From NCBI RefSeq assembly GCF_900182605.1, contig NZ_FXTB01000011.1, forward strand, positions 62,001 to 126,000: DNA of 64,000 nucleotides, written 5' to 3'. The notes below the pieces were generated by a model. It was not told the DNA's origin and searched no databases. It saw only the letters and a program-made list of their open reading frames with translations. Source of the DNA: Saccharicrinis carchari. Lineage in GTDB: Bacteria > Bacteroidota > Bacteroidia > Bacteroidales > Marinilabiliaceae. Positions 1 to 64,000 of this stretch are shown here, one piece after another. Numbering within the stretch: the stretch's first letter is position 1; each line of letters begins with the position of its first letter. A program made the translations under genes and the position numbers.

Positions 1-1146
1 GCTTCTTCGGCCCGTACCATACTGGCCACCATTTCGGCCGCCATGATTGGGGTAGCCGGAACGGTATTTTCCATTACGCTGGTTGCCCTCACCTTGGCAT
101 CGTCGCAATTTGGCCCACGGCTTATCCGTAATTTTATGTACGATCGTTTTAACCAGGTGGTGCTGGGTACCTATATCGCTACCTTTATTTATTGTTTGAT
201 GGTGCTAAACACAATAAAAGAAACCGACCATCTTATCTATATTCCCTCGCTATCTATATTGTTTGCCATTATAGCTGCGGTTGCTAACATCATTCTTCTT
301 GTAATTTTTATCCACCATATATCCGTGAGCATCCAGGCCGACAAGGTAATCTCTGACATATCGGAATCTATGTCAAAAAACATCAGCTCCTTATTTCCCG
401 ATACATTAGACGATGTTAAAAGTAAAAGGCCCCATTACGACGAAAAGGCACTGAAGAACGCCTGTACAACAAAACAAACCATTTTAGCTGCTAAAAGTGG
501 TTACCTACAATATATCGACAATGATGCCCTGGTAGCCTTAGCGTTAGATTATGATTTTTTAATACATTTAAATTGCAGGGCAGGCGATTATTTGGTCAAA
601 GAGTCTGAATTAGGGACAGTATATGCCGGTAAAAACATTGAGGATGAACAAATAAAAAAAATTAGCCATCAGCTTATTATTGGCCAAACCCGCACACGAC
701 AACAAGATGCGGAACACGCCATTCATCAAATGGTAGAGATAGCTGCCAGAGCGCTGTCGCCGGGTGTTAACGACCCCTATACGGCCATAGCCTGTATCGA
801 TAATCTCACCTCCACCATGTGCTACTTATCCAGGGTTAAATTTCCCTCAAAACACCGCACGGATAAGGATAAGCGTTTACGCCTTATCGTAGAAACATTT
901 TCGTTTAACGGCATGCTCAATGCGGCTTTTAACCAAATACGTCAATACGCCAAAGGGAGCCCTTCGGTTGTTATACGCTTGATGGATGCTTTAATAACGA
1001 TAGATCAATTTACCCATAAACCGGACTACAAAATATCGCTTAAGAAACATGCAGAAATGATAATGAACATGGCAAAAGAATCGTTTACTGAACCAAACGA
1101 TATAAAAGATGTTAAAGAAAGGTATGCGCTAATTGTGAAAGACTAA
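1..1146 (+). CDS. DUF2254 family membrane protein, 5' end outside the window
   Basis: The frame is open from base 1, and the codons before the ATG at 43 continue the family sequence, so the gene starts upstream; 381 codons are visible. The visible N-terminal part has an ASSQFGPR stretch and a GTYIATFIYC membrane segment, then another hydrophobic segment near visible residues 80-105, followed by a soluble C-terminal domain with a conserved SPGVNDPYTA motif. This layout is that of the DUF2254 predicted membrane proteins, whose function is unknown. The gene ends 156 nt before trxA, which has its own promoter. Family call is fairly secure; any role is not known. Confidence 0.85.
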   Translation, partial: ASSARTILATISAAMIGVAGTVFSITLVALTLASSQFGPRLIRNFMYDRFNQVVLGTYIATFIYCLMVLNTIKETDHLIYIPSLSILFAIIAAVANIILLVIFIHHISVSIQADKVISDISESMSKNISSLFPDTLDDVKSKRPHYDEKALKNACTTKQTILAAKSGYLQYIDNDALVALALDYDFLIHLNCRAGDYLVKESELGTVYAGKNIEDEQIKKISHQLIIGQTRTRQQDAEHAIHQMVEIAARALSPGVNDPYTAIACIDNLTSTMCYLSRVKFPSKHRTDKDKRLRLIVETFSFNGMLNAAFNQIRQYAKGSPSVVIRLMDALITIDQFTHKPDYKISLKKHAEMIMNMAKESFTEPNDIKDVKERYALIVKD

Positions 1147-1227
1147 TTAGTACTTGCAAGAGATTAATAAAGACGGCGAATAAATTTGTTTTATTACAGC
1201 TACGAATTAAAGATTGGTTTATTTTTT

Positions 1228-1255
1228 TTGTGCACAAACTAATTTGCTATTTTTG
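1228..1255 (+). promoter_or_regulatory. Bacteroidota-type promoter for trxA
   Basis: TTG at 1228-1230 and TATTTTTG at 1248-1255 match the -33 TTG / -7 TAnnTTTG pattern with a 17-nt spacer, 47 nt before the thioredoxin start. Pattern seen directly; activity inferred. Confidence 0.55.
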
Positions 1256-1302
1256 CAGAAGAACATATTAAAATAAAGTATTAATTATATAATAATTACG
1301 CT

Positions 1303-1620
1303 ATGGCAATTGAAGTAACAGATGCAAATTTTGAAGAAATAGTTCTAAAATCGGACAAACCAGTATTGGTTGATTTTTGGGCTGAATGGTGCGGTCCCTG
1401 CAGAATGGTTGGCCCAGTGGTAAAAGAATTGGCCGACGATTACGGCGACAAAGCGGTTGTAACCAAAATGGATGTGGACAGTAATCCGGCCACCTCGGTT
1501 AAGTTTGGGATCAGAAACATACCCACTATACTTTTCTTTAAAAACGGAGAAGTAGTTGACAAGCAAGTTGGTGCCGTTCCAAAAACTATTTTGGCATCCA
1601 AGCTTGATGCCCTCATGTAA
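1303..1620 (+). CDS. trxA: Thioredoxin
   Basis: A 105-residue single-domain thioredoxin, the normal length for TrxA. The redox motif WCGPC is at residues 29-33 and the cis-proline segment RNIPTILFF is in the expected C-terminal half. It has no signal peptide, so it should act in the cytoplasm as a protein disulfide reductase fed by thioredoxin reductase. It has its own promoter-like sequence upstream and a strong hairpin terminator just downstream, so it is probably monocistronic. Confidence 0.96.
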   Translation: MAIEVTDANFEEIVLKSDKPVLVDFWAEWCGPCRMVGPVVKELADDYGDKAVVTKMDVDSNPATSVKFGIRNIPTILFFKNGEVVDKQVGAVPKTILASKLDALM

Positions 1621-1640
1621 TGGATTAAAATAAAAGCTTA

Positions 1641-1672
1641 AAAAGGTCATTCGTTAAGGATGACCTTTTTTT
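1641..1672 (+). terminator. Rho-independent terminator after trxA
   Basis: Stem aaaaggtcat (1641-1650) pairs with atgacctttt, followed by a T run, 21 nt after the trxA stop codon. Confidence 0.85.
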
Positions 1673-1751
1673 ATGCCTGTTTTGCTGCAAATTTTACTTT
1701 AAATAAGTACTAATCTCAACTTTTCCGCTTACTTTTAAAAAAAAAGAAACT

Positions 1752-2342
1752 ATGGATGCTACTTTTTATGATTCGTTTTGGTTTGTTTTTGTTTTGCTTC
1801 CCCTACTCATTTTTATATCGCGCATTTTGGATGTTAGCATTGGTACTTTGCGTATCATATTTGTATCCAGAGGTGATAAAATTATTGCACCCATATTGGG
1901 CTTTTTTGAGGTGCTGATATGGATTCTGGCGATAACGGGTATCATGGCGAATCTGGACAATTGGATTACTTATGTGGCCTATGCCGGGGGATTTGCTGCA
2001 GGCAATTATATCGGTTTACTTTTGGAGGAGCGCATGGCATTAGGCGTTCGCATGATACGTATCATCACCTCGCATGATGCGAACCCCTTAATTGCGAACC
2101 TACGTAGCGCCGGCTTTGGTGTAACCACCGTTAGGGCAACAGGTAAAGATGGTATGGTGCATGTAATTTATTCTATTATTCCCCGCAGTAAAACAACGCA
2201 GGTGGTTGAAAAGATAAAGGAATTTAACCCCAGAGCCTTTTACTCGGTGGAGGATGTTAGAGGAATTAATACCAACAGCTACAGCTTTGGTCAGCGTACC
2301 CCTGCTATACTTACCCCGCGTTGGATGAGGAAAGGCAAGTAG
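1752..2342 (+). CDS. DUF2179 / UPF0316 family membrane protein
   Basis: 196 residues. The N-terminal half has about three hydrophobic segments (roughly residues 9-30, 42-63 and 68-90) with the family stretch LDVSIGTLRIIFVSRG. The soluble C-terminal half (about 105-175) matches the DUF2179 fold seen after membrane domains in UPF0316 proteins. The family's biochemical role is not established. It starts 132 nt after the trxA stop and 35 nt before the next small gene, so those two may be co-transcribed. Confidence 0.88.
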   Translation: MDATFYDSFWFVFVLLPLLIFISRILDVSIGTLRIIFVSRGDKIIAPILGFFEVLIWILAITGIMANLDNWITYVAYAGGFAAGNYIGLLLEERMALGVRMIRIITSHDANPLIANLRSAGFGVTTVRATGKDGMVHVIYSIIPRSKTTQVVEKIKEFNPRAFYSVEDVRGINTNSYSFGQRTPAILTPRWMRKGK

Positions 2343-2377
2343 GGAGCATTGAATTTTATGACTAATCCTTTGATGCA

Positions 2378-2869
2378 ATGCCCATAAAAATAAACACGGT
2401 ACATACCATTAAAAAGCAACTGCAATTGCTTCCAAAAGAGGTGGTGATTGCGTATTGCATGCGCTTGGTTAAATATAAAAAGGACAACAAGGAATTGCTC
2501 AATTACCTGCTGTTTGAGCAGGACTACGAAGCGGATTACATCAACGAGATAAAAGCTGATATAAAAGCAGCTTTTATCGAAATAAACCGGGAGACCTTTT
2601 ATTATGCAAAAAAAAATATCCGTATGATACTTAAAACTACAACAAAGCATATTAAATACTCGGGCAAGAAAGAAACTGCGGTAGAGCTGTTGCTATTTTT
2701 CTGTCTGCAAATGAAAAGTTGTGGCGTTTCGTTTAAAGAAAGTAGGGTAATGACTAATTTATACCAGCGGCAGCTAACAAACATAGAGAAAGCACTCGAT
2801 GCCCTTCACGAAGATATCAGGATAGATTATGAAGAAGAATTAAACGAAGTTAAGAAAGGTTTGCTTTAA
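2378..2869 (+). CDS. Hypothetical protein, all-helical, 163 aa
   Basis: I do not recognise a family. The product is Lys/Glu rich and looks entirely helical, with no signal peptide, membrane segment or metal motif. A PKEVVIAYCMRLVKYKKDNKELLNYLLFEQ-type N-terminus resembles small conserved Bacteroidota cytoplasmic proteins. It follows the DUF2179 gene by 35 nt and ends before a bidirectional terminator shared with enolase. Codon use resembles its neighbours, so it is likely a real gene. Confidence 0.7.
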   Translation: MPIKINTVHTIKKQLQLLPKEVVIAYCMRLVKYKKDNKELLNYLLFEQDYEADYINEIKADIKAAFIEINRETFYYAKKNIRMILKTTTKHIKYSGKKETAVELLLFFCLQMKSCGVSFKESRVMTNLYQRQLTNIEKALDALHEDIRIDYEEELNEVKKGLL

Positions 2870-2967
2870 AACTTCAGGGCAGCGTTCTGCTAATATTCCT
2901 GCGAATATCAAATAAATAAGAAAGATATTATCGTAGCGACAACGGAAGGTAAGCGAGGCCTATCCAC

Positions 2968-3000
2968 AAAAAAAGGGAGCCCAACCGGACTCCCTTTTTA
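2968..3000. terminator. Bidirectional terminator between converging genes
   Basis: aaaaaaagggag (2968-2979) pairs with ctcccttttt, giving A runs on one side and T runs on the other, so it can end transcripts from the 163-aa gene (+) and from eno (-). Confidence 0.85.
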
Positions 3001-3020
3001 TAATATCAGATAAAATACAA

Positions 3021-4355
<1,335 letters not shown>

Positions 4356-4358
4356 TTA

Positions 4359-4402
4359 TAAAAAAAGGATAAAAGCACGTGGCAATTATCCTTTTATTTT
4401 TT
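4359..4402 (-). terminator. Terminator after rplQ
   Basis: On the minus strand AAAAGGATAA pairs with TTATCCTTTT and is followed by further Ts. It lies about 30 nt past the rplQ stop and marks the end of the ribosomal superoperon. Confidence 0.8.
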
Positions 4403-4432
4403 TCATGAAACCAAGTATTTAATACTGATTCA

Positions 4433-4975
4433 CTATTCTTTAGCTTTATCCTCGTCTGCTTTGGCCTCGGTAGATTCTACTGAATCTTTCTTCTCCGCTG
4501 CTTTTTCAGCACTTGCTTCGGCAGTAGTTGTTGCCTTAGCGGTGGCTGTAGACTTTTTACGACGCGTACGACGTGTTTTCTTTTCTTCCGTTCCCTTGCC
4601 AGCCGTAAGCATGTTTTCGTTGTAATCCACCAATTCGATATAACACATATCTGCATTATCTCCCAATCGGTTTCCCAGCTTTAAAATACGCGTATAACCA
4701 CCTGGTCGTTCGCCTATTTTAGCTGCTACTTCTCTAAACAGCTCCGACACTGCTTCTTTATTTTTTAGGTAACTAAAAACAACTCTTCTTTGTGCAGTAG
4801 AATCATCCTTAGATTTTGTAATAAGCGGCTCCACGTAAATACGCAATGCTTTTGCTTTAGCCTCTGTGGTTTTAATTCTTTTATGCATGATAAGAGAATT
4901 AGCCATATTAGCCAACATTGCTTTACGGTGAGCACTTTTTCGACCTAAGTGATTAAACTTTTTTCTATGTCTCAT
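4433..4975 (-). CDS. rplQ: Ribosomal protein L17 with charged C-terminal tail
   Basis: 180 residues. The first ~125 are L17, with the [20 protein letters not shown] start and the [12 protein letters not shown] region. The last ~55 residues are an Ala/Lys/Glu/Thr-rich low-complexity tail that E. coli L17 (about 127 residues) lacks. Longer L17 tails are common in Bacteroidota. It is the last gene of the superoperon, 5 nt after rpoA. Confidence 0.97.
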
Positions 4976-4980
4976 CGCAA

Positions 4981-5973
4981 TTATTCCTTGTCTAATTTAT
5001 ACTTCGTAATATCCATACCAAAAGTAAGGTTCATCACTTGCAACAGATCATCGAGTTCTGTCAATGACTTTTTGCCAAAGTTACGGAACTTTAATAAATC
5101 GTTACGGTTGAATTGAACCAACTCTCCCAGTGACTCCACATCGGCTGCTTTAAGGCAGTTTAGTGCACGCACTGAAAGGTCCAGGTCTACCAACTTAGTT
5201 TTTAGCAGCTGGCGCATGTGTAGCACCTCTTCATCAAACTCTTCGTTACCAAACTTCTCGTCCGAGTCGAGCGTAATTCTCTCATCGGAAAACAGCATGA
5301 AATGGTAAATCAGTATTTTGGCAGCCTCTTTCAATGCATCTTTAGGATGGATAGAACCGTCTGTTTCTATTTCAATAAGTAGTTTCTCGTAGTCAGTTTT
5401 TTGCTCCACCCGATAATTTTCTATCGAATATTTCACATTTCTGACGGGAGTGTATATAGAGTCGATCGCAATTACCCCGATTTCATTTTCCACTGAGTGG
5501 TTTTCTTCTGCCGGAACGTAGCCTCTACCTTTGTTAATAGTAAGCTCCATTTTAAGGTTTACATCGGGATTCATCAGGCAAATTGTTTGATCAGGATTTA
5601 ACACTTCAAATCCTGTCATAAAATTATTCAGTTCACCTGCTTTTAATTCTTTTTTACCCGAAACGCTGATCGTTAACTTCTCACTATCCACCTCTTCAAC
5701 AATCTGCTTGAATCTGATTTGCTTAAGATTAAGAATAATATCCGCTACATCGTTTATAACACCGGGTATGGTGGAAAACTCATGATCCACTCCCTCAATT
5801 TTTACCGATGTAATAGCGAAACCTTCTAATGAGGATAACAAAATTCTTCTTAAGGCATTTCCAACTGTAATACCATAACCCGGTTCTAGCGGACGGAATT
5901 CAAATCGACCCAAATGCTTGTCCGATTCAAGCATGATAACTTTATCCGGTTTTTGGAATGCTAATATTGCCAT
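4981..5973 (-). CDS. rpoA: RNA polymerase alpha subunit
   Basis: 330 residues, full length. The N-terminal dimerisation and assembly domain contains [26 protein letters not shown]. The C-terminal DNA/activator-binding domain (about 260-320) contains [18 protein letters not shown] and the FRNFGKKSL helix. It lies between rpsD (9 nt) and rplQ (5 nt), the standard alpha-operon position. Confidence 0.99.
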
Positions 5974-5982
5974 AAGAATAAA

Positions 5983-6588
5983 TTATTTAGAATACAATTC
6001 AACTATCAATTGTTCTGTTATGTTTTCCGGAATATCTTCCCGTGCCGGCATGTTTAAAAACTTGCCACTAAGTGAGTCACTATCCCACTCTAACCACGAA
6101 AAGTTGTGCACCGAGGAGGAAGCAAGTGATTCCGTGATTGTTTCCAGTGATTTTGACTTTTCGCGTACGCCAACGATTTGATCGCCTTTTAAAGTATACG
6201 ATGGAATGTTAACAATTTTACCATCTACCGTAATGTGCTTGTGAGAAACCAATTGACGAGCCGCTGCCCTGGTGGGCGCAATACCTAAACGATATACCAC
6301 GTTATCTAAACGACACTCTAATAAACCCAGCAAAACCTCACCGGTAATTCCCTTTGAGCGATTTGCTTTTTCAAACAAGTTTCTAAATTGTTTTTCTAAT
6401 AGACCGTAGGTATATTTTGCTTTTTGTTTTTCTTTTAACTGCACGCCGTATTCCGAAGTTTTTCTTCTGCGGTTGTTACCGTGCTGTCCCGGAGGATAAT
6501 TTTTTCTCTCGAAGCTTTTATCCGAACCATAAATTGCCTCACCAAATTTACGGGCAATTCTTGTTTTTGGTCCAATGTATCTAGCCAT
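5983..6588 (-). CDS. rpsD: Ribosomal protein S4
   Basis: 201 residues. It has the start [17 protein letters not shown], the Bacteroidota-style [17 protein letters not shown] stretch, and the S4 RNA-binding domain around [30 protein letters not shown]. No zinc-binding cysteine cluster is present. It follows a 137-nt gap containing a short tandem repeat, one of the longer gaps in the superoperon. S4 is a known autoregulator in other bacteria; whether the gap acts here is not shown. Confidence 0.98.
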
Positions 6589-6594
6589 TCTTCT

Positions 6595-6627
6595 AAATTT
6601 TTGTTTTTAAATTTTTGTTTTTAAATT
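6595..6627. repeat. 14-bp tandem repeat upstream of rpsD
   Basis: aaatttttgttttt occurs at 6595-6608 and again at 6609-6622, followed by a partial third copy, immediately before the rpsD start. Confidence 0.8.
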
Positions 6628-6725
6628 ATGAATATGAAGGCCGCGAAATTATAGAGAGGAGGTTCTATATATAATCATTCACAATTCAAAATCCAAAGAC
6701 TCAATTTATGGTTAATAACTAGTCG

Positions 6726-7115
6726 TTAAACTCGACGTCTTTTAGGCGGACGACACCCATTATGAGGCATTGGTGTGATATCTATTATTTCTGTTACCTC
6801 GATACCGTTTGAATGGATCGAACGAATTGCAGATTCACGGCCATTACCGGGTCCTTTCACATAAACTTTCACCTTTCTTAATCCCGCATCATATGCCACT
6901 TTAGCGCAATCGCTTGCGGCTGTTTGTGCAGCATAGGGTGTATTCTTTTTAGAACCTCTAAAACCCATTTTACCAGCACTTGACCAGGATATTACCTGAC
7001 CATTTTTATTGGTCAAGGAAATAATAATATTATTGAAAGATGAGTGAATATGTGCTTCTCCCTGAGCCTCTACTTTTACGACTCTCTTTTTCTGACTCGC
7101 TGTCTTCTTTGCCAT
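6726..7115 (-). CDS. rpsK: Ribosomal protein S11
   Basis: 129 residues. Typical S11 features are [19 protein letters not shown], the GMGF-like [10 protein letters not shown] turn and the C-terminal [18 protein letters not shown]. Basic 30S platform protein. It is 10 nt after rpsM. Confidence 0.98.
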
Positions 7116-7125
7116 ATTTCAATTA

Positions 7126-7503
7126 TTATTTAGTTGCTTTCTTTTTATTGGCAACAGTTTTCTTTTTGCCCTTACGTGTACGAGCGTTGTTTTTCGTTTT
7201 CTGTCCGCGTAAAGGTAAACCAATACGGTGACGGATGCCACGGTAACAACCTATGTCCATCAATCGCTTGATGTTTAACTGAATTTCAGAGCGAAGTTCA
7301 CCTTCAATTTTATATTGCTCTGTAATTACTTCTCGAACTTTACTTACCTGTTCGTCGGTCCATTCGCTCACCTTTAGGTCAGCATCAACCCCGGCAGCGC
7401 CAAGGATTTTTTGAGCAGCACTGTGCCCAATTCCGTAAATATATGTTAATGCTACCGCACCACGCTTGTTGGTAGGTATATCAACTCCAGCAATTCTAGC
7501 CAT
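7126..7503 (-). CDS. rpsM: Ribosomal protein S13
   Basis: 125 residues. Starts [15 protein letters not shown], has the helix-two-turn-helix [13 protein letters not shown] and the C-terminal basic [18 protein letters not shown] tail that reaches toward the P site. It follows rpmJ by 11 nt. Confidence 0.98.
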
Positions 7504-7514
7504 AATATAAATAA

Positions 7515-7631
7515 TTATCCTTGACGTTGTTTAAACTTGGGATTCTTTTTGTTGATCACGTATAAGCGTCCTTTGCGTTTTACGATTTTGCAATCGGCGC
7601 TTCTCTTTTTTACAGATGCTCTAACCTTCAT
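7515..7631 (-). CDS. rpmJ: Ribosomal protein L36, zinc-ligand-poor form
   Basis: A 38-residue ORF running from the ATG at 7631 to the TAA at 7515-7517. It starts [14 protein letters not shown] and ends NPKFKQRQG, the L36 pattern. Zinc-binding L36 carries three Cys and a His; only Cys14 remains here and the other positions are Ser, Asn and Phe, so it should not bind zinc. That form is usual in Bacteroidota. It sits between infA and rpsM, the conserved place for rpmJ. Confidence 0.95.
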
Positions 7632-7642
7632 TTTATTTAGAA

Positions 7643-7864
7643 TTAATTTTTATATCGATACGATATCCTGCCTTTTGTTAGGTCGTAAGGAGACATCTCC
7701 ACCTTAACCCGGTCACCCGGCAAAATTTTTATATAGTGCATTCTCATCTTACCCGAGATATGCGCTGTTATCACATGCCCGTTTTCCAATTCCACGGTAA
7801 ACATGGCATTTGAGAGGGCTTCAACTATTGTTCCGTCTTGTTCTATGGAGGATTGTTTAGCCAT
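7643..7864 (-). CDS. infA: Translation initiation factor IF-1
   Basis: 73 residues, a single S1-like OB fold with [28 protein letters not shown] and the C-terminal GRISYRYK. Binds the 30S A site during initiation. Spaced 22 nt from map and 11 nt from rpmJ. Confidence 0.97.
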
Positions 7865-7886
7865 AATATGTTATCTTCTTTTAAAT

Positions 7887-8666
7887 TTAAGACTGCAAAG
7901 TTAATACTTCTTCAACAAATTTAAAACTAGAAAGTATATCTGCTTCATTTTTACCCACTGCTACGGTATGTTCAAAGTGTGCAGAAACCATTTTATCTAT
8001 GGTTCTAATCGTCCATCCGTCGCTTTCCTGTACAATATTTCGTTTACCCAAATTAATCATGGGCTCAATAGCGATAACCATTCCCGGTTTTAACAAAACA
8101 CCGTAACCTCTTCTGCCGTAGTTGGGTACTTCGGGCGATTCGTGCAGGTTTTTTCCTACTCCGTGCCCCACCATTTCGCGTACCACCGAATAACCTTTCG
8201 CTTCGCTATGGCGTTGCACAGCATAGCCTATATCGCCTAAACGTTTTCCGGCAACGGCATTTTCAATTCCTTTATATAAGGCCTCCTTGGTTGTTTTCAG
8301 CAAATCCTCCACTTCCGGGCTCAGTTGGCCCACCCCAAAGGTATAGGCCGAATCGCCATAAAACTCGTTTTTAAGCACGCCACAATCCACTGAAACAATG
8401 TCGCCCTCTTTAAGCGGTTTTTTATTGGGAATTCCATGAACCACTTGCTCATTTACCGAAGTGCAAAGGCTGTTAGGAAATCCCTGGTAATTTAAAAAAC
8501 CAGGGATAGCATCATGATCCCTTATAAACTCCTCGGCTCTCTTATCCAGCTCCAATGTGGTAACGCCCGGCTTAATCAGCTTGGCTACCTCACCCAGTGT
8601 TTTTGCCACCAAAAGATTACTTTCGCGAAGCAACTCTATCTCCTCGTCTGTTTTAAGATATATCAT
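7887..8666 (-). CDS. map: Methionine aminopeptidase, type I
   Basis: 259 residues. Removes the initiator methionine from nascent proteins. Metal-site landmarks are in order: HGIPNKKPL, VSVDCGVLKNEFYGDSAYTF, MVGHGVGKNLHESPEVPNYG and the IAIEPMINLG glutamate. The short N-terminus without a zinc-finger extension gives the bacterial type Ia form. It lies between secY and infA, as in many bacteria. Confidence 0.97.
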   Translation of the reverse strand: MIYLKTDEEIELLRESNLLVAKTLGEVAKLIKPGVTTLELDKRAEEFIRDHDAIPGFLNYQGFPNSLCTSVNEQVVHGIPNKKPLKEGDIVSVDCGVLKNEFYGDSAYTFGVGQLSPEVEDLLKTTKEALYKGIENAVAGKRLGDIGYAVQRHSEAKGYSVVREMVGHGVGKNLHESPEVPNYGRRGYGVLLKPGMVIAIEPMINLGKRNIVQESDGWTIRTIDKMVSAHFEHTVAVGKNEADILSSFKFVEEVLTLQS

Positions 8667-8691
8667 ACCAATGCCTTCCCCCTTTTAATGC

Positions 8692-10017
8692 TTAGTAAAC
8701 AGCGGGTCCACCACCGGTTCTACCTTTGATTCTTCCCGACTTCATTAATCCATCGTAGTGACGCATCAACAGGTGACTTTCTATTTGTTGCAAGGTATCC
8801 AATACCACCCCAACAAGAATTAACAGAGATGTTCCACCGTAAAATTGTGCAAACATTCTATCAACACCGGCAATCATGGCAAAGGCGGGTAATATGGCCA
8901 CTATAGCCAGAAATACCGAGCCGGGCAGAGTGATTTTTGACATCACGGAGTCCAAAAACTCAATGGTTTTTTTACCCGGTTTAACACCAGGAATAAAACC
9001 GCCATTACGCTTCATATCCTCTGCCATTTGCGTTGGGTTAATGGTAATTGCTGTATAAAAATACGTAAAAGATATAATTAATAAAGCAAATACCAGGTTG
9101 TAAACCCAGCCGGTCATATCGGAAAAGGCTGCTGCAAACCCTGTAGCGGTTTCACTTTCGGCGTATCCTACCAAAACAATAGGCACAAACATAATTGCTT
9201 GTGCAAATATGATAGGCATTACTCCTGCAGCATTTACCTTTAGCGGTATGTACTGACGAACGCCACCGTATTGCTTGTTACCAACGATACGTTTGGCATA
9301 CTGCACCGGTATGCGTCGTGTTCCCTGTACCAACAGTATTGTACCTGCAAACACAAAAAACAGCACCACCATCTCAATTAACAACATAACTAAACCACCA
9401 CCTTCATTAAAGCGTGATACAAATTCTGCTGCTGCGGCAAAAGGTAAGTTAGCGATAATACCCACCATGATAATCAATGATATACCATTGCCGATACCTT
9501 TTTCTGTAATCCTTTCGCCGAGCCACATAACAAACATTGTACCGGCAGTAAGAATGATGATTGATGAGATTTTAAACATCAAGCCTTGTGAGGTCACTGC
9601 CACATCGGGCAGGTTTGCCAAATAGGCTGGTGCCTGAAACAATAGAATGATCACTGTAAGATAGCGCGTTATCTGATTTATCTTGCGTCTTCCGCTCTCG
9701 CCCTCGCGTTGTAGTTTCTGAAAATAAGGAACTGCAATGCCAAGAAGCTGAATCACAATAGAGGCAGAGATATAGGGCATGATGCCCAAACCAAATACCG
9801 ATGCGTTAGCAAACGCACCACCCGAAAACATATTTAAAAGGCCCATAACGCCTTCCGCAGTCTGCTGTTCGAGTGCACTTAACTGTGTAGGATCTATACC
9901 AGGCAAAACAATGAAGGACCCCAAACGGTAAATCAATACCAGTCCCAATGTTGTAAGAATGCGCGCTTTTAGATCCTCAATCTTCCAAATGTTACGAATT
10001 GTTTCGATCAGTTTCAT
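8692..10017 (-). CDS. secY: Protein translocase subunit SecY
   Basis: 441 residues with about ten membrane helices. Recognised segments are ITTLG-like LTTLGLVLIYRLGSFIVLPGID at the start, GIMPYISASIVIQLL, GIGNGISLIIM, YIPLKVNAAGVMPIIFA and the C-terminal GGTSLLILVGVVLDT. This is the central pore of the Sec translocon in the inner membrane. It is 6 nt after rplO and 25 nt before map. Confidence 0.98.
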   Translation of the reverse strand: MKLIETIRNIWKIEDLKARILTTLGLVLIYRLGSFIVLPGIDPTQLSALEQQTAEGVMGLLNMFSGGAFANASVFGLGIMPYISASIVIQLLGIAVPYFQKLQREGESGRRKINQITRYLTVIILLFQAPAYLANLPDVAVTSQGLMFKISSIIILTAGTMFVMWLGERITEKGIGNGISLIIMVGIIANLPFAAAAEFVSRFNEGGGLVMLLIEMVVLFFVFAGTILLVQGTRRIPVQYAKRIVGNKQYGGVRQYIPLKVNAAGVMPIIFAQAIMFVPIVLVGYAESETATGFAAAFSDMTGWVYNLVFALLIISFTYFYTAITINPTQMAEDMKRNGGFIPGVKPGKKTIEFLDSVMSKITLPGSVFLAIVAILPAFAMIAGVDRMFAQFYGGTSLLILVGVVLDTLQQIESHLLMRHYDGLMKSGRIKGRTGGGPAVY

Positions 10018-10023
10018 TATGAG

Positions 10024-10470
10024 TTACAGTTTTACAACGGTTCCTTGAGCCGCCTCGATGGCGCTCACCGCTGATTTAGAAAAGGCGTGAGCTTTCACTT
10101 CAATTTTGGCACTAATGTTACCGTTACCAAGTATTTTGACCCGGTCGTTTCTGTTGATATAACCAGCTTCGCGAAGTGTATCAACGTCAATTACAGTAAG
10201 ATTGTTCTTTTCGGCCAGCAACTGGAGCAAATCAATATTTACCGCTTTATACTCTACGCGATTAATATTTTTAAATCCGAATTTAGGAACACGTCTCTGT
10301 AAAGGCATTTGACCACCTTCGAAACCAATTTTTCGTGAATAACCAGACCTGGACTTGGCACCCTTATGTCCGCGGGTAGAAGTACCACCACGGCCAGAAC
10401 CCTGTCCTCTACCAATGCGTTTTTTTGTTTTGGTAGAACCTTCTGCCGGTTTTAAATTACTTAAGTCCAT
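10024..10470 (-). CDS. rplO: Ribosomal protein L15
   Basis: 148 residues. The Gly/Arg-rich N-terminus KKRIGRGQGSGRGGTSTRG and the FEGGQMPLQRRVPKFGF stretch identify L15. Late 50S assembly protein. Follows rpmD by 28 nt. Confidence 0.98.
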   Translation of the reverse strand: MDLSNLKPAEGSTKTKKRIGRGQGSGRGGTSTRGHKGAKSRSGYSRKIGFEGGQMPLQRRVPKFGFKNINRVEYKAVNIDLLQLLAEKNNLTVIDVDTLREAGYINRNDRVKILGNGNISAKIEVKAHAFSKSAVSAIEAAQGTVVKL

Positions 10471-10498
10471 ATCTAAAATTAACTTAATTCGTTATCAA

Positions 10499-10675
10499 TT
10501 ATTTTTCTACACTAACCAGGTGTTTCACCTTTTCAATCATTCCAAGAATTTGAGGACTTGCCTCAAATTCTCTGGTTGCATTAATTTTAGTTAGTCCAAG
10601 AGCCGCCAAAGTTCTTTTTTGACGTTCGGGAGCTCCGATTTTGCTCTTTATTTGCTTTACTGTTATTTTCGCCAT
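10499..10675 (-). CDS. rpmD: Ribosomal protein L30
   Basis: 58 residues from the ATG at 10675 (MAKITVKQIKSKIG), the family start; an upstream extension overlapping rpsE is not needed. The region RQKRTLAALGLTKIN is the L30 signature. It is 10 nt after rpsE. Confidence 0.95.
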   Translation of the reverse strand: MAKITVKQIKSKIGAPERQKRTLAALGLTKINATREFEASPQILGMIEKVKHLVSVEK

Positions 10676-10685
10676 CTTGGTTTGC

Positions 10686-11204
10686 TTATCCGTTAAATAC
10701 TTTATCCAGCGCAACACCTCTTTGTTGGGCTACCATGTGTGCATCTCTGAGTTCTTTGAGCGCGTTGATGGTTGCTTTAACAAGGTTGTGTGAATTAGAC
10801 GAACCTTTTGACTTAGCCAAAACGTCGGTTATACCGGCGCTTTCGAGTACGGCACGCATGGCACCACCAGCCACCACTCCTGTTCCATGTGTAGCAGGTT
10901 TCATAAACACACGGGCACCGCCGTATCTGCTGTACTGCTCATGCGGAATAGTACCTTTATATACCGGTACTTTTACCAGATTTTTTTTAGCGGCGTCCAC
11001 TCCTTTGGCAATTGCTGTGGTTACTTCGCCGGCTTTACCCAGGCCCCAGCCCACTATACCATTTTCGTTACCCACAACAACCATGGCAGAAAAACTAAAA
11101 GTTCTACCACCTTTGGTAACTTTGGTTACACGATTAATGGCTACTAATCTGTCCTTAAGGTCCAGATCGTTATTACTTTTTACTTTTGTATTATCTCCAG
11201 CCAT
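10686..11204 (-). CDS. rpsE: Ribosomal protein S5
   Basis: 172 residues. Double-stranded RNA-binding N-terminal domain with [28 protein letters not shown], then the S5 C-terminal domain with [18 protein letters not shown] 30S fidelity protein. Placed between rplR (5 nt) and rpmD (10 nt). Confidence 0.98.
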
Positions 11205-11209
11205 AGTTA

Positions 11210-11566
11210 TTAAAATTTAAGACCTGCTTCACGTGCAGCATCGGCTAATTGTTTAACTCTACCGTGATACAAGAATCCGTTACGGTCAAATACCACTCTT
11301 TCTATTCCGGCCTTTTTTGCCTTTTCGGCAATTATAGCGCCTACTTTAGCTGCCTGCTCCGTTTTGGTCACTTTTTGTGCTGCCACCTCCTTTTCAAGTG
11401 AAGTAGCTGCCACAAGTGTATTACCTGAAAGGTCGTCTACCAACTGTACAGAAATTTGTTTGTTGCTTCTGTAAACCGACATCCGGGGCTTCTCAGCCGT
11501 CCCTTTTATTTTGGCACGGATACCATTTTTTATTTTAAGTCGTCTTTCTACTTTAGAAAAAGCCAT
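11210..11566 (-). CDS. rplR: Ribosomal protein L18
   Basis: 118 residues. 5S rRNA-binding protein with [20 protein letters not shown] and the C-terminal [26 protein letters not shown]. Confidence 0.98.
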
Positions 11567-11587
11567 AATTTTAAAATTTTAATCAGA

Positions 11588-12139
11588 TTAAACTTTAGCA
11601 GATTTACCAGCTTTGCGTCTGATTTGCTCTCCGACAAACTTGATACCTTTACCTTTGTAAGGCTCAGGTTTACGCATAGCGCGAATTTTTGCGCAAATCT
11701 GACCGAGCAATTGCTTATCTGCAGATTCTAATGTAATAATCGGATTGCTCTTTCTGTCTGTAACAGCTTCGACTTTTATCTCTGGGGGCATCTGCATTAA
11801 AATGGGGTGAGAGTAACCTAGTGACAACTCCAAAATTTGTCCTTGGTTGGTCGCTCTATAGCCTACCCCTACCAGTTCCAGTTTTCTTACGTAGCCATTG
11901 GCAACGCCTTCAACCATATTATTGATAAGCGAACGATATAAACCGTGTTGGGCGCGGTGTTTCTTTGATTCCGACGGTCTTTTCACATCGATTTGTCCCT
12001 CGTTCACCTCTACTATCATATCCGGATTTACTTCTTGCGAGAGTTCTCCTTTGGGTCCTTTTACGGTTACCAGGCTTTCCTTTACTGTTACGGTAACGCC
12101 GGCCGGTATCGAGATGGGCTGATTTCCTATCCTTGACAT
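11588..12139 (-). CDS. rplF: Ribosomal protein L6
   Basis: 183 residues from the ATG at 12139 (MSRIGNQPISIPAGV), chosen because it is the family start and is preceded by AGGAGG 6 nt away; a longer frame to 12199 runs into rpsH. Two L6 repeats are present and the C-terminal KPEPYKGKGIKF loop binds 23S rRNA. The clear Shine-Dalgarno sequence is unusual in this window. Confidence 0.97.
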   Translation of the reverse strand: MSRIGNQPISIPAGVTVTVKESLVTVKGPKGELSQEVNPDMIVEVNEGQIDVKRPSESKKHRAQHGLYRSLINNMVEGVANGYVRKLELVGVGYRATNQGQILELSLGYSHPILMQMPPEIKVEAVTDRKSNPIITLESADKQLLGQICAKIRAMRKPEPYKGKGIKFVGEQIRRKAGKSAKV

Positions 12140-12155
12140 ACTGTTTCCTCCTTTA

Positions 12156-12551
12156 TTAATATACGTAACATAAAACTTCGCCACCAACTTGTGCTCCACG
12201 TGCTTCTTTATCGGTCATAACACCTTTGGAAGTGGAGAGGATGGCAATACCTAAACCATTTAATACCCTGGGGATATTTTTGTGACCGGCATACTTACGT
12301 AAGCCCGGTGTACTAACGCGTTTTAGCGATTTAATTGCAGAAAGTTTGGATTGAGCATCGTATTTTAATGCAATCTTTATAATTCCTTGCTTGTTGTCGT
12401 CCACAAATTTGAAGTTGAGTATATAACCTTTGTCGTAAAGCACCTTGGTCATTTCCCTTTTCAAATTTGATGCAGGGATTTCAACAACTTTGTGTTTTGC
12501 CATGATGGCATTTCTGATTCTAGTCAGAAAATCTGCTATTGGATCTGTCAT
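12156..12551 (-). CDS. rpsH: Ribosomal protein S8
   Basis: 131 residues. [15 protein letters not shown] start and the C-terminal [26 protein letters not shown], both diagnostic. Central 16S rRNA-binding protein; in E. coli it represses the spc operon, but no such site was identified here. Confidence 0.98.
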
Positions 12552-12570
12552 TTTAAAAAGTTTAAATTAA

Positions 12571-12584
12571 TCCCGATGACGGGA
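12571..12584. repeat. Short inverted repeat, TCCCG type
   Basis: tcccgatgacggga: 5-bp arms around a 4-nt loop, in the 59-nt gap between rpsN and rpsH. It resembles four other extragenic palindromes in this window. Confidence 0.6.
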
Positions 12585-12610
12585 CAATATTTATACTTGA
12601 ACCTAATTTA

Positions 12611-12880
12611 TTACCAGCTGGCTTTTTTAATGCCGGGAATTAACCCTGCTGAAGCCATTTCGCGGAACTGTATCCTGGACAATCCGAATTGACGCATATA
12701 TCCTTTTGGACGACCTGTGATTTTGCAACGGTTATGCAAACGTACAGGAGAAGCATTTTTTGGTAATTTTTGCAATCCTTCGTAATCACCCGCTTCTTTT
12801 AGTGCCGCTCTTTTTTTAGCATATTTGGCTACAAGCTTGGCTCTTTTTACTTCACGAGCCTTCATTGATTCCTTGGCCAT
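12611..12880 (-). CDS. rpsN: Ribosomal protein S14, zinc-free type
   Basis: 89 residues, the long form without CxxC pairs, so it should not bind zinc. It has the diagnostic [21 protein letters not shown] and ends [11 protein letters not shown]. It is 2 nt after rplE, suggesting translational coupling. Confidence 0.97.
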
Positions 12881-12882
12881 AT

Positions 12883-13440
12883 TTAACTCTTTTTTGTATT
12901 TTTAAATGGTAAACCAAACGCTTTCAACAAGGCGAAAGCTTCCTCATCGGTATTTCCAGAGGTCACAAAGGTAATATTCATACCCATAATCTTGCTAACT
13001 TCGTCAATATTTATTTCGGGAAAAATAATCTGTTCCTCAATACCTAAAGTATAGTTACCTCGACCATCAAGCTTGCTGTTAATTCCTTTAAAGTCACGTA
13101 TTGCAGGAAGCGAGATACGGATCAATCTTTCCAGGAACTCATACATCTTGTTTTTACGTAAGGTTACGCGCACGCCAACCGGCATTTTTTTACGTAACTT
13201 AAAGTTAGAGATATCCAACTTAGAGAGACAAGGCACTGCTTTTTGGCCTGTGATAGTTGTCAATTCCTTCACTGAAATATCAACCATTTTTTTGTCGGCT
13301 ACCGCCTGTCCAATACCCTGGTTAATAACAATTTTCTCCAATTTTGGAACTTGCATCACGGTTTTGTAATCAAATTCCTTCATCAATGTAGGAACCACCT
13401 GTTCCTTGTACATTGCTTTTAAACTAGGTGTATAGCCCAT
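12883..13440 (-). CDS. rplE: Ribosomal protein L5
   Basis: 185 residues. 5S rRNA-contact protein with [34 protein letters not shown] and a [15 protein letters not shown] segment. Its ATG overlaps the rplX stop by one base (TAATG), and a GGGAGGAAA sequence inside the rplX 3' end serves as a Shine-Dalgarno. Confidence 0.98.
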
Positions 13441-13760
13441 TACTTGATTTCCTCCCCTGATTTTTTAGCGAACCTAACCAATTTACCTTCATCGTTTTTG
13501 CGACGGCCTATGCGTGTTGCTTTGCCGGTTGAAGGGTCCTTAAGGTTAAGATTGGAGATGTGGATAGGTGCCTCTTGCTTTACAATTCCTCCTTGCGGGT
13601 TATCAGCATTAGGCTTTGTATGTTTGGATATCATATTAATACCTTCCACAACAGCTCTATTTTTACTAATAAGAACTTCCAGCACCTTGCCTTCACGTCC
13701 TTTATCAACTCCGGCGTTAACGATAACGTTGTCGCCTTTTTTTATATGTAACTTTCCCAT
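13440..13760 (-). CDS. rplX: Ribosomal protein L24
   Basis: 106 residues from the ATG at 13760 ([17 protein letters not shown]), the family start; a longer frame begins inside rplN. The KOW motif region [14 protein letters not shown] is near residue 15-30. Early 50S assembly initiator. Overlaps rplE by one base. Confidence 0.97.
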
Positions 13761-13779
13761 TGCTATTTTTTTAAACAAT

Positions 13780-14145
13780 TTATAGCACCTCCGGAGCCAG
13801 TGAAACAATTTTCATGTATCCGTCGCGCAGCTCCCTGGCTACAGGGCCAAAAATACGTGTTCCACGTATTTCACCCGCCTGGTTTAACAGCACACACGCG
13901 TTTTCGTCGAAACGGATATAGGATCCGTCGGCTCTTCTGATCTCCTTTTTAGTACGAACGATTACTGCTTTTGTAACTGTACCTTTCTTCATATCTGTTG
14001 AAGGAGAGGCACTTTTAACCGTTACAACTATACGATCCCCTATGGAGGCGTATCTTCTTTTGGTACCGCCCAATACCCTAATGCAAAGCACTTCGCGGGC
14101 TCCGCTATTATCGGCTACGGCCAATCTGGATTCTTGTTGTATCAT
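13780..14145 (-). CDS. rplN: Ribosomal protein L14
   Basis: 121 residues. [19 protein letters not shown] start and the [13 protein letters not shown] segment are diagnostic. It is 2 nt after rpsQ. Confidence 0.98.
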
Positions 14146-14147
14146 GA

Positions 14148-14405
14148 TTACTTAGCTCTTTCGATAATTTCTACTAACCGCCACCTTTTGGTTTTACTCA
14201 AGGGGCGAGTTTCCATAATTTTGACTGTATCGCCTTCGTTACATTCGTTTTTTTCGTCGTGCGCATTAAACTTTTTTGTCTTCTTTACGAATTTACCGTA
14301 AATAGGGTGCTTAAGGCGTACAATTGAAGCAACTACAATAGACTTATCCATTTTGTTGCTGGCAACGATACCGATACGTTCTTTTCTTAAGTTTCTCTTT
14401 TCCAT
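14148..14405 (-). CDS. rpsQ: Ribosomal protein S17
   Basis: 85 residues, OB fold with [32 protein letters not shown] and the [13 protein letters not shown] signature. Adjacent genes rpmC and rplN are within 7 nt. Confidence 0.97.
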
Positions 14406-14412
14406 TACTACA

Positions 14413-14610
14413 CTATTTTTCGGTTAATTGCTTTTGATGCAAAATAGTTTGCAGTCGTGCAACATTTTTACGTAAATCTCGAATCTTCAATGGGTTTTCC
14501 AATGGAGATATACTATGATTGAGCTTTAAACGGATAAGTTCTGCACGTTCGGTGTCAATCTTTTCGATGATTTCGTTGACGGTCATTTCATTAATTTCCG
14601 AAGTCTTCAT
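14413..14610 (-). CDS. rpmC: Ribosomal protein L29
   Basis: 65 residues, a helical hairpin with the L29 C-terminal helix pattern [18 protein letters not shown]. Starts 2 nt after rplP. Confidence 0.95.
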
Positions 14611-14612
14611 TC

Positions 14613-15044
14613 TTAAACGCTTTTAGATTCAACATAGTCTCGTCTTACAACGAATTTTGTGGTAACAGGCAATTTTTGAGCTGCGAGACGCAATGCTTCT
14701 TTTGCTGTTTCGTAGGGTACTCCTTCACATTCGATAATAATTCTACCAGGAGTAACAGGGGCTACAAATCCCTCGGGGCTACCTTTTCCTTTACCCATAC
14801 GCACTTCTGCAGGTTTTTTAGTAATGGGTTTATCGGGGAATACCCTGATCCAGATTTGTCCTTGGCGCTGCATGTAACGTGTTACTGCAATACGGGCGGC
14901 CTCAATTTGGCGTCCGGTAAGCCATTTTGCTTGTAAGGATTTAATTCCGAAAGATCCGAATGCGAGCTGAGCACCACGTTGTGCATCGCCCTTCATACGG
15001 CCTTTCTGCATCCTTCTGTATTTTACTTTCTTTGGTTGTAACAT
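14613..15044 (-). CDS. rplP: Ribosomal protein L16
   Basis: 143 residues. Starts [19 protein letters not shown]; contains [19 protein letters not shown] and the [21 protein letters not shown] loop. Binds near the A-site tRNA elbow. Confidence 0.98.
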
Positions 15045-15073
15045 CTTTCTAACTCATTTACATTAGCGGATGA

Positions 15074-15778
15074 TTACTTTCTTCTCTTCTTGAAACCACC
15101 ACCTTTACGGCCTCCACTGTCTTTGGTAGCGAAGTTTGGCGAAAGATCGGGTTTACCGTAGATCTCTCCTTTACATATCCAAACTTTAATACCCAGCAAA
15201 CCTGTTTTGGTAAGTGCTTCTGCCTGAGCGTAATCGATATCTGCACGGAAAGTGTGAAGAGGCGTTCTTCCTTCTTTATACATTTCCGATCGGGCCATTT
15301 CGGCTCCATTTAAACGGCCTGAAACCTGGATTTTAACACCCTCGGCACCCATCCGCATGGTTGAGGCGATCGCCATTTTTATCGCACGTCTAAAAGCTAC
15401 ACGGCCTTCTAACTGTCGGGCTATGTTGTTTGCCACTATAATGGCATCCAGCTCGGGTCGTTTAACCTCAAAAATATTGATTTGAACCTCCTTGTCGGTG
15501 ATTTTTTTCAATTCTTCTTTTAGCTTGTCAACCTCCTGTCCACCTTTACCGATAATGATACCGGGACGAGCTGTATGCACCGTAATGGTAATCAATTTCA
15601 GTGTACGTTCGATGATAATCCTGGAGATACTAGCTTTGGCCAGACGCACATTAAGATATTTACGGATTTTAGTATCTTCTAATAACTTGTCGCCATAGTT
15701 TCTTCCGCCAAACCAGTTAGAGTCCCATCCTCTGATGATGCCTAATCGGTTACTTATTGGATTTACTTTTTGTCCCAT
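15074..15778 (-). CDS. rpsC: Ribosomal protein S3
   Basis: 234 residues. [20 protein letters not shown] start, type-II KH domain with [15 protein letters not shown], and the C-terminal domain with [15 protein letters not shown]. Part of the mRNA entry helicase site. Its ATG directly abuts the rplV stop (0 nt). Confidence 0.98.
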
Positions 15779-16201
15779 CTAGCTAACTTTTAATTCTTCT
15801 TGATTATTCACCTTGCTGTCGATATAAATGGTTACATGGTTTGAACGCTTTTTGATACGATGTGCGCGTCCTTGCGGGGCGGGCCTTAATCTTTTCAAAA
15901 TTCTTGCCGAATCAACGTTAATTGACTTTACCACAAGGTTGGCATCTTCCATGCGTACCCCTTCATTCTTCTCCTTCCAGTTTGCGATAGCCGACAGAAG
16001 TAGTTTCTCAACCCTGCGCGAAGCTTCTTTCGAAGAGTACTTCAACAGGTCGAGGGCCAAGTTGACCTCTTTACCTCTGATCATATCTGCAACCAGGCGC
16101 ATTTTTCGTGGAGAAGTAGGCACATTGCTTAGTGAAGCAAAGCTCACTTGCTTTTTTGCTTCCTTCGTTTTATCTGCTCTGAGTCTTTTTCTAGCACCCA
16201 T
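15779..16201 (-). CDS. rplV: Ribosomal protein L22
   Basis: 140 residues. Contains [15 protein letters not shown] and the C-terminal beta-hairpin region [20 protein letters not shown] that lines the exit tunnel. Slightly extended, charged N-terminus of about 25 residues. Confidence 0.97.
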
Positions 16202-16237
16202 TTTTAATTCTCTTTATTAAGTTACTTATGCCTTAGG

Positions 16238-16507
16238 TTACCTTTTTTTGTTTCCACCGTGACCTCTGTAGGTACGTGTGGGCGAAAACTCACCTAATTT
16301 GTGGCCTACCATATTTTCGGTAACATAAACGGGAATAAACTTATTTCCGTTGTGCACTGCGATGGTATGTCCTACAAAATCAGGAGATATCATCGATGCT
16401 CTTGCCCAAGTTTTAATCACTGATTTTTTACCTGATTCGTTCAAAGCGAGAACTTTTTTATCAAGTTTATAATCGATAAATGGGCCTTTTTTTAATGATC
16501 TGCTCAT
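16238..16507 (-). CDS. rpsS: Ribosomal protein S19
   Basis: 89 residues. [19 protein letters not shown] start and [19 protein letters not shown] are diagnostic. Pairs with S13 in the 30S head. Confidence 0.98.
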
Positions 16508-16527
16508 AATATTCTATTGATTACCGT

Positions 16528-17352
16528 TTATTTTTTACGCTTTTCAATAATGTACATGCTCGAGGCTTTCTTCTTGTGTCGAGTTTTGTAGCCTTTTGCC
16601 AGTACACCGTTACGTGATCTTGGATGCCCACCTGAGGCTCTTCCTTCGCCACCACCCATTGGGTGATCAACAGGGTTCATCGCCACACCACGAACGCGAG
16701 GACGACGGCCTAACCAACGTGAACGACCCGCTTTTCCGGATCTTTCGAGCGCATGGTCCGAGTTGCCTACCGCACCAATAGTAGCACGGCAAGTAGTCAG
16801 CACCATTCTGGACTCGCCAGAGGGCAATCTTAATACCGCGTATTTTCCTTCACGAGCAGCCAATTGAGCAAATGTGCCGGCACTACGTGCCATGATACCA
16901 CCCTGTCCCGGGCGTAACTCAATATTGTGGATGATCGTTCCCAGCGGGATCTCTTTAAGGGGTAAGGTGTTACCCAGGTCGATACTTACGCCTTGACCTG
17001 ATTCCACTTTCTGACCGACTTCCAATCCATTAGGAGCGAGAATGTATCTTTTTTCGCCGTCGGCATAAACCAACAATGCGATACGTGCACTACGGTTAGG
17101 GTCGTATTGTATAGACTCTACTGTAGCTGCAACACCGTCCTTATTTCTTTTGAAATCGATTACCCTGTAACGTCTCTTATGTCCACCCCCCAAATAACGC
17201 ATGGTCATTTTTCCGGTGTTATTTCTACCGCCGGACTTTTTGATGGGCTCCAGTAAGGACTTCTCTGGTGTATTTGAGGTAATCGTATCAAACGCACCAA
17301 TAACTTTGTGTCTCTGCCCCGGTGTTGTGGGCTTTAGCTTTCTTACTGCCAT
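16528..17352 (-). CDS. rplB: Ribosomal protein L2
   Basis: 274 residues. RNA-binding domains with [20 protein letters not shown] and the C-terminal peptidyl-transferase-proximal [17 protein letters not shown] histidine loop. Full length. Confidence 0.98.
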
Positions 17353-17357
17353 TTTAC

Positions 17358-17648
17358 TTAAATATTGCTATAAAAATCAATTTTATCTCCTGGTACTAAG
17401 GTAACGATAGCTTTTTTGTAAGCTGCAGTTTTACCTACCTGCACACCGCTTTTGGTATGGCGGCTTTTTACTTTACCCGCATATACCATGGTGTTTACTC
17501 TATCAACAGTTACATCGTACATCTCCTCAATCGCCTGCTTAATCTGTAGTTTATTAGCATTTTTATTTACCACAAATCCAAAGCTGTTTAGCTTTTCGCC
17601 TTGCTCGTTGAGTTTTTCAGTAACTATTGGCTTAATTAATATTTGCAT
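17358..17648 (-). CDS. rplW: Ribosomal protein L23
   Basis: 96 residues. IVTEKLN start region and [23 protein letters not shown] identify L23, which docks SRP and trigger factor at the tunnel exit. An AAGGAGAT Shine-Dalgarno-like sequence precedes the ATG. Confidence 0.97.
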
Positions 17649-17672
17649 TTTTAAATCTCCTTAAGCTTTAAA

Positions 17673-18293
17673 TTAAAAATTACCTAATCCTTCAACTGAA
17701 CTTTCGACAAGAACCAGTGCTCCGGCTTTCATAATACCGTAGGTGTTCAATTCAGCTAATGTTACTACTTCCGTTTTAGGAATATTTCGAGAGGCCAGGT
17801 AAACGTTTTTATCGGCTTGGTTCAATACCAGCAGAGAACGTTTCCCGTCTATCTTCAGACTTTTACGGATTTGCTCGAACGCGCTTGTTTTTGGGGCTTC
17901 CAGATTAAAGTCCTCCACAACAAGGATACTGCCTGTTTTTGCTTTATAAGATAAAGCAGACTTACGGGCAAGTTCTTTCAGCTTTTTGTTCAATTTAAAT
18001 CCATAGTTACGCGGACGAGGACCAAAAATACGACCACCACCTCTGAATATTGGTGATTTAATGCTACCCGCACGAGCTGTACCGGTACCTTTTTGCTTTT
18101 TGATCTTGCGTGTACTACCCGCGATCTCGGCTCTTTCCTTTGATTTGTGAGTTCCCTGACGTTGATTTGCAAGGAACTGTTTTACATCAAGATAAATAGC
18201 ATGATCGTTGGGTTCAATACCGAAAACTGCATCCGAAAGCTCAACAGTTTTACCGGTCTCTTCTCCTTTTATGCTTAATACTTTTAGTTCCAT
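17673..18293 (-). CDS. rplD: Ribosomal protein L4
   Basis: 206 residues. The tunnel loop [23 protein letters not shown] and [15 protein letters not shown] are diagnostic. L4 represses the S10 operon in E. coli; no leader structure was identified here. Its ATG overlaps the rplC stop by one base. Confidence 0.98.
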
Positions 18294-18910
18294 TACATTT
18301 CAACTATTAAATATGAACCCTTTGCTCCTGGCACTGATCCTTTTACAATCAAAAGGTTGCTTTCAGGAATCACTTTCAACACTCTAAGGCTTTCTACCAT
18401 CACCCTTTCACCACCCATTCTTCCGGCCATTTTCATGCCTTTGAACACACGTCCGGGATAGGAAGCGTTACCGATAGAACCTGGCGCTCTGAGTCGGTTG
18501 TGCTGTCCGTGGGTTTGTCCTCCAACACCACCAAATCCGTGTCGTTTAACTACCCCTTGAAAACCTTTTCCTTTAGAAATACCGGTTACGTCGACAAAAA
18601 TATCTTCTTCAAAGATGTCTACTTTAACCTCGTCTCCTAAATTAAATTCTTGTTCGAATCCTTTGAACTCAACAACACTACGCTTTGGTGTTACGCCCGC
18701 TTTTTTAAAGTGGCCTAACTCCGGTTTCGAAGTGCTCTTTTCCTTCTTTTCGTCGAACGCCAGCTGTACAGCCTCATACCCGTCGGTTTCTACAGTTTTA
18801 ACCTGCGTAACCAAGCATGGGCCAGCTTCGATAACAGTGCATGGGATGTTTTTCCCCTCGGCACTGAAAACGGAAGTCATTCCGATTTTTTTTCCAATTA
18901 ATCCTGGCAT
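18293..18910 (-). CDS. rplC: Ribosomal protein L3
   Basis: 205 residues. [15 protein letters not shown] start, the long central extension [22 protein letters not shown] and [24 protein letters not shown]. Follows a 101-nt gap after rpsJ; no clear terminator or promoter is visible in that gap. Confidence 0.98.
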
Positions 18911-19011
18911 TGTTACAAAAATTAAATTTATATAATTGTAGATGTTTAGACTTAAGGGATAAGAGATAATAACAATTGAATATCATCTCCTACCTTAAAT
19001 CAGCGTATCTA

Positions 19012-19317
19012 TCACACTTTTATTTCAACTTCAACCCCGCTGGGCAGCTCTAACTTCATTAAAGCATCGATTGTTTTAGCTGTGGAGCTATAGATATCGA
19101 TTAATCGCTTGTACGATGCCAATTCAAACTGCTCTCTCGACTTCTTGTTTACGAATGTTGAACGCAACACCGTAAATACTCTTTTGTGAGTAGGAAGCGG
19201 AATAGGACCGCTCACTACGGCCCCGGTTGTTTTTACTGTTTTTACGATTTTTTCGGCAGACTTGTCAACCAGGTTGTGATCGTAAGATTTCAGTTTTATT
19301 CTAATTTTCTGACTCAT
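19012..19317 (-). CDS. rpsJ: Ribosomal protein S10
   Basis: 101 residues. [23 protein letters not shown] start and [17 protein letters not shown] are diagnostic. It lies 12 nt after fusA, so the S10 operon is joined directly to the str operon with no tuf between. Confidence 0.98.
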
Positions 19318-19329
19318 CTTGAGGTCTTA

Positions 19330-21441
19330 TTATAATAATTCTACTTTTCCTTCTGCTTCCTTCACTACTTCAGTGGCAATAGCCTTTGATACTTCGGCAA
19401 AGTGCGAAAATACCATAGACGATGTTGCACGTCCAGATGAAATAGTACGTAAAGCGGTCACATATCCGAACATTTCGGCAAGAGGCACTTTAGCTTTCAC
19501 CACACGGGCACCAGCTTTAGATTCCATTCCTTCTACTTGTCCTCGACGCTTGTTAAAGTCACCGATAATATCACCCATATACTCTTCGGGCGTAACTACC
19601 TCCACTTTCATAATAGGCTCTAACAGTATAGGCTTGGCCTTAGCACAAGCCGCTTTAAACGCTTGGCGACCGGCTATCTCAAATGATAATTGGTCAGAGT
19701 CCACTGCATGGAATGATCCATCGGTAAGGTTTACCTTGAGGCTGTCTACTACAAAGCCGGCCAGTACACCGTTTACCATCGCATCCTTAATACCTTTTTC
19801 GACAGATGGGATAAATTCTTTTGGAATATTACCACCCTTAACCGAGTTGATGAATTCCAATCCTTCCTTACCATCTTCGGTAGGCCCTATGGTTACATGT
19901 ATGTCGGCAAATTTACCACGACCTCCGGATTGCTTTTTAAACACCTCGCGATGCTCCACGGTTTGCGTGATGGCTTCTTTATAAGTAACCTGCGGACGCC
20001 CTTGGTTGCATTCCACTTTAAATTCCCGACGTAAACGCTCAACGAGCACTTCCAGGTGAAGTTCGCCCATACCACTAATAACGGTTTGCCCGCTATCCTC
20101 ATCGGTTTGTACGCGGAAGGTTGGATCCTCTTCGGACAATTTACCTAAAGCTACACCCATTTTATCCATATCGGCTTGCGACTTTGGCTCTACTGCCACA
20201 CCAATCACCGGTTCGGGGAAGTTAATAGACTCCAGTGTAATAGGATGTTTCTCGTCGCAAAGGGTATCACCTGTACGTATATCTTTAAATCCCACGCCGG
20301 CACCAATATCACCAGCTCCGATAGACTCCTGTGGAATCTGCTTGTTGGATTTCATTTGGTATAGACGTGATATGCGCTCCTTTTTACCTGTACGCGGATT
20401 TTTAACATACGACCCGGCGTCAATTTTTCCGGAATATACGCGAATAAATGCCAATCGACCTACGAAAGGATCGGTAGCAATTTTAAAGGCCAAGGCCGAT
20501 AATGGTGCGTTAACACTATTTTCGCGTGACTCTTCTTCATCGGTTTCGGGGTTGGTACCTTTAACCGGTGGTATATCCAAGGGAGACGGTAAAAATGTTA
20601 CCGCTGCATCCAATAAACTTTGAACACCTTTATTTTTAAAAGCCGAACCACAAAGCATAGGCGTAATGGTTCTGTCGATAGTAGCTGTACGGATCGCCTC
20701 CATCATTTCATCTTCCGTAATGGAGTCTGGGTCCTCGAAGTAGCGTTCCATCAATTCCTCGTTGGTTTCGGCTACTGCTTCCACTAACTTGTCTCTCCAT
20801 TCTTTGGCCTCTTCTTTCAAGGATTCTGGAATTTCCCTGGTCTCGAAACGAGATCCCAATTGAGCATCCTCAAACCAAACAATGGCTTTATTTTGAATAA
20901 GGTCAACCACCCCTTCAAAGTTTTCTTCGGAACCTATTGGGATTTCGATAGGAATTGCATTTGCACCCAGCATTTCTTTTATTTGGCGAACTACCTCGTA
21001 AAAATTAGCACCGGAACGGTCCATTTTATTTACAAAACCAATGCGAGGCACACCATATTTATCTGCCTGTCTCCATACTGTTTCCGATTGTGGTTCAACA
21101 CCACCCACTGCACAGAATACGGCAATAGCACCATCCAACACCCTTAATGAGCGCTCTACCTCCACGGTAAAGTCAACGTGACCGGGGGTATCGATAACAT
21201 TAATTTTATAGGTCTTGTCGTTATAATTCCAGTTTGCTGTAACTGCCGCCGAGGTAATGGTAATACCCCTTTCCTGCTCTTGCTCCATCCAGTCCATAGT
21301 TGCTGAACCGTCGTGCGTTTCGCCAAGTTTATGCGTAATACCAGTATAAAACAGAATACGTTCTGTGGTAGTGGTTTTACCGGCATCGATGTGCGCCATG
21401 ATTCCGATATTCCTGGTATATTTTAGATCTTTATTTGCCAT
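19330..21441 (-). CDS. fusA: Elongation factor G
   Basis: 703 residues. Translocation GTPase with P-loop [15 protein letters not shown] at residues 16-30, switch [30 protein letters not shown] for guanine specificity, and domains II-V ending with [19 protein letters not shown]. Full length and colinear with canonical EF-G; an alternative of a fusA2-type paralogue is unlikely given its place between rpsG and rpsJ. Confidence 0.98.
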
Positions 21442-21463
21442 TTTTTTTCTTTAATATAGATGG

Positions 21464-21940
21464 TTAGAATCTAAAGTGAGCAAATGCCCGGTTAGCGTCT
21501 GCCATCCTATGCATGTCTTCTTTTTTCTTGAAGGCACCCCCTTCGTTGTTATAAGACGCAACAATTTCTGCGGATAGTTTTTCTGCCATTGATTTACCGC
21601 TTCTTTTACGTGCATAAAGAATCAGGTTCTTCATAGCCACAGATACTTTACGTGATGGGCGGATTTCCATAGGAACCTGGAAAGTAGCTCCACCCACTCT
21701 GCGACTTTTTACCTCAACGGCAGGAGTGATGTTCTCTAAACCTTTTTTCCACATCTCTAAAGCAGTTTTACCCTCTTTTTCGGCTTTGTCGGCCATGCGG
21801 TCCAGCGCATCGTAAAAAATACCGTAGGCAGTTGATTTTTTACCGTCGCTCATCAGGTTGTTGATGAATTGTGTTACCAAAGTATCGTTAAACTTTGGAT
21901 CGGGAAGCAATATTCGCTTCTTTGGTTTACCTTTTCTCAT
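21464..21940 (-). CDS. rpsG: Ribosomal protein S7
   Basis: 158 residues. [16 protein letters not shown] start, [17 protein letters not shown] and the C-terminal [20 protein letters not shown]. 22 nt before fusA. Confidence 0.98.
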
Positions 21941-22067
21941 TCTTTCTTGTTTATCAGTTTTTTATTGGTTGTCAATGTTTCTGTGTCTTCAACGGCAAGG
22001 GTATGCCATTTACTCAACCTTCTGTTTTAACTTACCAATAAACAAAACTATTCGTTAAACATTTAAA

Positions 22068-22451
22068 TTACTTCTTAGCTGCTTTCGGACGCTTGGTTCC
22101 ATACTTAGAACGGCGCTGTGTACGACCTTCTACACCTGAAGCATCTAATGCTCCACGCACTAAGTGATAACGTACACCGGGAAGATCCTTTACCCTACCT
22201 CCACGTACCAATACGATAGAGTGCTCCTGTAAATTGTGGCCTTCGCCCGGAATGTAAGCATTCACTTCTTTTCCGTTCGTCAATCGAACCCTGGCTACCT
22301 TACGCATTGCCGAATTCGGCTTTTTTGGTGTGGTAGTGTACACCCTCACACAAACACCTCTCCGCTGAGGACAAGAGTCTAGTGCTCTAGACTTACTTTT
22401 TTCAACCAATTGGGTGCGTCCTTTACGAACTAACTGTTGAATTGTTGGCAT
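22068..22451 (-). CDS. rpsL: Ribosomal protein S12
   Basis: 127 residues. [11 protein letters not shown] start; the streptomycin-region loop [19 protein letters not shown] has the usual wild-type Lys, and [32 protein letters not shown] follows. First gene of the superoperon, behind a promoter-like sequence at 22569-22600. Confidence 0.98.
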
Positions 22452-22568
22452 ATTACTATAATTGTTTAAAATAAAATTTCGCTAATCTGCTTGCTAAACT
22501 TACTTTTTTTGACATAAAACACCTTGATTTACAAGGCCTTTTCGCGTATTTAGCCAAAAAAAGCGATG

Positions 22569-22600
22569 CAAAAGTAGTAATTTCAAATCAAAAAGAACAA
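22569..22600 (-). promoter_or_regulatory. Bacteroidota-type promoter for the ribosomal superoperon
   Basis: On the minus strand TTG (22598-22600), a 21-nt spacer and TACTTTTG (22569-22576) fit the sigma consensus of this phylum, leaving a leader of roughly 110 nt before rpsL. The 408-nt gap 22452-22859 also holds the repeat at 22693-22755 and the upstream region of the response regulator. Confidence 0.65.
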
Positions 22601-22692
22601 TTTACTACACTATTTTTTTCTTTTCTTTTTCACTCTTGTTTCTAAAACACAATTTGTTAGTGGAGAAATGAGTGGTAATTGGCAGGAAGGAG

Positions 22693-22755
22693 TGAGCGTG
22701 GAGCGTGGGACATGGAGCTTGGAGCTTGGAGCGCTGGGTGTGGAGGGCGGGGAGT
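22693..22755. repeat. Low-complexity GGAGC-rich tandem repeat
   Basis: A run of degenerate units such as tggagcgt, tggagctt, tggagctt and tggagcgc. Strong strand asymmetry (G-rich on +). Lies between the divergent rpsL and response-regulator genes. It encodes nothing recognisable. Confidence 0.7.
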
Positions 22756-22859
22756 AATCTTACCCATAGTTTTTTAGTTGAATAAGGCCCTAATCATCTA
22801 TTTGCTCTGTAAAGTATAAATTCCCATTTTTTTCCAGGGTTAAGTTGTATTTTTAAGGC

Positions 22860-23537
22860 ATGAAAATTTTAATTATTGAAGACGAAAAAGATTTACGCGA
22901 TACGCTTGTAGCCTCACTGGCTAAAGAAAAGTATCTGTTGGAAACCGCATCTGACCTTGACTCGGCTTTTGAAAAAATAGCTATTTACGATTACGATTGC
23001 ATCCTGCTGGATATTACGTTGCCTGACGGTAGCGGATTGGACATTTTAAGCAAGCTGAAAACATTGGGCAAAAGCGATAACGTAATTATATTATCTGCTA
23101 AAAACTCATTAGACGACAAAGTGAAGGGTTTGGCATTGGGAGCAGATGACTACATAACAAAACCTTTTCATGTAGCAGAATTAAACGCCCGAATAAAAGC
23201 TGTTTTCCGCCGTAAAAATCTTGATGGCAAAAATACAGTTGAAATGGGCAATGTCAGACTGAATTTGGAAGAAAGATCCCTTACCATTGATAACGATGCA
23301 GTTCACCTTAACCGCAAGGAGTTTGATATTTTAAACTACTTTTTGCTCAATAAAAACCGCATGATAAGTAAAACAGCACTAGCCGAACGGGTATGGGGCG
23401 ACCATATAGACCAGGCCGATAATTTTGATTTTATCTATTATCAGATAAAAAACCTGCGTAAAAAACTGCAACAAGCAGAGGCTACTGTGGATATAAAGTC
23501 CATCTACGGTGTCGGTTATAAGTTATCAGAAAAATAA
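22860..23537 (+). CDS. OmpR-family response regulator
   Basis: 225 residues. Receiver domain (1-115) with acidic pocket EDE at 7-9, phospho-acceptor D51 in LLDITLPDGSG, S79 and K101 in TKPFH. A winged-helix DNA-binding domain (about 125-222) ends in IKSIYGVGYKLSEK. All phosphorelay residues are present. It should be phosphorylated by the sensor kinase encoded 115 nt downstream. Targets are unknown; the two exported PepSY-like genes behind the kinase are likely candidates by position. Confidence 0.93.
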   Translation: MKILIIEDEKDLRDTLVASLAKEKYLLETASDLDSAFEKIAIYDYDCILLDITLPDGSGLDILSKLKTLGKSDNVIILSAKNSLDDKVKGLALGADDYITKPFHVAELNARIKAVFRRKNLDGKNTVEMGNVRLNLEERSLTIDNDAVHLNRKEFDILNYFLLNKNRMISKTALAERVWGDHIDQADNFDFIYYQIKNLRKKLQQAEATVDIKSIYGVGYKLSEK

Positions 23538-23652
23538 CCCCCCATCGCCTCCAGTGCAATAGTGCTTGACCGAAAAATAAATCAGATTGCCAAGCAGGCT
23601 AACTACAAATATTTATCGGCGGTGAAGTCAGACAATATTCTAAAACTCTTAT

Positions 23653-24939
23653 ATGAAACTCCTCAACATCTCCCTACTTTATCTTTCGTTTGCCTTTTTT
23701 GTGATTATTGGAATTTGGTCACTCATATTTTATTATAATTTAAAAGATGAGATAAGAGACAGCATCGACGATGGATTGGACAACAATCGAATATTAATTA
23801 TCCAAAAAGTTCATACCGATTCTACCCTGCTCCTTCAAAAGGAGTTTGGTGGTAATAACTTCAAAATTTATCCTACCAGCAAACAAACAGCCCTGCAAGT
23901 AAAGGACACTTATAAAGATACTTTGATGTACCGACTTAACGAAAATGATTTGGAGCCAGTACGAATTCTGCATACCGCCTTCGAGTATGAAAACAAATAC
24001 TATGGCTTACATATTATTTCCTCCTTGGTTGAGGAAGATGATTTAATTGAAGATTCCTTTTGGAGTGTTGTTTGGTTGTTCGTAATTTTAGTGGGTAGCA
24101 TTATTGTTATTAACAATGTTGTTCTGCGTAAAGTGTGGCATCCTTTTTACGATATTTTAAGCTATTTGAAGACATACCGCTTAGATGCACAAGCAAGCCC
24201 CATAAATATATCCACTAACACCAAAGAATTTATCGAATTACAAAAGGCCTCCAATGCGTTGATTCGTCATGCCACGGAAGCCTATACGTCACAAAAGCAA
24301 TTTACCGAGAACGCTTCGCACGAGCTGCAAACACCACTGGCGATTATCATTAACAAATTAGAGCTATTATTAGAGTCTGAAGACTTAAAACATGCCGATG
24401 CCCAAGCCATTGCCAGTATCATTAAAATAGCTGATAGGTTAACGCAACTGAATAAGTCCTTATTGCTACTGGCAAAAATTGAAAACAAACAGTTTACCAA
24501 CACAAAAGCGATTATTATAAATGAGCTGGGTCATCAGTATAAATCTAATTTTGAAGAATTTACTTATTACAAAGAAATTGACATAAACATTGAGGAAGTG
24601 GAACTGCTAAAGGTTAATATGGACCCAACGTTGGCCGAAATACTCATTTTAAACCTTACTAAAAATGCTGTTTTCCATAACGTAAAAGGTGGACAGATTA
24701 AAATGTATTTTACCAGGCAAGAATTCCGTATTTGCAACACCTCCAATGGCATCCCACTTTATGCCGAAAAGATATTCAAACGTTTTACAAAAGAAGCAAA
24801 AAAAACCGACAGTACAGGTATAGGATTGGCTTTGTGCAAAGCCATATGCGATTTTTACGATATGCACTTAAGTTATGAATTTAGCCAAAACGAACACTGC
24901 TTCAGTGTTAACTTTAAAAAAATAATGGAGCCACAATAA
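23653..24939 (+). CDS. Membrane sensor histidine kinase
   Basis: 428 residues. Membrane helices at about 5-28 and 137-158 enclose a ~105-residue periplasmic sensor domain with no recognised fold. HisKA contains ASHELQTPLAIIINKLE with phospho-acceptor H223. The ATPase domain has the N-box Asn in LTKNAVFHN (about N338) and the G-box STGIGLALCKAI (about 387-398). A HAMP domain is not obvious. Pairs with the preceding response regulator. Ligand unknown. Confidence 0.93.
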   Translation: MKLLNISLLYLSFAFFVIIGIWSLIFYYNLKDEIRDSIDDGLDNNRILIIQKVHTDSTLLLQKEFGGNNFKIYPTSKQTALQVKDTYKDTLMYRLNENDLEPVRILHTAFEYENKYYGLHIISSLVEEDDLIEDSFWSVVWLFVILVGSIIVINNVVLRKVWHPFYDILSYLKTYRLDAQASPINISTNTKEFIELQKASNALIRHATEAYTSQKQFTENASHELQTPLAIIINKLELLLESEDLKHADAQAIASIIKIADRLTQLNKSLLLLAKIENKQFTNTKAIIINELGHQYKSNFEEFTYYKEIDINIEEVELLKVNMDPTLAEILILNLTKNAVFHNVKGGQIKMYFTRQEFRICNTSNGIPLYAEKIFKRFTKEAKKTDSTGIGLALCKAICDFYDMHLSYEFSQNEHCFSVNFKKIMEPQ

Positions 24940-24967
24940 ATTCCAAATTCTTTCCAGAATCTTACTC

Positions 24968-24975
24968 TATATTTG
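24968..24975 (+). promoter_or_regulatory. Possible -7 box before the PepSY-like pair
   Basis: TATATTTG matches TAnnTTTG, 26 nt before the ATG at 25002; the -33 element is weak. It may give the two small exported proteins their own transcript. Confidence 0.4.
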
Positions 24976-25001
24976 TTGTATAAAATTAAAAGCAATAGAT
25001 T

Positions 25002-25433
25002 ATGAAGTCGATTAAATTATTAGCCATAGCTTTTCTGTTCGCAGGCATTGCAGCGGCTCAAGACGTACATCAAAACCAAGTGCCTTCGGTAGTAGTAAAC
25101 AGCTTTAAAAAAGAGTTTCCAAAAGCGAGCGATGTAGAATGGGATCGCCAGGGCGACCAATACAATGTTGAATTTGAAATCGGTTTTTTCGATGACTACG
25201 AGGCCTGGTTCAGCGCCACAGGCAAACTGATAAGATATACCCAAGATATATCGAGCAGTAAATTACCCAAAGCGGTAAAAGAGGCCATTAAAAACCAATA
25301 CAAAGGCTACCGTATCGATGATGCAGAAAAAATTACCGAAAACAAGGCAGTAAGCTACAGCGTGGAAATTGAAAAAGGAAACGACGAGCTTGAGCTTGTT
25401 TTTTCGGCCGATGGAAAATTAATTAAACCTTAA
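25002..25433 (+). CDS. Exported PepSY-like protein (DUF2874 type)
   Basis: 143 residues. Signal peptide MKSIKLLAIAFLFAGIAAAQ with a likely cut after AAA. The mature part has two PepSY-like repeats: VVNSFKKEFPKASDVEWDRQGDQ with a YNVEFEIG strand, and KAVKEAIKNQYKGYRIDDAEKI with a YSVEIEKG strand. Such periplasmic proteins are frequent in Bacteroidota beside two-component systems; their biochemical role is not settled. It is 62 nt after the kinase and 11 nt before a paralogous lipoprotein. Confidence 0.85.
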   Translation: MKSIKLLAIAFLFAGIAAAQDVHQNQVPSVVVNSFKKEFPKASDVEWDRQGDQYNVEFEIGFFDDYEAWFSATGKLIRYTQDISSSKLPKAVKEAIKNQYKGYRIDDAEKITENKAVSYSVEIEKGNDELELVFSADGKLIKP

Positions 25434-25444
25434 ACAATAGTACA

Positions 25445-25894
25445 ATGAAAGCAATAACAATTATTTTAAGCCTGATATTTATAACCCTGGTTTCCTGTGA
25501 TAAGGACGCGAACGATCCTAACGAAGTAGTTTTAACAAGGGCTGAAATACCCGCCGACATAAAAACCTACCTTAGCACCCATTTTGCTTCCATCAGCGTA
25601 AATAAAGCGGTAAAAGAAACAGAAAATGGCGTGGTAAGCTATGAAATTTATTTAAACGGAAATATTGAACTGGAGTTCGACAGCAATTTTAACGTGACCG
25701 ATATCGCTGCAAAGACACAACTACCTAACGCTGTTATCCCACCCGCTATATTAAGCTACGTTGAAAAAAACTATCCAAGCCAGTTTATTACCAAGTGGGA
25801 ATTGGAGCTCGCTCATCAGCAGATTGAACTGAACAACGGTGTTGAACTGGAATTTACCATGAACGGCGACTTTTTACGGGTTGACACAGATTGA
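25445..25894 (+). CDS. PepSY-like lipoprotein
   Basis: 149 residues. Lipobox LVSC at the end of the signal peptide (Cys about residue 18), followed by DKD, so a membrane-anchored lipoprotein. The mature part repeats the pattern of the preceding protein: IPADIKTYLSTHFASISVNKAV ... YEIYLNGNIELEFDSNFNV and a second copy ending VELEFTMNGDFLRVD. The pair looks like a tandem duplication with different anchoring, probably co-transcribed. Confidence 0.83.
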   Translation: MKAITIILSLIFITLVSCDKDANDPNEVVLTRAEIPADIKTYLSTHFASISVNKAVKETENGVVSYEIYLNGNIELEFDSNFNVTDIAAKTQLPNAVIPPAILSYVEKNYPSQFITKWELELAHQQIELNNGVELEFTMNGDFLRVDTD

Positions 25895-26251
25895 TAGGGT
25901 AAAATACTTTTATTATCCTCTGCCTCAAGCAACAAGCGCCTCTGATAATGCTAAGGGACAAACAGCACCTACCTAACAAAGGCATTGACGTAAGTTAGCC
26001 CTCAATACACTCAAGTAACTAATTCCCCCACTGCTTTGAACGATTATTTATTTCTGGCGGTAGGGGATTATTTATGGGTGATGATGACGCTTTTGTACCG
26101 AAATGGAGAATTCACCTCGCTGTTTAACAGCATCCATAAGCAACAGGCTCACTTACACCACGCTTATCCGAAGATAACATAAGGAGATAGTATTAATTTT
26201 ATAAGGGTTTTACACACTGCAATGCATTTTTAAATCCTTATCAGAACCAGC
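25895..26251. other. Intergenic stretch, 357 nt, no recognised gene
   Basis: No terminator or promoter stands out. A 48-codon open stretch on the + strand begins at a TTG (26036) and ends at 26182; it reads plausibly as protein but has no ATG and no family match I know, so it may be a remnant. Confidence 0.5.
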
Positions 26252-26503
26252 CTAAGGAACTGGATCGTGCCCATGACCGCCCCATGGGTTACAGCTCAGA
26301 ATACGCCTTATGGCCAAATAACTGCCTTTTATTGGGCCATATTTTTTGAGGGCCTGTATACTATAGGTGGAACAGGTAGGTGTATACCGACACGATGCGC
26401 CTAACATGGGTGAAAGCGTATATTGATATATTTTTATCGGTAGAATTAAAATAAATACAACAACTGCTTTTAACCACTCGAATAGCTTAATCAACAGATT
26501 CAT
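26252..26503 (-). CDS. yidD: Membrane protein insertion efficiency factor YidD
   Basis: 83 residues from the ATG at 26503; an ATG at 26509 and GTG codons nearby are alternatives. Amphipathic N-terminal helix, then the family core [32 protein letters not shown] and [17 protein letters not shown] with the conserved cysteines. Helps membrane protein insertion with YidC. Its start overlaps the end of rnpA by 17 nt, the usual coupling. Confidence 0.95.
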
Positions 26504-26906
26504 CACCATCACTTTTTTGCTCCAATTGTTGACTCAATTTACGCAAAGATTTTATCATACCATTACATATTTTTTGGTACGGTAATTTTTCATTGGAAAT
26601 ATAAATCATAGCAAACGCAACTTGCTGACTGCTTTGGCGCTGTGTTTCTATAAATTGCATTCTATTCAGACGATATGCCTCGCTACACCTCCGTTTAATC
26701 AAATTACGATGGACTGCCCGTTTAAATCTTTTTTTAGATACACTAAACAATACCTGAGCTGGTACATCGTGGGGCAATTGGGTGGTCAAATAAATAACCC
26801 GGAACGGATAACTCACAAAAGCAGCCCCCTTAGTAAACAACGTTTCGATGAGTGTATGGCTGCACAATTTTTCATTTTTGGGGAATGTAAATGATTCTTG
26901 GGGCAT
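26487..26906 (-). CDS. rnpA: Ribonuclease P protein component
   Basis: 139 residues. Protein cofactor of RNase P for tRNA 5' maturation. Landmarks are [20 protein letters not shown] at the start, [22 protein letters not shown] with the RNR-type basic helix, and a short acidic tail. rpmH is not adjacent, unlike in many bacteria; the hemD-rnpA-yidD order is common in Bacteroidota. Confidence 0.94.
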
Positions 26907-26924
26907 TGCGCATTTTGTTAATAG

Positions 26925-26957
26925 GCGAAAAAAAGGGCATTTTGCAATGCCCTTTTC
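26925..26957 (-). terminator. Terminator after hemD
   Basis: On the minus strand AAAAGGGCATT pairs with AATGCCCTTTT and runs into more Ts, 23 nt past the hemD stop and before rnpA. Confidence 0.8.
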
Positions 26958-26979
26958 TTAAATATTATTATCCGCTAAC

Positions 26980-27732
26980 TTACTTTTTAGCCTTGTTATG
27001 TTTTTTAATAAAAAGTTCCAATGCCATGGTCATAGATGGTGCCTGGGGCATAGGAGCTTGAATGTCGAGTCGATAGCCGGCTTCGGTAACCGCTTTGGCT
27101 GTTGCGGGCCCAAAGGACGCAATTTTGGTTTCTTTTTGATCCCAGTTAGGGAAATTTTGTAACAAACTGGCTATGCCCGAAGGGCTAAAAAACACCAAAA
27201 TATCGTAATCGATATTCTTTATGTCACTCAAATCGCTGCTTACCGTTCTGTACAAGATGGCCTTTGAGTACTTTATCTTATTTTTTTCGAGCAAATCAGG
27301 AATTTCCTGTTTGTGAATGTCGGAAAGCGGTACCAGGTAATTCTCGTCTTTATGCTTTTTTACTACCTCTATTAAATCAGTAAATTTCCCTGTTGAATGA
27401 AAAATTTTTCTTTTTCGATAGACAATGTATTTTTGTAAATAATACGCCGTGGCTTCCGAAATACAAAAATACTTCATGGAGTCCGGTACTACTATCCTTA
27501 ATTCTTCGGCAACCCTAAAATAATTGTCAATGGCCGTACGGCTGGTAAAAATTACTGCAGTATGGTCGAGCAAATTAACTTTTTGTGTACGAAATTCTTT
27601 TGTGGGTACACTCTCTACCTGAATAAACGGACGGAAGTCAATTTTTACATTACTTTTTTCTGCCAATTCAAAATAAGGAGACTTTTCTGTTGCGGGCTTT
27701 GGCTGAGAAACCAATATTCGTTTTATTTTCAA
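26980..27732 (-). CDS. hemD: Uroporphyrinogen-III synthase
   Basis: 250 residues from a TTG start at 27732; no in-frame ATG precedes the conserved N-terminus KIKRILVSQPKPATEKSPYF, so TTG is likely real. HemD fold with FTSRTAIDNYF and the second-domain VFFSPSGIASLLQNFP and ASFGPATAKAVTEAGYR. Closes and inverts ring D in tetrapyrrole synthesis. Downstream of the DUF4271 gene by 27 nt. Confidence 0.9.
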   Translation of the reverse strand: MKIKRILVSQPKPATEKSPYFELAEKSNVKIDFRPFIQVESVPTKEFRTQKVNLLDHTAVIFTSRTAIDNYFRVAEELRIVVPDSMKYFCISEATAYYLQKYIVYRKRKIFHSTGKFTDLIEVVKKHKDENYLVPLSDIHKQEIPDLLEKNKIKYSKAILYRTVSSDLSDIKNIDYDILVFFSPSGIASLLQNFPNWDQKETKIASFGPATAKAVTEAGYRLDIQAPMPQAPSMTMALELFIKKHNKAKK

Positions 27733-27759
27733 GATTCTGGTTATTAGTTTACTAAATTC

Positions 27760-28977
27760 CTAATGCATATTCACAATAATGCTATATGCAATCACAAAAG
27801 GTATTATTTCTAGCGCACAAAGATACAAAAACAAGTAAAACAATGACGATACATTTTTTAAAATTATTGAAAATCCACGAAGCAACTGCGTTATGTAAAG
27901 TAAGGCGAGCGTGGCTATACCTATATTAAATAGCATAGTCTGTGCACTTTCCCCAACATATGGGACGAATAATATGAGTGGTAAAACGGCCAGGCCAAAA
28001 ATTTTATTGGTAAGGCTGCTGTAAAACATATATTCTTTGGTCTGTTCCTGTTGCTCAAACACAAAACCTACAAAACCATATAATATTCTTTTAATAAAGA
28101 GGAATAAGAATAGCAAAAGCATAAAAACCGGAATCAACAACATACCGTTGCCCCAGGCGAAGGAAAGCTTATTAAAATGGATGTATTCGTAAATAAACAG
28201 GGCAGAATTAAACAAAAACAAAGTGCTTAGCGAAAAACTGGCATTGCGAATCCGCAAGCTATCCGTTTTTAACATATTGCGAGCCCTCTGCAAAGAAAAT
28301 ACCGATAAAAATAATTCTTGCAAATATTTAAAATTGGTCAGACGAACAAAACCTGCTATAGCCACAGAAAGTATTAATAACCCCGTTAATACATCTTTCG
28401 AGTATTCTGTACTTTCAATGGATAGGCCATCGTGCTTTAAAGAGTCTGCTTGACGAGTGGTGCTAATTGACTTGGATTCTATTGTTGCAGATGAATCGCT
28501 GGTAAAACCCATCGTATCTTTTTGCAGAACGTGATAAGCCGTATCTTTTGTTAACCCACTTGCATTAGTCGCTGTGGTATCGCTCACCGGTTTATCTAAG
28601 CCCATGCCGACAATCTGCTCAGCAGGCACAATAACACTACTGTCCTGCTGCTCCCCGGCAACTGAATGCTGCGATAAATAATCCCGCACCAAGGTATTAT
28701 TAAGTATTCCCGGCTGCTGCGAATCACTTTTTTTAAGGTTGAATTGCAAGGAGTCCTCCGCCGAGGGTACAAAAACTTTTTTAACAACTTTAACCGGCGT
28801 TTCTGGTTTTTTAAAACGCTCCGGAATATCAGGTATGGTTAAAACGGGCTTAGGCGCTTCCACCTCAAGCCTTTTTACTGTTGGTACCTTGATAGAAATA
28901 CTCTGCGGGATTGTCTTTACCGAGTCTTGCCTTAGTATCAGCTGCTTTGTTAGTACGCTCAAGCCTGTTCGATCCAT
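27760..28977 (-). CDS. DUF4271 membrane protein
   Basis: 405 residues from the ATG at 28977; a TTG six codons upstream lies within the probable -7 box, so the ATG is preferred. The first ~190 residues are Ser/Thr/Asp-rich and probably disordered. The rest carries about six membrane helices (for example GLLILSVAIAGFVRL and MLLIPVFMLLLFLFLFIK) and ends with IIPFVIAYSIIV. This family regularly precedes hemD in Bacteroidota; function unknown. Confidence 0.82.
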   Translation of the reverse strand: MDRTGLSVLTKQLILRQDSVKTIPQSISIKVPTVKRLEVEAPKPVLTIPDIPERFKKPETPVKVVKKVFVPSAEDSLQFNLKKSDSQQPGILNNTLVRDYLSQHSVAGEQQDSSVIVPAEQIVGMGLDKPVSDTTATNASGLTKDTAYHVLQKDTMGFTSDSSATIESKSISTTRQADSLKHDGLSIESTEYSKDVLTGLLILSVAIAGFVRLTNFKYLQELFLSVFSLQRARNMLKTDSLRIRNASFSLSTLFLFNSALFIYEYIHFNKLSFAWGNGMLLIPVFMLLLFLFLFIKRILYGFVGFVFEQQEQTKEYMFYSSLTNKIFGLAVLPLILFVPYVGESAQTMLFNIGIATLALLYITQLLRGFSIILKNVSSLFYLFLYLCALEIIPFVIAYSIIVNMH

Positions 28978-28992
28978 TGCATCACTTTTGTG

Positions 28993-29000
28993 CAAAAATA
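28993..29000 (-). promoter_or_regulatory. -7 box for the DUF4271-hemD unit
   Basis: TATTTTTG on the minus strand, with TGTG about 20 nt upstream. It would start transcription only a few bases before the ATG at 28977. Confidence 0.5.
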
Positions 29001-29029
29001 ATAATTAGTTTGGTTTAAGCCACATTCGC

Positions 29030-29608
29030 TTACAATACAGCCATATTTAATGGGTTGTTGCACCAAACCTGGCACTCTTCGATGGTACGGATAACATCTT
29101 TATGATTGTCAACTGCAATCCAGAGTTGGCCATGCTGAGGACGCATAAACCGTTCGTCTATCATTTTATTGAGCATTTGTATCAAAGGATCGAAAAAGCC
29201 CTTGGTGTTTAGCAAAATAACAGGTTTATGGAATAAACCCAGCTTTTTGTTTGAAAGCACTTCAAACAATTCCTCAAGTGTACCTATACTTCCGGGCAGT
29301 GCAATAACAGCATCCACATCCTTAACCAACAGCGCCTTACGCTGAGCCATAGTTTCCACATGAACCATATCACTGACGCCCTTATGCGCCCACTCCACCT
29401 CTACCATAAAACGGGGCATTATACCTCTTACTTCCCCACCATGAGCCAACATACTATCGGCAATGGCACCCATTAAACCTACAGCTCCTCCGCCATAATT
29501 AATGGCCCAACCTTTACCGGCCAGCTCTTTACCCAATTTTGCTGCCGCGTTTCTATATACTTTTTCGGTTTTTGTACTGGATGCACAAAATATACAAGCT
29601 CTTTTCAT
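29030..29608 (-). CDS. LOG family (TIGR00730) protein
   Basis: 192 residues. Rossmann-like LOG/lysine-decarboxylase-like fold with NYGGGAVGLMGAIADS, MAQRKALLV (R90, K91) and PGSIGTLEELFE at 105-116. The consensus is PGGxGTxxE; here Ser107 replaces the second Gly while Thr110 and Glu112 remain. Members are often cytokinin-activating-type phosphoribohydrolases acting on nucleoside monophosphates; the true bacterial role is usually a nucleotide 5'-monophosphate nucleosidase. Confidence 0.88.
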   Translation of the reverse strand: MKRACIFCASSTKTEKVYRNAAAKLGKELAGKGWAINYGGGAVGLMGAIADSMLAHGGEVRGIMPRFMVEVEWAHKGVSDMVHVETMAQRKALLVKDVDAVIALPGSIGTLEELFEVLSNKKLGLFHKPVILLNTKGFFDPLIQMLNKMIDERFMRPQHGQLWIAVDNHKDVIRTIEECQVWCNNPLNMAVL

Positions 29609-29716
29609 GCTAATAAAATAATCAATAAACGGTTATCGAATACATTGTTTGATAAAAATTACCACTATTGTCCGGTGAAATATTTGCATCTTAATTAGTG
29701 CTCAAGTCGCACAGGC

Positions 29717-29732
29717 TCCCGCTAAGGCGGGA
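29717..29732. repeat. Short inverted repeat, TCCCG type
   Basis: tcccgctaaggcggga: 6-bp arms with a 4-nt loop, in the 305-nt gap 29609-29913 between the LOG and DUF417 genes. Nothing else is evident in that gap. Confidence 0.65.
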
Positions 29733-29913
29733 CAGGTTCTTCCTTTTTGGCTATACGGAAATTTTTGATGCAAATAAAATTTAAAAGGTATCAAAGAACC
29801 ATCGTTTCTCTGAGGTGGAAGTAAGCCCCACACTAATTAAAAATCTCTCAACATCCTGAAAATACCAGGATAGAAAGCTAAATGAAAAAGGTTTGCCGGA
29901 CACCAATGAAAAA

Positions 29914-30354
29914 TTACATACTGTCGCCAATACACCAGGCGGCTGCACCAAACAAAACCACATCTTTTAAAATTGTTTGTCCTATTTTTGACAGTTCGGG
30001 AAATCCATACCCTGTTTGCCAAACAACATGACTTGTAAAAAGCAAGGAGATACTGAACAGTAACATGATGGCTGCTGCCAAGCCACCCCAAAAAGATAGC
30101 GATCGGGAAATAGGCTTGAGCATAATGAGCAGACCAATAACTATTTGCACATAAGCAATAATCTGATTAAGCGCATAGGGCGTTAAATATTGAAGCACCC
30201 ACGATAAGTATCCACCCGAAATAAGTTGATGCGTATAGTCGGCTTCGGAGTTTTTAAACTTTAAAAAACCCAACCAAATAATAACCAGGCCTAAACCGTA
30301 ACGCAAAATAAATATCCCAATTGTTTTAAACAGCTTACTAATGAAGTTTTTCAT
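29914..30354 (-). CDS. DUF417 (YkgB/RclC-like) membrane protein
   Basis: 146 residues with four membrane helices. Family features are LRYGLGLVIIWLGFLKF, LISGGYLSWVLQYL, IGLLIMLKPISRSLSFWG and the C-terminal GFPELSKIGQTILKDVVLFGAAAW. E. coli relatives respond to reactive chlorine, but a role here is not shown. Likely monocistronic. Confidence 0.82.
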   Translation of the reverse strand: MKNFISKLFKTIGIFILRYGLGLVIIWLGFLKFKNSEADYTHQLISGGYLSWVLQYLTPYALNQIIAYVQIVIGLLIMLKPISRSLSFWGGLAAAIMLLFSISLLFTSHVVWQTGYGFPELSKIGQTILKDVVLFGAAAWCIGDSM

Positions 30355-30387
30355 ATATTTAAATTGATTTCATTTACCATTAACTTG

Positions 30388-30403
30388 TCCCGACATAGCG
30401 GGA
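30388..30403. repeat. Short inverted repeat, TCCCG type
   Basis: tcccgacatagcggga: 5-bp arms and a 6-nt loop, between the YccF and DUF417 genes. Confidence 0.55.
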
Positions 30404-30557
30404 TAGCCTGCCCCGATTTTTCATCGTGGAACTCGACTGTATAATCATTCCCCTCCCCCTGGAACAGGTCATGTAATGTGAAAAAATATTTTCACAGCCT
30501 CCGCCGACCCTTCGGGGGCTCTTATCATCACAATATTTTATCTCAATAATAATGTTT

Positions 30558-30935
30558 TCAGTGGATGTTTCGTATATCCCTTCCAAATGGTGTTAATGCT
30601 ACGGATGCCATTTTAAAATGTTGCATCCCAAAGGGAATTCCAATAATGGTGAGGCACAATACCAGGCCCCAAAACAAATGTGATAGAGCAATCCATATAC
30701 CCGCCACCACAATCCAAAGTACGTTCATCAGGGTATATAAACAACCCGACGCACGATAACCCGGCACGGCCTCTCTGCCAAAAGGCCAAAGCGCCAGACT
30801 GGCTAATTTTAGCGTCTGCACGCCAAAGGGTATCCCTACAATGGTAATCATTAACAATATGCTGGCCACAAAATATTCAAGCGCAATCATAAAGCCACCG
30901 AATATAAGCCAAATCAAGTTTCCGAAAAAATTCAT
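30558..30935 (-). CDS. YccF domain membrane protein
   Basis: 125 residues, two copies of the YccF motif: ITIVGIPFGVQTLKLASLALWPFGREAV (about 31-58) and LTIIGIPFGMQHFKMASVALTPFGRDI (about 95-121), each next to a membrane segment. Function unknown. Start MNFFGNLIWLIFGG is the family start. Confidence 0.88.
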   Translation of the reverse strand: MNFFGNLIWLIFGGFMIALEYFVASILLMITIVGIPFGVQTLKLASLALWPFGREAVPGYRASGCLYTLMNVLWIVVAGIWIALSHLFWGLVLCLTIIGIPFGMQHFKMASVALTPFGRDIRNIH

Positions 30936-31409
30936 TTTTTTGTTTTAAATATACGCTTATTTAATTATTACAATTGAAAAAACACTGCAAAAATAGGCTA
31001 TACACTTGTTATTCCCCTTTCGCTATTAAGTCTGCACAAAGGCGGATACCCTATCTATCCGGTAGATGGAGACCCGAAAAATAATAAGCAGATCACTATC
31101 ACCAAGCCAATAAATAGTGCAAGCAAGCTACAGCTAAGGCCGTTCATTTTGTACAACGCTTATCACCTCCACAGGTTTTTCTATTTTCTTATAGTGGGCC
31201 AATCCTAACTTTGTTTCAACGGCATATAAATAAGCTAATTATCCCCGACACCGCTAGTAGTTATGTTTCCGTAAATAGCCTGGTACAAATTTACACATCT
31301 ACTTTCTGCAAGCACTGGCATAAATTTGTTTACCCGCGCATGCACTATTTTGTGCATTTCCCTTATATTAGTAGCAATAAAGCAATTTATAAAAAGCTAT
31401 GCCACAACA
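30936..31409. other. Intergenic stretch, 474 nt, no recognised gene
   Basis: Separates divergent yccF-like and pbpC genes. One + strand frame is open to a stop at 31206-31208 and reads like protein from about 31032 (58 codons), but it has no ATG or GTG start and no family that I recognise. No promoter consensus stood out. Confidence 0.45.
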
Positions 31410-33776
31410 ATGAGTCTGAAGTTTACAATTCGCAAAGCAAAAAAAACATATCTTCTTGTTTTTTCCGGCTTTATCGCTCTTTTGTTTTGGTTATCCATAT
31501 CCCTTCCTTTATTCAACATACCCTACTCCACAGTCCTTTACGACAATAATGGGGAACTGCTTAGCGCACATATTGCCAGCGACGGACAGTGGCGTTTCCC
31601 GCAGGGCGATTCTGTTCCGGCCAAATTTGCCAGTAGTCTGCTTATTTTTGAGGATGCTTATTTTTACCGTCATCCGGGTGTCAATCCGCTTGCTATTGGC
31701 AGGGCATTGTGGCAAAACATAGCACAAGGCAAGGTGGTAAGTGGGGGCAGCACCCTAACCATGCAGGTGATTCGCCTGGCCACCCAGAAGCGACGTACGG
31801 TATGGAACAAAGCCAAGGAGAGCGTGCAGGCCTTACGTCTGGAGATAAGTTCCTCTAAAAAGGAAATACTGATGCTGTATGCCACCCATGCACCATTTGG
31901 CGGCAACGTAGTGGGACTGGAAGCGGCATCGTGGCGGTATTTTCAGCGTGCACCACATCAGCTCTCCTGGGCCGAGAGTGCCATGCTGGCCGTATTGCCC
32001 AATGCACCCGGTTTGATTCATACCGGAAAAAACCGCGAACTTCTGCTTCAGAAGCGAAACCGACTGCTAAAAAAATTGTTTGATCAAAACAAGATAGATT
32101 CGCTCACCTATGCCTTGGCCCTGGACGAAGCGATACCCCCACATCCCTACCCCCTGCCACAACCGGCACCTCACCTGTTGGATTATTGCCGTAAAAAACA
32201 AGAGGGAAAAATATATCATCTCACCCTGGATAAGGCATTACAAAAAAAGCTTAATCGAACCATTGAATTACACCACCATCAGTTGCGTTTAAACGAAATA
32301 CATAATGCTGCAGCCATTGTTTTAGATGTAAAAAGTGGCAAAGTGCTGGCTTACTGCGGAAACACACAGCCTATCAAAAAGCAATGGCACCAAAACCATG
32401 TAGATATTATCCAGGCTCCAAGGAGCACGGGCAGCATTTTAAAACCCTTTTTGTATGCCGCTTGTTTATGCGATGGTTTGTTATTGCCTACTTCATTAGT
32501 GGCAGACATACCTACATATTACAAAAACTTTGCGCCAAAAAATTATAACCGCTCCTATTCGGGAGCCGTCCCTGCCCATGAAGCTTTAAGTCGCTCGCTG
32601 AACGTGCCCTCAGTAAAAATGCTGGAAGAATACGATATTGGTCGCTTTTGTGCAGTGCTGCATAAAGCAGGACTTACAACCGTTAAAAACAAGCCCGACT
32701 ATTACGGCCTATCGCTTATTTTAGGTGGTGCCGAGGCTACCTTGTTTGAGCTTTCGGGTGCCTATGCATCTATGGCACGCACATTAAGTAACTACCGTAA
32801 AAACAACAGCCAATATTACACAAATGAATTTCGGCAACCCATATTATTTAAAGATGAACATTTAACAAGAGGTAAGCTGTCTGATTTTTTTCCGGTGTTT
32901 GGTGCGGCTGCCATCTATCATACTTTTGAGGCCATGACTAATGTAAACCGTCCGGATGAGGAAACCGGATGGAAAATGTTTGCTTCGAGCCGTAAAATAG
33001 CATGGAAAACCGGAACCAGCTTTGGCTATCGCGATGCCTGGGCCGTGGGCGTAAGTCCCGGATATGTGGTGGGGGTGTGGGTGGGCAATGCCACCGGCGA
33101 AGGCAGGCCCGGCATCGTGGGAGGCAGCACGGCCGGCCCAATCATGTTCGATATATTCAGGCACCTGCCCCGTACCTCCTGGTTTGCACCTCCATACGAC
33201 GACATGCTAAAAGCAGCCATCTGCCATACATCGGGCTTTAAGGCCGGACTCAATTGTCCTATAGATTCGATGTACATTCCGGTTCAAGGCCAAAAGTCGG
33301 ATATATGCCCCTATCATCCATTAATTCATTTAGACGAAACAGGATTATTCAGGGTTCATTCCGACTGTTACCCCACCTCTAAAATGCAACATAACGGATG
33401 GTTTGTTTTACCGCCGGCAATGGAGTGGTATTACCGCAAAAACCATCCGCTGTATAAAACATTACCCCCCATGCACAAAAATTGCCACCCGGCTCAGGCA
33501 CAGGTAATGGAATTTATTTATCCGCAGAACAGCAACCATCTTTTTCTTCCTGTAGGTATCGATGGAAAAACGCAAGCAGTGGTTTTAAAAGTAGCCCACC
33601 GAAATTCTTCGTCCACTATTTTTTGGCATTTAGATGGCGATTTTTTAGGCGAAACAAGTTTTGTACATCAAATGGCCATAAAACCCTCCATAGGTAAACA
33701 CCAAATAACGCTGATAGACGAAGACGGGAATATATTACAAAAAAATATGCTGTGCGTGGGAAGAGGTGATGCGTAG
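31410..33776 (+). CDS. pbpC: Penicillin-binding protein 1C
   Basis: 788 residues from the ATG at 31410 (MSLKFTIRKAKKTYLL), chosen because the membrane anchor follows at once. Glycosyltransferase 51 domain with EDAYFYRHPGVNPLAIGRALWQN and GGSTLTMQVIRLA; transpeptidase domain with STGSILKPF (SxxK), SRSLNVPS (SxN) and KTGTSFGYRDAW (KTG). A C-terminal BiPBP-type domain (about 690-788) marks PBP1C. Polymerises and crosslinks peptidoglycan in the periplasm. The often-linked alpha-2-macroglobulin gene is not next to it. Confidence 0.95.
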   Translation: MSLKFTIRKAKKTYLLVFSGFIALLFWLSISLPLFNIPYSTVLYDNNGELLSAHIASDGQWRFPQGDSVPAKFASSLLIFEDAYFYRHPGVNPLAIGRALWQNIAQGKVVSGGSTLTMQVIRLATQKRRTVWNKAKESVQALRLEISSSKKEILMLYATHAPFGGNVVGLEAASWRYFQRAPHQLSWAESAMLAVLPNAPGLIHTGKNRELLLQKRNRLLKKLFDQNKIDSLTYALALDEAIPPHPYPLPQPAPHLLDYCRKKQEGKIYHLTLDKALQKKLNRTIELHHHQLRLNEIHNAAAIVLDVKSGKVLAYCGNTQPIKKQWHQNHVDIIQAPRSTGSILKPFLYAACLCDGLLLPTSLVADIPTYYKNFAPKNYNRSYSGAVPAHEALSRSLNVPSVKMLEEYDIGRFCAVLHKAGLTTVKNKPDYYGLSLILGGAEATLFELSGAYASMARTLSNYRKNNSQYYTNEFRQPILFKDEHLTRGKLSDFFPVFGAAAIYHTFEAMTNVNRPDEETGWKMFASSRKIAWKTGTSFGYRDAWAVGVSPGYVVGVWVGNATGEGRPGIVGGSTAGPIMFDIFRHLPRTSWFAPPYDDMLKAAICHTSGFKAGLNCPIDSMYIPVQGQKSDICPYHPLIHLDETGLFRVHSDCYPTSKMQHNGWFVLPPAMEWYYRKNHPLYKTLPPMHKNCHPAQAQVMEFIYPQNSNHLFLPVGIDGKTQAVVLKVAHRNSSSTIFWHLDGDFLGETSFVHQMAIKPSIGKHQITLIDEDGNILQKNMLCVGRGDA

Positions 33777-33838
33777 AAGCAGAAATAATTATTGAATAAC
33801 TTGGGATACAAAACAACACAATTAGGTAAATTAAAAAA

Positions 33839-34717
33839 ATGAAACGGATACTTATTACCGGTGCCACAGGAAACATAGGAACAGAAGTAATTCATCATCT
33901 GCATACAATCGACAACGACACGGAAATAATTGCCGCAGCACGGAACATGAAGGGTGTAAAAAAAACCTTCTCAAACTACCCTAACCTGTCGTACGCATGG
34001 TTTAATTTCGAAGATGAGAAATCATTTAGGCTTGCATTTAAAAATATTGACCTAATTTTCCTACTCCGTCCGCCACACATTTCACAGGTGGAGCAGTATT
34101 TCAGACCTCTTTTACAAGCGGCAAAGGAAAACGGAATTACAAAAGTGATATTTCTATCCGTACAAGGAGTGGAGACCAGTAAAATGATTCCTCACCATAA
34201 AGTAGAGGCTCTGATAAAACAAATGGGCTTTAGCTACATTTTTGTTCGTCCAAGCTATTTTATGCAGAACCTGACGACTACCTTGCTTCCTGAAATACTT
34301 TTTAATAATACAATTACACTCCCGGCGGGTAAGGCAAAATTTAATTGGATAGACGTTAAAAATATAGGAGAAGCCACAGCCATATTAATACACTCGTTTG
34401 ACAATTATAAAAACAGAGCCTACGAAATAACCGGAACAGAAAATAAAAGTTTTATAGAAGTGACTGACTTAATGAGCGAAATTACAGGAACTAAGTTTCA
34501 CTTTAAAAGTATTAACCCCGTTCGCTTTTACTTTAAGAAAAAAAAGGAAGGGCTACCCAAAGGATTTGCACTGGTGATGACATTACTTCATTTTTTACCG
34601 CAACTGCAAAAAGAACCTAAAATATCGGATGATTACAGCAATCTTACCGGAAGAAAAACCACCACACTTAAAGAATTTATTATACGAGAAAAAGATAAGT
34701 GTTTAAAGGGCAACTAA
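33839..34717 (+). CDS. NmrA-like NAD(P)-binding reductase
   Basis: 292 residues. Rossmann dinucleotide-binding loop GATGNIGTEVI at residues 7-17, then an atypical-SDR/NmrA core (IFLSVQGVETSKMIPHHKVEALIKQMGFSYIFVRPSYFMQNL). No Tyr-xxx-Lys catalytic pair in classic spacing, typical of NmrA relatives that act as redox sensors or quinone reductases. Its 3' end overlaps the converging LD-carboxypeptidase gene by 15 nt. Confidence 0.85.
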   Translation: MKRILITGATGNIGTEVIHHLHTIDNDTEIIAAARNMKGVKKTFSNYPNLSYAWFNFEDEKSFRLAFKNIDLIFLLRPPHISQVEQYFRPLLQAAKENGITKVIFLSVQGVETSKMIPHHKVEALIKQMGFSYIFVRPSYFMQNLTTTLLPEILFNNTITLPAGKAKFNWIDVKNIGEATAILIHSFDNYKNRAYEITGTENKSFIEVTDLMSEITGTKFHFKSINPVRFYFKKKKEGLPKGFALVMTLLHFLPQLQKEPKISDDYSNLTGRKTTTLKEFIIREKDKCLKGN

Positions 34718-35605
34718 AGCCACTTCATTCTCCTTAACCACCAATTCCGTCTCCTCGCCAAAAATTAAGGGATAATTGGTTTCGACGTGTCCTGCAGGAA
34801 AATTAAAAGCTACGGGATAGTTATAATCTTTCACATTCTTATAAATAATTTCCTCAATGCTTTCGCCAAATGGTGTCTCATTGTCTTTCATATCGGTAAA
34901 TTGACCCACCACCAAGCCCGATAGTTTTTGGAGCACCCCGCCTAACTTCAAATTCAACATCATCCTATCCAGGTGATACAGGTATTCATCTACATCCTCA
35001 ATAAACAAAATTTTACCGCGTGGATCAAAATCATATCTGGTCCCTCGCAGCGCCATCAATAACGAAAGGTTACCGCCCACCAAGCTACCTTTTGTTGTAC
35101 CCAAACGATTGGCCGGGTGCGTATTAATCATATATTGAGGCGACTCACCTTGTAAAAAAGAAAATAAAATTTCTATGTCGGCTCCTGTCTCGGTATAATT
35201 TAAAAAACTTTTGCACATAGGGCCATGGATAGTAGCGAGCCCTTGTTTTAGAAATGCCGCGTGCAAAACCGTAATATCACTAAAGCCGATAAGCCATTTA
35301 GGATGAGCCAATATACCCGTAAAATCCAATTCGTCGACAAAGCGAATAGCGCCATAGCCTCCACGGGTGCACAAAATGGCTTTTACCTCATCATCATCCA
35401 TCATCTGCTGAAAGTCGCTCCTACGGTTGTAATCCGTAGATGAAAAATTATAATGATGACGACTCAGAGAACTGCCCAATTTTACGCGATAGCCCATCTG
35501 CGCTATCCTGTGGCCGGCCTGCGCTATAATGGCACTATCTATCCTACCGGCCGGAGCTACTATAGCTATTGTATCGCCCTTTTGTAACGAAGGGGGGTGT
35601 ATCAT
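34703..35605 (-). CDS. ldcA: Muramoyltetrapeptide (LD-)carboxypeptidase
   Basis: 300 residues from the ATG at 35605 (MIHPPSLQKGDTIAIVAPAGRID), preferred to a TTG at 35638. Peptidase S66 family: CTRGGYGAIRFVDELD, the nucleophile Ser in GFSDITVLHAAF, the Glu in FIEDVDEYLYHLDRM and the His in FPAGHVETNYPLIFG. Cleaves the terminal D-Ala from peptidoglycan tetrapeptides, or acts like MccF on microcin-type adducts. No signal peptide, so cytoplasmic recycling is expected. Confidence 0.92.
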   Translation of the reverse strand: MIHPPSLQKGDTIAIVAPAGRIDSAIIAQAGHRIAQMGYRVKLGSSLSRHHYNFSSTDYNRRSDFQQMMDDDEVKAILCTRGGYGAIRFVDELDFTGILAHPKWLIGFSDITVLHAAFLKQGLATIHGPMCKSFLNYTETGADIEILFSFLQGESPQYMINTHPANRLGTTKGSLVGGNLSLLMALRGTRYDFDPRGKILFIEDVDEYLYHLDRMMLNLKLGGVLQKLSGLVVGQFTDMKDNETPFGESIEEIIYKNVKDYNYPVAFNFPAGHVETNYPLIFGEETELVVKENEVALVAL

Positions 35606-35691
35606 GTATTTATTTTTAGCGATGTGCACTTTGCTCAATTATATCTGTGCTACAATAAGCACAAAAAAAACCAAAATGTTTGTAAAAACCT

Positions 35692-35699
35692 TATCTTTG
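35692..35699 (+). promoter_or_regulatory. -7 box before metG
   Basis: TATCTTTG matches TAnnTTTG 59 nt before the metG ATG; no well-spaced -33 element was seen. Confidence 0.4.
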
Positions 35700-35757
35700 C
35701 GCCATTCAAAAAAATAATGATAATATATTTCTACGATACATTTAATCGCTTTAAAAA

Positions 35758-37794
35758 ATGAACGACTTTAAACGAACACTAATTACTACTGCCTTACCTT
35801 ATGCAAACGGACCTATACATATCGGCCACCTGGCCGGGGTTTATGTCCCTGCCGATATCTACGCCCGCTACCTGCGCATGAAAGGCGAGGATGTTTTGCT
35901 TATTGGCGGTAGCGACGAGCACGGTGTTCCTATTACCCTTAAAGCGAAAAATGAAGGCCTAAAGCCTCAGGATATCGTGGACAGATACCACGACATTATC
36001 AAAAAATCATTCGAAGATTTTGGTGTCAGCTTTGATGTTTATTCCAGAACTACTTCAGAAACACATTATAAAACCGCTTCAGATTTTTTTAAAACCATAT
36101 ACGATAAAGGTGGGTTTGTAGAAAACGAATCGGATCAGTTTTATGACCCCGAAGCCAAACAGTTTTTGGCCGACAGATACATCACAGGCTCTTGTCCGCA
36201 TTGTGGAAACGACGGCGCTTATGGCGACCAATGCGAAAGTTGTGGCAGCTCGCTCAACGCAAACGACCTGAAAAATCCTGTTTCCGTGATTACAGGAAGT
36301 GTTCCCATACTTAAAAGAACCAAACACTGGTATTTACCTTTAGATAAGCATGAACCCTTCCTTAAAAAATGGATTTTGGAGGAACATAAGGAGTGGAAAT
36401 CCAATGTTTATGGGCAATGCAAATCGTGGTTAGATCAAGGCTTGCAAGAACGAGCGGTAAGTCGCGACCTGGATTGGGGCGTTCCCGTACCTGTTGACGG
36501 AGCCGATGGTAAAGTGCTGTATGTGTGGTTCGATGCACCGATAGGCTATATCTCGGCTACCAAAGAGTTAACGCCCGACTGGGAAAAATACTGGAAAGAT
36601 CCGGAAACCCGATTGCTTCATTTTATTGGTAAAGACAATATCGTATTCCATTGCATCATGTTCCCGGCCATGCTAAAAGCCGAAGGCTCGTTTAATTTAC
36701 CCGACAATGTGCCGGCCAATGAATTTTTGAATTTAGAGGGAGATAAAATTTCTACTTCGCGCAACTGGGCTGTTTGGCTGCACGAGTACCTCGAAGATTT
36801 TAAGGGACAAGAAGATTCGCTGAGGTATAGCCTTTGTGCCAATGCACCCGAGACCAAAGACAATGATTTTACATGGAAAGATTTTCAGGCACGCAACAAC
36901 AATGAGCTGGTAGCCATTCTGGGTAACTTTGTAAACCGCACAATGGTACTTACACACAAGTACTTTAACGGCAAAGTACCCACCATGGGCAAGGTGGTGG
37001 ACAGCTTTGATAAAGAATCGCTTGCACAGATAGAAGTAATAGCAAAAAAAGTACAGGCCAGTCTGGATAATTTTCGCTTTCGCGAGGCAGTTAAAGAAAT
37101 GATGAATCTGGCCCGACTCGGAAACAAATATCTGGCCGACACAGAACCCTGGAAAGTTATTAAAACGGACGAAGAACGTGTTAAAACCATCCTGTTCGTA
37201 TCGCTTCAAATAACTGCTAACCTATCTGTACTGATGGAACCCTTTTTGCCTTTCAGCGCCCTCAGGTTGCAGGCAATGCTCAACTTACCGGGCTCAAGCT
37301 GGGATGCATTGGGGAAGACGGATTTGATTGCCCCTGAACATGGTATAAACCAACCGGAGTTGCTGTTCTCAAAAATTGAAGATGAAACAATACAACAACA
37401 GTTAGATAAACTACAAGCAAGCAAAACAGACAATCAATCGGCTAAAAAAATGGCAGAACCAGCCAAAGAGAATATTAGCTTTGAGGATTTTAGCCAAATG
37501 GATATCCGCATTGGCACTATTAAAAGTGCCGAAAAAGTGGCCAAAACCAAAAAGCTGCTTAAACTAGAAGTGGATACCGGAATTGATACCCGTACCGTGG
37601 TTTCGGGCATTGCCGAGTTCTATAACCCGGACGATATCGTGGGCAAACAAGTGAATATTTTGGTAAACCTTGCACCACGCAAAATTAAAGGGATAGAATC
37701 GCAAGGGATGATATTAATGGCACAGGATGCAAACGGAGAACTGGTGTTTGTAGCGCCATCAAAAAAAATGAAGCCGGGATCAGAAGTACGTTAA
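35758..37794 (+). CDS. metG: Methionyl-tRNA synthetase
   Basis: 678 residues. Class I motifs: HIGH at 21-24 in [14 protein letters not shown] and the KMSKS equivalent KISTS at 330-334. A four-cysteine zinc knuckle is present ([18 protein letters not shown]). The C-terminal ~105 residues (from about 575, [17 protein letters not shown]) form an EMAP/Trbp111-like tRNA-binding domain, giving the long dimeric MetRS type. Monocistronic. Confidence 0.98.
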
Positions 37795-38064
37795 GCTATT
37801 GATAGAAAATACCGAAGAAACCAAAAATTAACCGCATATCTTAAGAATAGCTTCTTTGCGATGAACTTTGTTGGATGGGAAGGAAAAAGGAGAGGTGGAT
37901 TGAGGGCTTTGCATTGTTTAGGGACTACAAAAAATAGACTCTATTTCAGATAATATGGAGATTGTGAATATAAGATAAATTCAAAGTGCAAGAATTTAGC
38001 TTATGATATGAGATTATACATGTAGAGTAACATTCTTAATCCTGTACGGATAACCTTTACATAA

Positions 38065-38101
38065 CCCGAGTTACCTGCCTGCCGCGGGCAGGTATCTCGG
38101 G
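38065..38101. repeat. Long inverted repeat past the rfb genes
   Basis: cccgag and acctgcc on one arm pair with ggcaggt and ctcggg on the other, with one 2-nt mismatch and a 7-nt loop. It lies 48 nt past the rfbB stop codon. No T run follows, so it could be an extragenic palindrome or an inefficient terminator for the polysaccharide operon. Nothing else is evident in the 354-nt gap 37795-38148. Confidence 0.7.
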
Positions 38102-38148
38102 GAGGAAGTATGCAATTGAAATTATACTCCATAGGAGTAGTCCACATG

Positions 38149-39189
38149 TTATTGTGATGAGCGATTCATATGGGAAACTCCGTTAGAGTTCAAATACCAA
38201 TCAATAGTCTTATCAATACCTGTTTCAAAATTCTCAACAGCCTTCCAGCCCAACTCAGTTTCAATTTTGGTGGCATCAATGGCATAACGGCGATCATGAC
38301 CTGCCCTATCCTTTACAAAAGTAATTTGTTCCTTATAGGAGTTACCTGATTTCAGAGGTTGTTTGGCATCCAAAATTTCACAAATGTGATGTACAATAAA
38401 CAAATTATCACGCTCATTTCTTCCACCAATATTATAGGTTTCACCAGAGCGTCCCTTATGATACACTACGTCAATCCCTGTGCAATGATCCAATACATAC
38501 AACCAATCGCGCACATTTTTACCATCTCCATAGATAGGTATATCTTCACCAGCCAGGGCTTTCCGTATAATGGTTGGAATTAATTTTTCACCATGCTGCT
38601 TTGGCCCATAATTATTACTACAGTTGCTGGTGGTTACATCCATGCCATAAGTATGAAAATAAGCACGTACCAAAAAATCAGAACTGGCTTTTGAGGATGA
38701 ATACGGACTATTAGGGGCATAAGGGGTATCTTCCCTGAATAATCCGGTAGCCCCAAGCGTACCGTACACCTCATCCGTTGAGATATGATGAAAACGACAG
38801 CCTTTATATCCCTCCTTATAGGTAAATGGTGCATCCATCCAATACTTACGTGCTATGTCCAATAGCGTAAAGGTTCCATTCACATTTGTTTGAATAAACA
38901 CCTCTGGACCACTTATGGAATTATCTACATGGCTCTCAGCCGCAAAATGAATAACGCCTCTTATATCATGCTTATCAAACAGATACTCAACAAGTTCACG
39001 GTTACAAATATCGCCTTTAACAAACTCATAGTTATTTGCCCTTGTAACTTCCTGAAGGTTATTTATATCCCCGGCATAAGTGAGTAAATCCAAGTTAATA
39101 ATTTTATAATCCGGATACTTTTCAACAAAATAGGGAACAAAATTAGCTCCAATAAAACCTGCTCCACCAGTTACTAATATTGATTTCAT
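38149..39189 (-). CDS. rfbB: dTDP-glucose 4,6-dehydratase
   Basis: 346 residues. Extended SDR with TGGAGFIGANF near residue 7, the STDEVYGTLG segment holding catalytic Thr-Asp-Glu, and YSSSKASSDFLVRAY with the Tyr-Lys pair. Second enzyme of dTDP-L-rhamnose synthesis. Unlike rfbACD, which are packed, it lies 215 nt after rfbD, so it may have its own promoter or be a later addition. Confidence 0.96.
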   Translation of the reverse strand: MKSILVTGGAGFIGANFVPYFVEKYPDYKIINLDLLTYAGDINNLQEVTRANNYEFVKGDICNRELVEYLFDKHDIRGVIHFAAESHVDNSISGPEVFIQTNVNGTFTLLDIARKYWMDAPFTYKEGYKGCRFHHISTDEVYGTLGATGLFREDTPYAPNSPYSSSKASSDFLVRAYFHTYGMDVTTSNCSNNYGPKQHGEKLIPTIIRKALAGEDIPIYGDGKNVRDWLYVLDHCTGIDVVYHKGRSGETYNIGGRNERDNLFIVHHICEILDAKQPLKSGNSYKEQITFVKDRAGHDRRYAIDATKIETELGWKAVENFETGIDKTIDWYLNSNGVSHMNRSSQ

Positions 39190-39404
39190 GTGATTATATC
39201 TATTTTTAAATTGCTACACGTAACTCGTCAAATTTAATCGAATACTTAACTTTGAAAGCATTTCTTATGACTCGTTCCATGTGTTATAAATTAACAAAAC
39301 CATTATAACCAGTGTAAATCTTAATCATCTACATTATGATCTACTAATTTGCTGTGATCCCCTGATAAGGTGGTGCAGGCTATGCCGGTTTATACTTCTA
39401 TACT

Positions 39405-40265
39405 TTAGAATTCTTTCATTCTTTCAATACACTTTCTTAACGAGTCTCTCCAATATGGGATTTCAATTCCAAATTCCTCTTTTATAAGCGCTTTGTTCAT
39501 TACTGAATAGTAAGGCCTTGCTGCAGGCGTGGGATAATCCTTTGTCTCAATTGGTTTTACACAGCAGTCGATACCGGCTATTTCCATTATAGCACTTGCA
39601 AAATCGTACCACGAAGCTACACCTTCGTTGGAATAATGAATCAATTTTGAACCACATCCAAAACTTGGATGCTGGCAAATGGTTAAAATGGTTTGTGCCA
39701 AATCCGCCGCGTATGTTGGCGTTCCAATCTGGTCAAAAATTACCCCCAACTCATTTTTCTCACGACCTAATCGCATCATTGATTTTACAAAGTTATTCCC
39801 ATAAGAAGAGTACAACCAAGAGGTACGTATCACCGCTCCTGTGATTTTTGAATTAAGCAAATACTCCTCCCCCTCGCGCTTGGTTTTACCATAAACACCT
39901 ATTGGTGCTACCGGACAATGCTCCTCTAATGGCTTAAAATTGTGTCCATCGAACACGTAATCTGTTGAAATATGTATTAGTTTTATGTTCTTATCTTCAC
40001 AGACAGAAACTAAATTGCTTACAGCCAAAGCATTTAATGCCCTTGCCGTTTCAACATCCTCTTCTGCTTTATCAACTGCGGTGTAGGCCGCACAATTAAT
40101 GATTACATCAATAGGATTATTCTTTACGAATTCCTGTATTGCATCTGCATTTAGGATATCCAGCTCATTAACGTCTGTAAAAATAAATGAATGGCTTGAC
40201 TGATCTGATAAAGCTCTCAATTCCGAGCCTAACTGACCATTGGCACCTGTCACTAAAATATTCAT
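39405..40265 (-). CDS. rfbD: dTDP-4-dehydrorhamnose reductase
   Basis: 286 residues. GANGQLGSELRAL at the N-terminus binds NADPH, ISTDYVFDGH carries the catalytic Thr, YGKTKREGE the Tyr-Lys pair, and IRTSWLYSSYGNNFVKSM is typical of RmlD. Last step to dTDP-L-rhamnose. Two nucleotides after rfbC. Confidence 0.96.
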   Translation of the reverse strand: MNILVTGANGQLGSELRALSDQSSHSFIFTDVNELDILNADAIQEFVKNNPIDVIINCAAYTAVDKAEEDVETARALNALAVSNLVSVCEDKNIKLIHISTDYVFDGHNFKPLEEHCPVAPIGVYGKTKREGEEYLLNSKITGAVIRTSWLYSSYGNNFVKSMMRLGREKNELGVIFDQIGTPTYAADLAQTILTICQHPSFGCGSKLIHYSNEGVASWYDFASAIMEIAGIDCCVKPIETKDYPTPAARPYYSVMNKALIKEEFGIEIPYWRDSLRKCIERMKEF

Positions 40266-40267
40266 AC

Positions 40268-40816
40268 TTAAAATGGTATGTTTGTATCTTTCAAAAATTT
40301 CAAAATCTTATCCTTGCCCGAAAGTAAGATAGCATCTTCGTTGATCTGCCAATCCACATTAATTTCCGGGTCGTTCCACGCGATACCGGAGTCATGATCC
40401 GGAGCATACCAGTTATCCACCTTGTACGAAAAAATGGCTGACCTACTCAGCACGATAAACCCATGTGCATAACCTCGAGGCACAAACAACTGTCGTTTAT
40501 TTTCATCAGAAAGCAGCACAGACACATGCTGCTTATAAGTTGGAGAATTCTTTCGCAGGTCAACGGCTACGTCTAACACTTCGCCTTCGATGCACCTAAC
40601 CAACTTGGCTTGATTATACGGTGGCAACTGAAAATGTAAACCTCGTAAAACCCCTCTACTTGAACGTGATTCGTTGTCCTGAACAAAATCAATTTTGCCC
40701 ACATTATCTTCAAACTGCTTTTGATTAAAAGATTCAAAAAAATAACCCCGCTGATCTCCGAACACTTTAGGTTCGATAATCACACATCCTTCTAATTTTG
40801 TTTTTATAAATTGCAT
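40268..40816 (-). CDS. rfbC: dTDP-4-dehydrorhamnose 3,5-epimerase
   Basis: 182 residues, cupin fold. SRGVLRGLHFQLPPYNQAKLVRC carries the catalytic His; VPRGYAHGFIVLS and the Tyr-containing YKVDNWYAPDHDSGIAWNDP follow. Third step of the rhamnose pathway. 3 nt after rfbA. Confidence 0.96.
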   Translation of the reverse strand: MQFIKTKLEGCVIIEPKVFGDQRGYFFESFNQKQFEDNVGKIDFVQDNESRSSRGVLRGLHFQLPPYNQAKLVRCIEGEVLDVAVDLRKNSPTYKQHVSVLLSDENKRQLFVPRGYAHGFIVLSRSAIFSYKVDNWYAPDHDSGIAWNDPEINVDWQINEDAILLSGKDKILKFLKDTNIPF

Positions 40817-40819
40817 TTG

Positions 40820-41695
40820 TTATCGTTTGGCAATTGACATTAAATATTGGCCATATTGATTTTTAGCCAATTTCTTTCCCTGTTCAATTAATTGATCTTT
40901 GGTAATCCAATTTTGATGATAGGCAATCTCTTCGGGACAGGCCACCTTTAATCCAATCCGTTTTTCCAGCGTTTCAATAAAATGGCTAGCTTCGAGCAGG
41001 GACTCATGGGTACCCGTATCTAACCAGGCAAATCCACGGCCCATCAACTCCACTTTTAACCTTTCTTCATCAAGGTAAACCTGATTTACCGTCGTTATCT
41101 CTAACTCCCCCCTTGCACTTGGCTTAATCGACTGAGCCACTTTGATTACATCATTAGGGTAGAAATATAAGCCAACCACGGCATAATTCGATTTTGGCTC
41201 TTCCGGTTTTTCTTCAATGCTTGTAACCATACCGTCCTTATCAAAGGTACAGACCCCATAACGCTCCGGATCGTTCACCCAATAGCCAAAAACAGCGGCT
41301 TTATTCTCTTCTGATATAGTTTTAACGGCATTACCCAATAGCTCTACAAAGCCATGACCATAGAAAATATTATCACCCAATACTAAGCAGACATCATCGT
41401 CTCCAATAAAATCTTCACCTAAAATAAAAGCCTGTGCCAATCCATCCGGAGATGGTTGAACCACATAGTCCAAAGTAATTCCCCATTGTTTTCCATCGCC
41501 CAACAGACGGATGAATCCTGCTTGATCTTCGGGAGTTGTGATGATTAATATTTCCTTGATACCTGCCAACATTAGTACAGATAAGGGATAGTAAATCATG
41601 GGCTTGTCAAAAACAGGCAATAGCTGTTTGGATGTCGCTAATGTGATGGGATGTAAACGTGTGCCAGAACCGCCGGCTAGTATGATGCCTTTCAT
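40820..41695 (-). CDS. rfbA: Glucose-1-phosphate thymidylyltransferase
   Basis: 291 residues from the ATG at 41695 ([16 protein letters not shown]); a GTG further upstream is not needed. Nucleotide-binding signature [36 protein letters not shown] for metal binding and [14 protein letters not shown]. Makes dTDP-glucose from dTTP and glucose-1-P. Heads the rfbACD block at the 3' side of the polysaccharide locus. Confidence 0.97.
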
Positions 41696-41749
41696 AATAT
41701 TAGCTCTTTTTATATGAGTAAATCGCACACTACAAGGTTATGATAGATT

Positions 41750-42964
41750 TCATTTTTTTAAAACTTTCACTGGCGAATGGCCAAGATTGCTTTGCTGCAA
41801 ATAATAACAGAGCACTGCCAAGTAAATTGCATTTATACCAGAAGAGAATATGTGCCCAGCCAATGAACCAATTAATATGTATTGACTAACAAAAAAAAGT
41901 CCTATTGCGTTTTTTCTAGTAAATGCAAATATTGTTTGGCGCAGTAGAATAAAAAACAATCCAAATCCTATAAGCCCTGAAAACAAATATAAATCCACTA
42001 AGCCCATCTCTGAAACAGGCATATCAACATAAGTACCGCCAATAAAAATGTTATACCATTTCCATTGTGCTAACAATGGAATCACACTTTGTTCAAATAA
42101 GAGGTTACGTTTGGAGGTAATAGCATACAATAATCCTTGATCCAGGTACCTTACATAGAAGAAACTAAAAATACCCGAAACGTAAGCGAAAATACAAAAG
42201 GCTATAATAGTAAGTACAATGCCTAGTATTTTTTGATTAATGGAAATCCGTTTTATGGAAAAAAACATGAATAAAGAGTAGCAGAACAAGTAGAGCGCTA
42301 TCGCCTTAGTTCCAAGAATTAAGGATGCAAACAGCAGTAATATAAGTGAAACGGTATACTTAATACTTTTTTCTTTAAGCATTACACTACCAAAGTAAGT
42401 AACCCCAATCATCCAGAAAAATGTAATCTCATTTTGAGTTGAAAACGGTGGTTTGAATCCAAAACGATTTCCATCATAAGTGTAAAAATAAGATAAATCA
42501 AATGCAAAGGCAACTATTACTATTACAGCCGATAGAATAAATATACTTTCAAAAATTACTTTAATGTCACCCCATCTAAACTTAAAAGACTGAATACCCA
42601 CGAAGAGCAACATGGGGAAAATATACTTATTTCCTTCTTTAAACAACTGAAATAAATGATTGTAACTTATTGTAGCACTTGTTGAATAAATACTTAAACC
42701 ATATGCGATTATAGGAATAATAGAAAAGCACAGAATCATTAATAAAAAAGAGCGTCCCCACCCTCTGATCAACAATATTAAAATAAGAATAACCTCTACT
42801 ATTCCCTTACCATAATAGGAAATACTATTGCTACTATTTAAACCTTGAGTTTGATCGGTGTAAAAATTGACCACATCCAGAATAAAAAAAAGAGACATGG
42901 CATATGATACACCGTGCCTCCTAAATAAGTTCTTTATTCCGCTACTATTGAGATACGACTTCAT
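41750..42964 (-). CDS. O-antigen polymerase/ligase-like membrane protein
   Basis: 404 residues from the ATG at 42964, overlapping the preceding glycosyltransferase by 20 nt; a TTG at 43018 would give a longer overlap. About ten to eleven hydrophobic helices and one larger loop near 265-325 suggest a Wzy or O-antigen-ligase type protein; sequence motifs of these families are too weak to decide. It is the second such gene in the locus (the other is at 45849), so one could polymerise and the other ligate. Confidence 0.7.
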   Translation of the reverse strand: MKSYLNSSGIKNLFRRHGVSYAMSLFFILDVVNFYTDQTQGLNSSNSISYYGKGIVEVILILILLIRGWGRSFLLMILCFSIIPIIAYGLSIYSTSATISYNHLFQLFKEGNKYIFPMLLFVGIQSFKFRWGDIKVIFESIFILSAVIVIVAFAFDLSYFYTYDGNRFGFKPPFSTQNEITFFWMIGVTYFGSVMLKEKSIKYTVSLILLLFASLILGTKAIALYLFCYSLFMFFSIKRISINQKILGIVLTIIAFCIFAYVSGIFSFFYVRYLDQGLLYAITSKRNLLFEQSVIPLLAQWKWYNIFIGGTYVDMPVSEMGLVDLYLFSGLIGFGLFFILLRQTIFAFTRKNAIGLFFVSQYILIGSLAGHIFSSGINAIYLAVLCYYLQQSNLGHSPVKVLKK

Positions 42965-44036
42965 TAAATAATTCTTCGTATTGAGATACAATCCTCTCCC
43001 AACTATAAAGCTTTTCAATTTTTATAAAATTTGCGTTTACAAATTCATCCCTTTTGTCGTTAGGGTAATTTACTATCATATGCCTAACATCTTCTTTTGT
43101 TTTGAAATATACAGCATCATCGCCCAGAATTGATCTATTAAACAAATTATCATTGGCACAAATTAAAGCGCCTGAACCCATTGCCTCTAATAAACTTGGA
43201 TTAGTTCCCCCAACCGTATGCCCGTGAAAATAAATATGAGAGAAATATCTTAGGTTGTTGAGTATGTTTATATCATAAACCCCTCCTACAAATCGAATAT
43301 TTGCATTGTGTTTATACTTTCTCTTCAAATAATCACCATACTTTGTTTTATGATTACCTATAACAAGAAATGATTGCCCTTGGTTTGCTAAATCAATACC
43401 ATTCAAAATAATTTCAATGCTATTTTCCGGCTCCAACCTGGCGATCAACATACTGTACTGATGGGCTGTAACATCATACTCCTTAAGACAATCAACCGAA
43501 TAATCCTTTACTACATGCGATCCATAGGGGATATATGTAGAATTCTCATTATATTTATCTTTCAAATATTTTTGAATCCCTATTGAATCCGCCACCAAAT
43601 GATGACTATATTTAACACCCAACTTTTCGGCATATAACAGAAACTGCTGTACTTTTTTAGAATACTTAGTCCGCCTCCATTCCAAACCATCCATATTGGT
43701 AACCACTTTGGTCTTGTTAGGAAGCAGTTTTCCCCAGATACTGCTACTTGTATATCCTAATTGTAGGATGATATCAAATCCTCTTTTCCTTGAGTCAAGA
43801 ATACAGTTTAAATCGTATATAAACTGGCCTGATGTTCCAATTTTTTCTTCGGGATCGTATTTATGTATAATTTTTACACCCTCCCACGTTTTCTCTTGAT
43901 AGGGATGATAATGACTATTGTAGACCGAAACATCATGCTCCTTATCCACTAAGTATTTGGCTAAATATTCGGCAAACTGTTCAAATCCCCCATAGTAGTT
44001 TGGGATACCTCTTGTACCTATTATTGCTATGTTCAT
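42945..44036 (-). CDS. Glycosyltransferase with DUF1972 domain (GT4-like)
   Basis: 363 residues. N-terminal DUF1972 domain with GTRGIPNYYGGFEQFAEYLA (about 7-26), then a GT-B glycosyltransferase-1 half with EPENSIEIILNGI and HGHTVGGTNPSLLEAMGSGALI, where the E-x7-E donor-site pattern lies. Related proteins are often rhamnosyltransferases acting on polysaccharide repeat units, which would fit the rfb genes alongside; this specificity is inference. Confidence 0.87.
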   Translation of the reverse strand: MNIAIIGTRGIPNYYGGFEQFAEYLAKYLVDKEHDVSVYNSHYHPYQEKTWEGVKIIHKYDPEEKIGTSGQFIYDLNCILDSRKRGFDIILQLGYTSSSIWGKLLPNKTKVVTNMDGLEWRRTKYSKKVQQFLLYAEKLGVKYSHHLVADSIGIQKYLKDKYNENSTYIPYGSHVVKDYSVDCLKEYDVTAHQYSMLIARLEPENSIEIILNGIDLANQGQSFLVIGNHKTKYGDYLKRKYKHNANIRFVGGVYDINILNNLRYFSHIYFHGHTVGGTNPSLLEAMGSGALICANDNLFNRSILGDDAVYFKTKEDVRHMIVNYPNDKRDEFVNANFIKIEKLYSWERIVSQYEELFNEVVSQ

Positions 44037-44045
44037 TTTAACGGA

Positions 44046-45146
44046 CTAACAAATATCGTCAAGTGCGATCTGAAATCTATTGATATAGGCCTCTTCAGTA
44101 TACATATGCTCATAGAGATCATTACCTTTCCTTGCAATATTTTTACATAAATTATTTGAATTTAAAACTTTCTCAAGTGCTGTAACTAATGAATCAACAT
44201 TGTTTGGTTCAAAATAAAAACCAGACTCCCCATCATTAAAAATTTCCGCAAGACCTCCGATCTTTGATGCTAATGTTATGGAACCTACACTCATCGACTC
44301 TATCGCAACCAAGCCAAATGATTCCGGCTTTTTGGATGGTATCACAACAATATCCGCCCATTCATAATCCGAGCTTGGAAAATTACTAAATCCTCTAATA
44401 TCAACAATTCCTTCAAGCTTATTATGCTTTATTAAGTCGTATATTTCGTTTTTATAATGATTCTGATTATCAAAAACATCGCCTATAATCCTCACTTTTA
44501 GGGAATATTTAGATTTTAAGGCAACCAATGCTTTTAATAATATATCATGACCTTTCATTGAATTAATTCGACCAATTTGTAATATCTTAAATTCGCCAGA
44601 GAACGCACGCTCCTTAAAATCGAATCCTTTTATGCCATTCAAAACAACCTGCCCTTTATTAAGCTTCGTAAAAGCATTTTTTGTCGCTTGCGAAACAAAT
44701 ATGCAATTAGTCTTAGAGAATAATAGGAGCTTTTCAAAAAACGATCTGATTATGCCATCAACAATTTCATGTATATGAACAATACATTTTGACTTACTAA
44801 ACCTGCTTGCAAGCAAATAATCAAAAACTACAATTGAGTTAATATAAATAAGGTCGAAAGAATTACAAAACTGTACTTTTTTGGGTAATATAAAAAGGCC
44901 GCGCAAAACATTACTGAAATTAAATTTCTTAAAGTCACTCTTTCTTAATACTGCCATTGGTGAAAATATGACTTCATCCGCCAATCCCTCCTCAATAATT
45001 TTGGAACTTAATATACCTTCTACAGGTAAATGAACGGTTATGTGTATATCACCGTACCGCTTTCTAAAGCCTTTAAGTGAAAGCATGAACATTCTATCTG
45101 ACCCGTATAATTCATATCCTTGATGAACACATAAAATATTCTTCAT
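44046..45146 (-). CDS. Glycosyltransferase, GT4 family
   Basis: 366 residues, GT-B fold. C-terminal half has LQIGRINSMKGHDILLKALVAL and the donor-site stretch SKKPESFGLVAIESMSVGSITLASKIGGLAEIF with a DGESGFYF sequence after it. Cytoplasmic, adds a sugar to the lipid-linked unit. Its ATG overlaps the stop of the acyltransferase gene by one base, and the next glycosyltransferase starts 9 nt downstream. Sugar specificity not deducible. Confidence 0.88.
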   Translation of the reverse strand: MKNILCVHQGYELYGSDRMFMLSLKGFRKRYGDIHITVHLPVEGILSSKIIEEGLADEVIFSPMAVLRKSDFKKFNFSNVLRGLFILPKKVQFCNSFDLIYINSIVVFDYLLASRFSKSKCIVHIHEIVDGIIRSFFEKLLLFSKTNCIFVSQATKNAFTKLNKGQVVLNGIKGFDFKERAFSGEFKILQIGRINSMKGHDILLKALVALKSKYSLKVRIIGDVFDNQNHYKNEIYDLIKHNKLEGIVDIRGFSNFPSSDYEWADIVVIPSKKPESFGLVAIESMSVGSITLASKIGGLAEIFNDGESGFYFEPNNVDSLVTALEKVLNSNNLCKNIARKGNDLYEHMYTEEAYINRFQIALDDIC

Positions 45147-45835
45147 TATCTTTTCTTTAATACTCTTGCTGGCACACCTCCTATAATAGAATTTGGTTCA
45201 TATATCCCTCGAGATACAACAGAACCAGCAGCAATAACGCAACCATCTTGCACAATGACTCCATCTAAAATTGTTACTTTAGCACCAATCCAACAATTAT
45301 TTCCTATTTTTATTCCACAACGATTCACCCCTTGATTCTTAATCAACACGTCAAGTCGGTTAAAATTATGGTTTTCAGCATGAAAGGACACCCAGTTTCC
45401 CATTATTGTATCATCGCCAATTATAATTCCCCCGGCACATCCAAAAAAACCATCAGTTCCCAAACTAGTTCCATTTCCAATATGGATTCCTATCCCAGGA
45501 TTAAAAAGGGATCCAGAACATTCTATTCTTGTATTTTTACCAATACTTACATTATTACCAATAATAACACCTTGCTCTGAGAATGCATCTATATAAGCAT
45601 TAGATTCAATCTTAACATTATTCCCGATCTTAAATAGATTTTTAGCCCTGATTTTTACACTATAATGTATAAAATTATACCTGAAAAAAGGAAATGTTAA
45701 TACCCACCCTCTTATTGCCATTAGTAGATAACGGGATAATAAATTAAGAATATAACCCAACGGTAGGCTTTTACTTAATCGAGCACCTTTTTTAAAAACT
45801 ACTCGTAATATATAATTTAGAATATTTACGACCAA
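45146..45835 (-). CDS. Hexapeptide-repeat acyltransferase
   Basis: 229 residues if the TTG at 45835 is used; the first ATG (45721) would remove 38 residues. Left-handed beta-helix with many [LIV]-G-x4 turns from about residue 68, the catalytic-type His in SFHAENHNFNRLD, and the closing GCVIAAGSVVSRGIYEPNSIIGGVPARVLKKR. Resembles WcaF/NodL-type O-acetyltransferases that modify polysaccharide units with acetyl-CoA. Next to glycosyltransferases, so modification of the repeat unit is likely. Confidence 0.86.
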   Translation of the reverse strand: MVVNILNYILRVVFKKGARLSKSLPLGYILNLLSRYLLMAIRGWVLTFPFFRYNFIHYSVKIRAKNLFKIGNNVKIESNAYIDAFSEQGVIIGNNVSIGKNTRIECSGSLFNPGIGIHIGNGTSLGTDGFFGCAGGIIIGDDTIMGNWVSFHAENHNFNRLDVLIKNQGVNRCGIKIGNNCWIGAKVTILDGVIVQDGCVIAAGSVVSRGIYEPNSIIGGVPARVLKKR

Positions 45836-45848
45836 AATATAACTATTG

Positions 45849-47057
45849 CTATAATTTTATAATCTTGTTTACTTTCACATTCAACTTTTCGCTTTCATCT
45901 TTTAAAGGTGTTAAAGATAAAATCCAAATATAATACTCCACTGTAGAAGTAATAAAACTTCCTGTAAATTGATATAGAAAGATGAAAACAAATAAATTTT
46001 TATTGAATAAAGATAATTTATCAAAGAATCTTATAAATAGTATTAAGGGTAGTAATATTCTAAATAAGAAGAAACCTAAAAAACCATATATCGCAAGCGT
46101 TTCGGCGCTTGCATTAGGTAATGAAACACGCTTCCAACCTTCATTATAATTATAAAAAGCTCGTATATATTTTTCTCCAACAATTTTAATTTGACCAAGA
46201 CCTATACCAAAAATTAAACTTTTTGAATTAGCCATTACAGTAGCAAGGAAAAATGCATCCGTTGTTCTTCCACTACCGGAACTATCTTTTCCTTGAATTA
46301 ACAAGTTAACACGTGTTGAAATAGGATTATGCGTTATAAAAGTAAGAGTACCAAACAATGATAAAATTAAAAACATATATACCAATGCTTTCTTGACTCT
46401 ACGTTTAATTATACTAAAACCATATACTATAAAAACAGATAAAAATAGTAATGCAATTGCACCTAATGAAAGAGTCAATAAATAGGGGATTAGCACCAAA
46501 ATAAATAAAACATATGATTTAAAACCCCTATAATTAGCATAAATATCGGAAATGTAGTAAATCAGAACGGGTGTGGATAATAATGCATAGAATGAGGGTT
46601 CATAAACTAATCCTTTATAGCGCGGAATGTTTAATAATCCCAAGCCGAAATTATGCCACCTGTAAAACAGGCCACTTTCAGGCCAAAAGAAGAATGGGAT
46701 ACTAACAATAAATAAAATAAATCCAATTTTAGCAATCCATTCAAAAATTACAGCAAATTCATTCTTATTTATGAGTATATACCTGTGAATAAAAAAACAA
46801 TTAATCAATACTATTATCAAAAGAAGCAAAGTTTTGACATATTCGAACAAGTTAATTCCTATTGCATAATGAAATGCAAAATATAACAAACTGACAATAA
46901 TTACATAAAATAAAATTCTTGAATATTTTTTATTCAACAATACCTTATCAAATCGTAAAATTGATAATATATTAGTATACAACAATGGCATTGGAAGTCC
47001 AAGTACATTAAAAAACTGAAATATAATTGCTATTGCAATGTTTTTCTTAATAATCAT
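45849..47057 (-). CDS. Wzy-like polysaccharide polymerase
   Basis: 402 residues, strongly hydrophobic with about eleven membrane helices. It has an extracytoplasmic segment near 255-310 containing GSGRTTDAFFLATVMANSKSLIFGIGLGQIK, which resembles the Wzy_C region of O-antigen polymerases/ligases. The A+T content is visibly high. Lies in the serotype core between the candidate nonulosonate transferase and the acyltransferase. Name wzy is positional. Confidence 0.72.
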   Translation of the reverse strand: MIIKKNIAIAIIFQFFNVLGLPMPLLYTNILSILRFDKVLLNKKYSRILFYVIIVSLLYFAFHYAIGINLFEYVKTLLLLIIVLINCFFIHRYILINKNEFAVIFEWIAKIGFILFIVSIPFFFWPESGLFYRWHNFGLGLLNIPRYKGLVYEPSFYALLSTPVLIYYISDIYANYRGFKSYVLFILVLIPYLLTLSLGAIALLFLSVFIVYGFSIIKRRVKKALVYMFLILSLFGTLTFITHNPISTRVNLLIQGKDSSGSGRTTDAFFLATVMANSKSLIFGIGLGQIKIVGEKYIRAFYNYNEGWKRVSLPNASAETLAIYGFLGFFLFRILLPLILFIRFFDKLSLFNKNLFVFIFLYQFTGSFITSTVEYYIWILSLTPLKDESEKLNVKVNKIIKL

Positions 47058-47087
47058 TAGTTGAGAAACTTACTTATCAATATCTAA

Positions 47088-48119
47088 TTAAATTTCGCAG
47101 ACAACTTCAAAAAAAACTCTTGGCAAAGATTCCAAATACTCATTAAATGCAGTGTTTTCTACAGGTAGAAACTTCTTAAAGGTAGCTGACTTTGATCCGC
47201 AAATGTTGGCATATATCCCAATACTGCTTGCTATATGGTAAAAGCACACATTTTTTTTAAAAGTATAAGCCATGTTTTCCAATGTCTGGTCTCTTTTTAG
47301 GTAAATTACAGTTATTTCATTCGAAAAAGTTTCTAATAACTCTGTAAATGCGTTTTGAGATCCCTCAAACTGATAATGCACTGGATGAAACTTTATATAT
47401 ACTATTGTTTCATTTTTACTAACTAAATATTTGAGTAATTTTTGAAGCGCATACAAATAGTCATCCAATTTTAATAAATTTGCTTGTGCGAAAGCTTCGA
47501 GAACAATTACGCTCAAGCGACTTTTGTCTTTATAATTTGTACATTTCTCGAACGGCAATGTTAATATCTTTTTATTTGCAATATCAGGAAATGCTAGTTC
47601 TGAAATTGCATAAAAATCTTTAAATTTATTATTCCTACATTCATAAAAATCATATATTTTACTTCCCAGCATTGGAAAATTAATCATATAAAAAATATTT
47701 CGCAACCATCCTAACAAATATATTTTTCTAGAAAAAAACGATATATGCAAACTATTTTTTCTTTCAACACTGTGGTAACTAACCATCCCTTCTTCCATAT
47801 AACTGTATGAGTGGCACGATTCCATCCTTGTCAACAGTTGAAATATAGGAAATCCACTAGATGGTATATATAAGTCAAATTGCTTTGAACTTAAAAACGT
47901 TAAAATCCTATTTCTTAGATTATAAACTTTTATCCATGATTTAAATATACATAAAGAAGGTATCAACTCCGGCAGTGAGAATACATTATCAAATTCACTA
48001 ACTATGAATTTTCGTAAAGTAAGTATGTATATATCTTCATTTCTTAATTTATAATCTTTGACAATCTGCTTAGTGATTAATAATGCTATTGGACTATGTA
48101 TAACAAAAACACTTTTCAT
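47088..48119 (-). CDS. Candidate nonulosonate (sialic-acid-type) glycosyltransferase
   Basis: 343 residues, no signal peptide. Three spaced motifs resemble those of the GT52 and GT38 bacterial sialyltransferases: an acidic EEG at 109-111 (YMEEGMVSYH), HP at 245-246 (YIKFHPVHY) and a Ser pair at 298-299 (YHIASSIGIYANI). In those families the D/E-D/E-G and HP motifs hold the general base and CMP-sugar phosphate contact. Overall similarity is weak by eye. Context supports it: neuB and neuA homologues lie upstream in the same operon and no other CMP-sugar transferase is visible. The ATG overlaps the wzx stop by one base. Confidence 0.6.
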   Translation of the reverse strand: MKSVFVIHSPIALLITKQIVKDYKLRNEDIYILTLRKFIVSEFDNVFSLPELIPSLCIFKSWIKVYNLRNRILTFLSSKQFDLYIPSSGFPIFQLLTRMESCHSYSYMEEGMVSYHSVERKNSLHISFFSRKIYLLGWLRNIFYMINFPMLGSKIYDFYECRNNKFKDFYAISELAFPDIANKKILTLPFEKCTNYKDKSRLSVIVLEAFAQANLLKLDDYLYALQKLLKYLVSKNETIVYIKFHPVHYQFEGSQNAFTELLETFSNEITVIYLKRDQTLENMAYTFKKNVCFYHIASSIGIYANICGSKSATFKKFLPVENTAFNEYLESLPRVFFEVVCEI

Positions 48120-49390
48120 TATTGAGAATTTTTCAAGCTTTTCTTAAACAACCATGGCATTGCATAAACACTAGAACTCAAGACCCAAGTCAAAATAAAT
48201 GTTAGAAAATATGAAATCAGTGAAGCTTTTGCAGCACCAACAATTCCTTCGTACTGAATACCAAAGTATACAAATGCTAAATGTATTAAACCCGTTGTAA
48301 GTGTAATTTTTGCTAGTAACTTTGTTTTATTGGCGTAAAATATATAATTAACAACCATTAAATACATACCATGAAAAGCAGCTGCAAAAGCAAAATATGG
48401 AATTAAATCTAATGCTTCAACATATTTTTCCGTTGCTATGATTTTCAAAATATATTTTGAAAATAAAGACACAAAAGTTGCCAATACCATAATAAGTCCA
48501 AAATAAACATATGTATACTTCACAAGCGCTACCTTATTTTCAGTTGATATATTGAGCAATTTCCTATATAAAAATGGTTGGTACGCTTGATTAATTGCCA
48601 TTGCTAACATTGAAATTCCAAAACCTATTTGATATCCTGCAGAGTATATCCCAACAGCAGAAGCTGTTAAAAGCTTCATTATGACTATCCGATCCACCCC
48701 ATTTCGTAACCAAAAACTTAGTTGGTGTGGAATCAGTGGAAAACCAAAGTTAAAGGCCTCTTTAAAATATGCATAATTAAAAACATAGTTAACATACTTA
48801 TTTTTAATCAGAAAAAAAATTGAATAGCAACCAAAAAAAGAAGTAGCTAGAATAATCCCAATAAAACGTCCTTCATGGTTATAGAAAAAAACTGTAATTA
48901 AAACCAGAGATATCACAATTTCTAAAATCATGTTTGAAACTTGGAGAACACCATATTTTATCGCCTTATTTTCCATTTTCAATACTCCTGTAACTATAAC
49001 ATAAAATTGCTTGAAAAAAGCGATAAAAAAACCTATAAAGACCCAAACTACATCAATTGCAAGTAATTTAGCTATTACATTCTTAAATGCAATTAGCACT
49101 ATTAAAACTACACAAGAAGATATAATAAATAAAACGATAGATGATGAGATAAACGCAGATAAGTCATACTTACTTAACTTATAAAAGTTGACGTTTATTA
49201 CACCTTGCACACTGAGTCCAGAAAATATTAACATAACAAAAATATATGTTGTATAAAGAGATAGTATGCCATATTCATCAGGAGTTAAATACCTAGTCAG
49301 AATGGGTAATAAAATAAAAGGAATTCCTTTATTGAAGAATTCCGTTAACATATAAACAAATGAATCTTTAAATAATCTATTGATTTTCAT
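48119..49390 (-). CDS. Wzx-type flippase (polysaccharide biosynthesis protein)
   Basis: 423 residues with about twelve membrane helices. MATE/MVF-superfamily oligosaccharide translocase: starts FKDSFVYMLTEFFNKGIPFILLPILTRYLTPDEYG, a pattern typical of Wzx/RfbX, and ends with a Lys-rich tail. Should flip the undecaprenyl-linked repeat unit across the inner membrane. Three nucleotides after the 526-residue gene. Confidence 0.88.
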   Translation of the reverse strand: MKINRLFKDSFVYMLTEFFNKGIPFILLPILTRYLTPDEYGILSLYTTYIFVMLIFSGLSVQGVINVNFYKLSKYDLSAFISSSIVLFIISSCVVLIVLIAFKNVIAKLLAIDVVWVFIGFFIAFFKQFYVIVTGVLKMENKAIKYGVLQVSNMILEIVISLVLITVFFYNHEGRFIGIILATSFFGCYSIFFLIKNKYVNYVFNYAYFKEAFNFGFPLIPHQLSFWLRNGVDRIVIMKLLTASAVGIYSAGYQIGFGISMLAMAINQAYQPFLYRKLLNISTENKVALVKYTYVYFGLIMVLATFVSLFSKYILKIIATEKYVEALDLIPYFAFAAAFHGMYLMVVNYIFYANKTKLLAKITLTTGLIHLAFVYFGIQYEGIVGAAKASLISYFLTFILTWVLSSSVYAMPWLFKKSLKNSQ

Positions 49391-49393
49391 AGA

Positions 49394-50974
49394 TTATTCA
49401 TTACAAAATTCACTATACATAGTTATCACATTTTCCATCTCATCTGTATGAGCATAATTATCCCCAATATGAATTGCAATATCATAGATATAATTTGGTA
49501 TTCTTGTTTTATATTTTGCTCGAATTGCTCTCTTTATTTCTTCAACCTGTTGAGATATAGGTCTATTATTTGAAGCCTTTCGTCTAAAATTAGGTTCAGA
49601 AATAAAAACTCTTAGGATGCCAATCTCGCAATTATAATTATTCATTGCATTCAGTTTCTTTTTAATCTTCCAATCTTCAATATCATCACAAGCATAAATT
49701 TTAGATACGAACTCCTCAAAATAATCTTTCTTTAAATTCATTCTTTTAAAACTTAAAACTCCATTCGACTTTTGAATATCAGAAATAATCTCCGAAAAAA
49801 ACTCCATTACAGGCGGCCAAATAATAAATGTAAAGTAACATTTACTATCTTGAATTACCATTTCCACTCTTTTATTAATTAAATTAATTTCGTGCTCACT
49901 AAAGCCATTACTTTTAAACCAATTAATATCATACACTGCCTCATTTTCTTTTTTATCAAAATAATTCCTATTGGCAATATTAACACTGACAAATTGTTCC
50001 TTGAAGTAAATTGCGCATGCAAGTCTATGAGATCCGTCTAAAATACTTCCTTTTCTTGAAATAGGTATTTCTGAATAATTATCAAACCCATTTATTTGAA
50101 TACTATTTATTAATTGGATGAATCTTTCTTTTGCTCCATCATTTAATCCGTCACTCCTAATATGTTGCATTTTATTATATAAATCCCACCCAAAATCATT
50201 TATTTTGTAATAATTTTCAATTGCCAACAGTCGCACAACTGAATCACATCTATTAAACCCATTAATCGTAAATTGTTTAGAAATTAGTTCCCTAACATTC
50301 ATTTTAAAAATGATTTCAGGAAATTTATCTCCCAGCCAAGACTTTCTTCTTAATCCAATATTTTCTAATGAATTTATTAACTTTTCTTTAAGTTTTGGAA
50401 TGGATAGAAAAATTAACGGAAAAAATATAGGAACTCTTAATAAAAATATAATCCTTTTGTATAGTGGTGCCAGTAAATCCAATCTTTTAAACGCATATGC
50501 TTTTTGCCAATTTCGCAATAAATAATACCAATGCTGTTGCTTTTTGGGAAATTGAACTACCTCAGCAATTCTAAAAATTAACTCATTATCGCTAGAAAGA
50601 AAATAAATCCCACCTACACATACTCGACTTTTCATTACGTGTTCTACAAAAGTAGTCGATATGTATTTATTATACGATAAAATGTCAATCTGAAGTACTA
50701 ACTTACCATTTTTCTCAAAACGGACTTTACAATTTCCTTCCTTTCGAATTACATAGTACTCGCCACTTCCCACCTTAATTTTTTCCGCCTCTTTAATGAG
50801 TTTTAATTCATCAGTTTTTAGAACAACAATATCTATATCGTCAAATATATTTTTCCTGAGAATCTCATCCCCTTTTCTAAAGTCTTCTTTAATAACTACA
50901 TAAGCCAAACTTGATATTCTAACGAAAAAACTCCTTAATTCCTGCTCTACGTCTTGCATTTTTGCCATATCCAT
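49394..50974 (-). CDS. Unrecognised three-part protein: nucleotidyltransferase-like, ParB/Srx-like, and unknown C-terminus
   Basis: 526 residues, no whole-length family that I recognise. Residues ~25-160 look like a small nucleotidyltransferase: an Asp pair in FDDIDIV (D46, D48) and a third Asp in LQIDIL (D97). Around 275-335 is a ParB/sulfiredoxin-like segment, KGSILDGSHRLACAIYF, with the D-G-x-H-R box at 313-317. From ~370 to the end is a separate domain with IWPPVMEFF, then YDIAIHIGDNYAHTDEM at 497-513. A short hydrophobic patch (~175-192) may be buried. It lies 1 nt from the neuA-like gene and 3 nt before wzx, so it is translated with the glycan genes. Possible roles are transfer of a nucleotide- or phosphate-linked decoration; not established. 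Confidence 0.75.
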   Translation of the reverse strand: MDMAKMQDVEQELRSFFVRISSLAYVVIKEDFRKGDEILRKNIFDDIDIVVLKTDELKLIKEAEKIKVGSGEYYVIRKEGNCKVRFEKNGKLVLQIDILSYNKYISTTFVEHVMKSRVCVGGIYFLSSDNELIFRIAEVVQFPKKQQHWYYLLRNWQKAYAFKRLDLLAPLYKRIIFLLRVPIFFPLIFLSIPKLKEKLINSLENIGLRRKSWLGDKFPEIIFKMNVRELISKQFTINGFNRCDSVVRLLAIENYYKINDFGWDLYNKMQHIRSDGLNDGAKERFIQLINSIQINGFDNYSEIPISRKGSILDGSHRLACAIYFKEQFVSVNIANRNYFDKKENEAVYDINWFKSNGFSEHEINLINKRVEMVIQDSKCYFTFIIWPPVMEFFSEIISDIQKSNGVLSFKRMNLKKDYFEEFVSKIYACDDIEDWKIKKKLNAMNNYNCEIGILRVFISEPNFRRKASNNRPISQQVEEIKRAIRAKYKTRIPNYIYDIAIHIGDNYAHTDEMENVITMYSEFCNE

Positions 50975-50975
50975 A

Positions 50976-52136
50976 TTACATATATGAATTATCCATTAAA
51001 ATAGATACAAACTCCCTAACAGCTCCTTGTCCACCATTTTTAGAAAGATGAATAATACCCTGCACTTCCTTGATTTTTTTTAATGCATTTTGTGGGCATG
51101 CAGCGTATCCAACCTTAGAGAGCAAATCAAAACAATTAATATCATCCCCAATATAAGCTACTTCATCCAAATCCACACCTATCTCTTTACAAATAGATTG
51201 AGCAGCAGCTAACTTACCATCATGCTCTTTACCCTGATATAGATAATCGACTTTTAATTTTTTTGCTCTTTGTTCTACTATTTTTGTATTCTCAGAGGTA
51301 ATTATCCCTGTTTTGATTCCCACATCCCGTAATAACTTAAACGCCATTCCGTCATGGGTATTAAACTTCTTTAATTCATCACCAGATTCAGAATAGTACA
51401 TTCCTGCATCTGTCATAACACCATCCACATCCGATATAAAAAGCTTAATCTTCTTTTTTGTTTTCTTTAGGATATGTTTTTTCATTAGAAATTCAGCAAT
51501 GATCCAATCATCTGGCTCATCAATCTCCGTCATCGTATATTCTGGCATTCGATATATTTCAATCTTACCCGATAAACGATTCCTAGTCTTCAAAATATTA
51601 TTTACGGTATTTACATAAAATGCACCGTTTTCTATATATGTCCCTTTGAAATCTTGCCTTCTAGGTCGATTCTTATAATCATAGTTTAAAGTTTGACCTT
51701 CTATGCTCCAAAAAAAACGTTTTACAAGTGAACCACTAAGTAACGAATCGGAGCCAGACGCTCGCAATTGCTTTATTCCCGATGTAATATCATAGGCTCT
51801 AAGAAATGGAGATGTAGCTTGTATCAGTACAAATTGATCTTTCTTCGCATAACTCGTATGATTTAAATATTCAATTATTACACTCTCTGTTGATGAATAA
51901 TCCTGGGCATTTTCTTTAGATCTTTCATAAACGCGACATTTACTAAATGCAAAACTATCTACAACTAATTTTATTTCAAGACTATCCGTGGCAACAATAA
52001 CTTCATCTATCAAATCAGATTCCTGCGCAGCCCTTACCGTCCAATAAACTAATGGCTTCCCACAGAATTCTTTTATGTTCTTTTTGGGTATGGATTTACT
52101 TCCTCCCCTTACAGGTATAAATGCAATTGTTTTCAT
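50976..52136 (-). CDS. neuA: Nonulosonate cytidylyltransferase fused to KdsC-like phosphatase
   Basis: 386 residues, two domains. Residues 1-~222 are a CMP-sialate synthetase-type cytidylyltransferase: FIPVRGGSKSIPKKNI (7-22), LIQATSPFLR (104-113) and MTEIDEPDDW (202-211). Residues ~229-380 are a HAD type-C0 phosphatase like KdsC: DVDGVMTD with nucleophile D236 and acid D238, ITSEN, and GDDINC at 330-335. The fusion could dephosphorylate a nonulosonate 9-phosphate and activate it with CTP in one protein; HAD activity is not guaranteed, since in vertebrate CMAS the equivalent domain is mainly structural. 16 nt after the synthase gene. Confidence 0.9.
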   Translation of the reverse strand: MKTIAFIPVRGGSKSIPKKNIKEFCGKPLVYWTVRAAQESDLIDEVIVATDSLEIKLVVDSFAFSKCRVYERSKENAQDYSSTESVIIEYLNHTSYAKKDQFVLIQATSPFLRAYDITSGIKQLRASGSDSLLSGSLVKRFFWSIEGQTLNYDYKNRPRRQDFKGTYIENGAFYVNTVNNILKTRNRLSGKIEIYRMPEYTMTEIDEPDDWIIAEFLMKKHILKKTKKKIKLFISDVDGVMTDAGMYYSESGDELKKFNTHDGMAFKLLRDVGIKTGIITSENTKIVEQRAKKLKVDYLYQGKEHDGKLAAAQSICKEIGVDLDEVAYIGDDINCFDLLSKVGYAACPQNALKKIKEVQGIIHLSKNGGQGAVREFVSILMDNSYM

Positions 52137-52152
52137 TTTTAAAATTACTATC

Positions 52153-53025
52153 TTACTTAGCTCTATACTTTAACTTTTCTCTTTGCACCTTTTCAATATC
52201 AAGAATATCTTCTTTCTTAAAAGTCAAGGATTTATGGACTGCACTTAGATTCCTCACTAATCTACGAACTCCTTCAGGTTCCAACGACGCCGCATGATCC
52301 GTACCTTTCCAGGTTCTGTCAAGAGTATAATGTCTTTCAATCCAGGTCGCACCCAATGTGTATGCTGCAATGTCCACTGCTATGCCTAAATGATGACCTG
52401 AAAAGCCAATTTCTTTTACACGGCCTTTATAACTATCGATTAACCTTGTAATTTCTAATAAGGCAACATCTTCAAAAGGCACAGGATATCCCGAGGTGCA
52501 GGCATATAATACTACATCCCTATTTCTGCCTTTCTCTTCAAAAAATCTAATTAAGATATCAATTTCATCTTTACTTGTCATTCCAGAAGATACATGTATC
52601 TCTCCTACATAGTTTTCACATAACCAACCCAACATCTCATAGTTATTATTACAAGCTGATGGGATTTTAATTAAATCGGGTTTTAACGATGCAATTTCTT
52701 TTGCTGAGTCTAAGTCCCATGTTGACGTTGACCATACAATTCCTAATTCTTCAGCATATTGCTTTAATACTTTATTTTGCTCCAAACTAAATTCTAAGAA
52801 CTCTCTATGCTCTCCATAGGTTTCACCATATGAGTTTGCAGGATTTGGATGTGGAGCCTTATACTGTTCTTCTGTCAATAAATTCCGATTATTTCGTTTT
52901 TGAAATTTAACAACATCTGCATTACAAAAAATCTTTGCAACCCTAATTAACTCTTTTGCTATTTCAAGATCGCCTTTATGATTGCAGCCAATTTCAGCTA
53001 TAACTCTTGGTTTTTGATAATTCAT
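52153..53025 (-). CDS. neuB: Nonulosonate synthase (NeuB family) lacking a SAF domain
   Basis: 290 residues. TIM-barrel condensing phosphoenolpyruvate with a mannose-type sugar: AEIGCNHKGDLEIAK (E11), KFQKRN, IKIPSACNN, VSSGM (145-149), GFSGHHLGI and ERHYTLDRTWKGTDHAAS (230-247). Typical NeuB is about 345 residues with a C-terminal antifreeze-like SAF domain; this one stops at about the end of the barrel, and the stop codon is followed directly by neuA, so no broken SAF is visible. With a phosphatase fused to the next enzyme, the acceptor may be a 6-phosphate sugar. Confidence 0.88.
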   Translation of the reverse strand: MNYQKPRVIAEIGCNHKGDLEIAKELIRVAKIFCNADVVKFQKRNNRNLLTEEQYKAPHPNPANSYGETYGEHREFLEFSLEQNKVLKQYAEELGIVWSTSTWDLDSAKEIASLKPDLIKIPSACNNNYEMLGWLCENYVGEIHVSSGMTSKDEIDILIRFFEEKGRNRDVVLYACTSGYPVPFEDVALLEITRLIDSYKGRVKEIGFSGHHLGIAVDIAAYTLGATWIERHYTLDRTWKGTDHAASLEPEGVRRLVRNLSAVHKSLTFKKEDILDIEKVQREKLKYRAK

Positions 53026-53078
53026 TTTAATTTTCTTTTTTTTTATTTAAAATCGTATCACTTTTACTCTATATCAAC

Positions 53079-54293
53079 CTAAATAGTCGTTCTTATGTTT
53101 CCACGTGACACTTTAACTAAAACTAACCCAACTCCAATAAAAACACCAAAAAATAAAAACATTAGGACAATAATTTTTTTTCTAGGTGCTGATTTTTCAT
53201 AAGAAACTTTAGCCGGATCCAGTATGGTAAATACCGGTGTTTCTTCCTTTACGGCAATTTTAGCTTGCTCCAGTTGCTGTGCCAATCCTTTATATACTGC
53301 TGATGCAATATCGTAAGCGTCACTTAGGCGCTGGTACTCGGCATCGATACGTTCCGATATCATATTGCGGTGCCTGTCTTTATAATCGTAGAAAGCCTCC
53401 CGGGCACTTTCATATTCCGCCTTTTTCTCATCAAAGCGCTGCTGCACGAATTCCAGGTTTTGTTGCACTTGCTGAGTCTTATAATCGATCACATATTTCT
53501 GCAACAGATCAACCGCTTTTTGAACATATTGAGCCGTTAATACCGGTTCAGAGGCTTCAACGGCAATGCTCACCAAACCTGTTTTATTATCTACCTCAAT
53601 TTGAATCAAGTCTTGAATTGATCCAATGGCTTTCAATTCCTCTTCTGTCAGCTTTAGTACACCATAGTCTACTGATCTTTCCCCCTCTTTCTCATCATTT
53701 CCGGATAAAATCGCATCTTTTAATGTCCATGGGAATTTAATGGTGTATTTGGCCAGCTTGGCACCAAGCGATTCAATAGTGTCAGCCACCACATAATTGT
53801 ACAAAGAAACAGGTTCGGGATACTCTTCAAAATTAAACTTTTCGTGTATTAACTCATTTAAAAAAGGATAGCTATTAACGACCTGGGGATAAATCTCAGC
53901 TGGTATAGCGGAAGCATCTCCCATCATAGCTCCCAGGTTAATACCCGCCATACCGGCCAGGACACTTAAATTACCCAAACTACCGCTTTTTTTCTCTGCC
54001 GATGGCAGCAAGGTTGCAGAAGCTGAATATTTTGCCGGGCTGGTAAAAGCATATACCAAACCTATAAATACACAGATGCCCACGGCGTAAAAAATGGTTT
54101 TCCGCCCGTCCCAGATGGTTTTTACCAGGGCAATCAGGTCTATTTCATCGTCTTTGATGATTGGGGAAGAAGCCCCGGCCTCCCCCCTGCCCCCTCCGAA
54201 AGAGGGGGAGTTGGAAGTCTTGTCCAGTGAGATTTCTTCGGCTTTGCGGGATGCTTTTTTTGACTCTGGTATGTTGTTTTTATCTTGGTTCAT
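53079..54293 (-). CDS. Wzz-type chain-length determinant
   Basis: 404 residues from the ATG at 54293 (MNQDKNNIPESKK); a TTG three codons earlier is an alternative. Membrane helices at about 67-84 and 373-393 flank a periplasmic domain with coiled-coil character (about 235-330) and a GNVR-like end (EETPVFTILDPAKVSYEKSAPRKK). No Wzc tyrosine-kinase domain follows. Residues ~29-44 (SPSFGGGRGEAGASSP) match an intergenic palindromic repeat, apparently inserted in frame before the first helix. Controls polymer length with the Wza-like exporter. Confidence 0.88.
   Translation of the reverse strand: MNQDKNNIPESKKASRKAEEISLDKTSNSPSFGGGRGEAGASSPIIKDDEIDLIALVKTIWDGRKTIFYAVGICVFIGLVYAFTSPAKYSASATLLPSAEKKSGSLGNLSVLAGMAGINLGAMMGDASAIPAEIYPQVVNSYPFLNELIHEKFNFEEYPEPVSLYNYVVADTIESLGAKLAKYTIKFPWTLKDAILSGNDEKEGERSVDYGVLKLTEEELKAIGSIQDLIQIEVDNKTGLVSIAVEASEPVLTAQYVQKAVDLLQKYVIDYKTQQVQQNLEFVQQRFDEKKAEYESAREAFYDYKDRHRNMISERIDAEYQRLSDAYDIASAVYKGLAQQLEQAKIAVKEETPVFTILDPAKVSYEKSAPRKKIIVLMFLFFGVFIGVGLVLVKVSRGNIRTTI
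54163..54218. repeat. Palindromic repeat inside the wzz 5' region
   Basis: C-rich and G-rich arms (cccctcc gaaa gaggggg core) flanked by ggggaaga on one side and ttggaagt on the other. Similar in pattern to the element at 61645-61695. It is read in frame as a Gly/Ser/Pro stretch. Confidence 0.6.
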
Positions 54294-54373
54294 TTTTGTC
54301 AACTAATTATCGCTGATTACAACGAATTATTTGATATATAATGTTTTTCCTACGCTGTCAATATGTTCTTTTA
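54278..54373. repeat. Direct repeat copy A (wzz leader plus nucleotidyltransferase tail)
   Basis: 96 nt, 93 identical to 55833-55928. On the minus strand it contains the last codons of a nucleotidyltransferase gene, the wzz leader and the first codons of wzz. Confidence 0.9.
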
Positions 54374-54410
54374 GCGCGGGTTTGGTAATGTGTTCAAAGA
54401 TAATCAAGCT
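54327..54410 (-). pseudogene. 3' remnant of an MNT-type nucleotidyltransferase gene
   Basis: On the minus strand the frame from 54410 reads SLIIFEHITKPALKEHID then SVGKTLYIK and stops at 54327-54329. This is the usual C-terminus of small nucleotidyltransferases paired with HI0074/HepT-type HEPN proteins (pattern D-x-S-IY-x-KI...L-x-HI-x-x-VG). Only about 27 codons remain, located between the AlbA_2 gene stop and wzz. Confidence 0.55.
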
Positions 54411-54429
54411 CTTGTAATATCTTTCTATT

Positions 54430-55791
54430 TTAAACCACTACCCAAGTCCCGCCTTTATCCGGCCCTATCCTTTTTATTACATTTTGGCTTCTTAACCGAT
54501 CGAGATCCCTAAGAATCGTCCTGCGAGTAACGCCTGTACGTCCTGCCAATTCATCCACTGTGATCAATGCGTTCTTAGCAATAGAAGCAACAATTAAACG
54601 GTGCCTGTCGTTACTGACATTTTCAGTGACATTTTCAGTGACATTTTCAGTGACATTTTCAGTGACATTTTCAGAAAACACAGTCACCATAAAACCGTCG
54701 GAGATATTCCTAAATTCCGGAACAGGTAGGTTAACGCCTCTAAAATAATTAAGGATACGCTTAATACCGGAACCATATTTTTCAATCAGGCCCATATCCT
54801 TACTAAAGTCAGCTAAAACTTTATTACGCGGTGTTGAACGGTAATTATTGCTCAACAAATCCTCAACCGAAATCGTATCCGGTAATCGTCCGGGATTGTA
54901 GAACTCAATGCGCTCATTAAAAATTTTAACAATCGAATCTGAACTTGACCGGTAGTCCCTATGTAGGATCATGTTAATGACAACCTCCCGGATTGCTTCC
55001 AAGGGGTATTGCCATTTTTGAATATTTTTCGCCTCTCCGGTAATAATTACCTCTTTGTTAATATGCTTCCGAACAAAATCGATAACAACATCAACTTGAG
55101 TCAGAATATCTGATTTTGAGCGGACTGAATCCTTAATAGTTATCTCATCCTGAAAACGACCTAATTCAATGGTGGTATTAACCGAATCTTTTTCTTTAAA
55201 TAATAAATAAGCGGCATTTGTTAATTTATTATCACGGATTAAATCATATTTCATAAGGAAGGCCAAAGGATCTTCGTGTATAGAAAGCTGATTCTGCTTC
55301 ATGACCTCGATAGCCCTTTGTACTTTTTCAAGTGAAATATCATCGATGACATGCAAGGGATCGGGGAAAGAATCCCAACTCATATTAATCGACTTCAAAT
55401 GTAAATCTACCACTTCAGATACCAATAAGGGATGATTGGAATTTTGTATTCGCTTATAATAACGCCCCTTGGTTGACACAGGCTTGACAGGATATTCATC
55501 GCAAGTAATAATCACTAAATTTTTATTATCTACAGAAACAACCTCGACATCAGGGATAAGAACAGGTGCGGTTTTATTCTTCACTTCATTCACCCAATTC
55601 ACGATGGTCTCCTTCCCTAACTGCACTCCAGTTAATTCGCCATTATCAGCAACGCCAACCAACACACTGCCACCTTTGGTATTCGCAAATGCAACCAATG
55701 ACACAATTGTTTCCGTATTGAATGAAGACTTAAATTCGACATGAATTCCTTCACCATTACCAATTATATCAAGAATAGATTGTGCGGTCAT
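54430..55791 (-). CDS. AlbA_2/Schlafen-type regulator with HATPase_c_4 and winged helix
   Basis: 453 residues from the ATG at 55791 (a GTG precedes it). N-terminal AlbA_2 domain (about 1-125): EFKSSFNTETIVSLVAFANTKGG-SVLVGVADNGEL. Middle to C-terminal ATPase-like region (about 260-360): EAIREVVINMILHRDY and EFYNPGRLP. A linker of five NVTE units (about 373-392) leads into a DeoR/HTH_11-type winged helix (VDELAGRTGVTRRTILRDLDRL). Often annotated as RecG-like or transcriptional regulator. It lies alone between two 96-bp direct repeats in the polysaccharide operon, in the same orientation, and could regulate it or be a cargo gene. Confidence 0.88.
   Translation of the reverse strand: MTAQSILDIIGNGEGIHVEFKSSFNTETIVSLVAFANTKGGSVLVGVADNGELTGVQLGKETIVNWVNEVKNKTAPVLIPDVEVVSVDNKNLVIITCDEYPVKPVSTKGRYYKRIQNSNHPLLVSEVVDLHLKSINMSWDSFPDPLHVIDDISLEKVQRAIEVMKQNQLSIHEDPLAFLMKYDLIRDNKLTNAAYLLFKEKDSVNTTIELGRFQDEITIKDSVRSKSDILTQVDVVIDFVRKHINKEVIITGEAKNIQKWQYPLEAIREVVINMILHRDYRSSSDSIVKIFNERIEFYNPGRLPDTISVEDLLSNNYRSTPRNKVLADFSKDMGLIEKYGSGIKRILNYFRGVNLPVPEFRNISDGFMVTVFSENVTENVTENVTENVTENVSNDRHRLIVASIAKNALITVDELAGRTGVTRRTILRDLDRLRSQNVIKRIGPDKGGTWVVV
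54615..54674. repeat. Five tandem copies of a 12-bp unit
   Basis: tgacattttcag repeated five times without a mismatch, inside the AlbA_2 regulator; each copy encodes four residues (NVTE-type, read on the minus strand). Unit length is a multiple of three, so copy change alters linker length without shifting the frame. Confidence 0.95.
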
Positions 55792-55832
55792 CACTTTAAA
55801 GATGTTCTATTAAAAATTGTTTTAATTGTAAA

Positions 55833-55928
55833 TTTTATCTTGGTTCATTTTTGTCAACTAATTATCGCCGATTACAACGAATTATTTGATATATCATGTT
55901 TTTCCTACGCTGTCGATATGTTCTTTTA
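55833..55928. repeat. Direct repeat copy B
   Basis: Second copy of 54278-54373, 3 mismatches in 96 nt, lying just upstream of the AlbA_2 gene (minus strand sense). It holds a dead duplicate of the wzz start (TTGACAAAAATGAACC and following codons) that then runs into unrelated sequence. Confidence 0.9.
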
Positions 55929-55965
55929 AGGCGTGTTCATTAATACGTTCGTAAATGACAACATC
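55894..55965 (-). pseudogene. Second 3' remnant of an MNT-type nucleotidyltransferase gene
   Basis: The frame from 55965 reads DVVIYERINEHALKEHID then SVGKT and meets TGA where copy A has TTA (Leu), so it carries a nonsense change. Only the C-terminus is left, joined directly to HEPN-gene fragments. It differs from copy A in several codons upstream of the near-identical part. Confidence 0.55.
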
Positions 55966-56276
55966 AAATATAACCATCCTGAACTCTTTGCTCTATAACC
56001 GGTCGTGGTCCGACAACGTTCTGATAACCTTTATCTTTTAAATTCCAGCTTAATTCATAAGTATATTCTCATTATAATTATTGATTTATGTGGTCCCGAT
56101 GCATCGGGAGAACTGGCCGATAATGTTTTCCCTCCCGCTTGTGCGGCTCGTTTGAAAGGCTTTTATCAATCCTTGTTGCTCAATATCGTTCAGTTGGTTC
56201 TTTTCAATGATCTTCCCATCTGCAACAGCGCTTTTCTATAGTTATTGAAACGTTGCTTCCATCGGATATCGTCCAT
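55964..56276 (-). pseudogene. Broken HI0074/HepT-type HEPN gene (nucleotidyltransferase substrate-binding family)
   Basis: Three fragments in order, in different frames. From ATG 56276: MDDIRWKQRFNNYRKALLQ, then a stop near 56190. Next KIIEKNQLNDIEQQGLIKAF (about 56215-56150) in a shifted frame, after which sequence containing a 16-bp palindrome replaces the expected FEFT region. Finally EYTYELSWNLKDKGYQNVV-GPRPVIEQRVQDGYI (56068-55964) with a TGA. These match the N-terminal, middle and C-terminal parts of HI0074-like HEPN proteins, which form toxin-antitoxin pairs with MNT nucleotidyltransferases. The family call is from pattern memory. Confidence 0.6.
56094..56109. repeat. Perfect 16-bp palindrome, TCCCG type
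   Basis: tcccgatgcatcggga, inside the HEPN pseudogene region. Confidence 0.75.
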
Positions 56277-56313
56277 GCTCAACGGTTTTTTCTCAAATTA
56301 TAAACTGATTCGA

Positions 56314-58722
56314 CTATCGGTTCATATTGGCAATGGTGGCTATGGTAAGTCCGATGGATGCCATGGCACTTCCGATAGATATCCACATTTGTGGCGATAT
56401 ACCCTCGCGTTCCGGTTTTAGCGGCACTATAATTTCAGAACCCGGTGTTACTTTAGGGTAGTTGCGGAAAAATAAGAAGCCTTTGGTACCCGATGCCGAG
56501 CCATTGGGGTATACCACATATACCTTTCCCTTTTTTGCCTGCATACCAAAGCCGCCACTATCCCATATATAGGATTTTAATGATTTACCCTGCACGTAAT
56601 TCGATGATATCGGGTTCAATACCTCTCCTGAAATTTTTACCGTTTGTATATTCTTTGGTACCGATAGCTCATCGCCATCTTTTAAAAATACATCATCGCG
56701 ACTATTCCGTTTTTCCAGCGCATCCGAAAGACTTATCCCCACCACTTCAAAATCCATGTCGGTAAACACCAGTGTACTGTCCCTTTCGAGCAACTCTGCA
56801 CGCAAACGTTTTTGTTTTTCACTTATTCTTACGCGTCGGGTAAGCATGGCACCTTCAGGGTAAGCATCGGGCGTTAAGCCGCCGGCCCGGTCTATCAAAT
56901 CCGAAACGCGTTCTTTTGTAGAGGTCAAGGAGTACTCCCCGGCATAAGCTACTTCGCCTGTTATCTTAACTATAGATGGCTTGCTATAGCCCGGCAGTTT
57001 TCGTATAAACACCTGATCGAAGGGTTGTAGTTCGTAGGATGCCTCTGTGGGATCAAATTGAAGGTTACGGGGCACTTTAATCTTAGCCACGTGAGCCAAT
57101 CTTTCGCTGACCGCTGACCCTTCCTCCACCGATAATTTTCGTGCCACTTCAATGTAAGCGTCCGATGCCGATTTTAAAAAGCCGCCTGCCTCGTAAACTA
57201 AATCGGCCACTGTCATACCCTCCTTATAATCGTACTCGTTCGGCTTTTGCACTTCTCCATATATACGAACGGTTTTAAATTCCGTAAGATCGTGAATAGA
57301 GGATATGCTGATAATGTCATCTTTTTTTATCTCGACATCCGTTTTTCCGCTCAAAATATCTTTCACGTCAAAAGCAATACTTTGCAGATTCCAATCGTCT
57401 TTTACCCGGGTAATTAAGCCCCTATACAAACTGGCATCCTCCCTAACGCCGTCGGCACGTTGTATCAGTTCCGACAATTTTAGCCCTTCGGTAACCTCAT
57501 AATCGCCCGGACGGTACACAGCACCTTTAATAGTAGCCATATTCTGGAAACGTTCTATAATTTTACCCACCACAATACTGTCGCCGTTATTTATGCCTAT
57601 GATGTTTGCATCATTGAGCAATACATCCTTGAAAAGCATATCTCTGCCTGTTTTGCGGTAAAGTTGCAGGCGATGTGTATAAGCATCTTCGGTAAAGCCT
57701 CCCGCAAAATTAATGATATCCTTTACTGTTTCTCCATCTTTAGCTTCAAATAGCCCTGTACGCTTGAGTTCTCCCTCCATTACAACCCTTTTAATATAGG
57801 GCGAAACTAAAATTACATCGGCATCTCTTAAGCGAACATTTACTGCGGAATTACCGTTTATCAAATAATCATAAACATCGAGGCGCGAGATTACATTGCC
57901 ATCCCTAAGTAATTTTATCTCCCTAAAGGAGCCCGATGGGTTGGGGCCGCCAGCGAGATAGAGGGCATTAAAAAGAGTAGATGCCCCCGAGAGGGTATAG
58001 GTGCCGGGGGCAAAAACTTCGCCTATCACATTTACATTAATAGGCTTTATATCGCCTATATTTACACTGGCAAAAGTTCGCGGAGTACTTGCCTCCAGGT
58101 CGCGATAGATAAGCACCAACTTACTTTTTATTTTTTTAGTAGCCGTTTCTAAGCTTAGCCCTCCAACCGAAATAGGTCCAATATTAGGTATATTTATATT
58201 CCCGCTTCTGTCTACCTGCAATTGATAACTTTGTTGCGATGCACCCCACACATCCACAGTTAGCTCATCACCGTTACCGATTAAATACCCCGGAGATACC
58301 GCGCTGTTAACTCCGGGTTCAAAAGATAGGTTTTCGTTATTGAAAAATGAAAAACCAAATATACGCTGGTCTATTTTGGCCGAATCAATAGGAGACTTAG
58401 TGCTAAATCCCTCATTGAAAGGCTCTAGTTCGTCTGTATATTGTGGAGTTTTACTTCCCTTTTCCCCATTCATTCGTACATACTCTTCAATTTTTTGCTT
58501 TAGTTCACGAATTTGCGACTCCGACATGCCACGGGCACGTGCCAAAGCCAAAGCTTCCTGTTCCGACAGCCCTCGTTTTTCCATTTCAGCAACAATACGC
58601 CCTATCTCTGAGTTAGTGAGTGCACTCACATTAACATCTTTTGGATTTGTATTTTGCGCTACGGGATCTGCCGCAAAAAGGCTAAAAACAATAAGCGTGA
58701 GAAGACAAAATTTAATTTTCAT
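56314..58722 (-). CDS. Wza-like polysaccharide export protein with multiple SLBB domains
   Basis: 802 residues. Signal peptide MKIKFCLLTLIVFSLFAADPVAQ; no lipobox Cys is evident, unlike E. coli Wza. A helical RGLSEQEALALARARGMSESQIRELKQKIEEY segment (about 50-85), then the poly-export domain (YLIGNGDELTVDVWGASQQSYQLQVDRSGNINIPNIG, about 145-185), then several SLBB units (VNVIGEVFAPGTYTLSGASTL; ATIKGAVYRPGDYEVTEGLKL; VRIYGEVQKPNEYDYKEGMTV; VKITGEVAYAGEYSLTSTKER). A C-terminal hydrophobic helix follows. Outer-membrane polysaccharide exit channel for this locus. Confidence 0.93.
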   Translation of the reverse strand: MKIKFCLLTLIVFSLFAADPVAQNTNPKDVNVSALTNSEIGRIVAEMEKRGLSEQEALALARARGMSESQIRELKQKIEEYVRMNGEKGSKTPQYTDELEPFNEGFSTKSPIDSAKIDQRIFGFSFFNNENLSFEPGVNSAVSPGYLIGNGDELTVDVWGASQQSYQLQVDRSGNINIPNIGPISVGGLSLETATKKIKSKLVLIYRDLEASTPRTFASVNIGDIKPINVNVIGEVFAPGTYTLSGASTLFNALYLAGGPNPSGSFREIKLLRDGNVISRLDVYDYLINGNSAVNVRLRDADVILVSPYIKRVVMEGELKRTGLFEAKDGETVKDIINFAGGFTEDAYTHRLQLYRKTGRDMLFKDVLLNDANIIGINNGDSIVVGKIIERFQNMATIKGAVYRPGDYEVTEGLKLSELIQRADGVREDASLYRGLITRVKDDWNLQSIAFDVKDILSGKTDVEIKKDDIISISSIHDLTEFKTVRIYGEVQKPNEYDYKEGMTVADLVYEAGGFLKSASDAYIEVARKLSVEEGSAVSERLAHVAKIKVPRNLQFDPTEASYELQPFDQVFIRKLPGYSKPSIVKITGEVAYAGEYSLTSTKERVSDLIDRAGGLTPDAYPEGAMLTRRVRISEKQKRLRAELLERDSTLVFTDMDFEVVGISLSDALEKRNSRDDVFLKDGDELSVPKNIQTVKISGEVLNPISSNYVQGKSLKSYIWDSGGFGMQAKKGKVYVVYPNGSASGTKGFLFFRNYPKVTPGSEIIVPLKPEREGISPQMWISIGSAMASIGLTIATIANMNR

Positions 58723-58819
58723 GAATATTTTGTGTTGTTGACTTTACTATTTAATTTGTCACTTTAGATATTGAGTCCGTTGATAGCTGGTAATCAAGGG
58801 CGATTTTATTTACAGGCGA

Positions 58820-58827
58820 CAAAAGTA
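58820..58827 (-). promoter_or_regulatory. -7 box for the polysaccharide export gene
   Basis: TACTTTTG on the minus strand fits TAnnTTTG, with TGTG 20 nt upstream, giving a ~90-nt leader before the ATG at 58722. It could drive the downstream export and glycan genes. The rest of the 386-nt gap 58723-59108 holds the 12-mer repeats described separately. Confidence 0.55.
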
Positions 58828-58960
58828 AGCAAAAACTTTTATCCTTGCACAGTAAAAAGTCTTAATATCAATTTGTTTCGTTAAATTAGGTTTTATCGTT
58901 TTGGATATTACAATTGCGTTTTGATATAAGAAACGGGGGTTGATTTGCAGCGTGATTAAG

Positions 58961-59104
58961 GGAACGGGTCTGTTTGACAAGGCATTTACTACCCCAACCC
59001 TAAAGGGAGTTTACGGACAGCTTGGTATCTGGGGAAACCGTGGTACCCTACACACTTGTTACGGAACGGGTCTGATTAGCAGCTTGCTTATACAGACCCG
59101 TTCC
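58961..59104. repeat. 12-mer in direct and inverted copies after wecC
   Basis: ggaacgggtctg at 58961-58972 and 59063-59074, and its exact inverse cagacccgttcc at 59093-59104. The last two form a 12-bp perfect stem with an 18-nt loop starting 5 nt past the wecC stop, so it may stop or stabilise the wecBC transcript. No T run follows. Confidence 0.75.
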
Positions 59105-59108
59105 TCTG

Positions 59109-60323
59109 TTACTTATTCGTTACGCCGCAAAAATCCAGGACTACCTTGTTATCGGGTATGCTTAAGCCCTTAAATTCATCGTGCGCCACCAGAAAAACAA
59201 TAATGTCGGCTTTTTTGATGGCTTCGCGATAATCCGTTAACTTAAATATCTGATGCTCCTCAATATTCGGTTCTACAAAATAAACCTCTTCGTCGTTGAT
59301 ACCTTGTAACACACGCTGTGCAATATATTTCGCAGGCGATTCCCTAAGGTCGTCGATATTAGGCTTAAAAGCCAATCCCATAATAGCAATTGATGCCGCA
59401 GCGCCATTTTTAAGTTCAAAGCTTTGCTTCACTTCTTCAATCTTTTCTGCTACCCAAAACGATTTATAATTATTGGTTTCACGTGCTTTTCCAATCATTT
59501 GTGCCTCTCGCGGATAATTGGACACAATAAAATAAGGATCCACCGCAATGCAGTGTCCACCAACTCCACAACCGGGCTGTAGGATATTAACACGTGGATG
59601 CTTGTTGGCGAGCTCAATCAGTTCCCACACATTTATACCCGCCTTTTCGCATATGATGGACAACTCGTTGGCAAAAGCTATCTGCACATCGCGGCTTGCG
59701 TTTTCAGTCAATTTACACATTTCCGCTGTACGGGCATTGGTGGCATGTAACTTACCTTGTACAAACTGCTCATAAAACGCAGTCGCTTTTTGGGTACTTT
59801 GCTCGTTAACCCCGCCAATAACCCTATCGTTGTGTACCAGCTCATGCATTACGTTACCCGGCAGTACGCGCTCCGGGCAGTAGGCCAGATAAATTTTATC
59901 TTTTAGTTCGGGCCGTGCCGAAAATATCAGCTTTTCCATTTTTTCGGTAGTTCCCACCGGCGATGTGGATTCAATAATATACAAGTCGCCTTCTTTGAGC
60001 AAGGGTATCACATTTTTGGTTGCCGCTTCTACATAGGAAATGTCGGGCTCATGATCTCCCTTAAATGGAGTAGGCACCACTATTAAATAAACATCAGCCG
60101 CTTTCACTACCGTTGATGCACTTAAAAAACCTTGCTTAACCGCCTGGTCCACATAGGTGTTTAATTCGGGTTCCACAATATGGATTTCGCCCCGGTTGAT
60201 TGTCTCCACTATTTGGGCGTTGATATCCATACCATATACTTTAATTTTGTTATAGGCAATTAATGCACTTGTAGGCAGGCCAATGTAACCCAGGCCAAGG
60301 GTAGATACGGTAATATTCTTCAT
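59109..60323 (-). CDS. wecC: UDP-N-acetyl-D-mannosamine dehydrogenase
   Basis: 404 residues, UDP-sugar dehydrogenase family. NAD site TLGLGYIGLPTSALIA (8-23), VPTPFKGDHEPD, STSPVGTTEKM, and the active Cys in LQPGCGVGGHCIAVDPYF. C-terminal domain begins MGLAFKPNIDDLRESPA. The WecC assignment rests on SVGHCxxVDPYF-type context and pairing with WecB; other UDP-HexNAc dehydrogenases are possible. Makes UDP-ManNAcA from UDP-ManNAc by two oxidations. Confidence 0.92.
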   Translation of the reverse strand: MKNITVSTLGLGYIGLPTSALIAYNKIKVYGMDINAQIVETINRGEIHIVEPELNTYVDQAVKQGFLSASTVVKAADVYLIVVPTPFKGDHEPDISYVEAATKNVIPLLKEGDLYIIESTSPVGTTEKMEKLIFSARPELKDKIYLAYCPERVLPGNVMHELVHNDRVIGGVNEQSTQKATAFYEQFVQGKLHATNARTAEMCKLTENASRDVQIAFANELSIICEKAGINVWELIELANKHPRVNILQPGCGVGGHCIAVDPYFIVSNYPREAQMIGKARETNNYKSFWVAEKIEEVKQSFELKNGAAASIAIMGLAFKPNIDDLRESPAKYIAQRVLQGINDEEVYFVEPNIEEHQIFKLTDYREAIKKADIIVFLVAHDEFKGLSIPDNKVVLDFCGVTNK

Positions 60324-60460
60324 GGTTTTAATTTGGTATCAAGTAGTGAATATCAAGATTACGTGCAAAGTAGTAAGTTCAATACATCGCCGTGCGAAAC
60401 ACGTTAATGGAAGTGTCTCGGCCTAACAGGAGGCATGTTAAAGTCCGAAAAAATTCGGCT

Positions 60461-61579
60461 TTACTGTTTTACTAAATAATCGACTATGCGTTCCGATGCT
60501 TTGCCGTCGCCGTAGGGGTTGTGGAGCATGGTCATTTTATTATATCGGTTTTGGTTGTCCAATAAGTCGGTGGCCTCGTGCAGTATTTTATCTTTATCGG
60601 TGCCTACCAGAATTACTGTTCCTGCCTCTACCGCTTCGGGACGTTCGGTGGTATCACGCATCACCAAAACGGGCTTGCCCAAGCTGGGTGCTTCCTCCTG
60701 CACCCCGCCACTATCGGTAATAATTAAATAGGCTTTGTCCATGAGCCATATAAAAGCTTCGTAAGGCAACGGAGCAATGAGGTGAATGTTGGTATTATCG
60801 CCCAATATGGAATACACCGGCTTTTGCACATTGGGATTCAGGTGTACCGGATATATTACCTGCACATCATCCCGTTGGGCAATGCGGTTCAAAGCATCGC
60901 AGATATCAAGAAAACCTTGTCCGTGATTTTCTCTTCGATGGCCGGTAACTACAACCAGCTTTTTATCGGCATCAATTATTTCCTTTAACTTGTTGATGTC
61001 CTCATTATCCTGAATACGGTTAACGATATCCACACTTTCCAGTAGAGCATCGATAACGGTATTTCCGGTAACCACAATGGCGTCTTCCGGTGTTTTTTCG
61101 CTCAGCAGGTTGCTTTTAGACATAGTAGTAGGCGAAAAGTGATAATCTGCAATTTTACCTGTGATTTGCCTGTTGAGCTCCTCAGGGAAGGGCGCCAATT
61201 TATTGTAAGTGCGTAGGCCGGCTTCCACATGGCCTACTTTAGCTCCGCTATAAAATGCCGCCAATGCAGCAGCCGTAGAGGTGGTAGTATCCCCATGCAC
61301 CAATACATAATCGGGCTTAAAGTCTTCGAGCACCGGTTTCAGACCATTGATAATATCACCCGTTAAGGAATGTAAGTTCTGATTGGGCTTCATTAAATCC
61401 AAATCGTAATCGGGTTTAATTTTAAAAAAATCCAACACTTGATCCAGCATTTCGCGATGCTGTGCGGTTACACAGACCCTGGTATTGAAATGACTACTGT
61501 TTTTATTAAACTCCCTGACTACAGGTGCCATTTTTATGGCTTCGGGCCTGGTTCCGAATACAATGAGAACTTTTTTCAT
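60461..61579 (-). CDS. wecB: UDP-N-acetylglucosamine 2-epimerase (non-hydrolysing)
   Basis: 372 residues. VLIVFGTRPEAIKMAPVVRE start, VTAQHREMLDQVLDFF, HVEAGLRTYN, VVTGHRRENHG and TDSGGVQEEAPSLGKPVLVMR, the non-hydrolysing WecB pattern with GxRxE-type nucleotide contacts. Converts UDP-GlcNAc to UDP-ManNAc. 137 nt upstream of wecC in the same orientation, first gene of the polysaccharide locus. Not a NeuC, so free ManNAc is not expected from it. Confidence 0.95.
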   Translation of the reverse strand: MKKVLIVFGTRPEAIKMAPVVREFNKNSSHFNTRVCVTAQHREMLDQVLDFFKIKPDYDLDLMKPNQNLHSLTGDIINGLKPVLEDFKPDYVLVHGDTTTSTAAALAAFYSGAKVGHVEAGLRTYNKLAPFPEELNRQITGKIADYHFSPTTMSKSNLLSEKTPEDAIVVTGNTVIDALLESVDIVNRIQDNEDINKLKEIIDADKKLVVVTGHRRENHGQGFLDICDALNRIAQRDDVQVIYPVHLNPNVQKPVYSILGDNTNIHLIAPLPYEAFIWLMDKAYLIITDSGGVQEEAPSLGKPVLVMRDTTERPEAVEAGTVILVGTDKDKILHEATDLLDNQNRYNKMTMLHNPYGDGKASERIVDYLVKQ

Positions 61580-61644
61580 GTTACTTTGCTGTTTTTTATT
61601 AAAATTTTTTAATAAATCCCATCTTCACCGCTTTGCGCCGATTC

Positions 61645-61695
61645 TTCCCTCTCCCATTTTAGGAGGGAGCGGGAAGTACTGCACCACAGGTGCAG
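61645..61695. repeat. Compound palindromic repeat between lspA and wecB
   Basis: cttccc (61645-61650) ... gggaag (61672-61677) with inner ctccc/gggag arms, followed by tgcacc-aca-ggtgca (61681-61695). Resembles the element inside wzz at 54163-54218. Nothing else is clear in the 272-nt gap. Confidence 0.65.
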
Positions 61696-61851
61696 GGATG
61701 GGGGGCTATCCCCAAAACACCACACCTCCGGGTACGCTTCGCCTCCTGAGCCACATAAATTGTGTCAGCATAAGGGCATAACAAGTAAGAATACTTTTAT
61801 TTATATACGAAAAATAGAAACGCTTATTATGCATATTCCTATTCAATACGT

Positions 61852-62457
61852 TCACTTATCGAAAAACTTACGCTGAAAAATTAAAATGGAGGCGATACCA
61901 ATAGTTATTGCAGAATCCGCGACATTGAATACCGGGCGAAAAAACACAAAATCATCGCCCCCAAAAAAGGGCATCCAATTTGGAAACGTTCCGTTGATCA
62001 ATGGAAAATAAAACATATCCACCACCTTGCCATGTAAAAATGAGGAATAGCCTCCTTCGGCCGGAAACATGGTAGCTACTTGTGGGTAACTATCGTTAAA
62101 AATCATACCGTAAAAGGCACTGTCGATGATGTTGCCGAGCGCTCCTGCCAGCACCAGGGATATGCTGACGATAAGCCCGGTGGGTGCATTTTTTTTACCG
62201 AGCTGATACAGGTAATACCCTATACCAATTACAGCTATGATGCGAAATACACTTAAGATTATCTTACCAAATTCGCCTGCCAGCTCCATCCCAAAGGCCA
62301 TTCCGTTGTTCTCGATAAAATGGATGATAAACCAATTTCCGATCACACTAAACTCTTCACCCAGCATCATATTTGTTTTTACCCAAATTTTTAATGCCTG
62401 ATCGATGACCAATACCAGTAAAATTATAAAAACCGGCTTCTTAAAAATTGAAAGCAT
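61852..62457 (-). CDS. lspA: Lipoprotein signal peptidase
   Basis: 201 residues, four membrane helices. LspA motifs are FIENNGMAFGM (48-58), GALGNIIDSAFYG (105-117), the catalytic Asp pair D147 (HGKVVDMF) and D181 (FNVADSAITIG). A ~30-residue insert between the catalytic Asps is longer than in E. coli (164 residues total), a feature often seen in Bacteroidota. Cleaves prolipoproteins after lipidation. Abuts the DksA/TraR-like gene (0 nt). Confidence 0.96.
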   Translation of the reverse strand: MLSIFKKPVFIILLVLVIDQALKIWVKTNMMLGEEFSVIGNWFIIHFIENNGMAFGMELAGEFGKIILSVFRIIAVIGIGYYLYQLGKKNAPTGLIVSISLVLAGALGNIIDSAFYGMIFNDSYPQVATMFPAEGGYSSFLHGKVVDMFYFPLINGTFPNWMPFFGGDDFVFFRPVFNVADSAITIGIASILIFQRKFFDK

Positions 62458-62835
62458 TTATTTCTGGTTTAGTTTGGCATCGATGCTTAAAGTGGCATGT
62501 GGAACAGCCTTTAATCGTTCTTTTGCTATCAGCTTACCCGTTTCGCGACATACACCGTAGGTTTTATTTTCGATACGAACAAGTGCTGCTTGCAGGTGCT
62601 GAATAAACTTTAATTGACGCTGAGCCAGTTTCCCAGCCTCCTCTTTTGAGAGCACGGCAGCACCTTCTTCCAATACTTTAAAAGTAGGCGAGGTATCTTG
62701 CGTATCGTTACCATCGCCTTGGGTAATGGTATTACGCAACAGTTCATAGTCTTTCTTAGCCTTATCTAACTTGGCATTAATTAATTGCTTGAATTCTTGC
62801 AATTCCTCACTGGAATATCGGGTCTTTTCAGTCAT
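62458..62835 (-). CDS. DksA/TraR-like protein with degenerate zinc finger
   Basis: 125 residues. N-terminal helical coiled-coil (about 8-90) with the LxxDTSP-like tip region QDTSPTFKVLEEG, then YGVCRETGKLIAKERLKAVPHATLSIDAKL, the DksA C4-finger pattern in which only one of four cysteines is left. Zinc binding is unlikely. Such proteins stand between ileS and lspA in many Bacteroidota. Could bind RNA polymerase's secondary channel as DksA does; not shown. Confidence 0.88.
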   Translation of the reverse strand: MTEKTRYSSEELQEFKQLINAKLDKAKKDYELLRNTITQGDGNDTQDTSPTFKVLEEGAAVLSKEEAGKLAQRQLKFIQHLQAALVRIENKTYGVCRETGKLIAKERLKAVPHATLSIDAKLNQK

Positions 62836-62854
62836 AACCGTTAATTTAGAATTA

Positions 62855-64000
62855 TTACGCGTTTCTTCTTACACAAATACAAATGCTTACGCCACTGTCA
62901 ATTTCTACGAGTTTAGCATCATCTTCGTTACATTTATCAACCAGCATTATTTCTTCGGCCAGGGTTTGTGATGCAATATAATCTTTAAAGTTGAGTACCG
63001 CCCGATCCGTAGCATCATTTTTACTTATTGTGAGTATAATTTTGTCGGTAACATCGAAACCGGAATCTTTCCTCAAATTTTGAATTCTATTAACAAATTC
63101 CCTTGCTATACCTTCCTGCTTGAGATCCTCGGTAATATTAACATCTAATGCCACCGTTATCTTCCCTTCGCTGGCCACCAGCCACCCCGGAATATCCTCA
63201 GAGGTGATTTCTACATCCTCCAAACTTATTTCAATGGTTTGTCCGTTTATCCGGGCATCAATTTTTTCTTCGCGCTCAATGGTGGCTATCTCTTGTTGCT
63301 CCATTGCGTTTACAAAGCCGGCTATCTGTTTCATCATCTTGCCGTACTTAGGCCCCAGCGTTTTAAAGTTAGGTTTAATTTTTTTTACAAGAACACCCGA
63401 AGTATCCGTTAAAAAATCAATCTCTTTCACGTTCACCTCGGCAAGAATCAAATCTTTAACTTTTTCCACTTGTTCTTTAAAATCCATATCCAATATAGGA
63501 ATAGTGATTTTTTGAAGTGGCTGCCGAACTTTTAAACTTTCTTTACGTCGTAAACCAAGCACCATGGATGAAATACTTTGTGCATAAAGCATCCTTTGTT
63601 CCAGTGCCTTATTTATGCGCTGCGGATTATGTTTGGGGAAAGAACTTAGGTGAACCGAATCGAATGCAGCATTTCCTGAAACTGAAGTTAAGTCGTTGTA
63701 CAACCTGTCCATAAAAAAAGGTGCAATGGGTGCCGACAGCATGCATACCGTTTCTAAGCAGGTATATAAAGTTTGATAGGCAGCAATTTTATCCTCGGTA
63801 TAATTACCGCCCCAAAAACGTTTACGATTTAGGCGCACATACCAATTACTCAGGTTTTCCGTTACAAAATTCTGGATGGCTCTGCCAGCTTTGGTTGGCT
63901 CATACGCTTCGTAACATTCGCTTACCTCCTTTATTAAACTGTTTAACAACGAAATAATCCATCTGTCGATCTCGGGCCTTTCTTCCACAGGTATTTCTTT
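62855..64000 (-). CDS. ileS: Isoleucyl-tRNA synthetase, C-terminal part, 5' end outside the window
   Basis: The frame is open through base 64000, so the gene begins beyond the window; 381 codons are visible. Anticodon-binding domain: DRWIISLLNSLIKEV, FVTENLSNWYVRLNRKRFWG, TLYTCLETVCMLSAPIAPFFMDRLY, and the C-terminal SLKVRQPLQKITIP. This long C-terminus without zinc-finger cysteines is the type-2 (eukaryote-like) IleRS found in Bacteroidota. 19 nt before the DksA/TraR-like gene. Confidence 0.95.
   Translation of the reverse strand, partial: KEIPVEERPEIDRWIISLLNSLIKEVSECYEAYEPTKAGRAIQNFVTENLSNWYVRLNRKRFWGGNYTEDKIAAYQTLYTCLETVCMLSAPIAPFFMDRLYNDLTSVSGNAAFDSVHLSSFPKHNPQRINKALEQRMLYAQSISSMVLGLRRKESLKVRQPLQKITIPILDMDFKEQVEKVKDLILAEVNVKEIDFLTDTSGVLVKKIKPNFKTLGPKYGKMMKQIAGFVNAMEQQEIATIEREEKIDARINGQTIEISLEDVEITSEDIPGWLVASEGKITVALDVNITEDLKQEGIAREFVNRIQNLRKDSGFDVTDKIILTISKNDATDRAVLNFKDYIASQTLAEEIMLVDKCNEDDAKLVEIDSGVSICICVRRNA

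Follow-up and report, generated by a model that had tools for sequence, protein, structure and literature searches.

WbdD is said to be a glycan-capping kinase-methyltransferase whose fold is not known to include a nucleotidyltransferase (NTase) or NDK-like part, and sulfiredoxin carries a G-x-H-R-type box together with a catalytic Cys. ORF6 of K. pneumoniae O7, as presented in the available part of its report, is a methyltransferase-kinase-GT2 protein that caps the glycan with methyl-phosphate; its kinase domain is aminoglycoside-kinase-like, and that text describes no NTase or NDK-like part (PMC11231755). The LicD family has an NTase fold and is described as using CDP conjugates in glycan assembly, and the accessible portion of the same paper describes no ParB or NDK-like domains for LicD or CpsC (PMC11666461). 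The ParB fold has been introduced as a versatile NTP-binding module in a survey that took PF02195 as its query (PMC12704722), and SerK, a protein annotated as ParB, is summarized as a kinase of free serine (PMC5120207).

Here we compare these systems with W, a protein encoded in a glycan locus of Saccharicrinis carchari. Judged by its sequence, W does not stand alone: it belongs, as a divergent member with rearranged domains, to a widespread module family. As in O7 ORF6, to the extent that its report describes it (PMC11231755), a phosphotransfer module, putative here, is joined in this family to glycosyltransferases (GTs) or methyltransferases in glycan assembly, and fusions of the module to FkbM domains (L003, L080, and L098) parallel the glycan-capping kinase-methyltransferases. 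With LicD and CpsC, as outlined in the text available (PMC11666461), the family shares the character of NTase-superfamily proteins of glycan assembly, but PF04991 is matched in Pfam by neither W nor the canonical members scanned. A G-x-H-R box and a weak profile match in the right register give the family a tentative likeness to the ParB/sulfiredoxin fold, from which it differs in that no Pfam model, PF02195 included, reaches the ParB-like part of W or of the canonical members scanned, no HTH part is seen, and Ser, Ala, or Gly stands at the position of the sulfiredoxin Cys. The likeness to NDKs (PF00334) lies in the fold of the C-terminal model of W and in three residues that stand in register: a His, the Asp after it, and the IR-element Arg; the family differs from NDKs in having no Pfam match, in carrying Trp or Phe for the Lys of K-P-D, in the loss of an Asn, and in its fusion to other domains.

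The gene and its neighbors

The window, by which we mean the whole stretch of 64,000 nucleotides that was analyzed, contains the following features.

49394-50974, minus strand: W, whole gene (NTase-like / ParB-Srx-like / NDK-like), encoding a 526-aa protein
50360-50974, minus strand: putative NTase domain, W residues 1-205 (D46-x-D48 ... D97), assigned by motif
49841-50332, minus strand: ParB/Srx-like domain, W residues 215-378 (limits by eye), assigned by a match to the canonical profile
50024-50038, minus strand: D313-G-S-H-R317 box (H316, R317), seen in the sequence and recurring in relatives
49397-49840, minus strand: NDK-like domain, W residues 379-526, assigned by PDB Foldseek of the model and by the canonical profile
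49436-49474, minus strand: I501-HIGDNYAHTDE-M513, with H502/D505 where, in the hhalign register of the family with 22 NDKs, an NDK has its catalytic His and the Asp after it
50976-52136, minus strand: NeuA-like cytidylyltransferase fused to a KdsC/KDN-9-phosphatase-like HAD domain (Pfam, NCBIfam)
52153-53025, minus strand: NeuB-family synthase (Pfam, NCBIfam)
48119-49390, minus strand: Wzx-like flippase gene, directly downstream of W (Pfam)

W is one uninterrupted ORF of 526 codons with an ATG start, separated by 1 nt (50975) from the NeuA/HAD gene and by 3 nt (49391-49393) from wzx. These spacings agree with an earlier note on this DNA, and the residues that the note took for catalytic sites (D46/D48/D97, DGSHR at 313-317, and the motif at 501-513) are present where it placed them. 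Further genes nearby resemble rml and glycosyltransferase genes (named by eye only). The best NCBIfam match of the HAD domain encoded at 50976-52136 is KDN-9-phosphate phosphatase (172.1 bits; cut-off 180); the locus may make a nonulosonate of the KDN type. The NeuB-family protein (52153-53025) is only 290 aa long, and in Pfam it shows the NeuB domain without a C-terminal SAF/antifreeze-like domain. A 343-aa protein encoded at 47088-48119 on the minus strand has no Pfam or NCBIfam family above threshold and gives, by eye, the impression of a GT-B protein of polysialyltransferase-like type, and a 454-aa protein encoded at 54430-55794 on the minus strand has a T-E-N-V repeat run close to its C-terminus.

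The picture of W as a multi-domain, unannotated protein in a glycan locus was borne out. In library searches, no family in Pfam, NCBIfam, or PHROG scored above threshold, and the whole protein found nothing in Pfam at E 1. Below threshold, the first 200 residues alone matched DUF5128 in Pfam (residues 40-97, E 0.0068, 16.1 bits; cut-off 22.9), the PHROGs yielded two matches (E 0.065 and 0.091), and NCBIfam yielded VC1380_fam (E 0.007, 16.5 bits; cut-off 100). VC1380 is, according to the part of the paper available, a 116-aa protein of unknown function (PMC8789113). PDB sequences matched by W were those of dynein light chains, at residues 7-100 (E 0.0038) and 15-100 (E 0.033), and of a designed binder (E 0.043).

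W is the single match in its own genome, and none of 60 related genomes had a match at E 0.001. A sample of 395 genomes from the phylum contained related proteins in G284 (E 5.8e-11) and G350 (E 3.5e-4); ten of the other matches in this sample, at E 0.006 and above, were examined (L006-L008, L011-L016, and L020) and looked unrelated. A profile search of 390 genomes recovered only these two genomes and G000, the window's own genome.

The ParB-NDK-NTase family

The family was first traced through G284 and G350 together with plasmid genes of Ilyobacter, Paracoccus, and Jannaschia. Alignment gave a recurring order: a ParB/Srx-like part (G-x-H-R), an NDK-like part (H-I-[NT]-D-T), and an NTase part (D-x-D). 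A scan of IMG/VR for this module found 55 loci on metagenomic viral contigs, of which 41 were read by eye or script and the other 14 enter only the count of 100 loci given below. A scan of genome contigs gave 69 pattern matches, and 20 of these were confirmed with W itself; we take them to belong to Campylobacterota, Alpha- and Gammaproteobacteria, Bacteroidota, Planctomycetota, Clostridia, Gracilibacteria, and Deltaproteobacteria. The ParB-NDK-NTase order was present in 94 of the 100 loci fetched, duplicates included. The other six were L086 (with a second NTase behind the module), L093 (with no NTase), L076 (cut by the end of its contig), and three ParB-like-only proteins. The domain order of W was found in none of the 100.

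Short proteins at L078:5968-6450 and L079:259-819 consist of the ParB/Srx-like part alone and have no Pfam family above threshold. At the other extreme of length, L080, L092, L003, and L098 encode fusions of the module with GT10-like, GT2, GT1, TPR, or FkbM methyltransferase domains, the longest of these frames having 2617 residues.

Scans of canonical proteins turned up no model in Pfam, NCBIfam, or PHROG that scored above threshold over the module itself. A full-length match to a characterized family, which the earlier note named as the finding that would count against it, was seen in none of the libraries searched. A model of one canonical member (pLDDT 92.6, pTM 0.88) matched giant-virus proteins in a BFVD fold search (LCMiAC01, Yasminevirus, and Catovirus; E 3e-15 to 2e-12), two of which bear the name glycosyltransferase. 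So far as the domain folds can be named, they are familiar ones; in the libraries searched, both their combination and the family appear to be undescribed, and none of the titles and abstract openings listed in literature searches points to a ParB-NDK-NTase module.

Residue counts were taken from two alignments. From 62 module frames, five that were without one of two motif patterns (GxHR, HIxD) were dropped, leaving 57; alignment A4 consists of 45 of these plus W (46 rows), and alignment A5 of 43 canonical rows. L024 and apparent near-duplicates were omitted from the alignments, and A5 also omits L086 and L093, which are without a canonical NTase; the motif counts are biased by the rows left out.

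Profile comparison shows that the middle part of W is homologous to the family: a canonical profile of the ParB-like region, built without W, matched W residues 282-364 at E 2.8e-18, and the best shuffle listed of 3,000 scored E 6.4e-6. G314 is found in 44 of the 46 rows of A4 and H316 and R317 in all 46, although the counts for the G-x-H-R and H-I-x-D residues are partly by construction, because GxHR and HIxD had served to select the rows. Three members that failed this filter (L031, L050, and L071) still carry G-x-H-R and HI-x-D. R242, D244, Y266, Y427, W435, K487, and R491 of W are each found in 46/46 rows. The importance that the earlier note attached to the DGSHR box and the C-terminal motif finds support in the recurrence of G-x-H-R and H-I-x-D as family residues. 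The assignment of the middle part to the ParB/Srx fold is a weak one. When the region was aligned with ParB by hhalign, the match was in the expected register at E 0.02-0.06, but 3 of 200 decoys did equally well, and the score was 15.9 against ParB versus 17.6 against unrelated NDKs; the BFVD matches of the canonical model include phage ParB/Srx folds at E 0.016 or weaker.

Of the residues that never vary across the 43 canonical rows, W is without six (E79, K86, G240, T291, N304, and N306 in the numbering of L089), and a seventh, K47 of L089, is Arg in W. These changes suggest that W may differ from the canonical members in substrate or activity.

The C-terminus, which had been described as novel, looks like an NDK fold in the model of W, and the canonical model is silent on this point. 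In the AlphaFold model of W (mean pLDDT 62.8), much of the ParB-like part is good, the NDK-like part is moderate (block means 41-86), and most of the first 190 residues are poor. A PDB Foldseek search with this model gave 420 matches at E 10 or better; 46 of the best 50 are NDKs, NM23-H1 and NME1 included, and the remaining 4 are chains of ciliary complexes with the molecule unnamed. The best match had E 1.7e-3 (prob 1.00, TMt 0.65), and none reached E 0.001. The canonical model, which is better than that of W, also had no PDB match at E 0.001 (best E 0.2), no match named as an NDK was among its best 50 PDB matches listed, and in its BFVD search an NDK-like phage protein ranked 16th (E 0.037).

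The canonical profile of the NDK region matched W residues 383-515 marginally, at E 8.5e-6, with the top domain score of 3,001 but not far above the best shuffles. The NDK-like region of the family aligned with 22 NDKs at E 0.0036 (hhalign) with the histidines in register, and the family profile did better against NDKs than all of 200 column-shuffled decoys; a profile of the 22 NDKs found no match to W. H502 and D505 are each present in 46/46 rows of the pre-filtered A4. Of the 46 rows, 27 have Phe and 18 have Trp at the lysine position of K-P-D (Trp386 in W), and the Asn three residues before the catalytic His of NDKs is not retained. As the His is retained and the K-P-D lysine is lost, the NDK-like part of the family is no ordinary NDK. 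Structure prediction with a fold search, a check that had been proposed for all three segments, was thus informative for the NDK-like C-terminal part but left residues 1-205 poorly modeled.

Canonical and alternative NTases

D46, D48, and D97 form a D-x-D plus a third Asp in the sequence of W, by motif only, and residues 11-62 and 98-191 of the model fall below pLDDT 50. Asp triad and DGxHR residues had both been expected in homologues: DGxHR is retained, whereas nothing in the canonical homologues corresponds in position to the triad, their NTase being at the opposite end of the protein. W itself ends after the NDK-like part, without the C-terminal canonical NTase (D361-x-D363, R424, and D429 of L089), and its profile matches, taken domain by domain, place ParB and then NDK in the usual order with no C-terminal NTase behind them.

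D361, D363, R424, and D429 of the canonical NTase are found in 43/43 rows of A5, which excludes L086 and L093, where some canonical NTase residues are lost. At the positions checked, the canonical NTase of the 51 members aligned is intact apart from L086, L093, L094, and the truncated L021, and apart from one change each at position 410 in L085 and L024. L086 has one Asp of the D-x-D and two other residues changed and one position missing, L093 has no canonical NTase, and L094 retains the D-x-D, but three of its near-invariant positions are altered or absent. The L086 and L094 copies are still recognized by the profile of the canonical NTase. L021 has lost its NDK histidine and also its NTase, and no alternative NTase makes up for the loss.

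A different NTase is fused C-terminally to the module in L086, and the gene immediately upstream of the L093 module is an alternative NTase that is 42% identical to the one in L086. A profile of this alternative NTase (L086, L093, L149, and L150) was scanned over 4,178 frames of 80 sources (the window and L021-L099) and picked out, at E 7.9e-26, the gene that immediately precedes the L094 module. Among the 80 sources, the alternative NTase occurs in L086, L093, and L094 only, and a five-sequence profile scanned over the 100 loci found the same three. The overlap between an altered canonical NTase and the presence of an alternative one has a hypergeometric probability of ~5e-5 without L021 and 2e-4 with it, in a test of which only L094 is independent, because it was framed after L086 and L093 had been seen and both also stand in the profile.

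The N-terminus of W weakly resembles the alternative NTases found in L086, L093, L149/L156, and L150/L155. It ranked third of 2,001 against the alternative-NTase profile and 12th of 5,001 (E > 1) against the five-sequence profile; as these matches are not significant, we do not regard the alternative NTase as a proven homologue of the W N-terminus. The canonical NTase was likewise set aside as a homologue, W being absent from the best matches listed for its profile. A canonical NTase that is lost or altered may nevertheless be replaced rather than dispensed with. On the basis of its motifs and of this pattern, W would be a fourth case of replacement, with the NTase fused N-terminally.

The NTase of L086 found no relatives in plasmids, phages, viral contigs, or 198 genomes. 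A three-row alignment of alternative NTases had no match in viral contigs and matched G311 and G200 among 390 genomes; a weak match in G232 was rejected, its frame looking unrelated. Alternative NTases also occur fused to protein-kinase-like domains, with the kinase-like match above the cut-off in L156 (E 4e-10) and below it in L155 (E 2.5e-5). In L155:4092-6320 (plus strand), a stretch that by eye resembles an NDK (G-I-H-S-S-D; hhalign E 0.048) lies between the NTase and the kinase-like domain, and in L156:1268-9679 (minus strand), the alternative NTase sits inside a 2803-aa protein with kinase-like, TPR, and GT-like parts.

Glycan context and proposed function

Of the 20 genome loci, 13 had neighboring genes that were located. 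The gene immediately upstream of the module is a GT in six loci and a Wzx-like flippase in five, which accounts for 11/11 scanned; the two other located upstream genes are the alternative NTase of L094 and the gene of L087, which lies outside the 11 scanned. Downstream, 5 of the 9 genes scanned (12 located) are GTs, and the other four are an acyltransferase, Wzz, a DeoR regulator, and one gene without a family. A GT2-like domain precedes the module in the same frame in 14 of the 41 viral loci read (near-duplicates included; Pfam-checked in two). The position of W beside wzx fits this glycan-assembly context.

The reading that we favor, and which we put forward tentatively, is that W belongs to an undescribed glycan-assembly family combining NTase, ParB/Srx-like, and NDK-like parts, and that it transfers a phosphate-bearing substituent before export. 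The ParB/Srx-like domain would bind NTP and act as a phosphotransferase, the NDK-like domain would present H502 for phosphate or nucleotide handling, and the NTase domain would complete a phosphodiester or nucleotidyl transfer. The acceptor would be a cytoplasmic one, either the lipid-linked repeat unit or the nonulosonate residue within it, and the adjacent Wzx would flip the unit after the substituent had been added. The ParB-NDK pair would need an NTase, and in W the N-terminal NTase would replace the missing canonical one. It is the precedents of ParB, SerK, LicD, the kinase fusions, and O7 that lead us to think that a cytoplasmic glycan intermediate receives a phosphate-containing group from the module; addition of such a group to the glycan unit before Wzx export is, by this analogy, our best guess. 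Several findings speak against it: the N-terminal stretch of W has no significant NTase profile match, and its best PDB sequence match is a dynein light chain (E 0.0038); seven residues invariant in the canonical rows are lost or changed in W; the NDK lysine and Asn are not retained; the profile of 22 NDKs does not find W, and the canonical model has no NDK named among its listed PDB matches; the tie of the middle domain to ParB is weak; and L021 has no substitute for its lost NTase.

The conservation of the NTase bears directly on a different proposal, namely that the ParB/Srx-like and NDK-like parts bind nucleotides without any glycan chemistry and that the protein is a nucleotide-sensing regulator of chain length, GT activity, or Wzx coupling. 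Such a regulator could well have lost the active-site Lys and Asn of NDKs, the GT fusions and the adjacency to flippases and GTs would suit it equally, and the ParB fold is described, in the part of the survey available, as working as a nucleotide switch (PMC12704722). It would not be expected to keep D361, D363, R424, and D429 in every row of A5 (L086 and L093 standing outside that alignment), and wherever an alternative NTase is supplied, the canonical one is missing or changed, which points to catalysis. We therefore consider a regulatory role unlikely.

The genes beside W invite a second proposal, in which W acts on the nonulosonate itself, for example by modifying or activating the sugar made by the neighboring NeuB and NeuA/HAD proteins. 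W lies 1 nt from the NeuA/HAD gene and one gene from NeuB, and on the L056 viral contig (5953-10455) a canonical module is followed by GT29-like, NeuA-like, RraA-like, and NeuB-like genes. A survey of co-occurrence with NeuB/NeuA pairs, which the earlier note had suggested, did not extend this link: NeuA/NeuB relatives at E 1e-5 were found in the stored flanks of only 1 of 78 loci (L021, L022, and L024-L099), that one being L056. A nonulosonate neighborhood is therefore not a family trait, and with L056 as the sole case we regard direct action on the nonulosonate as improbable.

We give the same low standing to the possibility that W is a decayed relative without the activity of the family. 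The seven family-invariant residues that are changed or lost, the absence of the canonical NTase, and a domain order seen in none of the 100 loci would all be explained by decay; yet the 526-codon frame is intact and tightly packed between its neighbors, and the motif histidines and arginine are retained. NTase and ParB-like domains are known from conflict systems and the module is common in viral contigs, but, with glycan assembly as the context of the family, it is very improbable that W is a conflict protein (a toxin-antitoxin or phage-defense nucleotidyltransferase) placed in a polysaccharide locus by chance.

The favored reading, transfer of a phosphate-bearing substituent before export, can be carried further, to a proposal that is possible but doubtful: that the module defines an undescribed glycan-decorating class in bacteria, phages, and (by fold) giant viruses, with a ParB/Srx-like phosphotransferase, a phospho-His relay in the NDK-like domain, an exchangeable NTase, and a new phosphodiester or nucleotidyl substituent as its product. 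The NTase of such a class would have been displaced repeatedly by an unrelated NTase, as a gene pair, a C-terminal fusion, and an N-terminal fusion. If this were true, it would put a name to a missing enzyme class, invisible to current family libraries, behind bacterial and viral glycan decorations, and would bring the ParB/Srx and NDK folds into the chemistry of surface sugars. NTase exchange offers a sign, open to testing, that the three domains work together on a single task, and W is no longer a lone oddity but part of a family with stand-alone relatives that are open to study.
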